Shown here: one piece after another, positions 1-64,000 of the stretch
Position numbering within the stretch: the stretch's first letter is position 1
How the letters are laid out: the number at the start of each line of letters is the position of its first letter
DNA from: Isoetes taiwanensis
Taxonomy: Eukaryota; Streptophyta; Lycopodiopsida; Isoetales; Isoetaceae
DNA: 64,000 bases
Direction of reading: 5' to 3'
Assembly (NCBI GenBank): GCA_021234155.1
Contig: JAJEKV010000055.1
Span: forward strand, 851,090 to 915,089
Translations under genes and position numbers: made by a program
The notes under the pieces: model-generated
Database searches by the model: none
What the model was told of the DNA's origin: nothing
What the model saw: only the letters and a program-made list of their open reading frames with translations

Positions 1-1646
1 CTCGAAGAATACGATTTTGTTATAGTTTATAAGCCGGGGAAGCTCAATGTGGTAGCAGATGCGCTTTCAAGGCATCCTCTGACAACAAGAGTTCACTACA
101 ACGCAATCTCGACGCTCACTAGCGAGTTCAGAAGGAAGATCGAAGAAACCTTGCCGACAGATGCAGACTTCAAGGAAGTGTGGGTGAGCATGTGCAAAGA
201 GGCAAGAACAGACAAGGAGAGGGAAACCTTCAAGAATTTTAGGAAGGAAGGTAACCTTTTGTACCATAAGAATAAGTTGTGTGTGCCTAAGTCATCAGGA
301 GTGAGGAAGTTGATTCTCCACGACACCCACAACAGTCCAATAGCTGGCCACGCGGGATTTATGAAGACATATTTCAAAGTGCGCAGCAGTTACTATTGGC
401 CAGGGATGAAGAAACAGATAGCTCGCTACATAAAAGAGTGTCAGTTGTGCCAGCAGACGAAGGTAGAGCAGCTTCGAATTCCAAGAGCATTGGAACCATT
501 AGCGGTGGTTTAACGCTAAACCGGAAAGTCATCGATATGGACTTCATAACGGGGCTCCCCGACGACGCAAAGAGGAAAAAGATGCCCCGATGGTTGTGGT
601 CGACAAAGGCATGTCAAAGATGGCACACTTTGTGCCTTGCAGGGACCACCAAACCACTGACCTTGGATACACCGGCTCTCTTCACCAAGGAAATCTTCAG
701 GGCTCCATGATATGTCGAGAGATCATCTCCCACGAGACTTCGAAGTTCCCGAGTGCCTTTTGGCGGGATCTTTTGGCGACGATCCGGGGCCGCTTTCCAT
801 GAGCACGGCCTATCATCCTCGGACGGATGGGCAAACGAAACGGACCAAATGTAATCTTGGAAGATATGCTAAGAAACTATGTCCGGAACAAGCGGACTAA
901 GTGGGAAGATTACATTCACTTGGTTGAGTTAAACATAATAGCACCAGCGAATCGTCCCCGGATGTCAGCCGCTCATGATCAACTATGGCTACCAATGTCC
1001 GGACTCCGGACACTTGGCACAATCTGTGTATCAAAGGTAGAGGTTTTAGCGGCAAATATTGGCCGACATGCGGCAGCCTGGTAGAAGAGGTCCGAGGATA
1101 TCTTCTTGCGGCAAGGAATCGACAAAAAGAGCGTCGCCGACAAACACCGGGCCTGTCGAGAGTTCGAGGTTGGCGACAACGTCACCGCTCAAGATCAAAG
1201 TGAAGGTGCAAAGCTCGCGCCGGGAAATTGTAAGAAGCTTGCTCCAAGGTGGGTTGGCCCCTTCCGAATAGCCAAGCGAGTAGGTAACCAGTCCTACAAG
1301 TTGGAGCTGCCAGCACACCTGAAAATTCATAAAGTCTTCCACGTGAGTTTGCTGAAGAAGCATACTCCAAACCCAGAAGAAGTCTTGGACACGCCAACGT
1401 TGTTGGAAATGACGTAAGAGCGGCTAGAGATAGTCCTGGACTTGATCCTTGATAAGGAGATCAAGAAGACAAGGAGATCGAGTTTCTCCAATATTTGAAC
1501 AAGTGGAAACACCACGGGTGGAAGACGCGGCGTGGGTACTTAAGCAGGACCTCATAAGGCGCATGCAGCAGTTCATGGAGCAATGGGGCCGGCAAAGGTC
1601 ATCTCCGGCAATGTCGGCTCGGGCATGTCGAATTACGATAGATTAA
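1..1646 (+). pseudogene. Ty3/gypsy chromovirus pol, 3' part, frameshifted
   Basis: The frame is open from base 1 with the end of RNase H (VYKPGKLNVVADALSRHP), then the H2C2 zinc-binding domain of integrase (HDTHNSPIAGHAGF, YWPGMKKQI, CQLCQQTK) up to a stop at 513. The integrase core continues in other frames: MDFITGLP near 535, VVDKGMSKMAHFVPC near 595, and the TDGQT signature near 825. The C-terminal GPY-like domain (RWVGPFRIAKRV, HVFHVSLL-type KVFHVSLLKKH) lies at 1106-1417 and a degenerate chromodomain-like tail (EDAAWVLKQ) at 1449-1646. At least four frame changes and an internal deletion around the integrase D-D-E region make it inactive. Known for the family: this order is that of chromodomain-bearing Ty3/gypsy elements. 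Inference: an old copy entering the window from the left. Confidence 0.88.
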
Positions 1647-3480
1647 TTTAGGTGTGTAGTTAAGATTAATCTATGCATGCGACCTATCTTTGCTAAGTAT
1701 GGGTTGTATCGTAATTACCGATGATGGGACCACTACGGTGATCTCTAGGGCGTGGTGTAATGTCATTGACATGACTGCGGTTTTGCTTGAATTAGTTAGG
1801 CAAATGGTGAACATGAGCAATGTTGCAATCAGAATGTAAGCATGTCCATAGGGGAAGGACATGCGATTAAAGGTAGAAGTGAACATGGGCGAGGATGAGA
1901 TCATCAGGGATGTTCTCTAGCTTAAACCCTTTTGGCCATCTTTGCCTTTGGGGTATGCATGATCAGGGAGGTCATGCATAAGGTAGCACCCAATCATGGG
2001 CTATGATAGGATCGCCTTAAACGACCCTTACGCTTTAAACCCTCCTCACGGCCATGATCGAAAGGGGTATAGGCATTATAGGGTGGCTCTCCACGGCCAC
2101 GATGGAAGAAGCATCCTCTTCCTACGCCAGGAGATTAGTCATGCATTCATTTAGTTTTTTTTTTTTTTTTTTTTTTTTTGAAGAACGTGTTTTACTTCAT
2201 ATTATACACTCAAAATATTACAAAGTACTTCCAGAAGTAAGAAATGTCCCTGAAGCATCAATCACCATGCATTCATTTAGTTAATTAGATGGGTGGTTCC
2301 CTTATAACCATAATTTTAATAATAATTAAAATGGTACTAATGTAGTATCGACCTGCAGGCCAATAGAGCGCTCCGGAGGGCAAGGAGGTCGAGCTACGAA
2401 GACTTGCAACGCAAGTTTTGTTGCAATGTGTTGCAAGGAATGAAGAGTACCTAGAAGGATAATTTTATATGGAATTGCTAAATCTTGATAAACTTAAATG
2501 TTGTATTAAGTAAGGCTAGTAAGTACCTTGCTTTAATGAAGTTATGAATTGAAAAGTTATTGGGATAATGTAATGTCGTAGTAATGTTTTAAAAATATTA
2601 CCTTAGGGTAATTCTAATAATTGTGTAAGTATAATAATAATAAATTGTATGCATCAAGTTGGTTGCAGGACAAGAAGATCCCAAGGTGGGGAGACCCGCG
2701 ATCTTTGTCGGGCGGCATCAATTCAAAAGGTGGGAAGAATGTGGCGTTCCAAAGACGGTATACGGTCCCCAGGCGATAATCATGCATCAAAGATCGTCAC
2801 GCAGCGTACCACGCCATCCCGATCGACATGTACGCCGACGTGTAGCTAAGCAAGTAGCGCCCTAGGGGGCAACTTGCAAGTGTGTGCACTTTAGCCCACT
2901 TAAATAATAAGTGGGCAAGTGGGCCAAGTGGGGGCTACATCCACTTACCCCACAAGGGCAAGTGGCATGATCTCAAGGGTTGATGGAAACCCTAGCCCTA
3001 ACTTATAGCCTATGTAAGGTATCCAAATCTTAACTTTCTATTTTCGTCCACAACCTTCTAGAGCTCCATTTCGCTTGCTCCAAGAGTCAATCTTGGCTCC
3101 CGAAGTCTGTTTGAGCAGCCTAGCTCATCAGCTTTCCTTTCTGGCTTCATCTTCAAAGCGCCAAAGATGGGACGCTGTTGAGGCGGGGAGGCTAAGCCGA
3201 GATCGTATTTTGCCAATTCAATAGTTTAATCCGCCTTCCAGGCATAGAGTAAGTAGGATTACCCTATTGAATTGCCCATAGCAGCCATCTAGATCTCTAG
3301 ATATCAAGCCATAACTAAAGAACCTAACTTCTATGATTTAGATTAAATCTTGTTCTTTAGTTCTTCTATGATATGTATGTGATGATGATCTCTGTGGAAT
3401 CATTGTATTGGGAAGGGGGGTAGAGGCCCTAAAAGCCTAGTAGTTTGATGCTCCTAGCTAGTCCTCTTTAATGCACTATT
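1647..3480 (+). other. possible 3' UTR and LTR of the gypsy element; no gene seen
   Basis: No convincing ORF. The stretch follows the pol 3' end, so it should hold the polypurine tract and 3' LTR. A promoter-like stretch (ACTTATAGCCTATGTAAGG) near 3000, followed by CT-rich sequence, is what an LTR U3/R junction looks like, but I found no second LTR to fix the ends. An 11-bp inverted repeat (CAATTCAATAG at 3214 and its complement at 3264) is present. A retroposed insert at 2155-2265 is listed separately. Confidence 0.35.
2140..2280 (-). mobile_element. 5'-truncated poly(A) retroposon with 15-bp target-site duplication
   Basis: The 15-mer CATGCATTCATTTAG occurs at 2140-2154 and again at 2266-2280. 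Between the copies lies 111 bp that begins on the + strand with an uninterrupted run of 25 T, which is a poly(A) tail if read on the minus strand. This is the signature of target-primed reverse transcription of a short 3' end. About 85 bp of body remain, too little to name the source. Confidence 0.8.
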
Positions 3481-3504
3481 AAATTCGGCCTGTGTACAAG
3501 AACC

Positions 3505-3900
3505 ACACATGGTTGTTGGTGGAGGGACCAGACTGGCTTACAAGGAGGTTCATGTCCTGGCTCATGATCACGTCCCTCTGGTAGTAAAGCCTATCGGGGA
3601 CTACAGTGCACTAGACCCCAATGCTCGCCCTCACGCGTCGTGGGCTTTGCATGGGTTCGCACTCTTGGGGTGGTGTACACCTTCCGGGGAGTTCACGAGT
3701 GCAGGCAAGGCCCTCTAGTCACCTTGAGTCACATGATGCCCGACCTCGGGTGGGAGCAATCCCTACACGCCCCATCGGGCGGGGAGATGCAACCCAGGGG
3801 TAGCCCCTCGGCTATGCATCCGGCTACCAAGTCCCAAGACCTTTCAACCTACTCGCAAAGTGTGCACTGGGAGGGGCGGATGGAGCGGACTACCCAATTG
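3505..3900. repeat. dispersed repeat, copy 1 (inverted relative to 32160-32300)
   Basis: Bases about 3768-3895 match the reverse complement of about 32160-32300 over two clear blocks: one around CATCGGGCGGGGAGATG and one around GCAAAGTGTGCAC followed by a GAGGGGCGGATGGAG block, with a diverged middle of similar length. The region is GC-richer than its surroundings and its ORFs look like chance. It is probably part of an LTR-type or non-autonomous element; the ends are not visible. Confidence 0.6.
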
Positions 3901-5284
3901 CCATGTTCCTATGCCACCCAACTCCACCTGTTATTGCACTCTGTCTGCTTTTGACCTCTGAGACCCAAAGCTTGTCGGGTCCATCCCGTGTTCGAACTTG
4001 GGTAGACCTTCCATATGTGATGATGTACTGATCTCTGTCTATGCAGATATGTGGTGAGCCATCCTTCATGATGGTCATGTGATGTTAATGTATGTATACT
4101 TATATGTATGTTACGCTTCCGCAGCTAGGTAGGCCCTGAGGGAGACAGGGTAAAATGACCCCTTCATTCTTCCTACTGGAACTCGTCAAGTTTGCAGTGA
4201 TACGTGGAGGGCCTTGTATCAGCATGGAGCTGGTATGGGGGATGAACTCCTGTTTGTATATGGTGAGTGCACCGTATATGAGTAGGGGACGTCACAAATA
4301 TGTGTTCAATGGGAGTGCTCTTGCACTAAATGTACTTACTCTTTTTGAATGAAAAGAACTTTGGCTGTAACTTAAAAACGTAAATTATATGCAGGTTGTG
4401 AATTTGACATGTTGAACATGCTCTTAAAAATGTAAGTTATATGCAGATTATGGATTTGACATGGTGAGCATGCTCTGGCAAATATTAGCTTCAATTTTGA
4501 TGCCATGCAAATAACTTGCAGATGTTTTATTTAATATATTCTCATTGCTTGAAATTTTGAGTGGATATCTATATGTAATCCAGGTAATTCTTTGCTAACA
4601 CATGACAATTAATTAACTAATTAATGCTATCTACGCACGTTTCGTTTGCATTGTTATGTAGTTATCAGTGCACACACAAAAATAATGTCTAGCATTGCAA
4701 AGCACCCAGAGGTCCAGTTCGAGAAGGGAATCTCATTGAGTTTAATTCCCTTAATATGGTGACTTATAGGTCCCTTTAATATCAATTAAGCAGAAGTGTG
4801 GCATTAAGTTTTGAATCTATTGTCGAATAGAATTGAATGGAACCAACCTATTAGATTAACATGCTCAACAATTGTAGTATGTTATGGTAAAGGTTAAGCC
4901 CCAAGCTTTAGCACCAAGGTTCCAAGCTTCATCCGGTCATTCTAATAGGAAATATTGCTTGCATGTTAGCTTTGACTACAAGGTTTCAAAACTTTCATTC
5001 AACTTTGGCGAGCATCACTAAATGTTCACACCATTCTAAACTCGCAGGAATAGCAATAGCATTCAAGAGGAGGGTATACCACACAAGTTCTCGCAAGAAG
5101 AGCATTTGGGGGTCTACCACAGTATGCAAGATAAATTTCTTGTATATATTAAATATTCATTGGAGGACCCTTTAATATTAACCTATAGGCATATTTTGGC
5201 TAATGAAAAATCGAAATTATGCAACAAGACAGACAAGAAAGCACCGGAAAATATGGCACCAGTATTATGTAACATTCTATGTGG
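3901..5284. other. no gene seen; AT-rich with one short tandem duplication
   Basis: Nothing codes convincingly here. A 52-bp tandem duplication lies at about 4380-4483 (blocks starting GTAAATTATATGCAG and GTAAGTTATATGCAG). The rest is low-complexity AT-rich DNA up to the 3' end of the RDR gene on the opposite strand. Confidence 0.5.
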
Positions 5285-8200
5285 TTATGCAGCATGTTTT
5301 GCATCAAAGTTATTTGCTGATGCTCTTGTGCATTTGATTTCAAGAAGCTTCTTGGATATGGTCCAAGGGAAGCTTAAAAGGCGGACATGTTGGGAATTCC
5401 AGTAGCCAGGATCATATGTTACAGTATACCAGGCTGAAGCCTTCGCATTTTGTTCAGCAGCTGATTGAGAACCGTCACCATAAAACCAACTTTTTACTTG
5501 GATCTGAAGCTGTTGTAATGCAAACAAAATTCTCTCCTTTGTATCTTCTGATCTCTTCCCAACCCTGTCATTGTAGTGTTTGTTATGATGTTTTGACAAC
5601 TTCAAAATGAAACCACTCATAATTTCTGCCTCATTTTCAATTCCATACTGTTCCATTATAGTTGTCAGCTTAGTATCATAGTGGCTTTTAAGTTTCAGAG
5701 CTTCATCTACATAACTTTCAAATCCATCCACTCGCATATCATTGTCATACACCATATCTACTGTCATAACTGAAAGCCTTCCTTCAACTTCCTTTATGGC
5801 TCTAAACAACTTTCCAATAACTGTATTGGAAGGATAGCTAAGCTTGTCTTCTTTCTCCATAAAATCCGGATATATGAAAGGCCGCAGATTAATTGGAATC
5901 GAAGCTGGAGTTCCCGTTTTGGGAAAATCCACAGCAACAGAGAAAAGCTCAGCAAGAAGTATACAGTTCTCATTCATGGCCTTATTAACTTCCTTATCAG
6001 CATGGACCAAGTGGGCATTTGCAATCTGACCTAGACCATCATTCAACATGTGGTTGACAAAAAATTCTTGAATCTCCTAAAAGCAGATAGAAACGCCGGT
6101 TAGGACTATGGCAAGAATGAAAACATTTTATTGAAATTTCATCAACCTCAGAAGTCACTGAATGATCCAGCACTACAGCCGGCGTTGCACAATAATTCAT
6201 TGGAATGTATCCTGCTTTTGGAATAAGGTCTGCATCCCAACTTACAAAATAGATATCTCCATCTAAGTCACTGCCAGAGCATTCATTTGGATGTGGTCTG
6301 CAGTTACATGACTTTCATGTTAGAAAACTAAACAAAGAAAAGAGCCCAAACTATAATTCCGAAACAGAATTCTGTTCTTTGAAAAGAAGTAACAAGGTTT
6401 CCAGAATAAACAGGGCGTCCAGATCCAAATCATCTCCTAGAATCCACAGGTTTTAGAGTACGAACGTTTGGAAATGGCTTGACAAAACCTCCAGGACAGC
6501 TTGATTTATTTCATTCTTATGCATCACTAGCTTTGTTAATGGTGATGAAACTGTTGAACGAAGTAATGATAAATGGCATTAAGGATAAAAAATGGTGGAA
6601 ACTACCATAGCCTTTCTAGTCAGAATTGTATGAATAAGATGCCGGATTATCTGAGAATATGTAGTCAAATATAAAACCAATCTTTTTTCTAACTTCAACC
6701 TCGTAAAACAAACAATAAGGCTTACAGAAGCTGGGTATAAAACTTATATGAGTTAACTTGACTTTGCACACAGAGTTGTGAATTACATTTACGACTTCGA
6801 TCAACTGTATAAATAACTAGTCACAACAGAGTTTCAAATGTGTGCCTACCTGTCTCCTTTTTGAGGAAAGACAATGCAATCAACCATATGGCTTAATGCT
6901 GGCACATCAACAGCTTTCAATATTAGAATATCTCCAGGGTGAAGACACGGGTTCTTGGCTACAATAACCTTTCCTTCTACCACAGTAGCTGTATCACGTT
7001 TGGTAACGCCCCTCTTAGATTGAGGCTTCCCCAGACCATCATCTAAAATATGGCAGGATCCTGGGGTGGGCGAAACTTGTATAAAGACTTCGCCATAATT
7101 GAGCGTCCCTGTCTCATCTAAACAGCCCAGTAAGCATCGACCTTTGGGTACAAGAATCCGAGATTTTGTTCTTAACATCAAGAGCTGATAGGCTTTGAAA
7201 GCCTGCAGCAAACTATTTAAATAAGGCTCAGTGCGTGCATTGTATCCTGCTTGAATCATCTCTACAATGATTCTGTGTGTGTCCCCTGAGCATCCTGCCT
7301 GTAAGATTTCCATTGCCAATAAAGGATCTTCTAGAAGGTTATCGAGATGTTCTACAGCCTCCTTCTGCATTTTCTCAAAAACATAATCTTCTATACCCAA
7401 AGTGGACAATAAGATAATCACCTGACGGTTTAAATAGCATGGAATATAGCGACTCCAAAATAGCACATCTAGGCTAGTACGGTCTGATGTGAACTTGCAC
7501 ATGCTGTCTCGTAAGGATAGCTTTGCAAAGGATGTTGGATCTACTGCTACAACACCTTTATATCCCCCATACCGTATCTGAAAAGCTGATGGAACATGCT
7601 TTGTAATCCCACATTTCTCAGCAACCTGCATTGCAAAAGCTTTTGAAATCTTGCCAATACCATCCGAAAAGATGTATTCTTGATCACCGACAATTTTAAT
7701 AATATCTTTTATACAAGAGACCTCGTTAGAAAATACATCTAGTGAGTGCATAGAGCTGGAAAAGCTCTGGCCCATGCGGGCAGCACACTTAGCTACATTC
7801 TTTATGTTATGAAAATCACCCATCCAAGCTCGGATGCTTTCAGCAGTCGTCTCTCCAGACTTCGCAAACATCCAGCATGAGTGCTCACGAAGCTGGCTAT
7901 TGGAAAAAGCTAAAAACTCAAAGTGCTTATCCCCAACCTGAATGCCTGTCCTCAAGACATTAAGAAAATGGTGGTAAACATCAGAAACCATGTCTTCTAC
8001 TGATGCCCCAATTGAGCCAGGGGTAGGAAGGGACAGTACAGTTGGTTGAAGTCTTTTCAAATCTTCATCAACAAACGACACTCGGACAAAGTTATCATGC
8101 ATGTTGGCATAGTTCCTGGTAACACGATTTGATAAATCAACTTCTGGTTGCATACAATAAACCTTACTTGGTGTTACCAGTATGCGATTGACAAGCATAT

Positions 8201-9559
8201 AGCCATCTCCCAATGTGATAGGCGGCGAGCATTCGTGAGAAGAGATCATTCCCTGAAGAGTGGTGAGTGGATCAAAACAAGTGCTCTGGAACCTAGACAG
8301 ATTTTGCAGCAGAGAAACCGCTAGATCAGGTTTTAATGTACTGAGAAAATTATAGAACCTATCTGTCAAACCAGATGGACTGAGGTTTCCCCATTGTACA
8401 AGATGGTTTACAGTGAATATAAGCCTTGTTGAAAAACCAAACGAGGGAACTTTTAAAATAGGCACAACTACCTGCATAGAGGCATAATGAGATGCCTCCT
8501 CTACCAGTAGTCTATTTGAAACAAACCTTCCAGATTCTCTATGGAAAATTGTCAATGCATTCAAAGTTTTCCTATATTCAGCAGAATCCTTACTGTGGAA
8601 GCCAAGACAGTATACAAGAGATTGCCCAATACTTTTTAATGGCGTAAAATCTTTTGTTCGTGTCCATTGTCCTGGGTCAACTTTGTAATATCTATAATTA
8701 TCAGGATACCCCGTAAACCGATTCAAGCATTCCCCTGCCTTCTCAAGCAAGGATGTCATGAGCTGAAGCATACGGTCATTTCTCTTCATTTCAGAGATTC
8801 TCATGTAGATATGAGGTGGATTATACACCTGAATAAGATGAACTTACACAGATAAACAAACTTAGGCTTTCATCATCTATAAGCTTCACATCCTACTTTA
8901 CAGTGCACGTTCACAAAGAAAGAAAGGTCAAGAAGGAAAGCATCTCATACCTTACTCCATCTGAAAATTTAATTAGGCAGAGAATAGAACTTTGAATTGT
9001 TATAGAAGGTGCAAAATTTGGCACAAACCTTTAGTAAAACAGCACTTAAATCTTCTTTGTCTATTACAGTCTCACCAGCGCTCAGAATATCTCCAGATTT
9101 GAACTCCATTTTGTATTCAGAATCAGATACAGGTTCTCTCCACAGAATGCTAACGTCAGAAGTTTGGCAATCAACTTCAAGTACAACATTACCGGAAGCC
9201 CGCCATAACTGATGAAAGCACTCCTCGCTTTTCAAATTACCCAAAAGCAAATAAACATTCTCTACTCGTACAATTTGTTTTGGAGGGGGGAGAATGAGTC
9301 TCAAAGAACGATCTGCCCGTAGTCTATGCCCATCAAAAATAAGATCATTATTTTCTGCTGATGCCAGCGCCCGCGCAGCCTGATCTTCTGTTTCAAACTG
9401 GACATATCCAACCCCTTTAGACTTCCAGTTGTAGTGCTCTGTTACAACATTACATGCCCAAACAGAGCCTTTGCCGATCCTGGACTCCAAAAACTCAACC
9501 AGCTCCTGAGCATTGGCTGTAAAGGGGATATTCGAGAGGTGGATGACGGAGTTAGCCAT
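5285..9559 (-). CDS. RDR: RNA-dependent RNA polymerase (RDR1/RDR2-type, DLDGD clade)
   Basis: Copies RNA into double strands that feed small-RNA silencing. Exons on the minus strand: 9559-9029, 8828-6850, 6297-6147, 6076-5285. The joins keep phase and use GT-AG sites, giving 1151 codons including TAA at 5285; RDR1 and RDR2 are about 1100-1135 aa, so the length is full. Residues 1 to about 90 form an RRM-like domain (VIHLSNIPFTANAQELVEFL). The core holds FSDGIGKIS near residue 565 and QIRYGGYKGVVAVDP near 594. The small third exon encodes HPNECSGSDLDGD, so the catalytic Asp triad motif is intact at about 847-851. The C-terminal part (AWYTVTYDP, LLSFPW) also fits RDR1/2. No premature stop or frameshift was seen, so it looks functional. 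Whether it is RDR1 or RDR2 I cannot settle by eye. Introns are 200, 552 and 70 bp. Confidence 0.95.
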
Positions 9560-9568
9560 GGGTTTTTC

Positions 9569-9799
9569 AGAATGTATGATACCGGGACTCCATTTCTCAA
9601 CAGAAAATTTCGGGAAAAAAATTCGCCAAAAAGCCTAACATTGGACTCCACTGCTCTACACGTATATAAACCAATGCTCTAATACGTACCTCGCGATGTA
9701 AACCAATGCTCTACATACCACACATACATGGAGTCCCGGTATCATACATTCTAAGGTTTTAGGCTAACAGAAAATTTTTCCCGAAATTTTCTGTTGAGA
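9569..9799 (-). repeat. two interlocked 25-bp perfect inverted repeats at the RDR start
   Basis: Arm A (9569-9593, beginning AGAATGTATGATACCGGG) is repeated in inverse as A' (9728-9752). Arm B (9595-9619, beginning TCTCAACAGAAAATTTCGGG) is repeated in inverse as B' (9775-9799). Both pairs are perfect over 25 bp. The order is A-B-A'-B', so the two stems cannot both form as one simple hairpin. B' also contains a local 10-bp stem (CAGAAAATTT / AAATTTTCTG). The block starts 10 bp upstream of the RDR ATG and fills its 5' UTR and proximal promoter. Confidence 0.85.
9660..9671 (-). promoter_or_regulatory. possible TATA box of the RDR gene
   Basis: Read on the minus strand the bases give GGTTTATATACG, a good TATA match about 100 bp upstream of the ATG, inside the loop between the inverted repeats. 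A 13-bp motif (AACCAATGCTCTA) occurs twice nearby. No transcript data support the site. Confidence 0.4.
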
Positions 9800-10832
9800 G
9801 AAATTCCTCAACGAAAAAAATTGGGTGAGAAATTTGCCCCGGTTTTTGCTTCCTGTAGCTTTCCGACAGGTCCTCGCTGGCGGCGTCACTTAGCAGGGGA
9901 CGATAGAATAGCCAGAGATTGAGGTGCAAATCAGGTGGAGGTTTCACCTTGAAAAAACCTGTTATTTGGGGGCAAAATTTCTCGCCCCCTCTTTTTTTGG
10001 TTATTCGATGGGAACCTAGGGGGGGACATTCCAACTCGAAGTCCTAACTATTAGTTACCATGAGATGAAGCGGGTGAGTGCAAGTCTCATAAGTGGCGTA
10101 CCATCAGATAAAGTAGGTGAGTGCAAGTCTATCAGTGTCATCATATGGACAACCATAAAGTGGGCGAGCGCAAGTCTATCATGTCGTCATATCGACCAAG
10201 GAACTGTTATAAGTCCTAAAGGATGTTGTTAAAATAGTGCTTTTAGGGTTAGGCCTTTGAGGAATGTTATTAAAGGTGTGATGACCATACAAATATCATT
10301 CATGCATATATACAAGGGCCATGAATGGCGCAAGAGAACAGGAACCAGAAAGGGCTCTCTCTCGCGTTGAACCGAAAATTGTAAACCCCATGCTGAAGGC
10401 TCCTTCCAATACTAGCGAGGTGGGCGGTTCTAGAAATTTTTAGAAGAATGTTCCTAGAAATTTTTGGAACTCCAGGGGATATTTCAGAAGGTTCTAGAGA
10501 AATATCCTCAAAATATTTTAGAAGGTTTCATGAAATATCCTCATATAAATACGAGTGACGACCGTATACATATAATATTTGTATAGTCGTCACAACATCC
10601 CTCTTCTATGACGACAACGAGTCGCCGGAGCTGGAACTGGAGTACTTGGACTCACCTTATCTAGATAATGCCAGTGGAACTAAACAACTTAATTAGGAGC
10701 ATTAATCAGATTCTATGTAGGTTCTCAGATGCGATCACTTAGAGAGTTTCCTTTCCAATTGCAAGAGAACTTAGATTCCAAAATCTCCCAAACCCAGAAT
10801 TCTTCATGATCATCAATATCAATTGGAGGAGG
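9800..10832. other. no gene seen; degenerate tandem repeat and LTR-like sequence
   Basis: About 10064-10200 holds three diverged copies of a roughly 55-bp unit marked by GTGAGTGCAAGTCT. About 10210-10700 looks like retroelement non-coding sequence (TATATAAG-like stretches, repeated GAAATATCCTC blocks) but has no recognisable ends. Confidence 0.4.
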
Positions 10833-12130
10833 TTAAAACAGACTCAACCCCTGTACGTGGGGTGAACCAATAATGTTGCCCATATTGACCACTTTCAGAA
10901 AGTATATGAGGTGAGGTTCGAGCGCAACCCTCTCTAGAGGCAAAAAATCTCTCCCCTGCAAAAGTATCTGATATGGGATCGTCAACTTCACCCCAAATGC
11001 CCAAGCCAAATAGGCCTTTTGAACCCGCTCCAAATCATTCCAGGTGGCAAGTGATATCACCTGCACCCATACCTCCACCCCATATAAAAGAACGGGCTCC
11101 ATCAAGACCGTGAACAAGTGCGACTGATGAGCCCAATCATAAAGTTTTGCTTTATAATTGTTGCCTTGCATTGCATATAACACCTTCCAGTCTGTCGTCA
11201 CTTGTTGCCAGATAGAAGTATCCCAAAATGTGGTAGTAGTGAACTCCATGTCTAGATACTTGTAGGTGGGTATAACCTCTGCATTTTGGCCTTGATAAGT
11301 GAAGGAGAGGGGCCTTAGCTGATATGAAGACGAGATGAGGAGCACCTTAGCCTTAACTAAATTCACATGCGTTCCAATAGCTTGACAAAAAGTATTCAAG
11401 GCATCCAAATGTTGTTGCATATCAGTCAGAGTGTAAGCTAAGAGGTTCACATCGTCATCTTGTATGAGCTACGAATGATATCGTGCGTGAGTTGAGTCCC
11501 TTTAGCCCATGCTGAACAAGCCAACCCTCTAGTTGATCAACGTACAGACCAAACAACATTAGAGAGAGTGGGTATCCTTGGCAGACCCAACGGCTATTGT
11601 TCACAACTCGGTCTGACGATGGGATTCATGCTGACCATATTTCGTACAGCCAATATACTACATTCTGCAACTCTGGAGGGACTTCTAACTACGTCAATCT
11701 CTCCCACGGCTTCTCCCTGGGCATTGTATCAAAAGCCTTCACAAAATCGACAAAATGGCAGTATAGGTCCTGCCAGTGATTTTGGCTATCTTTTATCAAG
11801 TCCCGCCTAAGCCTGGACCCTGAAGTGTGTAAGGGCCCAGACCTCAGCTTCCTCTGCCCTTGCCATCAATTGCTGCTCCAGAATGCCAATCACCAATTTT
11901 GCAAATAACGAACCGACCATTATCGTTTGGTAGTTGGCTAAGCAGTGAGGATCTCCTGCTTTATAGATGGAAGGCCTTCTTGAAGTGCCCTATTGAACAA
12001 CCTAGTTAGGAGCGGGACCATCTATGGCCCTGCCCACTTGAGCAGCTCTGCCTGCATGCCATCTAAGTTTGCAGTCTTGCCATTTGCGAAATGCTACAAG
12101 CCCTAAGCAAATCCTACCCCTGTGATTACT
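10833..12130 (-). pseudogene. LINE reverse transcriptase fragment
   Basis: Read on the minus strand from 12130: GKTANLDGMQAELLKW, then RT motif A (FVDFVKAFDTMPRE) near 11755, the QGYPLSLMLFGLYVDQLE block near 11560, a YADD-equivalent position changed to QDDDVNLLAY near 11450, then TYKYLDMEF and the thumb block LLYGVEVWV in the open frame 11450-10833. Several stops and frame changes separate these blocks. It belongs to the same broad family as the LINE at 33.3-39.2 kb but is clearly diverged from it. Non-functional. Confidence 0.85.
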
Positions 12131-12476
12131 AGTGCCGGGCCCATCTGTGGGAGTACCTTAGTTCAAACTCGGTATGGATCATAAAGCTACACAGTTACAT
12201 GACAAACATCAAAATCCAACTAGGCACCCTCAATTGCTTTTCAAAGAACTGCATGTTTGGCATCAATTTTATCTGTTGGAGTTTCAAGGCCACGACGACA
12301 CTTTGCCAATTTAGACCTCAATTCACGCTTAAATTGTGTCATCGCTTGTTGCTGTGTACATAAAGTAGCAGTAAGAATGTCAAAAGTTTGCTCCAATTCT
12401 TTTTGAAGTGAAAGACATAGAGGGAAGATGAGCTGGACAAGGGACCTTCATTAATTCTTTTGGGGTCAATGCCTCA

Positions 12477-12740
12477 GCAATCCGCTCCCCTTCATGAGCT
12501 TGAGTTGAACCTTCTGCACATATTGGAGGTTCTTTTGAACAATTTGCACTCCCAACACTTGTGAAAGGTGCAATCTTCTCCCCTTCATCAACTTATGTTG
12601 AACTTGTGTTGGAGGTTCTTCTGAGCAATTTACAAAGCCAACATCTGTGTAAGGTGCAATCCGCTCTCCTTTATCAGCGTGTGTCAACCCTCCAATGCAT
12701 GTTTCTTCGGAGCAATCTGCACTGCCAACAACTATGGAAG
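12477..12740 (-). repeat. tandem repeat of about 85-93 bp with coding character
   Basis: Three units marked by GGTGCAATC..CTCC..TTCAT and ending GTGTAAG/GTGAAAG follow one another. On the minus strand they read as related peptides (GERIAPYTDVGFVNCSEE and GEKIAPFTSVGSANCSKE), but in two frames with a shift between units. This looks like a decayed repeat-containing exon or retroelement ORF; I do not recognise the family. Confidence 0.6.
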
Positions 12741-12994
12741 GTTGCTTTGGACAGAGCTTTTCTCATTGAAAAACAAGATTCAATGCCCTACTTACAATGA
12801 GTATTTTTATTTGTATGTCTAATGAGCTCAGCTTTGTATTTATTACTATTATTTGTTGATCGTAGAGACTTGAGGAGCTGCAATCATATTTGCCTCTTTG
12901 ATTGAGGTGTTGATGTGCTAGCAAAGGGGTTAACATGCGCCATTAAAGGGTCCCCTTGTAGCTACAAAGGAATTGAGGAGCCATCGCTGCCAGA

Positions 12995-13725
12995 GGGCTA
13001 AAATGGAGCAGATCAACAATGGCAATTAGGCACCAAAGAACCCATACAATGTGTACAACATTGGAAAAATCATGCAGTACGTTTTTCAACGCACCAAAGA
13101 ACACTCCAGTCTGAGTTCTGATGCTCCAGACATGCGAAAAAATGTACTACAAGTGCAATAGTCTGGGCCGAAATTGATCAGGTCCACAATGATGAGTATC
13201 CGCCCAAGGACCCCTACATTATGCACACCATTGGAAAGAGCACCGAATAAGCTTTCTAAGCATTAAAGCACACTCCGAACTGAGTTCAAATGCTCCAGAC
13301 ATGAGCAAAAAGATACTACTGGCACATGGGCCTTGAGAGGGCCAAAATTAATCAGATTTACAATGGTGATTATTCACCAAAGAATCCTACAATTTGCATG
13401 ACATTGAAAAGATCACGGAATAAGCTTTCTAACGTATCAAACAACACTTTGATCTCATGGTCTAGGAATTTAGTCCCTCTCTCCTATAGTATCTTACGGA
13501 GAAGAAGTTGAGAAGGGTTCTCAAAGCTTGGACTACTATTCATAGATCAGAGAAGTGGTAGTAGCATCGGAGTCAACTGTATATATATAAATGTTCTTAT
13601 CCCTCGAATATAATACAGATTGTTGCCTTCCCAAAAAAATGGCGGAAGAGAACACTTTGATCTAATTTCGGATGCTCCAAATATGAGCAAAAATGTACTA
13701 CCTATACATGGGCCTTTTCGTGGGC
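12995..13725. repeat. satellite-like tandem repeat, about 170-bp unit, three to four copies
   Basis: Units start near 12995, 13167 and 13333 and share the blocks AATGGTGATTATTCACCAAAG, GAATAAGCTTTCTAA and ATGCTCCAGACATGAGC in diverged form. The third unit is split at 13456-13650 by an inserted sequence and resumes at 13651. No ORF crosses the array. Confidence 0.8.
13456..13650. mobile_element. 195-bp insertion with 13-bp target-site duplication inside a satellite unit
   Basis: AACACTTTGATCT at 13443-13455 is repeated exactly at 13651-13663. Deleting the insert plus one copy restores a satellite unit that lines up with the two neighbouring units, so the empty site is visible in the same window. 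The insert contains ATATATATAAATG and a short A-run near its right end but no coding capacity. It is probably a short retroposon; its class is not clear. Confidence 0.8.
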
Positions 13726-13857
13726 ATTAGTGAGAGAAAGCCGGGGCGCTAGAGAGAGAAATCTAGGGTGCTAGAGTGAGAGGGTCCAGCTGGAGTCCAT
13801 TGAGACCTAGTGTTCCCCACACTTAAGTAACCTCCCCACAACACAACATCCTTTGGA

Positions 13858-14110
13858 GAGAATAGAATAGAATAGTATAGAATAGATTTTTTAGCGTCCA
13901 CGGAGACCGATTGGCCTATGGGACCCAAACAAAAAGAGAGCAGCAAGCGTATTACTGACAGGATTAAAAAACCCCCGTCCCGAAGGGTTTTCGAGGGAAA
14001 AACCTTAGCAGTAATAAGTATGCTGGCACGCTGTACAATTGTATAGGACAGTTCAATACCGTCCCGGAGGACACAACTGAGTCCGTGCATCCATAACCTC
14101 CTGGAGGTAT
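13858..14110 (-). mobile_element. LINE 3' end with (ATTCT)n tail
   Basis: On the minus strand the sequence runs GTCCCATAGGCCAATCGG, TCTCCGTGGACG and then a tail of ATTCT repeats down to about 13858. The same block ends the LINEs at 33319 and 29105. The upstream reading (LLSFCLGPIG) matches the C-terminal end of a decayed LINE ORF2. A 5-bp stem next to the stop codon is conserved with the other copies. Confidence 0.65.
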
Positions 14111-14604
14111 GACCCCGACAAACCCACTGACGCCGTATTCAATAACTCATGCAACGGTTGGCTAGGCACTAGTAATCGAACATACCGCTCTCGGATATGT
14201 TCGAGAGAAGATAAAGAGAAAAATCAAAATAAGAAAGAAATAGAGAACTAAAGAAATGCAAATGCAAGGCCAAAAAATATTAACTTCCTCAAAAACAATA
14301 ATAATTTTTATTCTTAGCTTAATTCAATATCGAGCCAAGGACCATACCGTAACCAACTTGTATAGCCACCTACAGATATTAGGACAAGACAGACTGTTGG
14401 CGATGTAATGTTGCAACCCTCTAGATGATCCTATGTCGAACTGCAATGTGGCATGTTTAATGCATCATTATTATCAAGAAGTGAGACCCTCTTAGTGCTC
14501 CTCGGCAAGGTCCTCCATGGGACAAGAGATTTAACCCCCACACACATGTTGAGACAACTTAACCACTTAGGAAAAAATATTAAGAACTTAACATAGACAT
14601 ACTA

Positions 14605-14665
14605 CACATCAAGGACTCAAACCAACAACCTAAGGATTAACAATATGCAATTTTGCTACTCACTT
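14605..14665 (-). mobile_element. tRNA-derived SINE head (A and B boxes)
   Basis: On the minus strand, TAGCAAAATTGC (14658-14647) matches the Pol III A box and GGTTTGAGTCC (14623-14613) matches the B box, 23 bp apart. No full cloverleaf can be drawn, so it is a SINE-like relic rather than a tRNA gene. Confidence 0.45.
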
Positions 14666-14984
14666 AGACCTTGATTAACATTGTTGTTTAGCTTATCTAT
14701 GTTCTAGATAACCACCTAAGAAACCCCCCCACACCCAAAGGGCTTGTCGATGTAAGCAATATGGGGGTAAAAACCCAGTGGTTGTCTAAGAAACCCCCCA
14801 CACCCAAAGGGCTTGTTGATGTAAGCCACTAGGCCTAATGATTGTCTAGGTGCTGCCACTCAAAATGAAACTTTGGCATAAAAAAACTAAGATTTCAACT
14901 TCCTAGTAGTTTACTCATATTACAACGTGTAATCTCTCTTCATACATATACAATAAACATTGATGTTGTGGTCTAGTCGCACAA

Positions 14985-15050
14985 GACAGAGTTTGAACTC
15001 ACAACTTTCTAGTTGCGAATCACACATCTTAGCTAAATAAGCTACCAACG
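14985..15050 (-). mobile_element. possible tRNA-derived SINE head
   Basis: On the minus strand, GGTAGCTTATTTAGCTAAG resembles a tRNA D-arm and A box, and about 33 bp further AGTTCAAACTC resembles a B box. The arrangement fits a SINE head; downstream body and tail are not clear. Confidence 0.4.
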
Positions 15051-15466
15051 CTAGTTGAATATATTAGTTTGTCTTTTTCTTACATGCGTATTGGCTTCCT
15101 TGAGGTTCTGAAACATTCCAGAACTTAGATGCATATGCACAAATATCCCACATGTATTCCTGCAAAAGCTATGCCCTTTTTCCAGTATATAAAGGGGCCT
15201 TTGACACAAGGATGGGTATTCTGGTTCAACACCAGTCTTGAGCCTTCTAGACATTTGTCGCGTGTTCCTGCTTGCCTTTGGGCCATTGTATTTTTTATTC
15301 TTCATCATATATCAGATTCTTTGCTGATCCTGGCATACTTCTTGTGTATTTCTCATGTATTTTTCATGCATTGTCCTTATTTTTTAGTAGATTCATGACA
15401 TCCAGAAGAACTTATTAAATCGTGAAGTGTCTGCGGGCGACCATGTAAAAACCCAAGTGTTTTGTG

Positions 15467-15535
15467 TTATGAGCCTTCGTGATAACGCCCTAGGGCGTTA
15501 TGAGCCTTCGTGATAATGCCCTAGGGCGTTATGAC
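15467..15535. repeat. 31-bp tandem repeat containing a 20-bp perfect palindrome
   Basis: Two copies of a unit starting GTTATGAGCCTTCGTGATAA follow each other. The first contains the perfect palindrome ATAACGCCCTAGGGCGTTAT (15482-15501); the second has one C-to-T change in its left half. Confidence 0.85.
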
Positions 15536-15582
15536 TGTTTTAGGCATAAAAACCCAAGGAGCATGGTGTTAAAGGTGTAGAT

Positions 15583-15745
15583 AGCATACGGCACGAGGCG
15601 TTCTTTGGAAAAAATTGAGGGCCATGTGGCCAAGGCCAAAATGGCAAGGGTGCGTCGCGGCGCATGCCCGACCATTTTGGCCATGGCCGCATGGCCCGAA
15701 ATTTTTTCATAACGCCGAGGGCCGTGCGCGTACGCCATTTTAACG
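15583..15745. other. long imperfect hairpin (foldback or small-RNA precursor-like)
   Basis: Bases 15622-15644 pair with 15672-15694 over 23 positions with two mismatches (core GGCCAAAATGG / CCATTTTGGCC). The pairing extends outward through the A-tract/T-tract (GGAAAAAATT with AATTTTTTC) and the GGCACGAGGCG / CGCCGAGGGCCG region. The loop is GC-rich. ORFs cross the hairpin on both strands but show no known domain. Confidence 0.75.
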
Positions 15746-16373
15746 CCTCGGTTCGAGGGTTTACTAAACGTGGGTTCTTCGCCAAGGCCGAAAGCGGGGA
15801 TGCTTAAATGGAGTCGCCCCGGCGAGTGGTCATGGAATGAAGAAGAGTTTTGCGTATCGATGATGCTTTGCGCAATCGTCGGATTAACCTTACTTGAGCT
15901 TTCGCTTTCGCTTTCTTGCGGGGTCGCTGAAGAAGCCTCAAGCCCCAATCTTCGCGTAATGCCGCCTTTGCGGGAATGCCGCCGGATTAATCTTATGGCG
16001 GGGGTAGAAGGGCCCGTGGGTCGAAGCGTGGACCGCTTCATCAAACTATGGCCTAAGCATGGGCTATGGTTGGAAGCGGGGGCTATTCTAGCGACTCATC
16101 TCGATCCTATCACTGGAATGCTAGGATATTATAGGCATTCACTGTAATACTCTAGGATGTTATGCGAGAGGCAGCAAAAAACTTGAGCCCGTGGAGTGTT
16201 ATTAACAGGCAACAACATTCTGATGAACGGCTGAGATCTGATCTGAGCCTGTAAACACGAGAACCAGTGCGTTAAGGTGTCACTTCTTGAATTTACTTGA
16301 GGAATTTATCAAATCTTTGGCATTTTAAGTGGCTCCAACTGCACATGTTTAGAACCAAGCCGGCGGCGAAAAT
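15746..16373. other. no recognisable gene; chance ORFs on both strands
   Basis: A 125-codon + ORF (15770-16147) and an overlapping 171-codon minus ORF (15529-16044) occur in a GC-rich stretch next to the hairpin. Neither resembles a known protein, and the minus ORF runs through the hairpin. I regard both as by-products of base composition. Confidence 0.4.
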
Positions 16374-16435
16374 CTTTTTGTATGTATAATTTGGCTAATG
16401 GTTTTTTTGTATGTATAATTTGACTAATGGTTTTG
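16374..16435. repeat. 30-bp tandem duplication
   Basis: TTTTTGTATGTATAATTTGG and TTTTTGTATGTATAATTTGA follow each other, each continuing with CTAATGGTTTT. Confidence 0.8.
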
Positions 16436-16857
16436 CCCATGGTTAAATCCCTTCCACTCCAACCCCCCAACCAATCCTTTGCGCTGCTACTAGTTTGATT
16501 TGTGGTTGTACATTAGTAGATTTTCCTACATGTTCTTTCCAGATCTCCTTGCAGCTCATTCTAACTGGAGAACCAGACACTAGCTTAGGATGTCGCTAAT
16601 GAATGGCATAGAGTTTAGCTATTTTAGGGTTCTTCCAAGATTGTTTGAAGGTCTTTTGCAAAAACGGCCATTTCCGCAGTTTCTTTTGGGCACATTTCAA
16701 CAGATATGAGGTCTCCGCAGAGATTTACCCCGACATTTGCATTTCCTCTGGAAGTTTTTATGAGCGCTCAGATTTTTTTTTGCAGTTTGATCATCTCCTC
16801 GAGCCGTTAAGGATCATATTTTTTAATGAAACAGTTCCGATTCAGAGAATAGTAAGG

Positions 16858-17782
16858 ATGAACGAAGGGCAAGGATGGGTGAGCCCCAAGAAAACATTGT
16901 TTCTTTCTAGACAACGGGCTTCTGCGTCGGTTTTGGAATCCCCTTCCGCCAAGCCCCAATACAAACAGGGTGCCAAGCCGTCTGAAGTTTATGGTTTTGT
17001 TGGCTTGATTTCTACAACTGTGGCTTCAGGTTGGCCAATATTGTCATAAATTATATGCTTTGCTAGAAACTTTCTGATATTTTGCTAAACTGTTTTGCAG
17101 TTGTTTTTTTTGTGTGGGCATATTTCCCAGAAGTTTGGCTTCATTCTATTGGCATTACGTATTACCCTAGCAGGTATTGCTTCAGCTTAAGTGCTTGCTT
17201 CTGACATTTATAGACGAATTAATCTACTTGCAATTAATCTATTGTTCATATTTGTGCCAATTCTTTACTCTGGTTTATCTGCTGATTTACAACTATCTCT
17301 ATAAAGACCTATGCTTATATATAGGGAGATATGCAACATAAAGTGCAAGATTGGTTTCCCTGGGCTTCTGATTGCTGACTTTGTTAGGCTTTGTGTAATA
17401 TTCCATGCGAAATAGTTTCATCAACTTGGAAAACAAGTTAGTTATTCCAACTTTGTATGATCAGATATTGGGCTGTCGCAGTTCCTGCTTATGTGATGGT
17501 TACAATCATGTTCGTTGTCGTGGCATATATAAGTCTGAACCATGTTGCAACACCTTCTCCAGATTCTTTGAGTACTATTTTTGGTATGTGAACACATTTC
17601 TTGCTACTCACATGTGGTTTGCAAGATACAGGTTCTGAATAGAAAAGTGTGTTGTAGATGAGTTTACAAGACCGCCTGTTATGCACAGAAGACCATCATC
17701 ATACGATCTGGATCAGCCCATTCATCCAATTTCAGATTTACCATTAACTGAGATGAATATGGCTTTGTTTGGACACACATGA
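16858..17782 (+). CDS. PIGP: phosphatidylinositol N-acetylglucosaminyltransferase subunit P (PIG-P)
   Basis: Small membrane subunit of the ER complex that adds GlcNAc to phosphatidylinositol, the first step of GPI-anchor synthesis. Exons 16858-17029, 17101-17173, 17465-17583 and 17658-17782 join in phase through GT-AG sites into 163 codons including TGA. The protein has a Ser/Arg-rich N-terminus and the family signature KPSEVYGFVGLISTTVAS spanning the first membrane segment. Next come VVFFVWAYFP and the lumenal GITYYPSRYWAVAVPAY, then a second membrane segment (VMVTIMFVVVAYISL). The acidic tail contains PIHPISDLPLTEMN, matching the 'PISD' end typical of plant PIG-P. Length fits the family (about 140-180 aa). 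I chose the start just before the basic N-terminus; an in-frame upstream ATG at 16645 would add unrelated sequence. All key blocks are intact. Confidence 0.92.
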
Positions 17783-17924
17783 TATTCTGCTTTTTTCCTA
17801 GATTGGATGGGCCACTGCATTCAACAACCAGAACTTAAGATCTCAATGATTCATGGTCTAAGAACTTCTATTATGTTATTATGTCTAAGAGCATGAAACT
17901 GGATCGAGATGCAGGTTTTCTATA

Positions 17925-18040
17925 GAAAAGTGTGTTGCAGAAGAGCTGTTACGCACAGATCATCATCATCTGATCTGGGACAGCCCATTCATCAATTTCT
18001 GGTTTACCATTAACTGAGATAAGTATGGCTTGTAAGGTCA
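17925..18040 (+). pseudogene. decayed tandem copy of PIG-P exon 4
   Basis: GAAAAGTGTGTTGCAG, GCACAGA, ATCATCATC, GATCTGG, CAGCCCATTCATC and TTTACCATTAACTGAGAT appear in the same order as at 17641-17755, with short deletions that break the frame. It is therefore a partial duplication of the last intron end plus exon 4, not a second functional exon. Confidence 0.8.
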
Positions 18041-19190
18041 CAGGTAAGAACGTTGGACTTAAAGCATTGAACTTGAGGTTTGTTACAAAATTGTCAAAAC
18101 TTTTGGAGTAATGGCAATTTTACAAATTCTCAAGGACTTTAATGAGATACAGGAAAGAAAATTAGTCGAACTTGTGATGATGATGTGGGCAATCTTTTTA
18201 GAGAATGTGGCAAACTTTCTGTGGTGGCTAAAAATAGCTTGTATGTTGCAATGTCCGCATATGCTATTTTTCAAACAGAACTTTTTAGAGGTCCAAATAG
18301 TGTACCTACTAGTAAGATTATAAATAGCACGTCCATTTGATCACAAGCCCTTAGACATACATCATTGTGGTGTTTAGGGAAGTCTTTTGAAAATAAGCAA
18401 TAGTGGCAATTAACTAGGAATCAATCTACACAAACTTAGTAGCCTATGACTTGGAGAAAGGAAGGAATTTAAGACAAGGATCTGGTATCAAGGAAAGATT
18501 CAAATCAACTCAGATTCAATCGAAACCAAGGTAGGTTGCAAAACTCCAATTCGGTCTTGGTCAAATAGTAGCACTTTAAAGTCAGCCGCGGCCATTCTTT
18601 AAAGGTTTACAACACTAACTCAAATTGGTTTCACATTTATCGAAACTCTAATAACTTACCTAAGCTTAGATTCACCCCTTTGATTATTTTCCATCTTGTT
18701 CCAAGCAAGGTCATTCCACCAAGTACATACCACACCAGAAGAATGAATTAAACTATATACATATTCTGAATTTGACTTTACTTGTAGATGATCAAAGTGC
18801 AGGGGGACAAGCTACATAATTATTGAAATTTTCTCATAAGATGAATTGTCTAACAGCATTGTATAATAACAATTAGAAAAGGCATACAAATAAGGTGCTC
18901 ATTCTATTGTTTTTAGATTAGGGCATAGTGCAATGAAAAGGCTACGAGATGCTAACTTCTGTTCAGTAAGTGAAAAGATGTCAACTTGAAGTAAAAATCT
19001 TACATGTTTATTATACATATACTTTGTGGATTTACCTCTGTCTTTGAATCATGGGCTTCTTTGACAAATACTGCAAGCATTTGGGGTTCCACAAGATCTC
19101 CAAATGCATTTATATACTCGGGGTTTACTAAGTTTCCAACCCAATGTACCCAAAGAAATTGGGACCTTACATCAAGGTTGTCCTCTAAAA
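18041..19190. other. no gene seen
   Basis: AT-rich sequence with only short ORFs and no recognisable element ends. Confidence 0.5.
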
Positions 19191-19192
19191 TA

Positions 19193-19232
19193 CTATCTAT
19201 CTATCCATCTATTTATCTATCTATCTATCAAT
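19193..19232. repeat. (CTAT)n microsatellite
   Basis: Imperfect run of CTAT/CTAT-like tetramers just upstream of a LINE fragment. Similar tetramers tail SINE-like elements near 43.2 and 44.16 kb. Confidence 0.85.
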
Positions 19233-19264
19233 TGTATATTGATCAATTAAAAGTACGGTCTGAT

Positions 19265-19840
19265 AAGTCACGATGATGGTGGACTGCATTTTGGTAGTAT
19301 CTATCTTTAAGCAACTTATATACGCTGATAATGTCTGACTTATAGCTTATACAGCTACTAGTAGAAAACAAGTGATCTGCACACTCTTGGTGAGACGTAT
19401 ATGTCTTTAATTCGATCTCCACAAGATAAAACCTTTTTGTACTTTAACCTTATGAGCATGATATTCCAACTTTATACTACGACAATCATGAGGTTGCAGT
19501 TATAGATAGATACAAGTACCTTGGTGTTCAATTTTCTAAGAATAAGTTTGCATGATCAAACATGTCGCTGCAGGTTCAAGCAATGCAAAATAATTCTCTC
19601 CAAGCAAAGGTTTATGATTGTGGTCTCAAAAATATCACTTGTTTCGTACTTTGATTGTGCCCGCTTTATTGTATAGATCTAGCTAAGGTGTTTTATTGCA
19701 TGGATTTGAGGTGTTTTATTGCTTGGAATAACCTAGAATGGGTGCAGAAATATTTGAATCACCTACAACTCAAAGGTGACAGTAGAGCGTCGTGTGCCAT
19801 TCTTTTGAAGGATACATGTTTCTACTATACAATATAAATA
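19265..19840 (+). pseudogene. LINE reverse transcriptase fragment
   Basis: The + strand reads LIYADNV near 19315 (YADD motif with D-to-N), DRYKYLGVQFSKNKF near 19510, QAMQNNSLQAKVYD near 19580 and WNNLEWVQKYLNH near 19725. These blocks follow the order of the LINE ORF2 at 33.3-39.2 kb, with several frame breaks. Non-functional. Confidence 0.75.
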
Positions 19841-21658
19841 TTTTTTTCGTTTTTTTCGTTTTTTCCAAGTATTATAGCGTTTGGTTCAAGTTTTATTGCA
19901 AACCATTGATCTGGCGAATATTCTAGGTATTGTGCCAGATCAATGGCCATTAGAATTTTGACACAAAAATTGCATGCCAATGTCAATGGTGTAGAACGAA
20001 CCTATGGTTGCAGCGGAAAAAAAAAAGAAGCAAATAAAAACCCAATGGTGCCAATAAATTTCTTTTCCCGGTCCCCGCCATAGTATAAACCGGCGGGGCC
20101 TTACGCCATAAGCGCTGCGAAATCCGATATGATCCCTCCTTCTTCAAATTAAGAATGCAATCTTGTATTCACACAGCTTGGAGCTCGGGTCGGATTCACC
20201 ATCTGCTGCACAAATCCCTGCCTCTTTCTGTTGGCTCTACCCTTCGCCTTCAAGCCTGGACTAAAAAACGGACTACATTTGCAGATACTTTTTGCGGCTC
20301 ATCTCCTCGAGAATCTCTCTTTGAAATCACGATGGAGGTGTGGATGCGAGGTTGGGATTTGGGAAATAGGTCATGCAAAGGAAGAAATTGCGTTATTTTT
20401 GCCGCGGTCGGTTCGCTCAAACGCGAGTATTCGACATTTAACCGGCTATGGCGATTCTTCACCAGGCACAATTCTTTTGATGCCGAACCGTTAGCTCCAA
20501 AGCCCTTGCAAAGCCTCACGCAAAGTCAAAGCGCCCACGCGCTCCCGCAATGCGGCTCCCTGTCTGGCCCAATCCCAGGCACGCTCCTGCAAAACTCCGT
20601 CCCTCAACCCTCTCGGATCCCTCGCTCGGATCGCCTGGCACCTCGCCGAGAAAAGAAACCAGCGTGCAATCTTATCCCTGGCCCTAAAATTTAGAATCTT
20701 TTCCTTCCAACCATTACAAAAAATGCAAAAACATCCATGAAAAAAGCAAGTTGCAAATCGCCCAAAATAGCAACAAACACTCAAGCTCCTCCCACATGGC
20801 AAATTATACCGTTTTCAATACAATACTATACGGAAACCATAGGCCAAACCACTGCCCGAAAACCCTCCCCAACCCCAAAACGAAAATAGCATACTATATC
20901 TCCTCATTCTGCCATGCTGTGCCACATATACTACGTAAGAAAATGCATAAGACGAAAGTTGATATGTACCCTTCTCTAACGCTTCGCATAGTTGAATCTC
21001 TTTACCGTTTAAAAAGGCGTTGAAAATAGCATTGTAATGCATTATTTACCCAATGATCTGTGCAAATGCTAAGAAAATGGCGTTCAAGCCATTTTCTTTA
21101 TTTTATTTCTGTTTGGTGCACTTTCTTTTTAGTTTGCTGATAAGCAGCAGTATTGCAACTTCACTAAAAGATTCAAAGGTAAAAGAATAGGCTCATTTAA
21201 TGAACCTTTAAATTGCATCATTTCCTTTGTTGACTTGCAAGATCTCTAATAGTTGTTAACTTATGCAGTTTAATTCTCAAAGAAGATGCTAAATGCCTAA
21301 AATATAGAAAGAAATACCAAAATACCCTTCGCATCTACATTCAGATGCTTTTCATTTTTGCTGTCAAAAAAATCAGGAATTTGGTAAGTTCACTCATCTT
21401 TTGCAAGAGAAGTTGTAGCAATTAAGTAGATGGTCTAAACTAATTAGCCATAGCAGCAGGAACCATCCAATGTCTAATCACGAGGCCTAGAACAGCATAA
21501 GATCAAATGCTTTGAATTTAAGTTTGAACAAAGAAAACTCAAATCTTACACTTTATCTTCCTTTCCTCAACTTTCTTGAATGCGGTTACCCTTTCAAGCA
21601 CTTCCAATAGCTTTGACTTGCACCGAGATTATGTTAGGCGGCTGCAATCTGACACAGC
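19841..21658. other. no recognisable gene; one unassigned 179-codon ORF
   Basis: A + ORF at 20155-20694 (starting MQSCIHTAWSSGRIHHLLHK) overlaps minus ORFs of 89 and 103 codons (20250-20519 and 20491-20802). The locus is locally GC-rich. I recognise no domain on either strand and no splice pattern that would extend them, so coding status is open. The rest, to the TMN 3' end, is AT-rich non-coding sequence. Confidence 0.3.
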
Positions 21659-24600
21659 TCATTCGCATTTGATCGCACGATAAATGTGCCGCACAAAAAG
21701 CAAAGAGGCTCGGTAACCAATTGCACCAAGCATCAGAAAGAACCCATAACATACACATCCCATGTAGCCAAAAAAGAAGGATGTCTGCATCAGTCCAGTC
21801 ATATCGGACCTTGCATAGTAATAGTAGAAGCAATAACCATAGATGAATAAGCCAGTAGAGCCACCACAGAACACGGATCTGGAACGAGGGAAGTGTCAGT
21901 GACAAAACTTTGAGAGTAACTAGTAAAATCAAGACTTCCACAGTACCTCCACCACCATTCATGGTCCTCAACAGCAAGTTGAAAATAGGTCAGAGAGATG
22001 GTGATAAATGCAGTCACAATTATGAGTATTATAAAGACTACAAAAAGGATGCTGTAAATAGTGTATATCTTATGGCCCCAAACGCTTGCAAAAATGTAGT
22101 AGAGCTCGATGTATATAGCACTGAAAGGAAGAAAGCCCGCCATGCACATCTGAATTTGTTTTTTTTTTTAAGACAAAGAAAAAAGTATTAATAATATTTT
22201 TACTCATTTTGACAAGTTAACTAGGTATTCAAGAACATTTAAACCAGAAATGTCTATCGCTCCTTTAAATTCATAAAATAAATATATGGTACATAACCAT
22301 CAATGGAACTATATGTCCAATCAAACTAAAAAATGGAATGCAAAGAAGAAATGCACCTCCCAGTATAAATTTATCTTCCTAGAACGACATATTACAACTA
22401 GACAATTTCATAAATACCATGGAAGATACTTTAAACCTACAATCTATTGTGCAGAAATGCATCAGATTGGCCGAATACAATACCTGAGGAACAGTATTTC
22501 GATACCACGGTAAGGCAGGAATTTCACGAGGGTACTTGTTAGTTCGACAAGGAGCATAAAACTCTGTCTTGTTGTTTTTACCAATAAGACCACCGAGGAC
22601 CTGCCAAAATACAGGAATTACTACATAAGAAATTATAACATCTTATGGACTATATTCCAATACCAAATTATAAATTTTATTAGGGCTTGCTTCAACAGTA
22701 TATGTAGCATATTATGTGCCCCATCATGATACAATTAAGTAAATCACAAAAACTTATGTTCTTTAGAAATGTCACAGATTAATATACATGATTCTGCATT
22801 AAATTCACCAGACATTAACTTACTGTGAGGGGGAAAGTGACAAGAGCCCATATTATTGCAATGATGACAATTGTCCCAAACGGCAATGCAGCTGTAGACC
22901 GGTAACCAATCGCAACGCTGTTGTTGAAGCAGAAAACAAGGAACAGCGGGCCACAAAATAAGGATGCAGTCAAGAGGAGATTCCGGACCTGCCAAAATAT
23001 TGTACGAAACCATTCAAATGAGAATAAGAGAGAGGAAAAAGGAAGAGATGGAACAGGCAAATGAGTAAGGAGACTTGTCACTTTGTTTGTGACTTGCAGT
23101 TTAGAAAGTATATTGCATTACTTGTAACTTAACCAATATAAAGCAAAAATGGAATACATGGTTTAAAATAGTTGCGCATTCATGCAACATGCTGCATAAA
23201 ATGATCAAATAATATAAAACACATACCCAGCTTTCACCACCCATCTGCTTATACAAATGTGCAGAAACATATCCAGATATTCCAGCTGTGAGGGCATAGA
23301 TAACAAGACATGCAGTGTTGAGCGCTCCTCGATTATAAGGATAAAATACGCCAACCAGTGACAAGCCAAATATGCACAATACAAGAACAAGCAGCTGCGT
23401 GCCACTCCCAATAATTGCTGCAAAAACACTGAAGCAGAAAACTGTGAAGAATAGAATAACATTTGACAAACCCAGATATTTAACAAGTTTGTAATGTACT
23501 TTGGATGAGATGGGAAGCGGAAAACATCCCCATGAATGTACTTCCAGCCCGTCTCATCGGGGTCTTCTTCATCTTCCTTTGAGTATCTGAACAGAAACCA
23601 AAATCCATAACATGTTAGTGGTTTGTCCTAGAGTGAAGGTATTATAAAGCAGATGAGCACTCCAAAATAAAGTTACAATGCAGATACATATAATGCATCT
23701 TAGCAATCCACTAACTGTAAACCCTACCTACAGGCCATATTTCTCATTAGGTAAGTAGACGGAAACAATTACCTCGGAGCTACAATCAAATTGGTGGCAA
23801 TGGTTAGAAGTTTTCTAATATAACAGGATAATAAGAATAGCTATGTTTGTAAGAATAACTTAAACAAAGTACCTACCTGCTAAGCCTGTGTATAAGAACT
23901 TGTCAAACAGAAGTTACTTTACTTTCAGTGGATAAATGTAAATTGTGAGCCCACTAAAATTGTGGAATTTAGTAAGGGCATATCTAACTTCATGACATAC
24001 AGGACAAGCATTTTAAATTTACTTATTCTGAAACAAAAGGGTTGCATAAGATGTCTTACTTCACAAAGTCATTTTTAAGCACCCGCATAAGAATTGTAGC
24101 AAGAAATCCGGTCAATAACAAGACAGTTACACATGAGTTGATGATGGAAAACCAGTGAATTTCCAGGTGTTGTGGGAGGAAGGAGTATCGCTGGTATTTC
24201 TCCATTCGACGACTGAATATCTGATCAGTTGTCTTCCACTTCACAGAATATGTGAAGTCAGCTGTGACTGGTTCATCATCGGTGATGTCAATAACTTTGG
24301 AAGAATCAGTCGAGACACTAATTTCTATAACTTGATCGCCATTATATGACACGTCAAAATGGACATGTGTAAAGAGTTGATAGTGGTCTTCTTTATCCCC
24401 TGGTTCTACTTTGCCAATAAATCCCCATAATGGAAGATCATCAAAAAACATCTGCAACAGATTGTAATAATAAAAATCAGTAAATAAAGCCCACCTTTTC
24501 CTCACCTGCATTTGAGGTTTGACAATTGGCACAAACATGAGGATGGACCTCCTACCTGAAAGTAGTAATCTTGCTGCACTGCTTTACGAAACTGCCTTTT

Positions 24601-25560
24601 CTGTTCAGGCTCGAGTTTTGTACTACATAGCTTTTCCAAATCCTTGTCCATCTTAAAACTAAGATTGAACAGGGTTGTTACCATACGATCTCCTTCTAAA
24701 ACTTCCCCTAGATCTTCAGTTTTATGCTTCACATTTTCAGGCACACAGAATGGAAGGTCATAATACTGGTAAGTTTCACTGCATCAGATATCACAGCAAG
24801 GTCAGCAGAATGGCGTACAAGCTACAGACAGTTCAATTCTATGATGCTAAGCCCAATTAAGAGATTCAGATTATCATTGGCTGGAAAAACTTGTTATGGT
24901 AGTCGATACTGAGTTTCTCCAGGAGGTTAATAGATATGACAACGGATATCAAACAGTATGTTGTGTGAGGTTCTCGTTCACATGGGTATGCTAATGATAC
25001 GACTTAAGCACGCTGACCTTGACTATTAAAATCTAGGAATTACAATTACAATAATAAATAAGGAGAAAACAGTGATCTAACTTGAGATGGCGCTCAACAC
25101 ACCATCAATATGTAAAAGCGCTTCTGCACTCTAGAGGAAGTAGTCTACTCCAATAACCAATATAACATAATTTGAAGGTAATCTCCAATCAATTGCAAAC
25201 GCATGCAGATGCATTGCTCTGTGAACACCTAATCTATGTAATTGCGTGGTAAGAATTATGAAGACATCGGAAAAAACTGTTGATCCGACAGTGTCTATAA
25301 ATGCGATCTAGTAAAAAAAAAGGGGAAGAACAAATAGCGTTTTCTCTCCTTCAGGTAGTACGTATTTACCTTGGATTGTGAAAAGGTCCCACTTTGTTGG
25401 CATAGAGTGGCACCCTATCACCCTCTCCATATTTGTGATCACTTGAACTAAGCAATCTACGAAATGCTGAGCTTCCACCTTCAAAGTCCCTTCTTCCAGC
25501 GACCACTTTCAACAGCACAATGACAACACACAATACCTCTCGATATCTGATTCTGGCCAT
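21659..25560 (-). CDS. TMN: transmembrane 9 superfamily (nonaspanin, TMN/EMP70) protein
   Basis: Nine-pass membrane protein of Golgi and endosomes, implicated in sorting membrane cargo. Minus-strand exons: 25560-25370, 24778-24556, 24451-24060, 23586-23500, 23428-23227, 22988-22824, 22600-22484, 22149-21947, 21878-21659. All junctions are GT-AG and keep phase, giving exactly 600 codons including stop (family about 590-600). A hydrophobic signal peptide ([15 protein letters not shown]) is followed by the lumenal domain with [23 protein letters not shown] and [13 protein letters not shown]. The membrane region shows [61 protein letters not shown] and [15 protein letters not shown]. The tail ends IYRAIKCE, carrying the KXD/E motif known for Golgi retention in plant TMNs. 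Only the exon 4/5 join (SHP-N-VFAAII) is slightly uncertain because two acceptors lie close together. It appears fully functional. Confidence 0.94.
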
Positions 25561-26011
25561 TCTGATTTCAACTCAGATCCACGCCACTATCAAAGATCTA
25601 GACGGATCTGAAAACAACCGAGATCAGTTTATAAAACCAGTCCAGAAAAAGCCTGTCCAAGAGCAAAGAAACAGACCTTCGATGGAGGACAATTTTTGTA
25701 GAAACAAGGAAAATCGCCGGATCTAAAAACAGGAAGAAGGGACCTTCAGAAAGGCATTCTTTCATGGAGGCATGGTCTGGAATTTGCGGCAGAATACGGT
25801 GGCTACGTTACCCTTGGACTAGTGAGGAAGCTCGAGGGAGAGACTTTGTGCCTGTACTTGTTAAAGTCTCCATTCTAAAGCAGCCCTGGTCCGTTTCCAC
25901 CTGAAATTTTGGAAAAGTCCATGTGATATCTTTTGTAATGTCAAATCATATATTTTGTATGGGAAAAAATTGCAACCAAATTGTAAAAGAATTTTTATTG
26001 AATTACATTAT
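25561..26011. other. TMN 5' flank; no gene seen
   Basis: Upstream region of the TMN gene. I see no clear TATA box and no ORF of note. Confidence 0.4.
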
Positions 26012-26391
26012 TTTAAGGCTGAGATTCCACTGCCGGAAGCGGTAATTAACTCTGTGGCATCAAATGCCATAAACCTAAACTACCATAGCCAGATGCATAT
26101 GATTCCACTACGGCAAAGGCAGTTGTTCCACAAAAAATCTCTTCCGTTAGTCTGATTCGTGGCAAGATCTGGAGAGGGGTAATTGTTTCTGGTGCAAAGG
26201 GCCGGGAGGATTCCCCTGACAGTAAATCGAATTTTTTTAGTGTACACATCATCTTCCAAAGCAAAACCCGATGCTTAATTGCCGCTGTTAGTGGAATCAG
26301 AGAAAACAACGGAAGTTTTAAATCGTTCATTTGGATTGGTCAGCTTCTAACTTCCAGGCATCAATTGACGCCAGTGGAATCTCACCCTAAG
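26012..26391. mobile_element. MITE-like element with terminal inverted repeats
   Basis: GATTCCACT..AGCGGTAATTAA near 26022-26046 is matched in inverse by TTAATTGCCGCTGTTAGTGG followed by AATCAG near 26276-26303. A third inverse copy of the outer motif (CAGTGGAATCTCACC) lies near 26371-26386. The span of about 290 bp with no ORF fits a short non-autonomous DNA element, perhaps with a nested or duplicated end. A target-site duplication was not found. Confidence 0.5.
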
Positions 26392-27839
26392 ATCGTGTAA
26401 AAATAATACCAATAATAATACCTCTGCAACATATTTTCCACAATGCCATTTTACGTTTGGCTTTCACACTGTATAAAGTCCAGGTGCAAGGCTCCCCCCT
26501 TGTGGCCTTGCACCTCGCCCTTACATGTCGTAAAAGCCCACAAGGGTTTTTTATATAATACGTTTATTATTTATTTTGCACGTATTTTGAACTTTACAAA
26601 GAATGGGTATCGAGTCGTTCAAAACATGCATGATCAATTGAATAGGGAACAAAAGGTCCAAATGGTCTATACGTAGTTATAAGCAGTTAAGTTTGGTTAG
26701 TGTTTGTTCTACACTAATCCTAGAACAAATATCTCTCGGGTAGACTGCCAAGAGTTGCATTCCATATAAGGTGGTTGGGGGCAGGATCCAACAAAGCAAT
26801 GTTAGTATGGTGTGGGCGGCATATGTTCAATACGATGCTGCCAATGTGGCATGATGTAAAAATTGCTCCTCCTCCTCCTCCTCCTCCTCCTCCTCCTCCT
26901 CCTCCTTATAGCCACATGCATTTATTAGGGATGGTATGGCTAAGGTAGCATGGTTTGAAGTTTTTAGGCTATGGATTGGGTTAGTAGGATCCTTTACTCA
27001 TGCTCTGGCTCTGGCTACCCAATTTGTTTGGTGGATCTTACAAGGGTATACACCGTGAGCCTTGGCTTTTGTTAGGTTTTGTTCTGATTGTAAGCGAGAG
27101 ATGAATGTGGGCTGATTTGAAATTGGCCCCCGTGTACTTCCCTTATGTTGAGAAGAATTCTTCAAGCTTGAGTGGAAGTGTAGTCTGCTGTTGCACCCTT
27201 CCTATGCTCCTAAGGAAGCATGTAAGATTTGGTCTCTTCTAGATTACATGGCTCCTCCCCCCTCCCCTTTTTTTTTTTTTTTTTTTTTTTTATTTCTATT
27301 TTTTTTTTTTTTTTTTTTTTTTGTTGGGGGGGTGTGTTGATCCCTGTAATTTGTATTGTGTTAGCTACTGCTAACTACAGGGCCCAAAATATTTCCTTGA
27401 GAGAGCATAAGGGTCTTACTAATTCAATTTCCTTCCACCACTACTCTTTCTATTCCCTCTTTTTCTTCTCAGCGTGCGAAAGAAACTCTTCCTATCCAGT
27501 CAGCGAAATTTTTGAAGCCGTTGAAGTGATCAAATTTTGTCCAATTCTCCATATTCTATTTCTTTCTGCATTCTATATGTCATAACAGTTTCTCTTACAC
27601 TACATACAAGAGCTTTTTTCTGTAAGCATACCTTGTTTCTATGTAACCAACCACATACTTCATCATGCCAAACTTGGAAGACCTGATTTTTTTTCACTCG
27701 CATCTGCTTTAACCAATGGTAAAATCCATCTCCATAATTTTTTTAGCGAAGGATATTGAAAATTATGGACAAAAGTTCTAGTAATACCACAACTTATATG
27801 TGATGCTCCCACCAAATATACGACGCCCCGTTGTACATC
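26392..27839. other. no intact gene; microsatellite and poly-T tracts
   Basis: Contains (CTC)n at about 26865-26906 and two T-runs at about 27266-27322 split by a short ATTTCTA stretch. The + reading near 27000-27230 (LALATQFVWWIL, YAPKEACKIWSLLDYM) may be eroded retroelement coding sequence, but I cannot assign it. Confidence 0.35.
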
Positions 27840-28400
27840 TCGTGGGAAATCCCCCATCCAGCCCTCCGTCTGCACCTGGGGGTGACTGAGAATGTCGAAT
27901 AAACCCAGTTGCAAGATTCTCCTAGATATAAGTCCGCAAAGTCTCCAATTCTGTTGGCGATAAGCCATAGATAGGGCCAAATAGCGAGGTTTTCCTTGGC
28001 TGAAGATCAATGGGGCAGTCATAGGGACGATGATCTGGAAGCTTAGTGGCTTTGACCTTATTAAAAACATTGCTAAAATCCTTGTACTTATCAGGAAGGA
28101 TAAGAGCAAACGTTTCTGAAGCATAGCTAGTCGAAGGATGGACTTGGATTGCAAATGCTGAACTGGGATCTTGCCTACCAGATCTGATAAACTTGTGAAG
28201 AGAGATCTTCGAGATATGGGGCTGAGGGCGTAAAGAAGCCTCTACAGAAGCAGGAGCAAGAACAGGAGCGAGAGCAGGAACAGGAGCAGAAGTAGGAGCA
28301 ACTGGAACAGAAACTGGAGCAGGAACTAGAGCAGGAACTGGAACAAGAACTGGAATAGGGACGTCATCTAAAACATGGTCAGAATCTGAGACATGAACTG
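27840..28400 (-). pseudogene. Ty3/gypsy pol fragment (protease-RT linker and RT start)
   Basis: On the minus strand, KISLHKFIRSGRQDPSSAFA, SYASETFALILPDKYKDFSN and VFNKVKATKLPDHRPYDCPI lead into the RT start (GPIYGLSPTELETLRTYI, ENLATGFIRHSQSPPGA). This is the classic linker and first RT block of Ty3/gypsy pol. The stretch upstream (about 28270-28390) encodes a Pro/Val/Ala repeat (VPVPALVPAPVSVPVAP). A stop interrupts the RT start, and the rest of RT is missing. Confidence 0.85.
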
Positions 28401-28444
28401 GAGTAGAGACAATTCACTACAAGAGAATGGTGGCTAAACGTCAT

Positions 28445-28905
28445 AATATTAGTCAGAGAGCCTTTGTAAAACAGACAAGTGTCCAAACCTTATTGCTGAC
28501 GAATGAACTGATGAGTTTTATCTGAACGAATATTAGTCAGAACATTAGTCAGCATAGTAGTCATGTAATTAGTTATATGTTTAGTCAGTCTCTTAGTCAT
28601 CAGTTTAGTCAGATAAGTAGTCAATGTAATAGATAGAATCTTATTTTGTGAGTCAGTTACTTAGTCAGCTTATTAGATAGGTTCTTAGTCAGCTCATTAG
28701 GTATGTAATTAGTCAATGTATCACTTATGTATTTAGTCATGATATTAGTCAAATACTTAGTCAAAAAGTTCGTCATAGTAATAGTTAGAATATGGGTCAA
28801 TTATTAGTCAGACAGTTGGTCAGGTAATAGTCAGACAATCAGTCAGGTTATTTAGCCACAACATCAGTTATTAGTCAGAAGAACAGTCAAAATATAAGTC
28901 TATCT
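28445..28905. repeat. 12-bp-period array of TTAGTCA motifs
   Basis: More than a dozen TTAGTCA heptamers, often followed by G, recur mostly 12 bp apart (for example TTAGTCAGTCTC, TTAGTCATCAGT and TTAGTCAGATAA in series near 28590-28625). On the minus strand they read in part as tetrapeptide repeats (LTKLMTKRLTKHITNYMTTM). The array lies directly upstream, on that strand, of the gypsy pol fragment. Confidence 0.8.
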
Positions 28906-29104
28906 ATCTTCTTTTAACATTCATTACAATAATAACAACAATTAACATTTGTTACAACATATATAATAGAATAAAAATGCAATTGACATTTGTGAACAAC
29001 AGATACAATAGAATAAAAAGCAAAATCTGAAGATAAAGACAATTACATATCTGAAAACTTAAGACTTTATTACAACATAAGGAGTCATTACAAGTAGTCA
29101 TTAC

Positions 29105-29720
29105 AGATTAAAGATAAGATAAGATAAGAAATTTTTACGTCCACGGGAACCCAACGGGTTATGGGACGGCACATGCAAGGGCAACAGCCCATCTAAAACC
29201 TGTGGACTAGGCCCCATCACCAAACACAATAACCAAATATTAAAAGGCTATCAAGAATAAGATAAGATAATGCTAATGCTAGTGGTAAACTTATGCTTCT
29301 AAAATTATCTAGACATAGCCAGTCCAAGGATTGGAAGGCCATTGATCTAGAATAATTCTTTGCGCCTCCCACATTACCTTTGCCCATTTCTTTTTGCGCG
29401 GGCTGCCCTCACCTTGCGAGCTCCTCCTTACGGTTACACAATTGAAGAGGGAGAGGTCCTCCTGCATCTTGAGAAACTAGTCCCTCTGAGATGGTTTCCA
29501 TCTTGAAGAACATGTAAGCGGCTAAGAGTGTCTTGAAACTGGACCAAAAGATGGCGAGGACGATCAAGTCTTGCCGCTCCCACCCTAGTAGAGGAGACAA
29601 CTCCATCAGCCTTCACATGCATGACATCAGTGAAAAAATGCAAAGCAGCATCCATATCGAGAAAGGGCATCATCTTCTGCCTCTGCAACCCCTATAATAC
29701 GCAAGTTCAGGCTCCTAGTA
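29105..29720 (-). mobile_element. ORF1-only LINE derivative with (TTATC)n tail
   Basis: On the minus strand, an L1-type ORF1 RRM-like core is readable across frameshifts (NLRIIGVAE; DMDAALHFFTDVMHVKADGV; RPRHLLVQFQDTLSRLHVLQ). Its C-terminal signature follows (DDLTPLQLCNRKEELARVRA). Within about 200 bp it reaches the family 3' end (CGTCCCATAACCCGTTGGG, then CCCGTGGACGTAAAAATTTC) and a tail of TTATC repeats at about 29110-29128. No endonuclease or RT lies between, so ORF2 is deleted. This resembles the mammalian HAL1 arrangement. Confidence 0.7.
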
Positions 29721-29949
29721 ACAGAAGATACTGAGGCAGCCTGCTCCTGTCTACTCATGTCAGCATCTTGTCTTTCTGAAGTGACCTATATTGTGCAATG
29801 TTCCGTGCAATAGTACCATCCACGAATTCAGAACCCAGATTTCTGCCAATGCCTCGATTCTTGCTCTTCTTCCCTTTCTTTCTCGATGCGGATGCATTAT
29901 CACTTCTCTTGCTGCCCTCCTCCACATCATTTCTCTTCTTCAGAATCAT

Positions 29950-30585
29950 CTCTTCCATACTCCTTGCACCCTCCATCCCTTCTCCAACAATGTGTTGTAA
30001 AAAGCATCAATGTCAGCAGCAGTTTCATGTGGCAAATCAGGGGCGTCTACATGACAATTTAACTCTACCGCTATCCCCACACCATCTTCCACATCTTCCC
30101 CTCTAATATCCTCTACTCCATCCACTTCTTGCTCACCTCCATCAACTACATGGGCATTCTCGCCTTCCTCAACTCCATGGGTTGTCTCACCTTCTAAATC
30201 TGCATGAACTAGTCCTTCTTCGTCCCTTTGATCTGCATGCGCCTTGGTGTTTGCTTCCTAAAACAGGAAAGTTGTTTAAGGTGAGAGAAGGATATATCAG
30301 AATTCTACAAAACATCACAGTAGGAATTACCTCCAGTTGTTTTCTTCTTCGCTGCTTATTCTTCCTCTCGCCCTTCTTTTCTAAGAAATGTAACGCCTCA
30401 AACTACAAAAGAACAAAAAAAATCAGAAATTTTGAGCTGTCACAATTGATCATAAATAACAAAAAAGCTAAAAATCAGAACTAAACAAAATGAATAGATA
30501 ACCTTACATTTCCAAGAATTCTCCCTTCGACTATTAGAGATTCTCGATATGCCCTGTATGACCTCTTTTTCTTTATCGCTGCCAT
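29950..30585 (-). CDS. candidate three-exon gene, basic then acidic protein, function unknown
   Basis: Minus-strand exons 30585-30508 (starts MAAIKKKRSYRAYRESLIVE), 30402-30331 (FEALHFLEKKGERKNKQRRR) and 30257 to about 29950 join in phase 0 with good GT-AG sites. Exon 3 encodes an acidic stretch (GEDVEDGVGIAVELNCHVD) and stops at WKR followed by TGA. Just beyond, another frame stays open (29976-29755, KKRNDVEEGSKRSDNASASR), so the true protein may be longer with a frameshift. It adjoins the LINE ORF1 fragment; it could be the 5' part of that ORF1 or a host gene hit by it. Introns would be unusual for a LINE copy. I recognise no domain. Confidence 0.45.
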
Positions 30586-30639
30586 AATGTAGATTGGCTT
30601 GCAAAATTCACACCTATAATATCAGTGTGAAAGTAGTCA

Positions 30640-31037
30640 ATTTAGTTAACAATCCAAGTTCCTACCTTCCCTATGCCGTCTTTGAGTACGAAGATCAAGA
30701 AGGTTTGGATGAGAGTGATTGTGGATTGACTACTAACCTTGTTGCTTTGCATGAGAAAGCATTGGATTGGTAGTTTGACATTAACAATTATTTGGAGAAC
30801 AATGAAGTGCCCAAGGATATGACCAGCAGCCAAGAAAGAATGTTCAAAGAAAAATGCAAGAAGTTTAAGCTGATAGGAGAAGTTTTGTGCAAAATTGACA
30901 AAGAGGGAGTGCTACTAAGATGTGTGGATTCAGAGAAGGCCAAGATGATCATTGAAGCATGCCATGAGGGCATCTATGGAGGCCATTTTGCTACTGACAC
31001 AACAGCCAAGAAGATATTAAGATCAGGGTATTTCTAA
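30640..31037 (+). pseudogene. Ty3/gypsy integrase zinc-binding domain fragment
   Basis: The open frame 30792-31037 reads LLRCVDSEKAKMIIEACHEG, then YGGHFATDTTAKKILRSGYF, the H2C2 N-terminal domain of gypsy integrase with its upstream linker (NEVPKDMTSSQERMFKEKC). It stops one residue before the expected W-P. The upstream 150 bp belong to the same polyprotein in another frame. The family differs from the element at 1-1646. Confidence 0.8.
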
Positions 31038-31739
31038 CCTCACAAATGCAAAATCAGAAAGAGTTTTATAGATAGATTAGCTTAGATTGCTTTTGAATTG
31101 CTGAACATATTTGTAAAATCTAAAAAACAGAAAAAGAAAAGCCAAAAAATAAGTTTAAGGGTAGTCCAAAAATTAGTTTTAGGTATTTGCACAAATAGAC
31201 AAAATTAATGCAAAGTTTAGTTTGTTTCATGCTTTGGTGATCTACTGCTATGACTAATGCAAGAACAGTGAGATGCATGCAGGTTCCAGCTCATACAAGG
31301 CCAAAATTTTGAGTTATCATTGCTAAAGTGATTGATTTCCATGTAAGAGCATCTGAAAAACTCATTTACGTACCTCATTCTCATTTACTCATCTTATTTT
31401 CTTCCACACATCTCTACATATGATGGTGTTGCCATCCCTGCCACAACAGCAACTCTTTGTACTAATTTTGTCATATGCAGGATCATTCTTTCATACATCC
31501 ATTACACGTTAGTTGCTCAAGAGTTGCCCATATCCATCAAACTGCCACCATATCTCCACATGGCAGCTATGTTTTTGCTAACCACACATTCATTTGCCAT
31601 GCAGGTTCATCAGTTTCATGCTCTCACAATCATCTGCACTTCATTTGGCCTGCCTACCACTTTGCTTTGCTCTCATCTCGTGCAAAACATATGTTGCCAA
31701 CCATATCTCCATATTGGCAACCATTAAGAACTTTAGCAA
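31038..31739. other. no gene seen
   Basis: AT-rich sequence with chance ORFs only. Confidence 0.45.
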
Positions 31740-33170
31740 GTCATGTGCATAACCAAAGGCTGGGGGACCAGCCTAGAAATACGATAAATCCCCTCTTCCA
31801 TGGCAACAATACCACCATAGAAAGGCCCTCCGTCTGACTCGGACCACTTGTGATGGCAAGTGTCCGGGTGAAGGATACGGAGGTGTCATTCGTCCTACGC
31901 CTTCGATGGGAATCCTATATGGCAGAAGCATTCATACAAGGTTAGCACCTGGCAACAACACAAATAAATAATATGCCACCACGAAGGGTGGCCCATCATC
32001 AAAATGCAATAGAACACCAACGTACAAGGAAATGCATCATAAATAATGGCTCTATCCCGGCTCAGACTTGTGGGGAATCAACTGACAGTCAAGGCCTCCA
32101 GATAACAACAAACGGAGTCATAACAATGGCGTTGGCTGGCGTAGAACAATGGCTAGGGTAGTTCACTCCATCCGCCCCTCCTGTGCACACTTTGCAGATA
32201 GGCTGGAACATGCTATGACATGATTGTAGCCTTCCGGAGATGCAATCCCATGGAATCACCCATGGAACTACTCCGGGTTACATCTCCCCGGCCCGATGAG
32301 GCAGGTCAGAGAGGCGTCCCCTCCCCGAGCATGATTGATCCCTGGGTGTGCTAGAGAACATGTGCCACCTGAGTGATCCCTGCGTTCGTACCCGACTTAC
32401 TCCCCTAAATCTAAAGGCCGGCTCACTTGCCCATTCGAGTCTAGGGCGCCCACATACATTTGGCACGTCACTTGCGACCCAGGGAGTGTCAGACCTATAT
32501 CCGGCCCTCTCTGTGACCGGCTATAAGCCTAGCACACTATAGAAGTCCTGTAGCCGCGTTAGGCAAGACCCCACCCCCGATTCACCATCATACTCGTTAT
32601 TTGGTGTTGAATCACATCATAGCATCCACAGCCAGGTGGGCTCTTGTGCACATGGCGCATTCACTGGGATTTAAGAGGTTCTAACTAGGAACATCACTAA
32701 ATCTAGAGAGCTTTCAGAACTCTACCCGCCTGAATCCCATACAACACGGGAGGAATAGAAAGAGAAGACAGAATCAAATACAACATCCATCATCATCATG
32801 AGTAGAGCATAGAATAGAATCTAATCATCCATCTACTCAAACAAGGGTTAGAATAGCACAGAACTACCTAAAGACTGACCTGTGTCCTGGCTGGACCCAT
32901 TGTCTTGAAGAACATCCATAGAACTAGTCTGGTGTTAGGTTGCAACAGCTCCTTCCTCCCTCTGCCCTTCCCAAACTCGAATTTGGGGCAGAATGGGCTG
33001 GGAGCTCAATTTCCACTCAAAGATGGGAACCTGCCCTTGGCCAATCGAGTTAGGCCAAGTGGCACACTCTAATTAGCCTATTTGGCTAATTAATACTATT
33101 AGTTGGTCTACTTAGATTAGTTTAATCCCAATAATCCCAATACCCCCCCGCATGGTTGGCGGAAAAATAA
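31740..33170. repeat. dispersed repeat, copy 2, with a tail shared with 40430-40700
   Basis: About 32160-32300 is the inverse of 3768-3895. About 32940-33130 matches 40430-40700 in the same orientation (AAACTCGAATTTGGGGCAGA / AAATCGAATTGGGGCAAA; CCAATCGAGTTAGGCCAAGT / CCAATCGATTTGGGCCAGGT). No ORF of interest. Probably a non-autonomous retroelement or LTR family; the ends are unknown. Confidence 0.6.
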
Positions 33171-33221
33171 CAAAATGACACCTTGAGGATGCCATGGCGC
33201 CATTTGCATCTAGCTGCACCG

Positions 33222-33321
<100 letters not shown>

Positions 33322-33350
33322 GATGAAATGTTATTACGTCTGCGGAGACC

Positions 33351-34337
33351 TCATAGGTCTATAAGACGATAAAAGTGCAATTCCATAAGTTCTTCTGAGA
33401 AATCCTCATGTAGGACTTCCTCAGCTCTTTCATAATCATCAATGTTATCAATATCAAAAGACATATTTCTCTCTACATATGTTTCTCTACATTTTAAAAT
33501 ATCAATGATGAAAGCACCAACTACATTTGCATCTAAAGCAAATAACTGGAATAGACTCTCTACTTTGATGCCGTATTGAGCCCGCAATAGCTCGTACGCA
33601 GGGCATACCAGTAACACATGATGCTCGTCCTCTAACTCTGCACCTCCACAAACCTTGCAGGTTCTGCATTCTCTGGGTAAGTTGCTCCAGCGCCCAGCTT
33701 CCACACCTAGCCTATGTGAGCTGAGACGAAGCCGGCTGATAGCATGCCTCTTACATATAGATATATTCTCCTGTAGATGCTTAGCCTGCATTAGATTAGA
33801 ATTCATATTCAATCTATACAAACACATCTTGGTTGGTGGATTCTGCCATAATTTATCTATTGCCTTCTTTTTGACCCATTGTCTGATATCACCATCATAC
33901 GATAGTGCATCCTCCAATGAAATGTCCCATCTTCTTAGCCAAGACACTGTATCAGCAAACCATCCCCGCTCAAGACTAGACATCATGGCATCTGTTTGTT
34001 TTTTCAACTTTCTCACGTATCGGATACACCTGACCATTGCTTCACCTTCCATCGGCATCAAGCCACATTCAGCTAACAGCATGGGAAATGGAGTTTGCAT
34101 TTTAGCTCCTATCTCCTGTCTCAAAAACTTTTTCAATACTTGTTCTATATCCTCCCATAATCCTTTAGGCAGACTTGGTCCCCATACTTCGCAGCCATAA
34201 AGCACTACAGTCTGCACTAACACAAAGAAAAGCTTAATTTTCATTTCCCAAGACCATAAATGAATATGTAGCATTATAACAGGGGGTTTTTTTTGTGATT
34301 TTATACGCTTTTTGGCATGGTTTTTATATGATTTCAT
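33351..34337 (-). pseudogene. LINE ORF2 C-terminal part (thumb to zinc knuckle)
   Basis: Reads HIHLWSWEMKIKLFFVL, VVLYGCEVWG, a long basic stretch, and a Cys/His cluster (CRTCKVCGGAELEDEHHVLL followed by VCPAY) of the kind found near the end of LINE ORF2 proteins, ending FYRLIDL-stop. The TGA (33353-33351) lies in the loop of a small hairpin (AGACC / GGTCT). The first 20 or so residues of this open frame come from the inserted sequence, so the true LINE part begins at about 34290. Confidence 0.88.
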
Positions 34338-36769
34338 GGGCGTATTGCACGAGGCATACTAATCAGTATATCTAGAGTGCACACTGGATTCTCATATTTG
34401 AATGGCATTTTATCTATGGTTTTGCAATGGTTTTGCCTTGCATGTTTTTGTTCCTTAAAAACTTAATTAATTTTATTTTATGAAGGCCATGCAAGCAACG
34501 AGCCATTCAACTTTAGGGTTCGACTTTTAGGGTCCCAAGGTTTCCTCTCTTCAATCCTTCTTGTTGGTCTTCTCAATACACCCTCGTCAACTTCTCCATA
34601 TGTGGTGCATTCATTTTTCGGTCGCGAGTATCCATGCTCTTGGATTCTCTTCACACACATGCATGCTTTCTTCTTCTTTGAAGTTGGTTATTGGTATCGG
34701 GCCAAAGTTGAGTGATCACGAAGATCACGGTACATGGAGATGGAAATGGACTCCAGCCCAATAAGGTTTACGCAATCCGTTTACTTAATCCGTCTTTGCG
34801 GCGATTTGCTTCGTCACATGGGTTGCACGATATTTCACTCAACAAAAAATGCTGCCTGTAAAGCCATGTGTGACGATCATGTTTGTCTTTGTTGATCCTT
34901 TTGGGAAGTCTTGCCAGAATATCAAGTAAGGAACTCGGTTATTGCAGATTGCAGATCGCTGGCTTGGCAAAATACTTGATGGAAAATACTGGTTTGCTTT
35001 TGTGGCTTGCATCATTAACAGTTGATGTCGTGACAAATAAGTCAGCTTTGCTTGATGAGAAAGAAAGCCTTGAAGATGCAAGTTTAGCACTGCAGGTATT
35101 ATAAAGCTTTCTAATATGAATAAAATGGCTTTGTATATATGCCAATGCGAGGCAAAAATATCCTGATCCAATCACTTTCTACAGAAGCGACTTTTGTACA
35201 GCTGATCCAATCACTTCCGCAGAAGTTGCGGCAAGGCTCAATGTTGGGCTCTCCCGAAGAATAATGCACCAGTTTCTGGAACATGATGCATCTTTAAGGC
35301 AGCAGAAGATATTTAGGTGGCCAGCTCTTTCTATGGTGCTTGGGAAATCATCCAGTGGGTTGAAGCAGAAGCAACAGAGCCATGTGTTGATATTGTGGCC
35401 ATGAACGAGACCCGTAATTTAGCTCTTTGTATGCTTCTCCATAGCTCTCCACCGTCCGTCTCAACTGAAAAGGTCTGTTTTATATTGTTAGGATTCTTGT
35501 TTCTAGAAGGGCAAGTGGAAAGTATTCTATTGTTTTGATTTGCAGGAAAAGTGCCAGCTTTTTTTCATAGGAAGATGGGCTCTATCATCCCTAGTGAATG
35601 AATGCCCTATGGCCAATCATGACCAGGTTTATAATAATGCAAAAGGCTACTCAGAAAGCCTTCTTTGAAAAGTTGTTGCTTCGGGTTATCGGCGAAAATC
35701 ATCCTTGGTGGGATGAGATTCCACATGGAAAGAAGGCAAGGATTGCATAATCCGGGAAATGAACAATTTGATACTTGCTGGTCATTTATCTCGTCAATTA
35801 ACATAGAAAAATTGAAAACTGGTGAATCACGAGCTTATGATGTTCAGCTAGCCATGCAATTGCTATCTTTACAAATTTTCAATTGCTATCTTTACAAATT
35901 TTCTTTGGCGCCATCGTGAGTCATGCGCCCTTGAAATCTAATGCCTTACTTCTTTTGTTATTGCCTCAGTTTACAATTTGTTATACAACACAAGGTCCGC
36001 AAGGTAAACTATATCTGTTCCCCTTTCTAGTTGGAAAAGGCATTTACCTAAGATATGATTCGTCACAATGAAATGGTTATGGGCAAGGATGAGGAATTGA
36101 GCAGTGTTTATCTGCCACAGGAGTTCCAGAAATTATTGACATTGCTACTTTCAGACGTATCTTCACTAGAGGAAACAAACGCTTCCTGGCTATGGTTAGG
36201 ATTTGCCTGGCCTATGGTTGTATTATGCATAGATCATACTCCGACTCGTGATTAATCCATAAATGCCAATATAGGATAGGAAATCATTTGTGATGAGTGC
36301 CATGTATATATAGAGTGCTAGGAAATTCTTAAGCGGCTTATTGACTGTTTTGAGAAAAATGGGTAATACTTGAATGCCATGTATATAAGAATGCATACAT
36401 GCAATCATCAATTGAATCCATTTGCCAAGGAAATAATTTGTTTTCTTCATGTTATTGTGCTTTTTAGTAATTAATATTTAGGCCCATAAAGTTTACCTAT
36501 GTTTTCTTTAGTTAGGGCCCGAAGGGCCCAAAATTTTTTTAAATATAACAATCAACACACAACTACCATTAACATTATTAACATAAACCATTGCATTTAA
36601 CACATCTAGATTAAAATCCCCCTTAAACCCCCTTTGGTTTGGGTGCATATTCACACGGGGGGTTACGTAGGGCAACGAGAGCTGTCGGATGGGCATATTT
36701 GCCCTTTATTCCAAGATCTGGACCGTACATAGGGATCCTCGTTTGTGGGGTGTGAATTCGTCTGCTTAT
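34291..36769. mobile_element. 2.5-kb insertion splitting the LINE ORF2
   Basis: LINE coding stops after KALYTMQ (near 36770) and resumes at CYNAT/HLWSWEMK (near 34285). Everything between is foreign to the LINE. Clear terminal repeats or a target-site duplication could not be found. The right part (36500-36700) has GGGCCCGAAGGGCCC-type palindromic sequence. The middle carries exon-like pieces listed separately. Confidence 0.6.
34880..36240 (+). pseudogene. exon-like pieces of an unidentified host gene
   Basis: Several open stretches end at good donor sites. Examples are KYLMENTGLLLWLASLTVDV..SLALQ before GTATTATA (35096), EKCQLFFIGRWALSSLVNEC before GTTTAT (35628), KATQKAFFEKLLLRVIGENH followed by PWWDEIPHGKK (to 35732), and KDEELSSVYLPQEFQKLL (36090 on). 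The segments look like protein rather than noise, but frames do not join cleanly and acceptors are doubtful. I do not recognise the protein. Inference: a captured gene piece carried by the element that split the LINE. Confidence 0.45.
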
Positions 36770-38251
36770 GCTTTGCATAGTATACAAGGCTTTAAGCCCA
36801 CCTTCGATCCTCTGTGCTATGCATGTATTGCATCTATGGTTTCGATTTCCAGCCCAAGGTATTTATAGGATTCACAAGTCTGAATTTCAGCCCCATTGCC
36901 TAAGAATCCCAACTGCCATAACCTTTGTTTTCTCAAGGTTCACCTGCATATCGGTATGATCACAAAAGGAGGCTAATGCATCAATGTGTTTCTGCATTTG
37001 TTCAGGAGTACGCGCAAAAATGACCACATCATCAGCATACATTAGCAATCTTACCACATAATCATGCAAAACCGTACCATCTCCTCCATTCTCAGTAAGC
37101 CATTCGTCCAGACTATCAATGAATAGTCCGAACAACGTAGGAGATAAAGGGCATCCCTGTTTAACTCCGATATTACTTAAGATTGTCTCAGGAACATCTA
37201 ATAAAAAGGGAAATGATAACTGCACAAGAACTTTTTCATATAATGTTCTTACCGCTTCCCTAAGATCAACAGGTATCTGTAATTGCTCCATCCGTCTCCA
37301 TAATTTATCTCTGGATATCTTATCAAATGCCTTTTTAAAATCTACAAAAAGAATGTAAACTGGCTTCTTCTTACCCTTAACCAAATCCAATGTAACAAGG
37401 TAATCTGTTGTGGATCTATGAGCACGGAATCCTGCCTGAGTTTCAGATCTGACATGTTTCTCTTCCGTCCATTGGCTTAGTTTCTTCTCTATAATAGTGG
37501 CAAATAATTTAGAGAATAAGCTACTAATCATCAAGGTACGGTAATTATTGGTTATTGTAGGGTCACCACCTTTCCAAAGAGGTACAATCTGCCATGAAAG
37601 CGGAAAGCCTTGTTTAAGCACCAAGTTGAGTAATTTCTCCACTCCTACATATAGTTCTTTGCTTTCCCATTTCAGCAATTCAGCCCCAAGATCATGTGTG
37701 TCTCTCGCCTTACCATTTGATAATCTTTTGATTCCATCCTCAACGTCCTCCATGGTTATGGACAGGTCTGATTTGCCCCTTATATCTTCACCTACGCCTG
37801 CTACATGATACAAATTATGTACATGTTGCCATAGCTCCTGCGCAGTAATGGCTACATCATTAGCTTTTTCCTTTTTCATCCTATTCCAGAATTTTTTTGG
37901 CTCCTTGAGGTATTCTTGGACGAGCTGCTCTTGTCTCTTAAAGAGATATGCACGTTTCTTCTTCCTTATTAGTTTTGCTAACTCCTTTTTTAGCTTCTTT
38001 CTATTCTCTCCTTTTGCCCTTAAAAAACTCTTTTTCAATTCTTTACAGTCCCCATCATACCATGCATTGCATTGTAATCCCTTAATAATGCGTTGTGGGA
38101 CAAAACATCTGCTGGCAGATTCCACTAACATCGAGGCAATGGCATCAGATAAGCTAGGAGCATCATCAGGCCAACACATGTTTGCAATAGCATGCGCAGT
38201 ATCCTTTCTAAAGTGTTCGGCCTGTTTATAATCATATCTTATTCTCGGCAT
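36770..38251 (-). pseudogene. LINE ORF2 reverse transcriptase domain
   Basis: The frame 38251-36887 carries the EN-RT linker (AWYDGDCKELKKSFLRAKGE) and the RT palm: NGKARDTHDLGAELLKW, PLWKGGDPTITNNYRTLMIS, AGFRAHRSTTDYLV, motif A FVDFKKAFDKISRDKLW, GVKQGCPLSPTLFGLFIDSL and motif C LMYADDVVIFA. The catalytic Asp residues are present. After NLEKTKVMAVG the frame shifts and YKYLGLEIE follows in another frame, so the ORF is broken even before the insertion. Confidence 0.93.
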
Positions 38252-38277
38252 GTGCTTTGCCTGTGTTGCTTTATGTG

Positions 38278-39099
38278 CTATAGAACCAAGAGTATTGGAA
38301 CATGATCGGATTCAATCCTATCATCCATAACAATAAAATCCTGGATATATTGAGCTGTACCTTCTCCACATATAAGGTAGTCCACCACACTTCGCTGTCT
38401 ACATGTGAAGCCTCCTGATCTCGGGTATCTGCTTATGCCATTCATGATGCGCATATTAGCACTACTACATAAATTCAATAGTTGCCTACCTGTTTTGGTC
38501 AGAATTGGATCTGCTGATGTGTGTCTCCAGCCACTTATTTCCAGCGTATGCTCATCTTCAGCCTCAAGCCACAGATGGTATTCAGCATCAATATAAGCCG
38601 TGGCTTGTTTATGTTTTGTACGTGCATTAAAGTCTCCTGTTATGATAACCTGGCCCTTTTCTTGATATACCATGATATCCTGCTCCAAATTATAGAGTGG
38701 GTCATCACCTGAAGCATCCAGTGCAGCTGCATAAGCCTGATTATGGCGCGGTGCAAAATAGCAGATTGCCATATATGTGATGTTCATTCCTCTAGTGATC
38801 TCTATCCACATGTATTGGTTATTTCTGTCCTTTCTTACCCGTTTGACAATATGCACATACTCTTCCCGAATATAGCAAGCTACTCCACCATTGCCACAAT
38901 CACCCTGTTTAAATCTTGCATTCTTAACTGAGTAAATATTTTTAAAATTTTCAATTTCTGGCAGCCCAAACAGATCATGCTCTTTAGTTTCTACAAAGCA
39001 AATCATGTCTACTTCATATAAAATATCTTCCATACTGATAATCTTATCTACTGTAAGTCTATTAATATTCCATATACCTATCCTAAAGGTCTCCTGCAC
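38278..39099 (-). pseudogene. LINE ORF2 apurinic-type endonuclease domain
   Basis: Starts MQETFRIGIWNINRLTVDKI and shows the APE-like endonuclease blocks in order: CFVETKEHDL, GGVACYIREE, VIITGDFNAR, VVDYLICGE and SDHVPIL. The catalytic E, D, N and H positions are kept. The ORF ends at VPILLVL-stop; the RT continues in a different frame 27 bp on, so one frameshift separates the domains. Normally EN and RT are one ORF2 protein. Confidence 0.93.
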
Positions 39100-39250
39100 T
39101 CCTATGTTTCAATCACAACCTTCCCCTTTCTCCATGTGACTTTCTTATTATTGGCTCTAGCTTCCTTCACTTTCTCTAATTCCTATTTCTTTTCCATCAT
39201 TTGTTCTTTTGTCAGATCTTCATTGATCCAAATGAGCTGGTCTTTCACTT

Positions 39251-39272
39251 AGAGAGAGAGAGAGAGAGAGAG
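39251..39272. repeat. (AG)11 microsatellite at the LINE 5' end
   Basis: Eleven AG units directly after the truncated LINE ORF1 end. Same dinucleotide and phase as the run at 33224-33318. Confidence 0.95.
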
Positions 39273-39274
39273 CT

Positions 39275-39520
39275 GGGGAAGATTATGTCGCCATTTACAT
39301 CCTCAAGATGCCATTTGGGGGTATACTTGCCCCCATCGCACCCCCCCCCCCCATACATACCCCCCCCAGCACCCCCAAATGGCGCTATGGAGCCATTTGA
39401 GGGCTCCAAATGGCACCCCAAATGGCTCCATGGCGCCATTTGGGGGGTATACCTACCCCCTCTGGCACCCCCTAAATGGCACCATTTGGATGGTATACAC
39501 CCTGACACCCCCAAATGGCG
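39275..39520. repeat. palindrome-rich foldback element (ATTTGGGG/CCCCAAAT family)
   Basis: About 39373-39403 (core AAATGGCGCTATGGAGCCATTT) pairs with about 39418-39448 in inverse with two mismatches around a loop of about 15 bp. Further GCCATTTGGGGG and CCCCCAAATGGC copies flank it, and a poly-C run lies near 39340. No coding potential. Confidence 0.75.
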
Positions 39521-39639
39521 CCATGAATCAATACTGCAACTTGTATTCTCTAGATGCATTAGCTAGCATCTCTGACTATAGTGCTTTTAAACTATAGATT
39601 CAATAAGTGGAGGTTCATCTATGAAGGTTTTTTTTTTTT

Positions 39640-40720
39640 TGTTTTGGCTTAACAATCCCAGATTGTATATGTCAATTAATCTTATCCTTTGGAGTTTTCA
39701 AAGGAATATCTCAAGCTAGTTAACCTTTTTGCCAACTTTCCTTTATTCAACCAAGATTCTACTTGGTATTCATAAGAAAATACAAGGTCCAAAACCTTTA
39801 AATCTATTCAAAATTCCTTTCTTGAATTCAAGGGTCTTATTCCCACCACTTACCACAAGTGTTGCTATTCCCCAAGGGTTACCATGTCACATGGAACTAG
39901 TCGGGACTCCCAGAGCCCTAATGAAAGCTCTGCTTCCAAGATGTCCACTTAGTAGACCCTAAATCCTTCAAAGAACCAAAGTCCTAAAATCCATAGGAAC
40001 TAGCGTGAAGTCTATCACAACATTTCCCAATATTGTGCACTTCTAGCATAAACCCTAGGTCGTGCACCAGTGACCCCTTGAGTTAATAATAATACAGTTG
40101 TCAGTAATTCCTTACAAGGACTGGTTAAAGGCCAACATGCAACCTCACGCCACCCTACCCAGTAGATTGAGCCAATGATCCCAGATCATGCGGTTACTTC
40201 GGGCACAAACGTTCGAACATCGGACTTTTTACTCACCGCAAAATCCCAGATTTTCCACGTCCAAAATTATTCAGGACTCCTAGATTTCTAACGAAAGCCG
40301 AGCTTTCAAAATTGCAGTACTCTCGTCTGGATTAATTAAAGATACCAACTGGTTACCTCGAGCTTCACAAGCTCGATTGCATCATATTCAAAAGGGTATA
40401 GTAATATTCACCCTACTCAAGTCTTCCATCTCTCAGGTCCTCCATGCTCTGCTAATTGAATAGGCTCCTCCTCCTTCTCCAATTGCCCCCAAATCGAATT
40501 GGGGCAAATTGGGATGGAAGCCCCAATTTGGGTGATCGAAAGTTAGCAGGTCTGCCTTGCCCAATCGATTTGGGCCAGGTGGCAATTCTAGATTGGTTAT
40601 CATTTAAGCCCTAAATTCGAATTAGGGTTTAGAGTTAGGTTTCCACCTTAATAATTAATGATTTACATAGCTAACCTTAGCTTATGAATAATTAATTCCC
40701 TATTAATTATTCATAGTCAC
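39640..40720. repeat. dispersed repeat, copy 3, tail shared with 32940-33130
   Basis: The part 40430-40700 aligns with 32940-33130 in the same orientation. Upstream there are repeated GGACTCC..TAATGAAAGC blocks (39904 and 40272). No gene seen. Confidence 0.55.
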
Positions 40721-40779
40721 GTGTCATGTATTTATACCCAAAGGCATATAAATACGTGGAACGTCACAGCTGCGCGACT

Positions 40780-41800
40780 TATTACTTCTACACATTTGAG
40801 AATATTGGTTATCTGTGGCCCGAAACCACACATTTGCACAAACAAATGTGTGGATGTTGAGCTAACTCTATTGCCATTAGAGAAATATGCTTATCCACAT
40901 GGCCTCTCGCACTTGAAGCCCAAAGAAAGAAAATAGTTGATAAATTGCAGGTAATAAATCATAATTATATTCTATAGACTGAAGCATTTATGATAGGATA
41001 ATCCTCTCTAGCTAGTTTCAGAAAGAAAGAGGATTATGCGCTTTGAATTGGAGGGAGATGTGGAAGAAGTACTTGAACCAACGTTTAATTTACTTCCATC
41101 AACTTACCAATTCATTTGTTAAACTTGGTTTTCCATTTTAAAAGCATTTTGCTACACCTTGATGCATCTTTGATTGTACACAACCAATGTAGGAGCAATG
41201 CAGTGTGTATCAATGCAGTCTATATGATGCACCTTGCCGCATCTTTGATTGTACACAGTCAATGTAGGAGCAATGCAGTGTGTATTAGGTACATTTGTCG
41301 AGCCACTTAATACTCCTACACATTTAAGAATAATGTTTATCTACAGGTTGAAGTCATGTTTGCAGAAGAAGATGTATGGATATTGCGCTACTTCTACTAC
41401 CATTAGACGATATGCTTATGGATATTGAGCTACTTCTACTACCATTAGAGAATATGCTTATCCATATGATCTCTCTCGCTTGAAATGCAAAGAAAGAAAA
41501 TATTCGGTTAAACTGCAGCCAATAAATCATTATTCTATCATATGGATCCGAAGCATTTATGGTCGCCCCGGCTCATTAGGCTCTTACCATTAAACTGCTT
41601 CTATTACCATTAGAGAATATGCTTATGGATATTGAGCTACTTCTAATACCATTAGAGATCATGCTTATCCACGTGATCTTTCGCACTTAAAATGCAAAGA
41701 AAGAAAATAGTTGGTTAAACTCTGGGTATTAAGTCATACTTCTATCATATGGGTCTGAAGCATTTATGGTCGCCCGGGCTCACTAGGCCCTTACCATGCA
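40780..41800. repeat. degenerate tandem family of about 200-280 bp units
   Basis: Units near 40790, 41330 and 41590, and a dispersed one at 43150-43400, share the order ATTGAGCTACTTCTACTACC, CATTAGAGAATATGCTTATCC, GCAAAGAAAGAAAATA and GAAGCATTTATGG. A nested 74-bp tandem duplication lies at about 41147-41300 (marker GTAGGAGCAATGCAGTGTGT). A diverged relative of the nested part lies at 42280-42420. No ORFs. Confidence 0.7.
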
Positions 41801-42474
41801 CAACAACCTGTGGGCGAAGATTTTCCACTGTAATAGTCAGGGCAGAGGCAAATTTCAACAGTTTTTAGAGGTGATTTCACGGGCAATTTAATCTAAGACG
41901 ATATTATGGGAGGTAAGATTGGCTATAATTCATGAAATTTGCCTCTACTCGACTATTATGTTCTCATACATTCATGTGCATATTGGATTTTATTATAAAT
42001 TTGCCAATCCAAAGAATGTTGCAGATGTTTAGGAGATCAAAACATAAAAAAAATCCTTTCAAGAAATCATCTGTTACTCCAAATGGGAAAGCAACAAGCC
42101 ATTACAACCGCCATTCAAATTATTCCAATATTTTAAATATGTAATGTTTGACTACTAATTAAGATGATTCCCATCATACAATCATGTTCTGCAGTTACAA
42201 AAGATGCTTGATGCACCTTGTGACAAATATCAATGCGATATCAATCTTCTTTATCGGATCCAGTTCATCAAGTTTTCTTTACCCAATTTGACATCATTTT
42301 GCTGCACCTTTAACATTATACATAGTCAAACATAGGAGCAATGCAATGTGTATTAGGTACATTTGCACAGTCAAATATGTTATCAAGCCACTTATACTCC
42401 TACACATTTGAATATGTAGCACAATAACAGGGGTTCCAAGGGGATTTGATATGGATGTAAAAGTGATAATTCCT

Positions 42475-42990
42475 GAAACCATAGACCATATATCCCTAAA
42501 ATAATTAAATGGTTTGTTATTAAAAATAAAAATGAGAAAAAGAATTCAAGACACGTCAGCTCATTGGGTATATTAGTTAAAATAGTCTTATTAGGACATT
42601 GATTTATTTTGATAGAGGTTCGAGCCCTCGTATTTCATATTTTAAAACCTTAGGCCAACTTGTGTAGAGGTCCGATACGAGTTTGCCAACTTGTAGGCAA
42701 ACTCGTATTTCATATTTCAAAATCATAGGCGCCCCCAATCATCTGAAACCATAGACCTTAAACAATTGATTGGGTTGTTAGAAAAAAAAGATAGAAAGAA
42801 TCACGTTAACTCGCCGGGTATAGTGGTTAAAGTAGTCTTATTAGGATATTGAGTTATTTTGGTAGAGGTTTGAGCCCCTGTATTTCATATTCTAAAATCT
42901 TAGGCAAAGTTGTATAGAGGCTCGATATCCTCTCGAAACCTTAAGCAAACTCATATTTAATATTTCAAAATCATAGGTGCCCCCAATCAT
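42475..42990 (+). mobile_element. tandem pair of tRNA-derived SINE-like units (about 269 bp each)
   Basis: Unit 1 (about 42475-42740) and unit 2 (about 42744-42990) align end to end. Each holds a Pol III A box (TAGTTAAAATAG at 42574; TGGTTAAAGTAG at 42824) and a B box (GGTTCGAGCCC at 42617; GGTTTGAGCCC at 42867), both with exactly 31 bp between boxes. Each ends in CAAAATCATAGG followed by GCCCCCAATCAT. This spacing is that of a tRNA-type promoter. Confidence 0.75.
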
Positions 42991-43194
42991 AAATAACTAT
43001 AAGCGAAAAGAGAGGTGCCCAGAGGCCCCAACATACGGTCTGGGCCATAGGATTGATGGATCCGACGACTATAATAGTCCAGGGTAGCACAAAATGTTTT
43101 GACATGTTTATCCATGGAACACACCATATTCCACCATCTTCACCCCGATCTATTCAAACAAATCTCTGGATGTTGAGCTACTTCTACTACCATT

Positions 43195-43310
43195 AGATAG
43201 ATAGGTAGACAGATAGATACTATCTTTATGTCATGCCACATGGCAGTACCCATGAGGACATATGACGGACCCCCAAAGACTTGAACACAAGATCTCTTAA
43301 TTGTCCATTA
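43195..43310 (-). mobile_element. SINE-like relic with (CTAT)n tail
   Basis: Minus-strand reading: TGTTCAAGTCT (B-box-like) near 43300, then about 80 bp, then a GATAGTATCTATCTGTCTAC tail at about 43195-43225. Confidence 0.4.
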
Positions 43311-44154
43311 GAGGAATATGTTTATCCACGTGACCTCTTGCACTTGAAGCCCATAGAAAGAAAATAGTTTGTTAAACTGCAGATAATAAATTACATCTGC
43401 ACTTTTTACTCATTTCAAGCACCATGATGCAATGCATTGAGCAACACATCAAGGACACATTTCGTAGGATAATCTCATAGACAATATCACATGGAATGCC
43501 CACCCTCAATTGATGGCCAAGATCATGCCACGACGCATGCATACTCAGGATGCCACATGGTCTAAACTACAAAACTTGAAACACTAATATTTTCATAGCG
43601 ATTTTGCCGAAATACGAAGATACATCCATATTGACAAAGACTGAATATATTGGCAGAGCTAAAAGTCCATTTTCTAAGCTTATGCCCGATGAAAAGCCCA
43701 ACAATGCTGGGCATTTTTTCTAGTAATAAAAGAAAAGAAACTGAGATTTAGCTATGGCAGTTTCTTTTTGAATTTTTGAAGAATCATAAGAAACAGGGGT
43801 TTTATGGTATGATGGAGTTGAAGCCAAGCAAAGCTACCTTGGCACAAATCGCCAAACTTAAATGCTTTATGTTTTTCATTTTTTCTCTGTTCCTGGCTCC
43901 TTGTCAGCATATCCAAAAGCTAAGTCCTTTTCGCGTCTTCGTCTGCAGCTATGTCCAAAAGCTTAGGCTGCACCATATCATGTCGCATATCCAGAGGCTT
44001 AGGCTGCGGTGCATGACTCTCAGGATGCGAGAATTTCAGGCATCAGGTTTAGAAGTTCCCAAAAAAAAAAAAAAGTTCCAATGGATTTTCGTCCAAGATT
44101 TGAAGCTCAAGCTGACAATCACTATGTTGACATGTCGTTTTTTACTTTTTACCA

Positions 44155-44460
44155 AATAGATAGATAGATAGACAGAAACAAATACGACGAACTAGTTTCT
44201 ATTGTGTTAATATCACATGGAGGACACTTTTTGCATCTAGTTGAGACTAATTTGTCATGAGATGGACACACAATACAACATTGCCCACTAATTTGTCTAT
44301 ACGATGGACACACAACACAACATTGCCCATTGGGTCCTTCCCTCAACCACTTCACTTTTATACAAGCCTGTAAATAGACTCGAACTTGAGACCTACTCGT
44401 ATCTAGACTAGTGCATTATGCTAGAACAAACTGCATGATGCAAAAGCTTCTTTTTTGAAT
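44155..44460 (-). mobile_element. SINE-like element with (CTAT)n tail
   Basis: On the minus strand a tRNA-like head (TAGCATAATGCA, then AGTTCGAGTCT 25 bp on) near 44430-44375 is followed by about 200 bp and a CTAT tail at 44157-44172. The body includes a 40-bp tandem duplication (GATGGACACACAA..CATTGCCCA at 44262-44331). Confidence 0.55.
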
Positions 44461-45144
44461 ATCAGCAATCAGAAAATAGACATATAATCATTAACTACTA
44501 TAAAACCAGGCCTTTAGCCCAAAGCTCTCCACCCAACCGGGTCCAGGGACTGCAAGAAATCGTTATCTTGCATTCCCAATCGCATCCAAGAACTTAATTC
44601 AAGCACAGATTCAACCGACTAAGATAGTAGGCAAGACTGAAAACTCTGCTCAAGATTCAACCGAAGACTCTATTCTGGATTCAACCGGTGACTCTATGCA
44701 AGAAATAAGAGGATCAGTTACTTATATAGGCAGCGACCAGGCTATTTCCAGGAAGACCTTTTTCCATTCCAAAAGGGTAAGAAATCATTGCATTCAGGAT
44801 TTCGGCCAGAAATATCTAAGATTTGCCTTTTGGCAGGGCCGGATTTGCCTTTTCCTTTCAATTCCGGGAGATCTGTTATGGTCTCGATTTGTTTCTGCGG
44901 ATAAAGATCCGCGACCCATTATCAGCCGTGTTTTTAACTAAAAATAAATGACCAATGGTTCATTACTTCCATGACCCTAACCATATTTTGAAACCATAGT
45001 TTAAAGCTTGGACCACCCTTGACACATTAATTGCTAATATGTAACTCCGGATGCGTTGGGCCTGAACCGCTCCCCCGAGCACCATATCAATTCCTCCCCT
45101 TCCCAGGATTGATCGTCCTCGATCAAGGAATTATATGGCAAATT

Positions 45145-45364
45145 TACCACAACCAAGTCCATGGTTGCAACTCTAGTTGAGTCCACAACTAGAAATATCT
45201 ACCACAACCAAATCCATGGTTGCAACCCTAGTTAAATCCACAACTAGAAATATATACCACAACCAAATCCATGGTTGCAACCCTAGTTGATTTCTCAACT
45301 AGAAATATATACCACAACCAAATCCATGGTTGCAACCCTGATTGAGTCCACAATCAGAAATATT
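45145..45364. repeat. 55-bp tandem repeat, four copies
   Basis: Four units begin ACCACAACCAA.TCCATGG near 45147, 45200, 45256 and 45311. Each carries two small inverted repeats: CAACCA..TGGTTG and CTAGTTG..CAACTAG. The fourth unit has changed both arms of the second stem together (CTGATTG..CAATCAG). Confidence 0.88.
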
Positions 45365-46144
45365 CAAGTCCAGCCCTTTAGGCTAAAAATTGCCTCAGTT
45401 CATTTAGAGGTCTTTCATTTCAATTCAATTAGAAATGGCCTCAATTCATTTAGAGGACTTGACACCTTTATATATTTTCATAGATAAAGGATGGCAGATA
45501 ACTTGCAAAGTTCGCTCATACTCCTCCACAAGATGTTCATTTACGTCGTACTGTCCATGTTCTGCGATAACTCATCAAACATTGTTAGACTAACGAACCC
45601 ATCCTAATTAATGTGGTTCCTCTGATTTGCGGTTTATGCCATTAACATATCTTTCAATCCATCATGACTGTAAGTTATAAACTATGGATTCTTCTCCTTT
45701 AGACACGTATTTAAACCACTAGTGACTCTATAACTTTAAAATAAAATGTGGTACGACCCTTTATTTCAGTAATACGGCAAGCATAATCGCTCTATCCTGA
45801 CCATCGAAAAAGGGCATATTCTTAATCATATGCCCTGTCCCTAAACCAGAACCGTCCAACCCAAGTCAAGATGGGGTCAAAATCCTATTTCCACGTCACC
45901 CTAAGGTGCATGAGAATGTATTCGATTGAAGTCAACTGTGTACATACACACAAGTACCAAACAACTCAACCTGTTCTGCAAACATACAGTTAAAGCAGCG
46001 TGTCTGCAATGAATCAATATTCTGCACAACTGATTTACAGGGGAGCCGTCTACATGCAAGCCCAAGCCTACCTCCCTTCACAAACTGCACACCAACCTGC
46101 TGCACATGCTACGGCAGTTCATAACATAATAAACACAGAAATAA

Positions 46145-46245
46145 GATAATGAAGCACGAGGAGTTGAACCTCGCTGGCCGAAGCCAGTACCCTGATGCTT
46201 CGCCAACCATAATGGGGCTCCCCAAAGGGCTCCCCATTATGGCAG
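46145..46245 (-). mobile_element. tRNA-like SINE head with compact hairpins
   Basis: Minus strand: A-box-like TGGCGAAGCATC, a 5-bp stem with TTCG loop (CTGGCTTCGGCCAG), a T-arm with B box (CGAGGTTCAACTCCTCG), and GAAGCA/TGCTTC closing a three-way junction. No anticodon arm, so it is not a working tRNA. Next to it on the + strand lies ATAATGGGG..CCCCATTAT (46211-46242), a 9-bp inverted repeat around duplicated GGGCTCCCC. Confidence 0.55.
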
Positions 46246-46622
46246 GGGGCTAATCCCGTGCAAATGATCAAACAAGCAAATGCACATGCAATTAAGTTAA
46301 GAAGGAAAATTCAGCAAAACATTTTTAACTTTTCGTAATGCACTGTTCATGCTCCATGCACACCATGCAATGCAACTACATGAAGGAAATAGCAGCAACA
46401 AACAGTTCAAAGTTCCACAACAGATCACTTGACATCAGTTGGTTGTAATGTTTAAAGCCTTCGCGTGCCTCCTCGCAAGCCTGTCCTACGCATGTGCGCA
46501 TGTTAGAGCCAGAAGAGATGACAATGGAATTGCAACATCATACCAAAGTACCTATCAATATGCCTGAATTCTCGCAGCAGCAGCCCCCGTGCCAAGTTCA
46601 TATGACTTCTAAGTGCCTGCCT

Positions 46623-47343
46623 TTATCTTGTGGAGACAACGACCTCATCCCACTCCATAGTACCAATTGTCTCTTCAAGTTCATGAAAGAGACGACCCAA
46701 TTGCATGCGCAGCAAACGCACGGATGCTGCAACAGTTTCAGCAAGTGTGTTTATGTTAACAACGCTAGTGAGTAATTCCGATGCCACATGGGCATGTTCT
46801 GCATCTGGAGATGCTATACTAGGATGTGGCAGGCCATTGGAAATAAGGCTTTCTACAGAAGGGTGCTGAGGAGCAGCAGGTTGAGGCAATGGAGGCTCAG
46901 GGGGTCTGTCAGGAGGTGCAGATAGATCAGCCACTTCTTGGTGCCCATTCTCCATCTGGGCATCCGGAAACAATGGCATGCATCTAAAGTCAGTACTGTA
47001 ACCCTACAACAAAAAAAACATGCTGCAGAACTAAAAGAGAGGGAAATAGCATTCATCGAAAGGGCTTACTACTGCCAAGTAACATAAACATAAATTGCAG
47101 AACTAATGATCAATTCACAGCCATTGTGTAATCAACACAATCCAAGGAGATATAATAAGCTTGCTCAGAAGTCCCTTCCATTCCAGGCCTGTATTCATTG
47201 TCATCAATGTCCACGAAACCCTCATCCCCATCTCCAGGACTGGGGACATCATCACAGTACCTCTTCCGTGCCTTACCTATTTGCTCCACAGGTTGCATAC
47301 CTGCAGGAACATTAAAAATCACACATCGTACGTCACTAGGCAT
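46623..47343 (-). CDS. second ORF behind the HUH-Rep gene, unknown function
   Basis: Starts MPSDVRCVIFNVPAGMQPVE three bases after the Rep frame's last stop. It continues as an acidic segment (DGDEGFVDIDDNEYRPGMEG) to YTMA; a donor at 47118 and an acceptor at 47004 join it in phase to GYSTDFRCMPLFPDAQ. A Pro-rich stretch follows (PPDRPPEPPLPQPAAPQHPS), then an amphipathic C-terminus (ETVAASVRLLRMQLGRLFHE). Splice sites are by eye; the ATG-to-stop 78-codon ORF alone is the alternative. No known domain. Position suggests it belongs to the same mobile element or transcript as the Rep. Confidence 0.4.
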
Positions 47344-47346
47344 GGC

Positions 47347-48410
47347 CTATGAGGGATTGAGAGTTATTCTCCATGCAGCCTTCACCCAATGCTCTGAAAT
47401 AAAAGCACAGTTAGTAGGCAAGATTCATTGACTAGACAAAATGAATTTGCCAGTCCTGAGCATCCGGCATACAGTATAAACCAGAGAAGCAGTCAGTTGC
47501 TTCCTGCCATGGTATTTAACAAAGTGATGAGCCCTGTGCAACAGATTTTTGTTATCCAACACAACGACACTCTTCAAGTCACCTGCACCATGAAGCAGAT
47601 AGAGATCCTTCCCCATCTCGACCTGCCTCTCAGAAACATTATGCAAACAAACCTTGAAATGGACTTTACCAAAGTCCTTTAAACAGTATCCTACTAATCC
47701 CTCAAAACAATGCATTCTGTTATTTTTAAGCGCCTTGCATATCAGAAGGATGCCCGCCGGTCTTTGAGCTCCCCACCCAAAGAACCTCTTGATGGCAGCA
47801 TTTACGGCACGAGGAGTCTTCAAGGTGGTCCTAAGCACCCCTTGGCAGTGCAAGTGGTCCAGGTCTGATCCCCTTTCAAGGGCTACAGCACCAGCATCAG
47901 TCTGGGTCTTCAAGAAATCCACAAGTTTCTCAAACATGGGAAGGGGAACATTAGTCCCAGCATAACCCAAAGTAAGGCTTACATCCAACAAACCGGTTCC
48001 CTCATCCTCACCCTCTACTCTACCCCTACCCTTCGACATACCCTCCCTATCCCCCCACAGAAAAAGCATCATCAACACAAGGGAATTTAGCTTCAGGAGG
48101 CAAACTCTGTTTTCTAGATCTAGCTGCCCTCTTCAACATGTTACCTGGGTTGCAGAATAGCACAGCCGAAACAGAAAATCCAGTATACCAGCAACACAAC
48201 AAGCACAGAGCAAGGATGAAGGCGACCTCCAAAGATTTGCCAAGACCAGCCGATTCACACCACATAAATATGAACCACTCCCACACAACATCCACAAAAA
48301 CAAACACGACACTCACCTGCTACTGCAAGACGGCATGCCGACGGCCTCCTGAGCTGTGGGCGGAACTCCATCTCCTCTGATCCATCCGCTCCACGCGGAC
48401 ACGAAGGCAT
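47347..48410 (-). CDS. Rep-type HUH endonuclease (Replitron-like), probably decayed
   Basis: HUH enzymes nick and rejoin single-stranded DNA with a catalytic Tyr and start rolling-circle replication or transposition. The frame 48078-47425 shows the three Rep motifs in order: motif I-like DVSLTLGYAG, motif II DLDHLHCQGVLR (the HUH His pair) and motif III GYCLKDFGKVHF (Tyr plus Lys). They lie at about residues 33-40, 75-77 and 131-134 counted from 48078. A likely first exon 48410-48317 (starts MPSCPRGADGSEE; donor GTGAGT) joins in phase to 48144, but a run of six G (48051-48056) puts that exon one base out of frame with the HUH domain. After FILSSQ an in-frame TGA (47427-47425) interrupts, and the frame continues to EHWVKAAWRITLNPS and TAG at 47347. 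No Walker-type helicase follows, unlike geminivirus or other CRESS-virus Reps. MSKGRGRVEGED (48039) is an alternative start. Confidence 0.7.
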
Positions 48411-48599
48411 CGCCACGACTGGCCTACTAAAAACTGAAATTTCGAAACAAAATCCTACAGACCATTGAAGGACCAAAACCCATATGTTGACATCAGACTT
48501 ATACCAAAATAGCATACGAATACACTTAGAAACCTTAGGAAACCTTATGTAACACCAGACCAAAATAACATTTTGGAAACTTAATAGATGAGATTAGAT

Positions 48600-50817
48600 A
48601 CATGCATTTGCAAATTAACTTTATTGGACAAATTTAATTGATTAGTTGACTGGTAGTATCAAAATAGTAATAATAAATCAACTTTAGAGGAGGTGGGATA
48701 ATTTAGCTATTCTTTAAAACCAATAGTGCTCAAAAACTTTACCACACATTTAAACAACTAGTTCTCATTAGATATAAAGTCTTGCCCCACTTAATGCTTT
48801 GCATTGAGCGGATATACCTTAACAAGATTCATGTTTTGAGATCTTCATAAATAACGTTATGTACATATATGGGAAGAAGGGGAGACATAAATTAGTGGCA
48901 TAATAATTTGAAGATGCTTTGGAGGCCATGGGAGCGACCATGTGCAAGAAAAAAGAAGGTAGTAGACAATGAGATGATAGATGCGTAAATGGAATTCATT
49001 ACATTGAATTTAAGAAGCAAATGGAAGGGAGAATACAGTCATGAATGTCCACACCACTAGAATGAAATATGGATGGGAGACTGGTCATAAGTAACTCGAC
49101 AAGCATTGTTATCTCATTTGGGAGCACAATATGCATGAATTCATTTAGTTGTTGCTAAAACCTATGACTATGGGAGGTATATATTTTTGAATGAAATGCT
49201 TGATTTTACAAAGTCAAGGGTATTAACTCGCATCTACAACAGTACATAAGATCAATGGCTTTTAGAAATTTCTTTGCATGCATTGGGCAAAGAACTCATG
49301 GACCAACAAGGATGCTTATGAATGACAAAGGTGGCATTAATTGGTGCTTTGCTGAAGTTTGACATCCAAAGTCTAAGCATGCCCTCAAGCACTATCATTT
49401 TGCGAGGAATCTTGTGGTTGATGAACATGTTCAGATTGAGCATGTTCATACACGGACAATATAGCAGATCTCTTGATCAAGCCTTTGGCTCATAATCTCT
49501 TTGAGCGACATCAACTTGATATTGGTCTTCATAGATTTCAGATCTCATCTCCATTTAGCATGGAGATGGTGATCTCGCATGCAGAGGAGCATCAAGATAT
49601 ATAATATGGAGATCACAATCTTGCTACTAGTTGTGATGTATCAACACTGATCCAACACTCATCATACAGGTGTTGGACCAGGTGGGCTCTCTGATATCAG
49701 TGTGCATCCCTTCTCTCCGTTGACAATAAAAAATATTCTATTATATTCTTCTTTTCCTTTGTGCAACCTTGAAATTTTAAATAGGTAAAGTCCTCTTGGC
49801 AACCATTCTTTAATCATTTTAAAGTGATGCTAATACTCACAAGTACCCTCTAATTATTGAAATATAAGAAGTAGTATCCAGACTAAAACAAGTTATTATG
49901 ATTCTAGTAATGATACAAGTTATGCAAGTAATGGCTTTGTTCAATGCAAATACAACATACTGAATCTAATTTTCCTCCTCATCACAAGCAATGTTGTCAA
50001 ATTGATAAATTCCATGCATAAAAAGGGCCTTATGTCATTTCCTAGTATTTGAGAAAGTTGTTAAACAAGCTTTCAAATATAAAAACTTGGGCATTCACAC
50101 AATGCGTATATGAATAGCCCAAAATCTGCAACATGAGATCCAAATCCAGATATAGCTTGTAGAAAACTTTATATCTAGTGTTCCAATCAAAGAGAGCCTT
50201 CTTCTTGCATGTAGCTGGCTTCCCAAGGTCTCATTCAGCATGTATTTTTAGAGGAGCAAGTTATGATTATCATCGGAGGAAAAACATAACGACTTGTCCA
50301 TATTTCCATGAAACAACAATCACACCTTTACTTAGCATGTTATGTCTGAATACAATAGCAGCTCCATGTGAAGAAAATCTAAGCACATGTTTTACATGCA
50401 AACCTAGTTAGCACGCTTGTCTAACGTTCGGGTTCTGCCTTACTACCTTTTTGAACATCAAGAAACTTAGGTAAGCAAATCATCATAAGCATGCCTCATT
50501 GGTCACCAAAATAGCAAAATGCCTCATTGGTCACCTCATAGGTAAGCAAAATAGCATGTTTACGACCATTTCACCCGATGCCCAAATCTCATGCATTGGA
50601 TGAATTGAATATACATCAAAGCCAGCGAATTGTTTTGAGCAACAACGAATCGAGCTAATTCCTGACCATTCCCATGTCATTTATAAAACGTGGCAAGAAC
50701 TTCTTGCTTGAATGAACTGGGTTACTTGCAGACCAAACTTCAATCTGATTAAAAAGCATGGAAAACGCAATGAAATTTAATATTTGGCAATTAACTAAAG
50801 GGATAAGTTAGCAGATA
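48600..50817. other. no gene seen
   Basis: AT-rich sequence with chance ORFs. Patches near 49250-49500 look retroelement-derived, but nothing could be assigned. Confidence 0.45.
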
Positions 50818-50901
50818 TTGCAAAACCCTAAATACATTATCCCAGCCCATTTTGGAGGGAAAAATCGTTGCTCGCAGAGGAGCCCAGGTCGAAGAAATCT
50901 C

Positions 50902-52677
50902 ATGGAAGAAATCAGTAGCGACCCCGCAGGTGATTTTGCCTTCAAGTTTGGAGATATCCAGACTGCAGATGTGGTGCTCAGGCTCGAGCCAATGGAAGGT
51001 GAGACATTTGCACTCTTGCATCTCCATTCCCAAGTCCTTCTTCAATCAGAATACTTCAGAGCTTGTCTTTCAGAACGTTGGGCATCAAGCAATGACAAAC
51101 GTCCTTTGCAGCTAACTTTGGACAAGTGCAAAAATTTACATGTATATGTAAGATGTATGGAACTGATGTATGTGCCCAAAAAATCGCTCCGTCGTTCTCT
51201 TGGCAGCGTTGAGGAGGCTGTTGGGGTCTTAGAGGTAGCCGCCCAGCTTTTGTTCCACGCTTGTATCACTGCTTGCATGCATTATCTGGAAATTGTTGCT
51301 TGGAGCATTGAGGAGGAAGAATTGGTCAGGTCTTGCATTTCTACCTTCCATTTAACACCCACTCCAGGTCTTGCAGATAAGCTCTCTATACCTGATAACC
51401 CTGTGGATGTGATGAAGAAAATTATTCTTAGATTGATTCGATGTGGGGCCAGGGATGATGCTGAGAGAACGATGATAGACAATATTCAGCCCATCTGTTT
51501 CCCCACATTTGGAACATTGAACGATGTCATTCTGCTGGAAGAGTTTCGACATGTTACGCAGGTGCTAATTAGCGATTTGCCATTTGGGGTTTTGGAAGAT
51601 GATGTATTGGCAAATCTGGCATCTCATTTGGAGTGGATACTTAACCAATTGGATAAATGTCAAGTTGCTGAGGAAGTATTTAAAATACTTGCTGATGACC
51701 AGGAAGTGATTGATGGTATACAAAATGCATGTGGGCTTAATTCTTCCTTTATGAATCACATGTTTGAGACACTTCAAAATGGAAAAGTGATGGTATCAAT
51801 TGCAGTGAGAGTGGCCCTCCTAAGGAAATGGTTGCCTGATATTGCTCGACATTTTTACACGTCTTTGAAGGGTGAATTGCTTTGCAATGTTGTTAAATCT
51901 CTGCCAATGATGAATCAGGAGATGATTTTTAAAGTCTGCATTGAGTCCTGGTGTGAACTGTATGGGGTTATGGAAGAGGATGCAGTGCCATCGTGGATAC
52001 TTGACAACTTCGATGAATTTGAAGTTGCTGAGAGAGCATTCGAGATATTTGCTGATGAAAAAGTGGTTGAATTTCAAGAGAGAACAATATATTATCCGGT
52101 TACAGTTTTTACCTTTGCGAATCGTATATTTGAGGCACTGCAAAATGGAAAAGTGATGGTATCCATTGCAGTGAGAGTGGCCCTCCTAAGTAAATGGTTG
52201 CCTATTATTGCTCAATATGATTGTAAGCTTCTGAAGGGTAAATTGTTTTGCAATGCTGTTAAATCTCTTCCAATGATAAATCAGAAGAAGATTTATAAAG
52301 TGTGGATTCAGTCTGACTGTAAACCACAGATTCTTGAGGAAGCTTTCGATTGCTGGTGTGGGAAGTTAAGGAGAACTAGCAAAGATCACAATGCAGAACC
52401 TTCAACTTGTGGGAAGTTGAAGAGAACTCGCAAAGATCACATTGCTGAACCTTCAACTCGTGGGAGGTTAAGGAGAACTCGCAAAGATCACAATGCTGAA
52501 CCTTCAACTCGTGGGAGGTTGAGGAGAACTCGCAAAGATCACATTGCTGGACCTTCAACTCGTGGGAAGTTAAGGAGAACTCGCGAAGACCACAATGATG
52601 AACCTTCAACTCGTGGGAAGTTAAGGAGAACACACGGAGATCACAATGCTGAACCTTCAACACCTGAGCCAATGTAA
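50902..52677 (+). CDS. BTB/POZ-domain protein with repeated C-terminal tail
   Basis: Single open exon. In-frame ATGs occur at 50818 and 50902; I prefer 50902 (MEEISSDPAGDFAFKFGDIQ) because the earlier stretch is not conserved-looking. The N-terminal BTB fold (TADVVLRLEPMEGETFALLH, LHSQVLLQSEYFRACLSERW) normally recruits substrates to CUL3 ubiquitin ligases. A helical region follows with an internal duplication: LQNGKVMVSIAVRVALL, KWLP and NVVKSLPM occur near residues 310-370 and again near 430-490, with high identity at DNA level. The last 100 residues are six 17-residue repeats (GKLRRTRKDHNAEPSTR). It resembles the plant BTB family of the At1g63850/At3g05675 type in its first part. The intact 592-codon frame argues for function; no intron is seen. 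Confidence 0.82.
   Translation: MEEISSDPAGDFAFKFGDIQTADVVLRLEPMEGETFALLHLHSQVLLQSEYFRACLSERWASSNDKRPLQLTLDKCKNLHVYVRCMELMYVPKKSLRRSLGSVEEAVGVLEVAAQLLFHACITACMHYLEIVAWSIEEEELVRSCISTFHLTPTPGLADKLSIPDNPVDVMKKIILRLIRCGARDDAERTMIDNIQPICFPTFGTLNDVILLEEFRHVTQVLISDLPFGVLEDDVLANLASHLEWILNQLDKCQVAEEVFKILADDQEVIDGIQNACGLNSSFMNHMFETLQNGKVMVSIAVRVALLRKWLPDIARHFYTSLKGELLCNVVKSLPMMNQEMIFKVCIESWCELYGVMEEDAVPSWILDNFDEFEVAERAFEIFADEKVVEFQERTIYYPVTVFTFANRIFEALQNGKVMVSIAVRVALLSKWLPIIAQYDCKLLKGKLFCNAVKSLPMINQKKIYKVWIQSDCKPQILEEAFDCWCGKLRRTSKDHNAEPSTCGKLKRTRKDHIAEPSTRGRLRRTRKDHNAEPSTRGRLRRTRKDHIAGPSTRGKLRRTREDHNDEPSTRGKLRRTHGDHNAEPSTPEPM
52366..52665 (+). repeat. 51-bp coding minisatellite, six copies
   Basis: In-frame units marked by GGGAAGTTAAGGAGAACTCG and CAAAGATCACAATGC encode the basic BTB tail. 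Copies differ by few substitutions, so the array is young. Confidence 0.93.
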
Positions 52678-55600
52678 CACATGAGAAAGTAGTGAGCTGT
52701 TTTCTTGGAAAGTTTTTGTGTTTTCATGTTCTTATTGGCAACATAACAACGTGCCATCAAGACTTATGCAAGTGTCTGATCAGTGTAAGCATGACTAATA
52801 AGACATAATTTTGTGCCGCTTGTCCGAATATAGTAGAGAAGCAGCTGTTCATGCAGGAATTTTATTGCATTTTAATGCTTATTTTTCTACCCATACAGCA
52901 GGCTTTTGGCTGAATTATGTTTGGGAATCTATCAGTGAGGTCACCACCCAGCATATTAGAGCACTATTGAACTTCAGGTTTAGTATGTTGGATGTAATAG
53001 TCATCCAAAATAGAATGTAGTGCTGTTTAGAAACCTCCATACTGGAACTCTTATCCTTAGATGCCAAAGAGGATTGACTTGAGTCGATAGCTCTTAGTTA
53101 GTCAAACATTCAATTTTCTGGTCAGCAATATATCTTAAATGGCCCAACTGCGTCATGTCTCCTAAATCTTAACTGTAAAGCTGATTGGTTACTCATTTAA
53201 AGACTTAAACTCATGATTATAACTCGTGATTATGGCATCATGAGGAGGTTCCTATGATCTTCACAAACTCGTAGCCTCATTAGAAGTCAGATTGATAAGT
53301 TTCAATATGTATATTCATTGCCCTCTTTGATTCCTGCACCTCTATTTCAGTTTCAATCTCTAAAGGCAAGAGCCCATTCTATACCGTTGGCTTTCTTTAT
53401 AATTGTTAAATGGAACTTTGGATATAAAGGTTAACTGAAATATTCACTGCCAACAACTTGTTTAGTGCCATAACTTGCTCCAATGATGCACATTTCTCTC
53501 CTCCTGGGATAATGTATGTTGTTGGGATTTACGCATTATTGCAACTACAATGACATTGACGATGATATTATCCGTCTTGAGCTCAAACCATCAAAAGTGA
53601 AGTTTACAAACGGAGGTGTTCAAAGATCATGGATGGACTTGGACGACTGCCATAGCAGATTCCTATGCAGGATTGTCTACAGTTGGCACTGCTTCCAATG
53701 ACTATAAATGAGGTCAGTATTCTGCTTTATCTTGGTTATAATGCTGAAGGCAATGGCAACGGGTTGTTACTTGCATGTGGCAGGTTTATTACAGATAGGC
53801 ATGGGGTTTACTATGGCTGTTGGATTTGCATTCGCATCTCACCTTCATTTTAAGAAAGGTGATATAGGTTTTGAAGTTTTGATTGTTTATCTGCCCCCTT
53901 TTCATTAAGATCATTTCAATTACGTGTCTATAGGTGCTCCTATGCGTACTGTGATTTTGAAGCAATATGAAGCATCAATATGTTCAAATATATCGGATAC
54001 TTCAACGATGGAAAACACCATATTGAAGCCATTTGAGATAGATATAGAGGGGTCTTCAGGTCATCAAACAGAGCTAGCTGCACCAAGGATAGAAAATGCA
54101 AAAAGTCTGCTTCAACACCAAGTACATTGAAGCTTTAACAATTTTGTTTTGGGTCCGCTTTTGCAGCTACAACATCAGATGCGTTCTTCTTGATTGAGAG
54201 ACATGCGGTCAACATTGCAGCATGCAATGGATGGAGTCAATATCAGGTTGAAGAATTAGTTTATGCAGCATATACAAAGCAGTCTTCAAGTTCATCCAGA
54301 TTGGTTTAGTGGAGCCAAAGATTTGTGCATTTCGTCCCATTGCATGTAAGTCTCCTCTATGGGTGCTAATCTGCAGATTGAAACTCTGAATTAGTAGTTC
54401 ATCTTCCTTCAGTTGTGCATTTCTTTATTTTCATTTGGGGTAACAATGGCAACTGCAAAAGCGTTTTGCACCCTCAACTTTAATATGGTACTTCTAGAGC
54501 TGCCATTTAGTCATTGCTTCTTCGGTGCCTTCATCATGGAGGTATCTCATCTTTTGCCTTTGAAGAATCCTTTGGTGATGGTTCAGAATCTGTGCATGTG
54601 GCATATCTTAGAGAAGGTTGCCCAAGAAAAAGCATACATCCTGCGTTAATGATGGCAGCCCTTACAAACCATGTGGAAATTCTGTAAGCATTTAAAAATC
54701 TCCAAGTATTTCACATCCAAGATAATCAGTCCAGTGAGGTAAACATTTTGTGGCCATAGCAAATGTCTTTTTCAATATCACCATTGCCATACACAACATC
54801 TGATGTGGGCACGACAATTTCCTTGGTATTTATACACGATTATATACCTTGGCATGCATTTTCCCTTCTATGGTTGCCTAAGGCTTCAGGTATGAAGCAC
54901 TCAGCTTGCTTTTGCATATCTCGGTGCATGTTCTCTCTTTTATCATCCTTATGCATTGCTCATTGTAACTAATGTAACTTCTTATTTTAAAGATTTGGCG
55001 ACCTGGGCAAGGAACTTTCAGGAGTATTTTGAGCTCCAGCAAGGTATGAGAGGTTGAAACTAAACTTCTAAGTCAATGTATGAGAGTTGAAACTAAACTT
55101 CTAAGTCAATGTAGCTACATAATTGCTGTTGATGGTCATAGTGATGTAGTGCTACTGGCCATGGCTTGCTTTATGATTATCTTACTATAGTTCTATCTTA
55201 TCTAATATGAAGTCATTATGCATTACCTCTTTTTCCATGCAAGAATGCCACTGAAATGATGTGCCTCTGGAATTTTAGTGCTTAGGTTTCAAATGTTGTC
55301 CCTAGGTTACAGGAAGAGGAGAAGGAGGATTAGCACGTCGTCTCTTCTAATATCAAAATGAGCAAGATATGTGAGAAGTTGCAATATTTGTGGTTAGAAA
55401 TGTTTGCATCTCTTATTTGGCATTTTTCTCTATTATCAGCAGACATTTATAAAAGAGCAGAGATCTTTGTAAATGAGATCATTTTGTTTTTTTGAGCTCA
55501 ATATTTTCTATTTCTCACAAAAAGGGCCCAATAATAAGAGTAGAGGTCTTGTAAACGAGATTCCTTTGTGTTTATAAGCTTTTGTATTTCTCACGAAGGG
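52678..55600 (+). other. no intact gene; scattered protein-like fragments
   Basis: Short stretches look protein-like (for example AIADSYAGLSTVGTASNDYK near 53650, GLLQIGMGFTMAVGFAFASH near 53790, LIERHAVNIAACNGWSQYQV near 54190 and GDGSESVHVAYLREGCPRKS near 54575). They may be the wreck of one multi-exon gene on the + strand. I cannot join them or name the family. Confidence 0.3.
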
Positions 55601-55604
55601 GCTG

Positions 55605-56450
55605 AATAGTTTTAACTGATGACTTTAATGCAAGACCAACAAGAGAACATGTCTCGTCGCTTTTAATGTGCAAAACCCTCTTTGGTTACAAGAGGAAGAA
55701 GCTTGGCATATAGGGAGTCTGAATTGGAAATGTACTCTACAGATATGGTCATAAATTCAATGGGCTGTCTTATGCAATAGATGCTTCAATTTACTAATCC
55801 CAAATGGATGCAATAGATATCGGGGATCAGAAAAGTTTACAGATAAGACAAGAGGCATCAGTGTAGTAGACTATGTGATTGTGGATAGACAATCGCAAGA
55901 GAGCAGTTGATATGGGACTTTCACATTGATGCATCTCTTGCAAAGAGCAGTTGATCTTAGACCCTTTCAGAGTCAGAACATCGTCCTCTTATCTTTAATT
56001 TGTCCGTACATGGGTGCAATAAAAAGGGCTGTGGATTTGAAGAGAAATAAAAAACAATTGTGGCTAGATTATGAGGAAAGGGAAGAGTGTGAAAATTACA
56101 TAAATGAGGTGTTTATGGACTGGACGCCTTCATTGGACACCTCCGAAGGATATAGAACATAACCAGGCTTTTGTGGACGAAATTCTAGAAGCTGTGAGAC
56201 ATGTTTTTTCGCACGCGGTGCAAAAAAAAGGTGACAAGGTATGGTTTGATGAGGAGTGCATGGGTATGCGCAACAACCTTAAGGCTAGACATGGTGACGG
56301 AAAAAGGCAGCGGTTGAAAAGTTGGAAACATATTGCAAGATGCTAAAAAAGGGAAGGTGTCTTTATACATGCAAAGCAAACCGAAATGTATTACAAATTA
56401 CTGTTTAAGCCAAGAGAATTTTGAAAATATATTTGTGAAAGTGGGAATTT
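55605..56450 (+). pseudogene. LINE endonuclease and EN-RT linker fragment
   Basis: The + strand reads TDDFNARPTRE near 55617, then FTDKTRGISVVDYVIVDRQS near 55840, both EN blocks, then the linker VFSHAVQKKGDKVWFDEECM near 56200 and a WKHIARC block. The order matches the LINE at 38-39 kb, with several frame breaks. No RT follows. Confidence 0.72.
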
Positions 56451-56567
56451 TAGGAACAATGAAGATGCTCATAAATATATTAAATATGTACAAAGATTGT
56501 ATTTTAAAGTACATAAGCTTACAGCTAAAGCCACTGGTGAGCATCCATCATAGTTTTGAGAAGGACG

Positions 56568-57304
56568 TTACTTATGTAGTCTTGCACCATGAAAGATTTT
56601 TAAGTATTCACGTTTGCTCCAGTCATAAACCTGCAAATTGCACCTTGTTTTTATACCAACTTTGCTTTGCAATTCCTTGAATATTACTGCTACAGCGTCT
56701 TCCATATTGCGCATGTTACAGTTAAATTTTAAAATGGAGAAAGATAGGGCCTCCGTAGTCTGCACACCTAATGCCTCGCTTTTGCTCCGGCGTGGGGAGA
56801 TCTCACCCAAATCCTTCTCATCGTGGAAGTAGCAGTGGTTTGGCGAAGATGGCACAACCCGTCCGGGCAGATTTACATTCTCAAATATTAGAGATGAAAT
56901 CATCTCATAGGTAAGCTTGCCTTTTCCCTTAAATCCGCCGACCAGAGCGGATATCCAAGATTTCCTTTTGGTGTTACTATTCCTGCTAGAATGTGGAAGC
57001 TGAATTAAATTTACCTTAGAATCTTTGCCTGTTGATTTGCACCTTGATAAGGTGATATGTTGATGGGATTCTGGTCCCTGATCATGTCTTTGCATATGAT
57101 CCTGCCTTTGCATCCTAGCAGTAATTTCCATGTCTATTTCACAATTCAAAGAATTGAAATTAGGAAGCAACGCTGTTGCTCAGTTTTTGCAATATGCGCG
57201 AGCAATCGATCCTTAAGACAGAATGGGCAAACTCCGTGGGTAGGCTTCTCCACTAGATGAACCCAACAATAAGCATCTCCCACGTTGCATAGCCCTACAG
57301 GCAT
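56568..57304 (-). pseudogene. plant-specific Cys-motif protein, one frameshift
   Basis: From ATG at 57304 the minus strand reads MPVGLCNVGDAYCWVHLVEK, then THGVCPFCLKDRLLAHIAKT. The pattern C..H..GVCPxCLxxRL is found at the N-terminus of plant-specific families such as OCTOPUS-like proteins. One base is then lost and the second frame carries on (LLPNFNSLNCEIDMEITARM to stop at 56568), with SNTKRKSWISALVGGFKGKG in the middle. Either a recent pseudogene or a sequence error; the total would be near 245 codons. Family assignment is tentative. Confidence 0.45.
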
Positions 57305-59464
57305 TCTGATATTGGGTTCTTTCCAAATCTGTGTCTACACTATATTGGAACCTTTGAGTAGGTAGTCAATTAATTTTAAATGCAATGCGTGGTTTAAGGT
57401 GGTTGAGTCACTCTTCCTAAAAGCACCATGTTGAAAGCACCTCTGCTTCATGGTTACTAGTAAAACATAGACATTTGGTCGCTAATATACCCAGAGAGAA
57501 GCTAAGGTGTTACGAAATTGCTCCTGCCCAATGCATGTCTCTCAATTTGGCAATTGAATATGCAGATATTTTGAACTCCATCATTCTCCATGTTCTTGAT
57601 TCAACTGGCTTTTTTCTTCTTATAGGGTATTGTAGGCTCCTTGAAAACAAGAGAGCGACAAAACTGTGCTGGGAAATTGACAAGATGATTTCTTGCCTTG
57701 AACTGCTACTCCTTTGAAGGACATTTTCAAGTCAACTTTTTGGTAAGTATCATTTTTTTTTCCTGGTCAGTTAGGGCATCGCCCTCCACTATTATGGCCT
57801 TACGAGAGTTATAATGAAATGGGCGCTCTAGATCTATAGTTTCGTATAGGAGAATGTCCCAGTGGGCCATTTTTTGGGTCAGCCAAAGGGCCCTTCGCAG
57901 AGAAAAGAATAAATGCCATGTGGCATCACGTGATTCGATAGTGGAGCAGAAAGTTGTCCACCCAAATTTTATGATATTTAATATGTTCCCTTGAGGAGAT
58001 GTGAATTCTTGAGGGAAGTCCTAGCAAACAAGTAAAAACACTTGCCTCGGCTTGCAAATAATAAAGAAACTACAAATACGACCCCTCCATTTTTGCACAA
58101 TTACAGTTCATGCAGGTTCTTTTACTTTTTTTTTTTTGGAGATAAATTGATGTCATGTGGTCTATACAATATAATGATTGACACAAGAACAGTTTGGGCC
58201 AAATTATTTTGTAAACGCCACAAACTTAAATCCATATCATTGCCATGATAGCAACAATATATTCACGTGTCTATTTAATATAAAATCGGTGTTTAAAATT
58301 GAAAGCATTAATAGAGCAACATCTCAAACAGACGATTTGAACACAAATGATGTTAACTCGAATATGCATATTTAACTCAAAAGGTTTTGTTTGTCATTTC
58401 TCTTAATCACTTTAAATGGTTGAGGTTGAGACATTGAGTTGAATAAAATATTGTATGTGCTCAAACCAATGTTGAGTTATGGAATAGCGTGATAGGACTC
58501 TGGCCCTTTCCAGATCTAGAGTAATATTTTAGGGATCAAGGATGAAATTCTTGTTGAAAACAAGAATCAAGTATCAAGTATTGTATTGTTTTGAAGTAGC
58601 AATATTGATTGATTGTGAAAACATGACTTTGAAGTATGATTTAAGCCACTTCACCTTTGGGTCACGGAGGGCAACCCTCCGTGCGCAGCACCTTGTTTAC
58701 TTTCACTTTCTTGAATTTTTTTTTTTTTAACAATTTCTTGAACTAGTCCTGCAGAATTGATGAAATTGTGCATTTTTTTTCTCCCTCCCACGCCTCCCCC
58801 AAACCCTTTTTTTGGGGTTGCCTAACCCGAGGTGCACACTTTCTTTGCAATTCTAGATATGCCACGTGTCATGCCACGTCAGCTTAATTTCATCTCAACC
58901 ATTAGATCTACTAATTTATTTTATGAATCCATAGTTGGGAAAAAAGAAAACCTAGGTAATTCCTTTGGCCGCTCGCGGCCCTAACCATTCCGACCCAGGC
59001 ATCTTGCCTTCGAATCCTTCCAATCTGGCCAACTAATTTCCTTCGACTGTTTTTTCTTTGTCATGGACATCCATGTTTGGAGTATGCCGGAGCTTGACTG
59101 GGAACCTCCTACAGGCCTGATTTTAGTTTTAAACCGGATGTCATTCATCATCTTGAACATGGGATGGAATATTGAGCAGATCTAGTTATGTCGTATTGCT
59201 TTGGTTCTTTACTTCTGATTCCGTACTTGTGATGCTGGTCTTATTTTCACTTGGATGAGCCTATCGTTAGACAGCAAAGAGGCGACCAGGTATGACTAAA
59301 TGCACAGATTTTTTCTTAAAAACGACCCTGCAAAACCAGACGTCTTAGAATATGTTTCTCCATAAGCAAATCCAGGGCTCTCCTTCCAAGCCAAACAAGG
59401 TTGTATATTCGATTATTTTGAGTGGTTAAACAAGCTCAGGAGATCTGCAGTTTGGAGGTTAGGT
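57305..59464. other. no gene seen; one perfect 9-bp hairpin
   Basis: AT-rich, with T-runs near 58123-58138 and 58718-58730. CACGGAGGG-CAA-CCCTCCGTG at 58663-58683 forms a perfect 9-bp stem with a 3-base loop. A chance 80-codon ORF at 57475-57717 shows no known domain. Confidence 0.4.
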
Positions 59465-59575
59465 ACTGGGATCTTGCCTACCAGATCTGATAAACTTGTG
59501 AAGAGAGATCTTCGAGATACGGAGGTGAGGGCGTGAAGAAGCCTCTGCAGAAGCAGGAGCAAGAGCAAGAGCAAT
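59465..59575 (-). pseudogene. gypsy pol linker scrap, near-copy of 28162-28272
   Basis: Almost identical to the gypsy fragment at 28162-28272 (for example GGGATCTTGCCTACCAGATC and GAGAGATCTTCGAGATA in both). It encodes the same KISLHKFIRSGRQDP block on the minus strand. Only about 110 bp are kept. Confidence 0.85.
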
Positions 59576-62435
59576 TTGAACATCTGGTTAGGTTAGTTTG
59601 GGTTATAGTTTCTTTTACTAGTGTGGCGTTTTCTGGTTCATTAGTCATTTGAGATCTTTACATTGTTGACATCGTCATGGCCTTGTTTGTTGTTCCTATA
59701 GCTTCATTTCCCTACCGGGGGTTACATTGTGTCCTTCTTTTTTATGTTCCTTTTGTCGTTAGGTGTTCTATGTAGTTTGTTGGTACGTTGATTCTACAAT
59801 TTTTGTTTTCTGCGCTCTGGTGGTAACTGTAGTTGGTTTTTTGTATACGATTTTTATGCCTTTTTTACTTTATGCATTCCAGTTGTCCCAGGGTTTCTTG
59901 TGCTCCTTCTCTCTACTTGCATTGGCATCCCGCCTCAAGGTTCAATAGCCATGTTACAAATTCATAGCCGATTTCATAAAAACCCCTACCACGTATCTCA
60001 AATGTCAATGAATTTGTTGGGTTTTGAGTTACAGGAGATTCACGTTATGTTGAGGTTGAATGCATCATTGGAATTTATTTCCATACCACACAATACCTCC
60101 TTTACAAATAGACATGAGGACCCCAAACATGTGCTATTTACATCATAGAAATGTTTACTTACGCAGATTCTAAGATGTTATAAGGAACTATGATTATTAC
60201 CTAAATTCTTGGTAGTTATCTGATGAACTATCTAGAATAGGAAGTACATACCAAGATGTTATAAGGAACTATAGAACGTGTGCCCGACAATGTCGGGCAT
60301 TAGTCATGATGTGTGGAATAGCTGCAATGGCACTAAAAAGAAGGTAAGAAATACAAATCGTAAGAATTACTTACACCTATATCATTGCGTGTGATTACCC
60401 ACAACTTAATGCCTGGGAATACCCACAACTAAATGCCTGTAAATGACAAAAACAAAATGAAGAAACTCTAGAAATAAAATGTTTCATAGAACAAATGGTT
60501 GAAAATGATGCCAATGCAAAACAATAGAACATAAGTGAGCAATCCTATCTATTAGCATTAGAACAAACATGTTTAACCTCAGCATTATATCAATGTTATG
60601 CTAGCTAATTACATAACATGCACATGCTTAAAGATGCTAGAAAAGATTGAAAAACACAGTACATAGTCTTTTCTATTTTGACATGAAAAGCACATCAGCA
60701 TAGCTTTTCCTTGCAGAGGAAGATTCAAAGAGGTGGATCACAGAAGGCATTGACGACGTTGCCCTTTGTTAAGATTATAAAGTGGCAAACATGTGAATAT
60801 CCGAACTTGAATAGACTTAAAGAATTTAGGTAACCACATTATTTAGAAGAAGCAAACCCAGCTGTAATAACCAGAATAATTACAGAACTTAGGTAACCAT
60901 ATAATATATTTAGAAGAAGCAAACCAGAATAGCAAATCCTATAATGCACATTAGCTTTCAATCCGCCTAGTATATTATCATATAACCTCTAAAAATTCAA
61001 ATAACTTTGCTATATAACAACAACAGCCTGTGAAACCGTTAATGTAGATGGTTCTTGGTGACAACATTATAGCTAGTATGATGGATTATTGATAAACACC
61101 ATGCTCCTTGCTACCATGGACCGCTCTAGAAATTCTCGTAGGACATAAAAATCAATGGTACGAAACTTACAGCAAATGCATCAAATAGGCAATCAGAAAT
61201 AGGAGTTATTATAAATGGCTTTTGGTGATAGCAGAATAGCCAGCATGATGGATTCCTTGATGAAAGCTATGCTTCCTATAACTATACGTTCTAGAAATTC
61301 TAGTAGAACATGAAAACTCAAATGATAATATAACTTAAAGTGAATGCATCATATATGCAATTACAAAGAAAGAATGAAATGAAAGAGGCAGATATAACCT
61401 ATTTACATGTTTGGACCTGCACTAAATGCATGTACAGCAATAGCAATAATGCTTGCATGAGTGACGTACCAGCTTATTGGACATTATTTAGTAGTCCATT
61501 CGTGCCTCTGTGAGCTGGTTGATAAGCAAAAACCAGCAAATCTGGATACAGAAAAAAGTTTCAATATTATTAGAGTGTCTTGTTGCTAAAACTACTTATT
61601 AAGGCATAACAGTAGAAAATGATATTTACCGAGATAAAATAGAGTCACTTCAGAACCTCTTAAAGCCAAATATTGCAAGCTTTGTTTGTTCAGCCACGGT
61701 AGTTTTTAAAAGCTCCGAGCACTGCCGCAAGGAAGGAAGAGCTGAAAAACAAAGAAACGACGAAGCTCAGAAAGCTATAGCCGGAAGAAGAAATTTGAAC
61801 AATGAATGACTCAATCTTGTTCCCGATGTAAAGCATGCTTTACAAATGCTTGGGGTAATGCCAACTCTTACATTGATGAAGCAGCGCTAGTATTAGCGAT
61901 GGAGATTCGCATCTTGGGACGGCTGTGTCCAGAAAGGAAAAGATAGACAGAAGAAAGATGAAAGCATTTGAAATTGACGGCCGATATCGCCAATAACGTC
62001 CCGCAGGGGGCCGAAGGGAACGTCGCATGCGTTTGCACATGCGGCGTTCTGGCACGCAACCCAACACTCTCCCTTTTTAATAGATAAGATGATTATTATT
62101 TAAATTCTTGGCAGTTATCTAATGAACTATCTAGAATAGGAACCAGATACTAAGTAATATATCAATCATAATTACAAATAGCAACATGAATTTCTTCTCG
62201 AATATTCAATAAAAAGCACATATCAAGCGAAATCAATCAAAATTTTGAATTTCGAAAAGCAACTCGAATTTCTCATATATTCCATGTCATCCTTCATATA
62301 GCTTCTCTCCTTTCTCAATATAAAAAAACTACAGAGCACAAAGTAGCACAAACAATGTTATTCCTAAAGCAATGTCTTGAGGAAAAGAGCAATGTCTTGA
62401 GCAATGTCTTTAGTATTTGTTGCAATATTTTGGGT
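59576..62435. other. no gene seen; tandem and direct repeats
   Basis: A 165-bp tandem duplication lies at about 61040-61360 (markers ATGATGGATT..TTGATAAA/GAAA and CTCTAGAAATTCT / GTTCTAGAAATTCT). A 50-bp direct repeat (marker GAACTATCTAGAATAGGAA) occurs near 60205-60250 and 62100-62145. TGCCCGACA-TGTCGGGCA near 60280 is a perfect palindrome around one base. No convincing ORF. Confidence 0.5.
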
Positions 62436-62439
62436 TGCC

Positions 62440-62640
62440 CCTAAGGGGGCAAACCCTTGTCCATGTGGGGTTTGTGGTATATTCCAGGTATATGCCAGTA
62501 TATGCCCGGAATATGCCAATAACTGCTACAAACCCATTATTGGCTGTAAACTGGCGGTCATTTCTGTTTCTGGGGAGGCACTCTGGAAACAGGCTAACCG
62601 GTGTTTTGGCGATGGTGGCTATCCCCTTTGGTAGACATGT
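62440..62640 (+). repeat. direct repeat, left copy (flanks lipase pseudogene)
   Basis: Begins CCCTAAGGGGGCAAACCCTT and continues with ATGTGGG, GTATAT..GGAATAT and AACCGGT in the same order as the right copy at 63447-63620. Confidence 0.7.
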
Positions 62641-62649
62641 CTGCAAATC

Positions 62650-63260
62650 CTACACACACCCACGTCTCCAAAACATCTCCGGCTGGAGCCTGCCCACTAA
62701 ACTCTTTCCTGCTTGCTCCTCATGGAGGAGCCCATGCTCATGTATACCTTCATCATTTTAGTGAGCGAATGATTGTTGCATTTCGAGGCACTGCTGAATT
62801 TCAAAAGACAGAATGTCGGATCTTTGCACAGGCCAGAACATGTTCGGTCAAGGATTTCCAGGTATTCCCTTTGTACCCTCTGGCATATGCTCCATGTTTG
62901 CCAATGAAACCCTAGATTACTATTCCCAGGCAGTGAAATATACAAAGCAAGCTTTAGCAGCCTATCCTAGTAGATCTTTGTTGCTCACAGATCATAGTTT
63001 GGGTGCTGGACTTGCCCTTTTGGATTCTGCAAATTTTTCTAACAGATTAGTGCTCCCTATTGTTGGATTCAGTGCCCCTGGTCTATCAGAGTTACCTAAA
63101 AGATGGAATTTGGAACTTAAGGCTGCTCAAGAGCATATGGTCTTTGTAATAGGGGATAAATGAAATGTAGTCATTAGATAAGCTTGGAATAGGCAGGTTG
63201 GCATTATTGGTTTGTATCAGACCTAGAAAATCCCTCATTGTAGTGTTTGCTTACAATGCC
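62650..63260 (+). pseudogene. class-3-type lipase pseudogene
   Basis: Three frames together give the family: PHGGAHAHVYLHHFSERMIV then AFRGT; NETLDYYSQAVKYTKQALAA then SLLLTDHSLGAGLALLDSAN; and VGFSAPGLSELPKRWNLEL to VFVIGDK. The nucleophile elbow GHSLG has become DHSLG, one frameshift splits the ORF near 62850, and TGA/TAG stops cut the end (63161 and later), past which AWNRQVGIIGLYQT can still be read. The N-terminal and C-terminal parts are missing. It cannot make an active enzyme. Confidence 0.8.
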
Positions 63261-63446
63261 ATTTCTAGGATTAATATATTAGATCTACTAAGGCCTTCCA
63301 AGGATCTTGACTCCTTAACTTGTTTCTTTGAGAGCCACTAAAAACATTTGATTAGCCTTATATACCAAGGTTCAAGACTTGTGTGCCAAATAGCGAATCT
63401 CAATCAGTGCACATATAGGACACTCAGCAAATAGCGAATCACATAT

Positions 63447-63620
63447 AGTGCACCTAAGGGGGCAAACCCTTGTTTATGTGGGTTTTTGGCATATCCTAGG
63501 TATATACTGGAATATACCTAGAATATCTTGGTGATGGCTAAAACCCCATTTGTTATCACAAATGCCGTCACCTTCCTTGTGGATGGCGGATGCTCCAACC
63601 GGTAATGGGGGGCCCTTTTA
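63447..63620 (+). repeat. direct repeat, right copy
   Basis: Begins ACCTAAGGGGGCAAACCCTT, 1.0 kb after the left copy, and follows the same order of motifs, with several substitutions and small indels. Confidence 0.7.
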
Positions 63621-63686
63621 GGTTCTTGTCTTGTTCTTGGAGCCTAAGTTAATTTGTATTCATCATAGGTAAGATAGCAAAGAGTT

Positions 63687-64000
63687 ATGACGAATGCAGT
63701 CAGAATAGCGACTTCTGAATCGCATGCTTGTATTTGCGAGCCCAATTCCACGACTTTTGATGCGCTACACGAGCAAGACACTCCTAGTTTATTCTTGCGA
63801 AAATGCAGTGGGGCGACACCAATGGTTTGGCTAAGGGGAAGCAGATTCATGCTTATCTTCACAGAAGTGGGCTTCTACATGATAGATTTTGGGCAATCTT
63901 GTTGTCGAGATGTATGGAAAGTCCGGTGACCTAGAAAATGCTTTTGGTTTATTCAAATGTATTTCTAAACCGAATGTTTATTCATGCAATATTATGATGG
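63687..64000 (+). pseudogene. PPR (PLS-type) protein, partial at window end, frameshifted
   Basis: GLAKGKQIHAYLHRSGLLHD and MYGKSGDLENAFGLFKCISK then PNVYSCNIMM are typical successive pentatricopeptide repeats of plant organelle RNA-editing/processing factors. Each lies in its own frame: one base is missing at the TTTT near 63880, and another shift lies near 63815 (KCSG / DTNGL). The final 95 bases are open to the window edge. It is either a pseudogene or a gene with errors; the rest lies outside. Confidence 0.75.

Follow-up and report, generated by a model that had tools for sequence, protein, structure and literature searches.

A dead full-length Replitron in the lycophyte Isoetes taiwanensis, with a probable separate companion ORF in its intact relatives and a variable, reiterated 3' tail

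Replitrons joined the known transposons only recently; their founding account is reportedly that of Craig in PNAS in 2023, and to our knowledge their mechanism is still open. Several other systems use related enzymes: many Helitrons carry two tyrosines, IS200/IS605 elements combine TnpA, a single-tyrosine HUH enzyme, with hairpins near both ends (likewise the case for the element described here), and the Reps of CRESS-DNA viruses show the same layout of HUH and Tyr/Lys motifs. The passage on Replitrons in PMC10741241 (section 25) describes elements of 0.9-4 kb that lack a helicase and terminal inverted repeats and occur in lycophytes, and the same source reports target-site duplications of 2-8 bp and direct terminal repeats of 5-11 bp.

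The window, by which we mean the entire 64,000-nt stretch of DNA analysed, contains on its minus strand a frame that an earlier note on this DNA had read as an HUH nuclease. That reading is borne out: the frame at 48039-47425 encodes 204 aa and contains DHLHC (residue 61) and GYCLKD (residue 117), and the open stretch at 48132-47425 comprises 235 codons, a length equalled by none of 1000 dinucleotide shuffles of that stretch. The parts of the domain are as follows.

47425..48039, minus strand: HUH frame named in the earlier note, with the Replitron_HUH domain (Pfam match and motifs)
47848..47856, minus strand: HUH motif, HLH of DHLHCQG (His pair invariant in alignment A1)
47677..47688, minus strand: Tyr/Lys motif, YCLK of GYCLKD (Tyr and Lys invariant in alignment A1)

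A profile search of this frame returned Pfam PF21859, Replitron_HUH (67.1 bits, 2.4 times the cut-off of 28.5; E 2.5e-18), as the only matching Pfam family up to E 1, and the same family was matched by all eight ORF1 sequences of alignment A1, which were picked for diversity. Within A1 (n=8) H95 and H97 of the HUH motif and Y151 and K154 of the Tyr/Lys motif are invariant, and the window frame retains every catalytic residue; copy L027, which lies outside A1, has lost the Lys of the Tyr/Lys motif. Matches to PHROGs were weak (E 0.08 and 0.35), no NCBIfam profile matched, and a sequence search of solved structures with ORF1 gave no match. Relatives of the HUH protein were likewise sought among 5.8 billion proteins, in which plants are represented, by a search that needs shared short words, and none was scored; nor was any protein relative scored in viral contigs and prokaryote genomes. 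A structure model of ORF1 from the single sequence reached a mean pLDDT of 39, too poor for judging the HUH fold.

An HUH-type nuclease with one tyrosine could also derive from an integrated geminivirus-like single-stranded DNA virus or be the remnant of a Helitron, which according to the part of PMC10741241 devoted to them are likewise eukaryotic HUH transposons with a hairpin near the 3' end. However, Replitron_HUH was the only family matched, and no viral Rep profile gave a match. The claimed absence of a helicase also stands, as none was detected in 13 scanned window frames (3 plus 10 of the 32 frames of at least 60 aa, the ten lying at 44.5-52.7 kb) or in 8 ORF1 and 6 ORF2 sequences; we thus find neither a Rep with a superfamily-3 helicase, as in geminivirus-like and CRESS-DNA virus Reps, nor a Rep/helicase fusion. 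Helitrons moreover have no target-site duplications in the same source, whereas the element described here has them, along with its single tyrosine. We consider a viral or Helitron origin highly improbable.

Copies of the element are abundant in the genome. Searched against 1,658,258,908 bases in 1110 contigs, the 235-aa frame yielded 3906 first-look candidates, of which at least 150 were scored as matches (the window copy among them); the poorest of these has an E of 3.3e-71, and about a dozen show 90-95% identity across nearly the whole query. From these we fetched 20 of the closest copies with their flanks, together with 8 divergent copies. Aligned to the window, 14 of the 20 reach the 5' end and 12 the 3' end (a count that includes L012, which is rearranged), and homology ends at, or a few bases from, 48585 (5') and 45783 (3'). 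Nucleotide searches with the two ends place these limits similarly. At the 3' side, 38 of 39 non-self matches, among the best 40 of 315 candidates, end at 45783 and the other one base later, and at the 5' side 35 of 40 non-self matches (of 123 candidates) begin no more than two bases from 48585, 23 of them precisely there. Such sharp common ends define an element of 2803 bp, which bears the following ORF1.

45783..48585, minus strand: whole Replitron copy, 2803 bp, with its 5' end at 48585/48584 and its 3' end at 45783 (limits of copy homology)
47110..48139, minus strand: ORF1, HUH endonuclease, broken here (unbroken frame in intact copies)
47110..47346, minus strand: C-terminal part of ORF1, severed here by a stop and lying outside the companion ORF (joined to the HUH frame in intact copies)

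The element is therefore a multicopy mobile element with fixed ends whose length falls within 0.9-4 kb. Its 5' end is fixed (TTAAG/TTAGG); no inverted repeat of at least 14 nt joins the mapped ends. As regards direct terminal repeats, at most ATTAG is common to the 5' end and tail unit of some copies, none of 5-11 bp is clear, and a scan of the window copy for a repeat combined with a duplication performed no better than shuffles. The earlier suggestion of a Replitron-like element is upheld by the presence of PF21859 in every ORF1 of A1 together with the multiple copies, defined ends and target-site duplications, and since Replitron identity holds, the alternative of a related unnamed element becomes superfluous.

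The window copy itself is a broken relic, dead but full-length, and this decay had been missed in the earlier note. In intact copies (e.g. L011, L017, L019) ORF1 is a single frame of about 340 codons that opens with MLKR.AR, takes in the HUH domain and closes with DYTMAVN before its stop. The window copy of this frame is offset by one base in a G run near 48050 and meets stops at 47427-47425 and again at 47349-47347. One could suppose that an HUH frame with all of its catalytic residues kept is a domesticated host gene of Replitron origin, maintained for a cellular function; yet the offset and several stops of the window copy are absent from its relatives, and such broken frames contradict this explanation, as do the full transposon ends and the fact that this is one of at least 150 scored copies. 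Domestication thus has very little probability in our estimation, and we retain the reading of a dead transposon, with high confidence that the feature is a full-length Replitron whose intact members encode ORF1 and a separate ORF2.

Comparison with intact copies also revises the gene model. A spliced first exon had been proposed with the junction 48316/48145, yet this splice leads to a stop at 48047 after 63 aa and does not reach the HUH frame; four other, weaker AG sites (48128, 48119, 48113 and 48104) would join the proposed exon to the HUH frame in frame, with no further support. An apparent intron at 47472-47394 (TACTAAC...TTTCAG) was dropped because intact copies read through it as coding. 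For the second, proline-rich ORF, the earlier note had proposed two exons separated by a 47118/47004 intron. A companion ORF does exist, at 46979-46623, while in other copies the stretch upstream of it (47346-47110) encodes the C-terminal region of the HUH protein, so that the two-exon model falls. The components of ORF2 are as follows.

46623..46979, minus strand: ORF2 (MP..., proline-rich, then a conserved helical-looking tail), shortened by a stop at 46625-46623 (copy comparison and omega)
46435..46480, minus strand: remnant of the last ORF2 exon (...LARRHAEALNITTN), beyond a putative intron (reading of the DNA)

ORF2 was found in the close copies and in five divergent ones (L029, L030, L032, L035 and L036), in which the last exon is contiguous, without an intron; the HUH proteins of these divergent ORF2-bearing copies in A1 share 49 to 70% identity with its first row, a close copy. 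Where the start is clear it reads MP(M/G/A), no start codon having been identified in L035 and L036, and the protein is proline-rich, with a conserved, helical-looking end, LR.HMNLARALLLRELR.ID, and a length of roughly 150-200 aa in intact members. Median Nei-Gojobori omega is 0.12 for ORF1 (38 of 78 pairs usable; among the sequences compared, L025 is locally shifted and some N-termini were left untrimmed) and 0.17 for ORF2 (48 of 78 usable), and on these values both frames evolve under purifying selection. The window copy taken singly is unconvincing, given that the length of ORF2 is reached by 25 of 1000 shuffles on that strand and by 73 of 500 on either strand, and that codon usage in this copy did not single out the ORF2 frame; consequently, only the comparison of copies settled the matter.

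The relationship of ORF2 to ORF1 merits closer consideration, as the intron of the earlier note implied that both form one spliced protein. Nine close copies do have an acceptor-like GCAG 4 nt before the ORF2 ATG, preceded by a TACTGAC-like stretch, as this arrangement would require. However, the ORF1 stop lies 6 nt past DYTMA/DWTFD in 15 of 15 frames that have this motif, among 29 sequences examined (elsewhere, e.g. in L009, L016 and L034, the frame differs or is cut), the possible donor at the end of ORF1 is not always GT (L012, L032), and the distance from GCAG to ATG shifts phase between families, from 4 nt to 2 nt in L029 and L030 and 5 nt in L032. The spacing and the constant stop argue for an ORF2 start of its own and against an in-frame fusion, and we consider a single spliced protein unlikely. 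That ORF2 is simply the tail of ORF1 was also considered, and rejected on the position of the stop and the spacing between acceptor and ATG. ORF2 is accordingly best described as a separate, conserved ORF, and the earlier gene model as wrong in detail.

Six ORF2 sequences matched no Pfam family of weight (best E 0.03) and no TnpB, and no solved structure matched; the absence of a TnpB match, the eukaryotic host and the target-site duplications set the element apart from IS200/IS605. Five divergent ORF2 sequences contain an acidic stretch (VIEISDSSN, VINIESDEE, VIVLSDSSDE and similar), which we take to resemble a SUMO-interacting motif.

Behind ORF2 and close to both ends of the element lie several predicted structures, followed by a terminal unit.

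48560..48576, minus strand: 5' subterminal hairpin, CCAAAA...TTTTGG (in 14 aligned sequences, window included)
46207..46242, minus strand: long hairpin upstream of the tRNA-like fold (97.8% of cells paired, 13 copies)
46150..46202, minus strand: tRNA-like three-way fold with acceptor, extra arm and T arm (covariation; sub-threshold mascRNA likeness)
45811..45836, minus strand: 3' subterminal hairpin, AGGGCATAT...ATATGCCCT (three pairs changed on both sides)
45783..45798, minus strand: 3' terminal 16-nt unit, AGGATAGAGCGATTAT, single in the window (copy comparison)

Covariation in the 5' hairpin is weak: it amounts to a single cell, a count that 132 of 500 shuffles reach, and shifting the pairing by 1 raises the score. 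The 3' hairpin is moderately supported, its number of pairs with double changes being reached by 18 of 500 shuffles in a set of 18 of the 22 sequences found, plus the window; a version slid by 2 has a higher covariation score. In the block behind ORF2, 46270-46140 folds as a single strand far better than its shuffles (z -4.5, 0 of 200), and in a folding scan corrected for GC content 46151-46250 ranks third among the window's non-overlapping stretches. Across 13 copies (of 17 matching sequences, L009, L014, L025 and L026 being left out) 96.3% of cells pair and 16 cells are changed on both sides, neither value being reached by any of 500 shuffles, and the covariation score also exceeds all 500. 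Other measures are weaker, with the number of pairs showing double changes reached by 38 of 500 shuffles and that of pair types by 384. These patterns indicate a putative tRNA-like structure that covaries, and the many one-sided changes to G-U suggest that it is RNA. The Rfam mascRNA model aligns with the distal half over its full length, with scores of 19.4 bits (window), 22.1 (L017) and 16.1 (L028) against a cut-off of 42.5, and ARAGORN found no tRNA in the window.

Shorter relatives lack much of this sequence. Paired positions of scored end matches reveal at least nine elements of 1.14-1.23 kb with both ends. Seven such elements from six loci keep 98-216 nt of the 5' end and 125-425 nt of the 3' end of the window copy, and no open stretch exceeds 129 codons in the five that were measured; these non-autonomous copies of about 1.2 kb have therefore probably been moved in trans. 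By BLAST the tRNA-like fold is kept in four of the seven (L063, L064, L066, L068) and absent from L067 and from both elements of L065, and its loss in three short elements implies that it is not needed for the movement of all. Several arrangements of copies were also observed. At L065 (C1076:1978200-1981500) two elements follow each other in head-to-tail orientation, and the start of the second falls inside the first element's 3' tail or immediately after it, an apparent insertion at an element's own tail. Upstream of L009 (C1032) a Replitron 3' end is followed by a fragment of roughly 200 nt that corresponds to 48257-48059 of the element, and a full copy begins directly after it, an arrangement that is either nested or due to template switching. 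L035 and L036 belong to a divergent Replitron family with a long Gly/Arg-rich (RGRGR) N-terminal region in the ORF1 frame, and L036 appears to comprise two copies in tandem.

Target-site duplications were sought in 24 copies by looking for the k-mer that ends at the 5' junction within 60 nt past the 3' unit; the two elements of L065 were left out, though both of their flanks are known. The summed length of the matches is 79, against 47.3 (sd 8.6) for shuffled pairings, none of 2000 of which scored as high. Clear cases are CAAAATGGTAA (C1100), TGCACA (C10), TTGCCA (C919), CTTCTA (L021), AGTCA (L019), TGCCA (L015) and TGCTA (C1032c), and these measure 5-11 bp counting a shared A, the one of 11 bp exceeding the reported range of 2-8 bp. 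Six of the 24 copies, that of the window among them (with L009, L018, L067, C1090 and C1039), have no anchored match, and a further five have a match of only 3 nt, which is the chance level. The base preceding TTAAG/TTAGG is A in 22 of the 24. Duplications of this kind imply a staggered cut of the target. An unoccupied version of one site was also identified: the repeat occupied at L023 is found empty at 43083-42837 of the window, the empty site being AATATCCTAATAAGAC and the filled one AATGTCCTA|TTAAGTTTCC. The window repeat concerned, at 42587-43083 on the minus strand, has two matching stretches and is interrupted by a Replitron elsewhere, at L023.

The 3' end differs in character from the 5' end. 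The tail unit behind the 3' hairpin measures 16 nt, as in the window, or 17 nt (AGGATTAGCGATTATAG), and 41 correctly anchored copies contain from 1 to nearly 3 units, at least half of a further unit being present in 35 of the 40 other than the window copy. These counts rest on 41 of 45 rows (L010, L018, L020 and L060 were wrongly anchored and excluded) and concern copies chosen by their likeness to the window. Among 24 rows with the 17-nt period the array ends at 14 different positions, each of which may be a few bases off, as the script tolerates one mismatch. L063 and L066, whose 3' ends are rows L041 and L042 of this count, are 98.1% identical over 1201 nt, and yet their tails comprise 2.35 and 2.94 units and their targets differ; tails thus vary between insertions. 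L075 and L077, 9.3 kb apart and with different 5' flanks, form the one convincing pair with sequence in common past the tail (11 nt), which could be flanking DNA brought over from a donor site. Two other pairs were not accepted as cases of such carry-over: L044 and L045 have their whole flank in common, as in a duplicated segment, and L052 and L054 share a short stretch only and were not counted.

A loose, reiterated 3' end implies that termination is not one precise cut. As the preferred reading of the tail we propose that the unit is multiplied by slippage, or by being copied repeatedly, as the element inserts. LINE retrotransposons have tails that vary likewise, yet no reverse transcriptase is encoded here. 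The HUH/Tyr site of ORF1 would nick one strand at the 5' end (TTAAG), helped by the terminal hairpins, and would hold the nicked 5' end of that strand; nicking and holding in this way are described as general HUH enzyme chemistry in the relevant part of PMC13231165, and the fixed 5' end fits ORF1 nicking on the grounds of this chemistry. The freed strand would then be displaced or copied and become linked to the target at a staggered break that follows an A, its 3' end being set so loosely that copies end after one to three terminal-repeat units. ORF2 would be translated from its own ATG, probably via splicing to the acceptor just before it, and might serve as an accessory factor that could hold single-stranded DNA or provide a link to host machinery. 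More tentatively, and with somewhat less than even confidence, we suggest that a precise, enzyme-defined 5' end is combined with an open 3' end whose unit is recopied at insertion and joined at an arbitrary base, perhaps with the aid of ORF2. If true, a recopied, open 3' tail would represent a new way to finish HUH-driven transposition, and the variable tail may record how each insertion ended.

Compared with the Replitrons of the PMC10741241 passage, the element agrees in its HUH domain, lack of a helicase, length of 2.8 kb, lack of terminal inverted repeats, target-site duplications and lycophyte host, whereas the conserved ORF2, the variable reiterated tail and the tRNA-like fold are absent from that passage. 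Within the parts of the literature searched, a scope outside which the founding Replitron paper falls, there is no account of ORF2, the open 3' tail or the tRNA-like fold, and the founding paper may describe one or more of them already. We file the element as a new Replitron family, since all features tested agree with a Replitron apart from direct terminal repeats, which are not clear. The conserved ORF2 would be a second component of the Replitron system. The genome holds a large Replitron set with intact autonomous relatives, mapped ends and target-site duplications, which we call partly young because two non-autonomous copies are 98% alike.

Other features of the window include a gene for a plant RNA-dependent RNA polymerase whose N-terminal domain is of the RRM type (5288-9634, minus strand), the best relative of its main frame, at 52% identity, coming from the lycophyte Diphasiastrum, and a LINE-type retrotransposon with endonuclease and reverse transcriptase frames (36890-39108, minus strand). 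On the plus strand, 50812-52674 is open for 621 aa and has a weak BTB-type match that falls short of the cut-off, its C-terminal part being encoded by six 51-nt tandem repeats.
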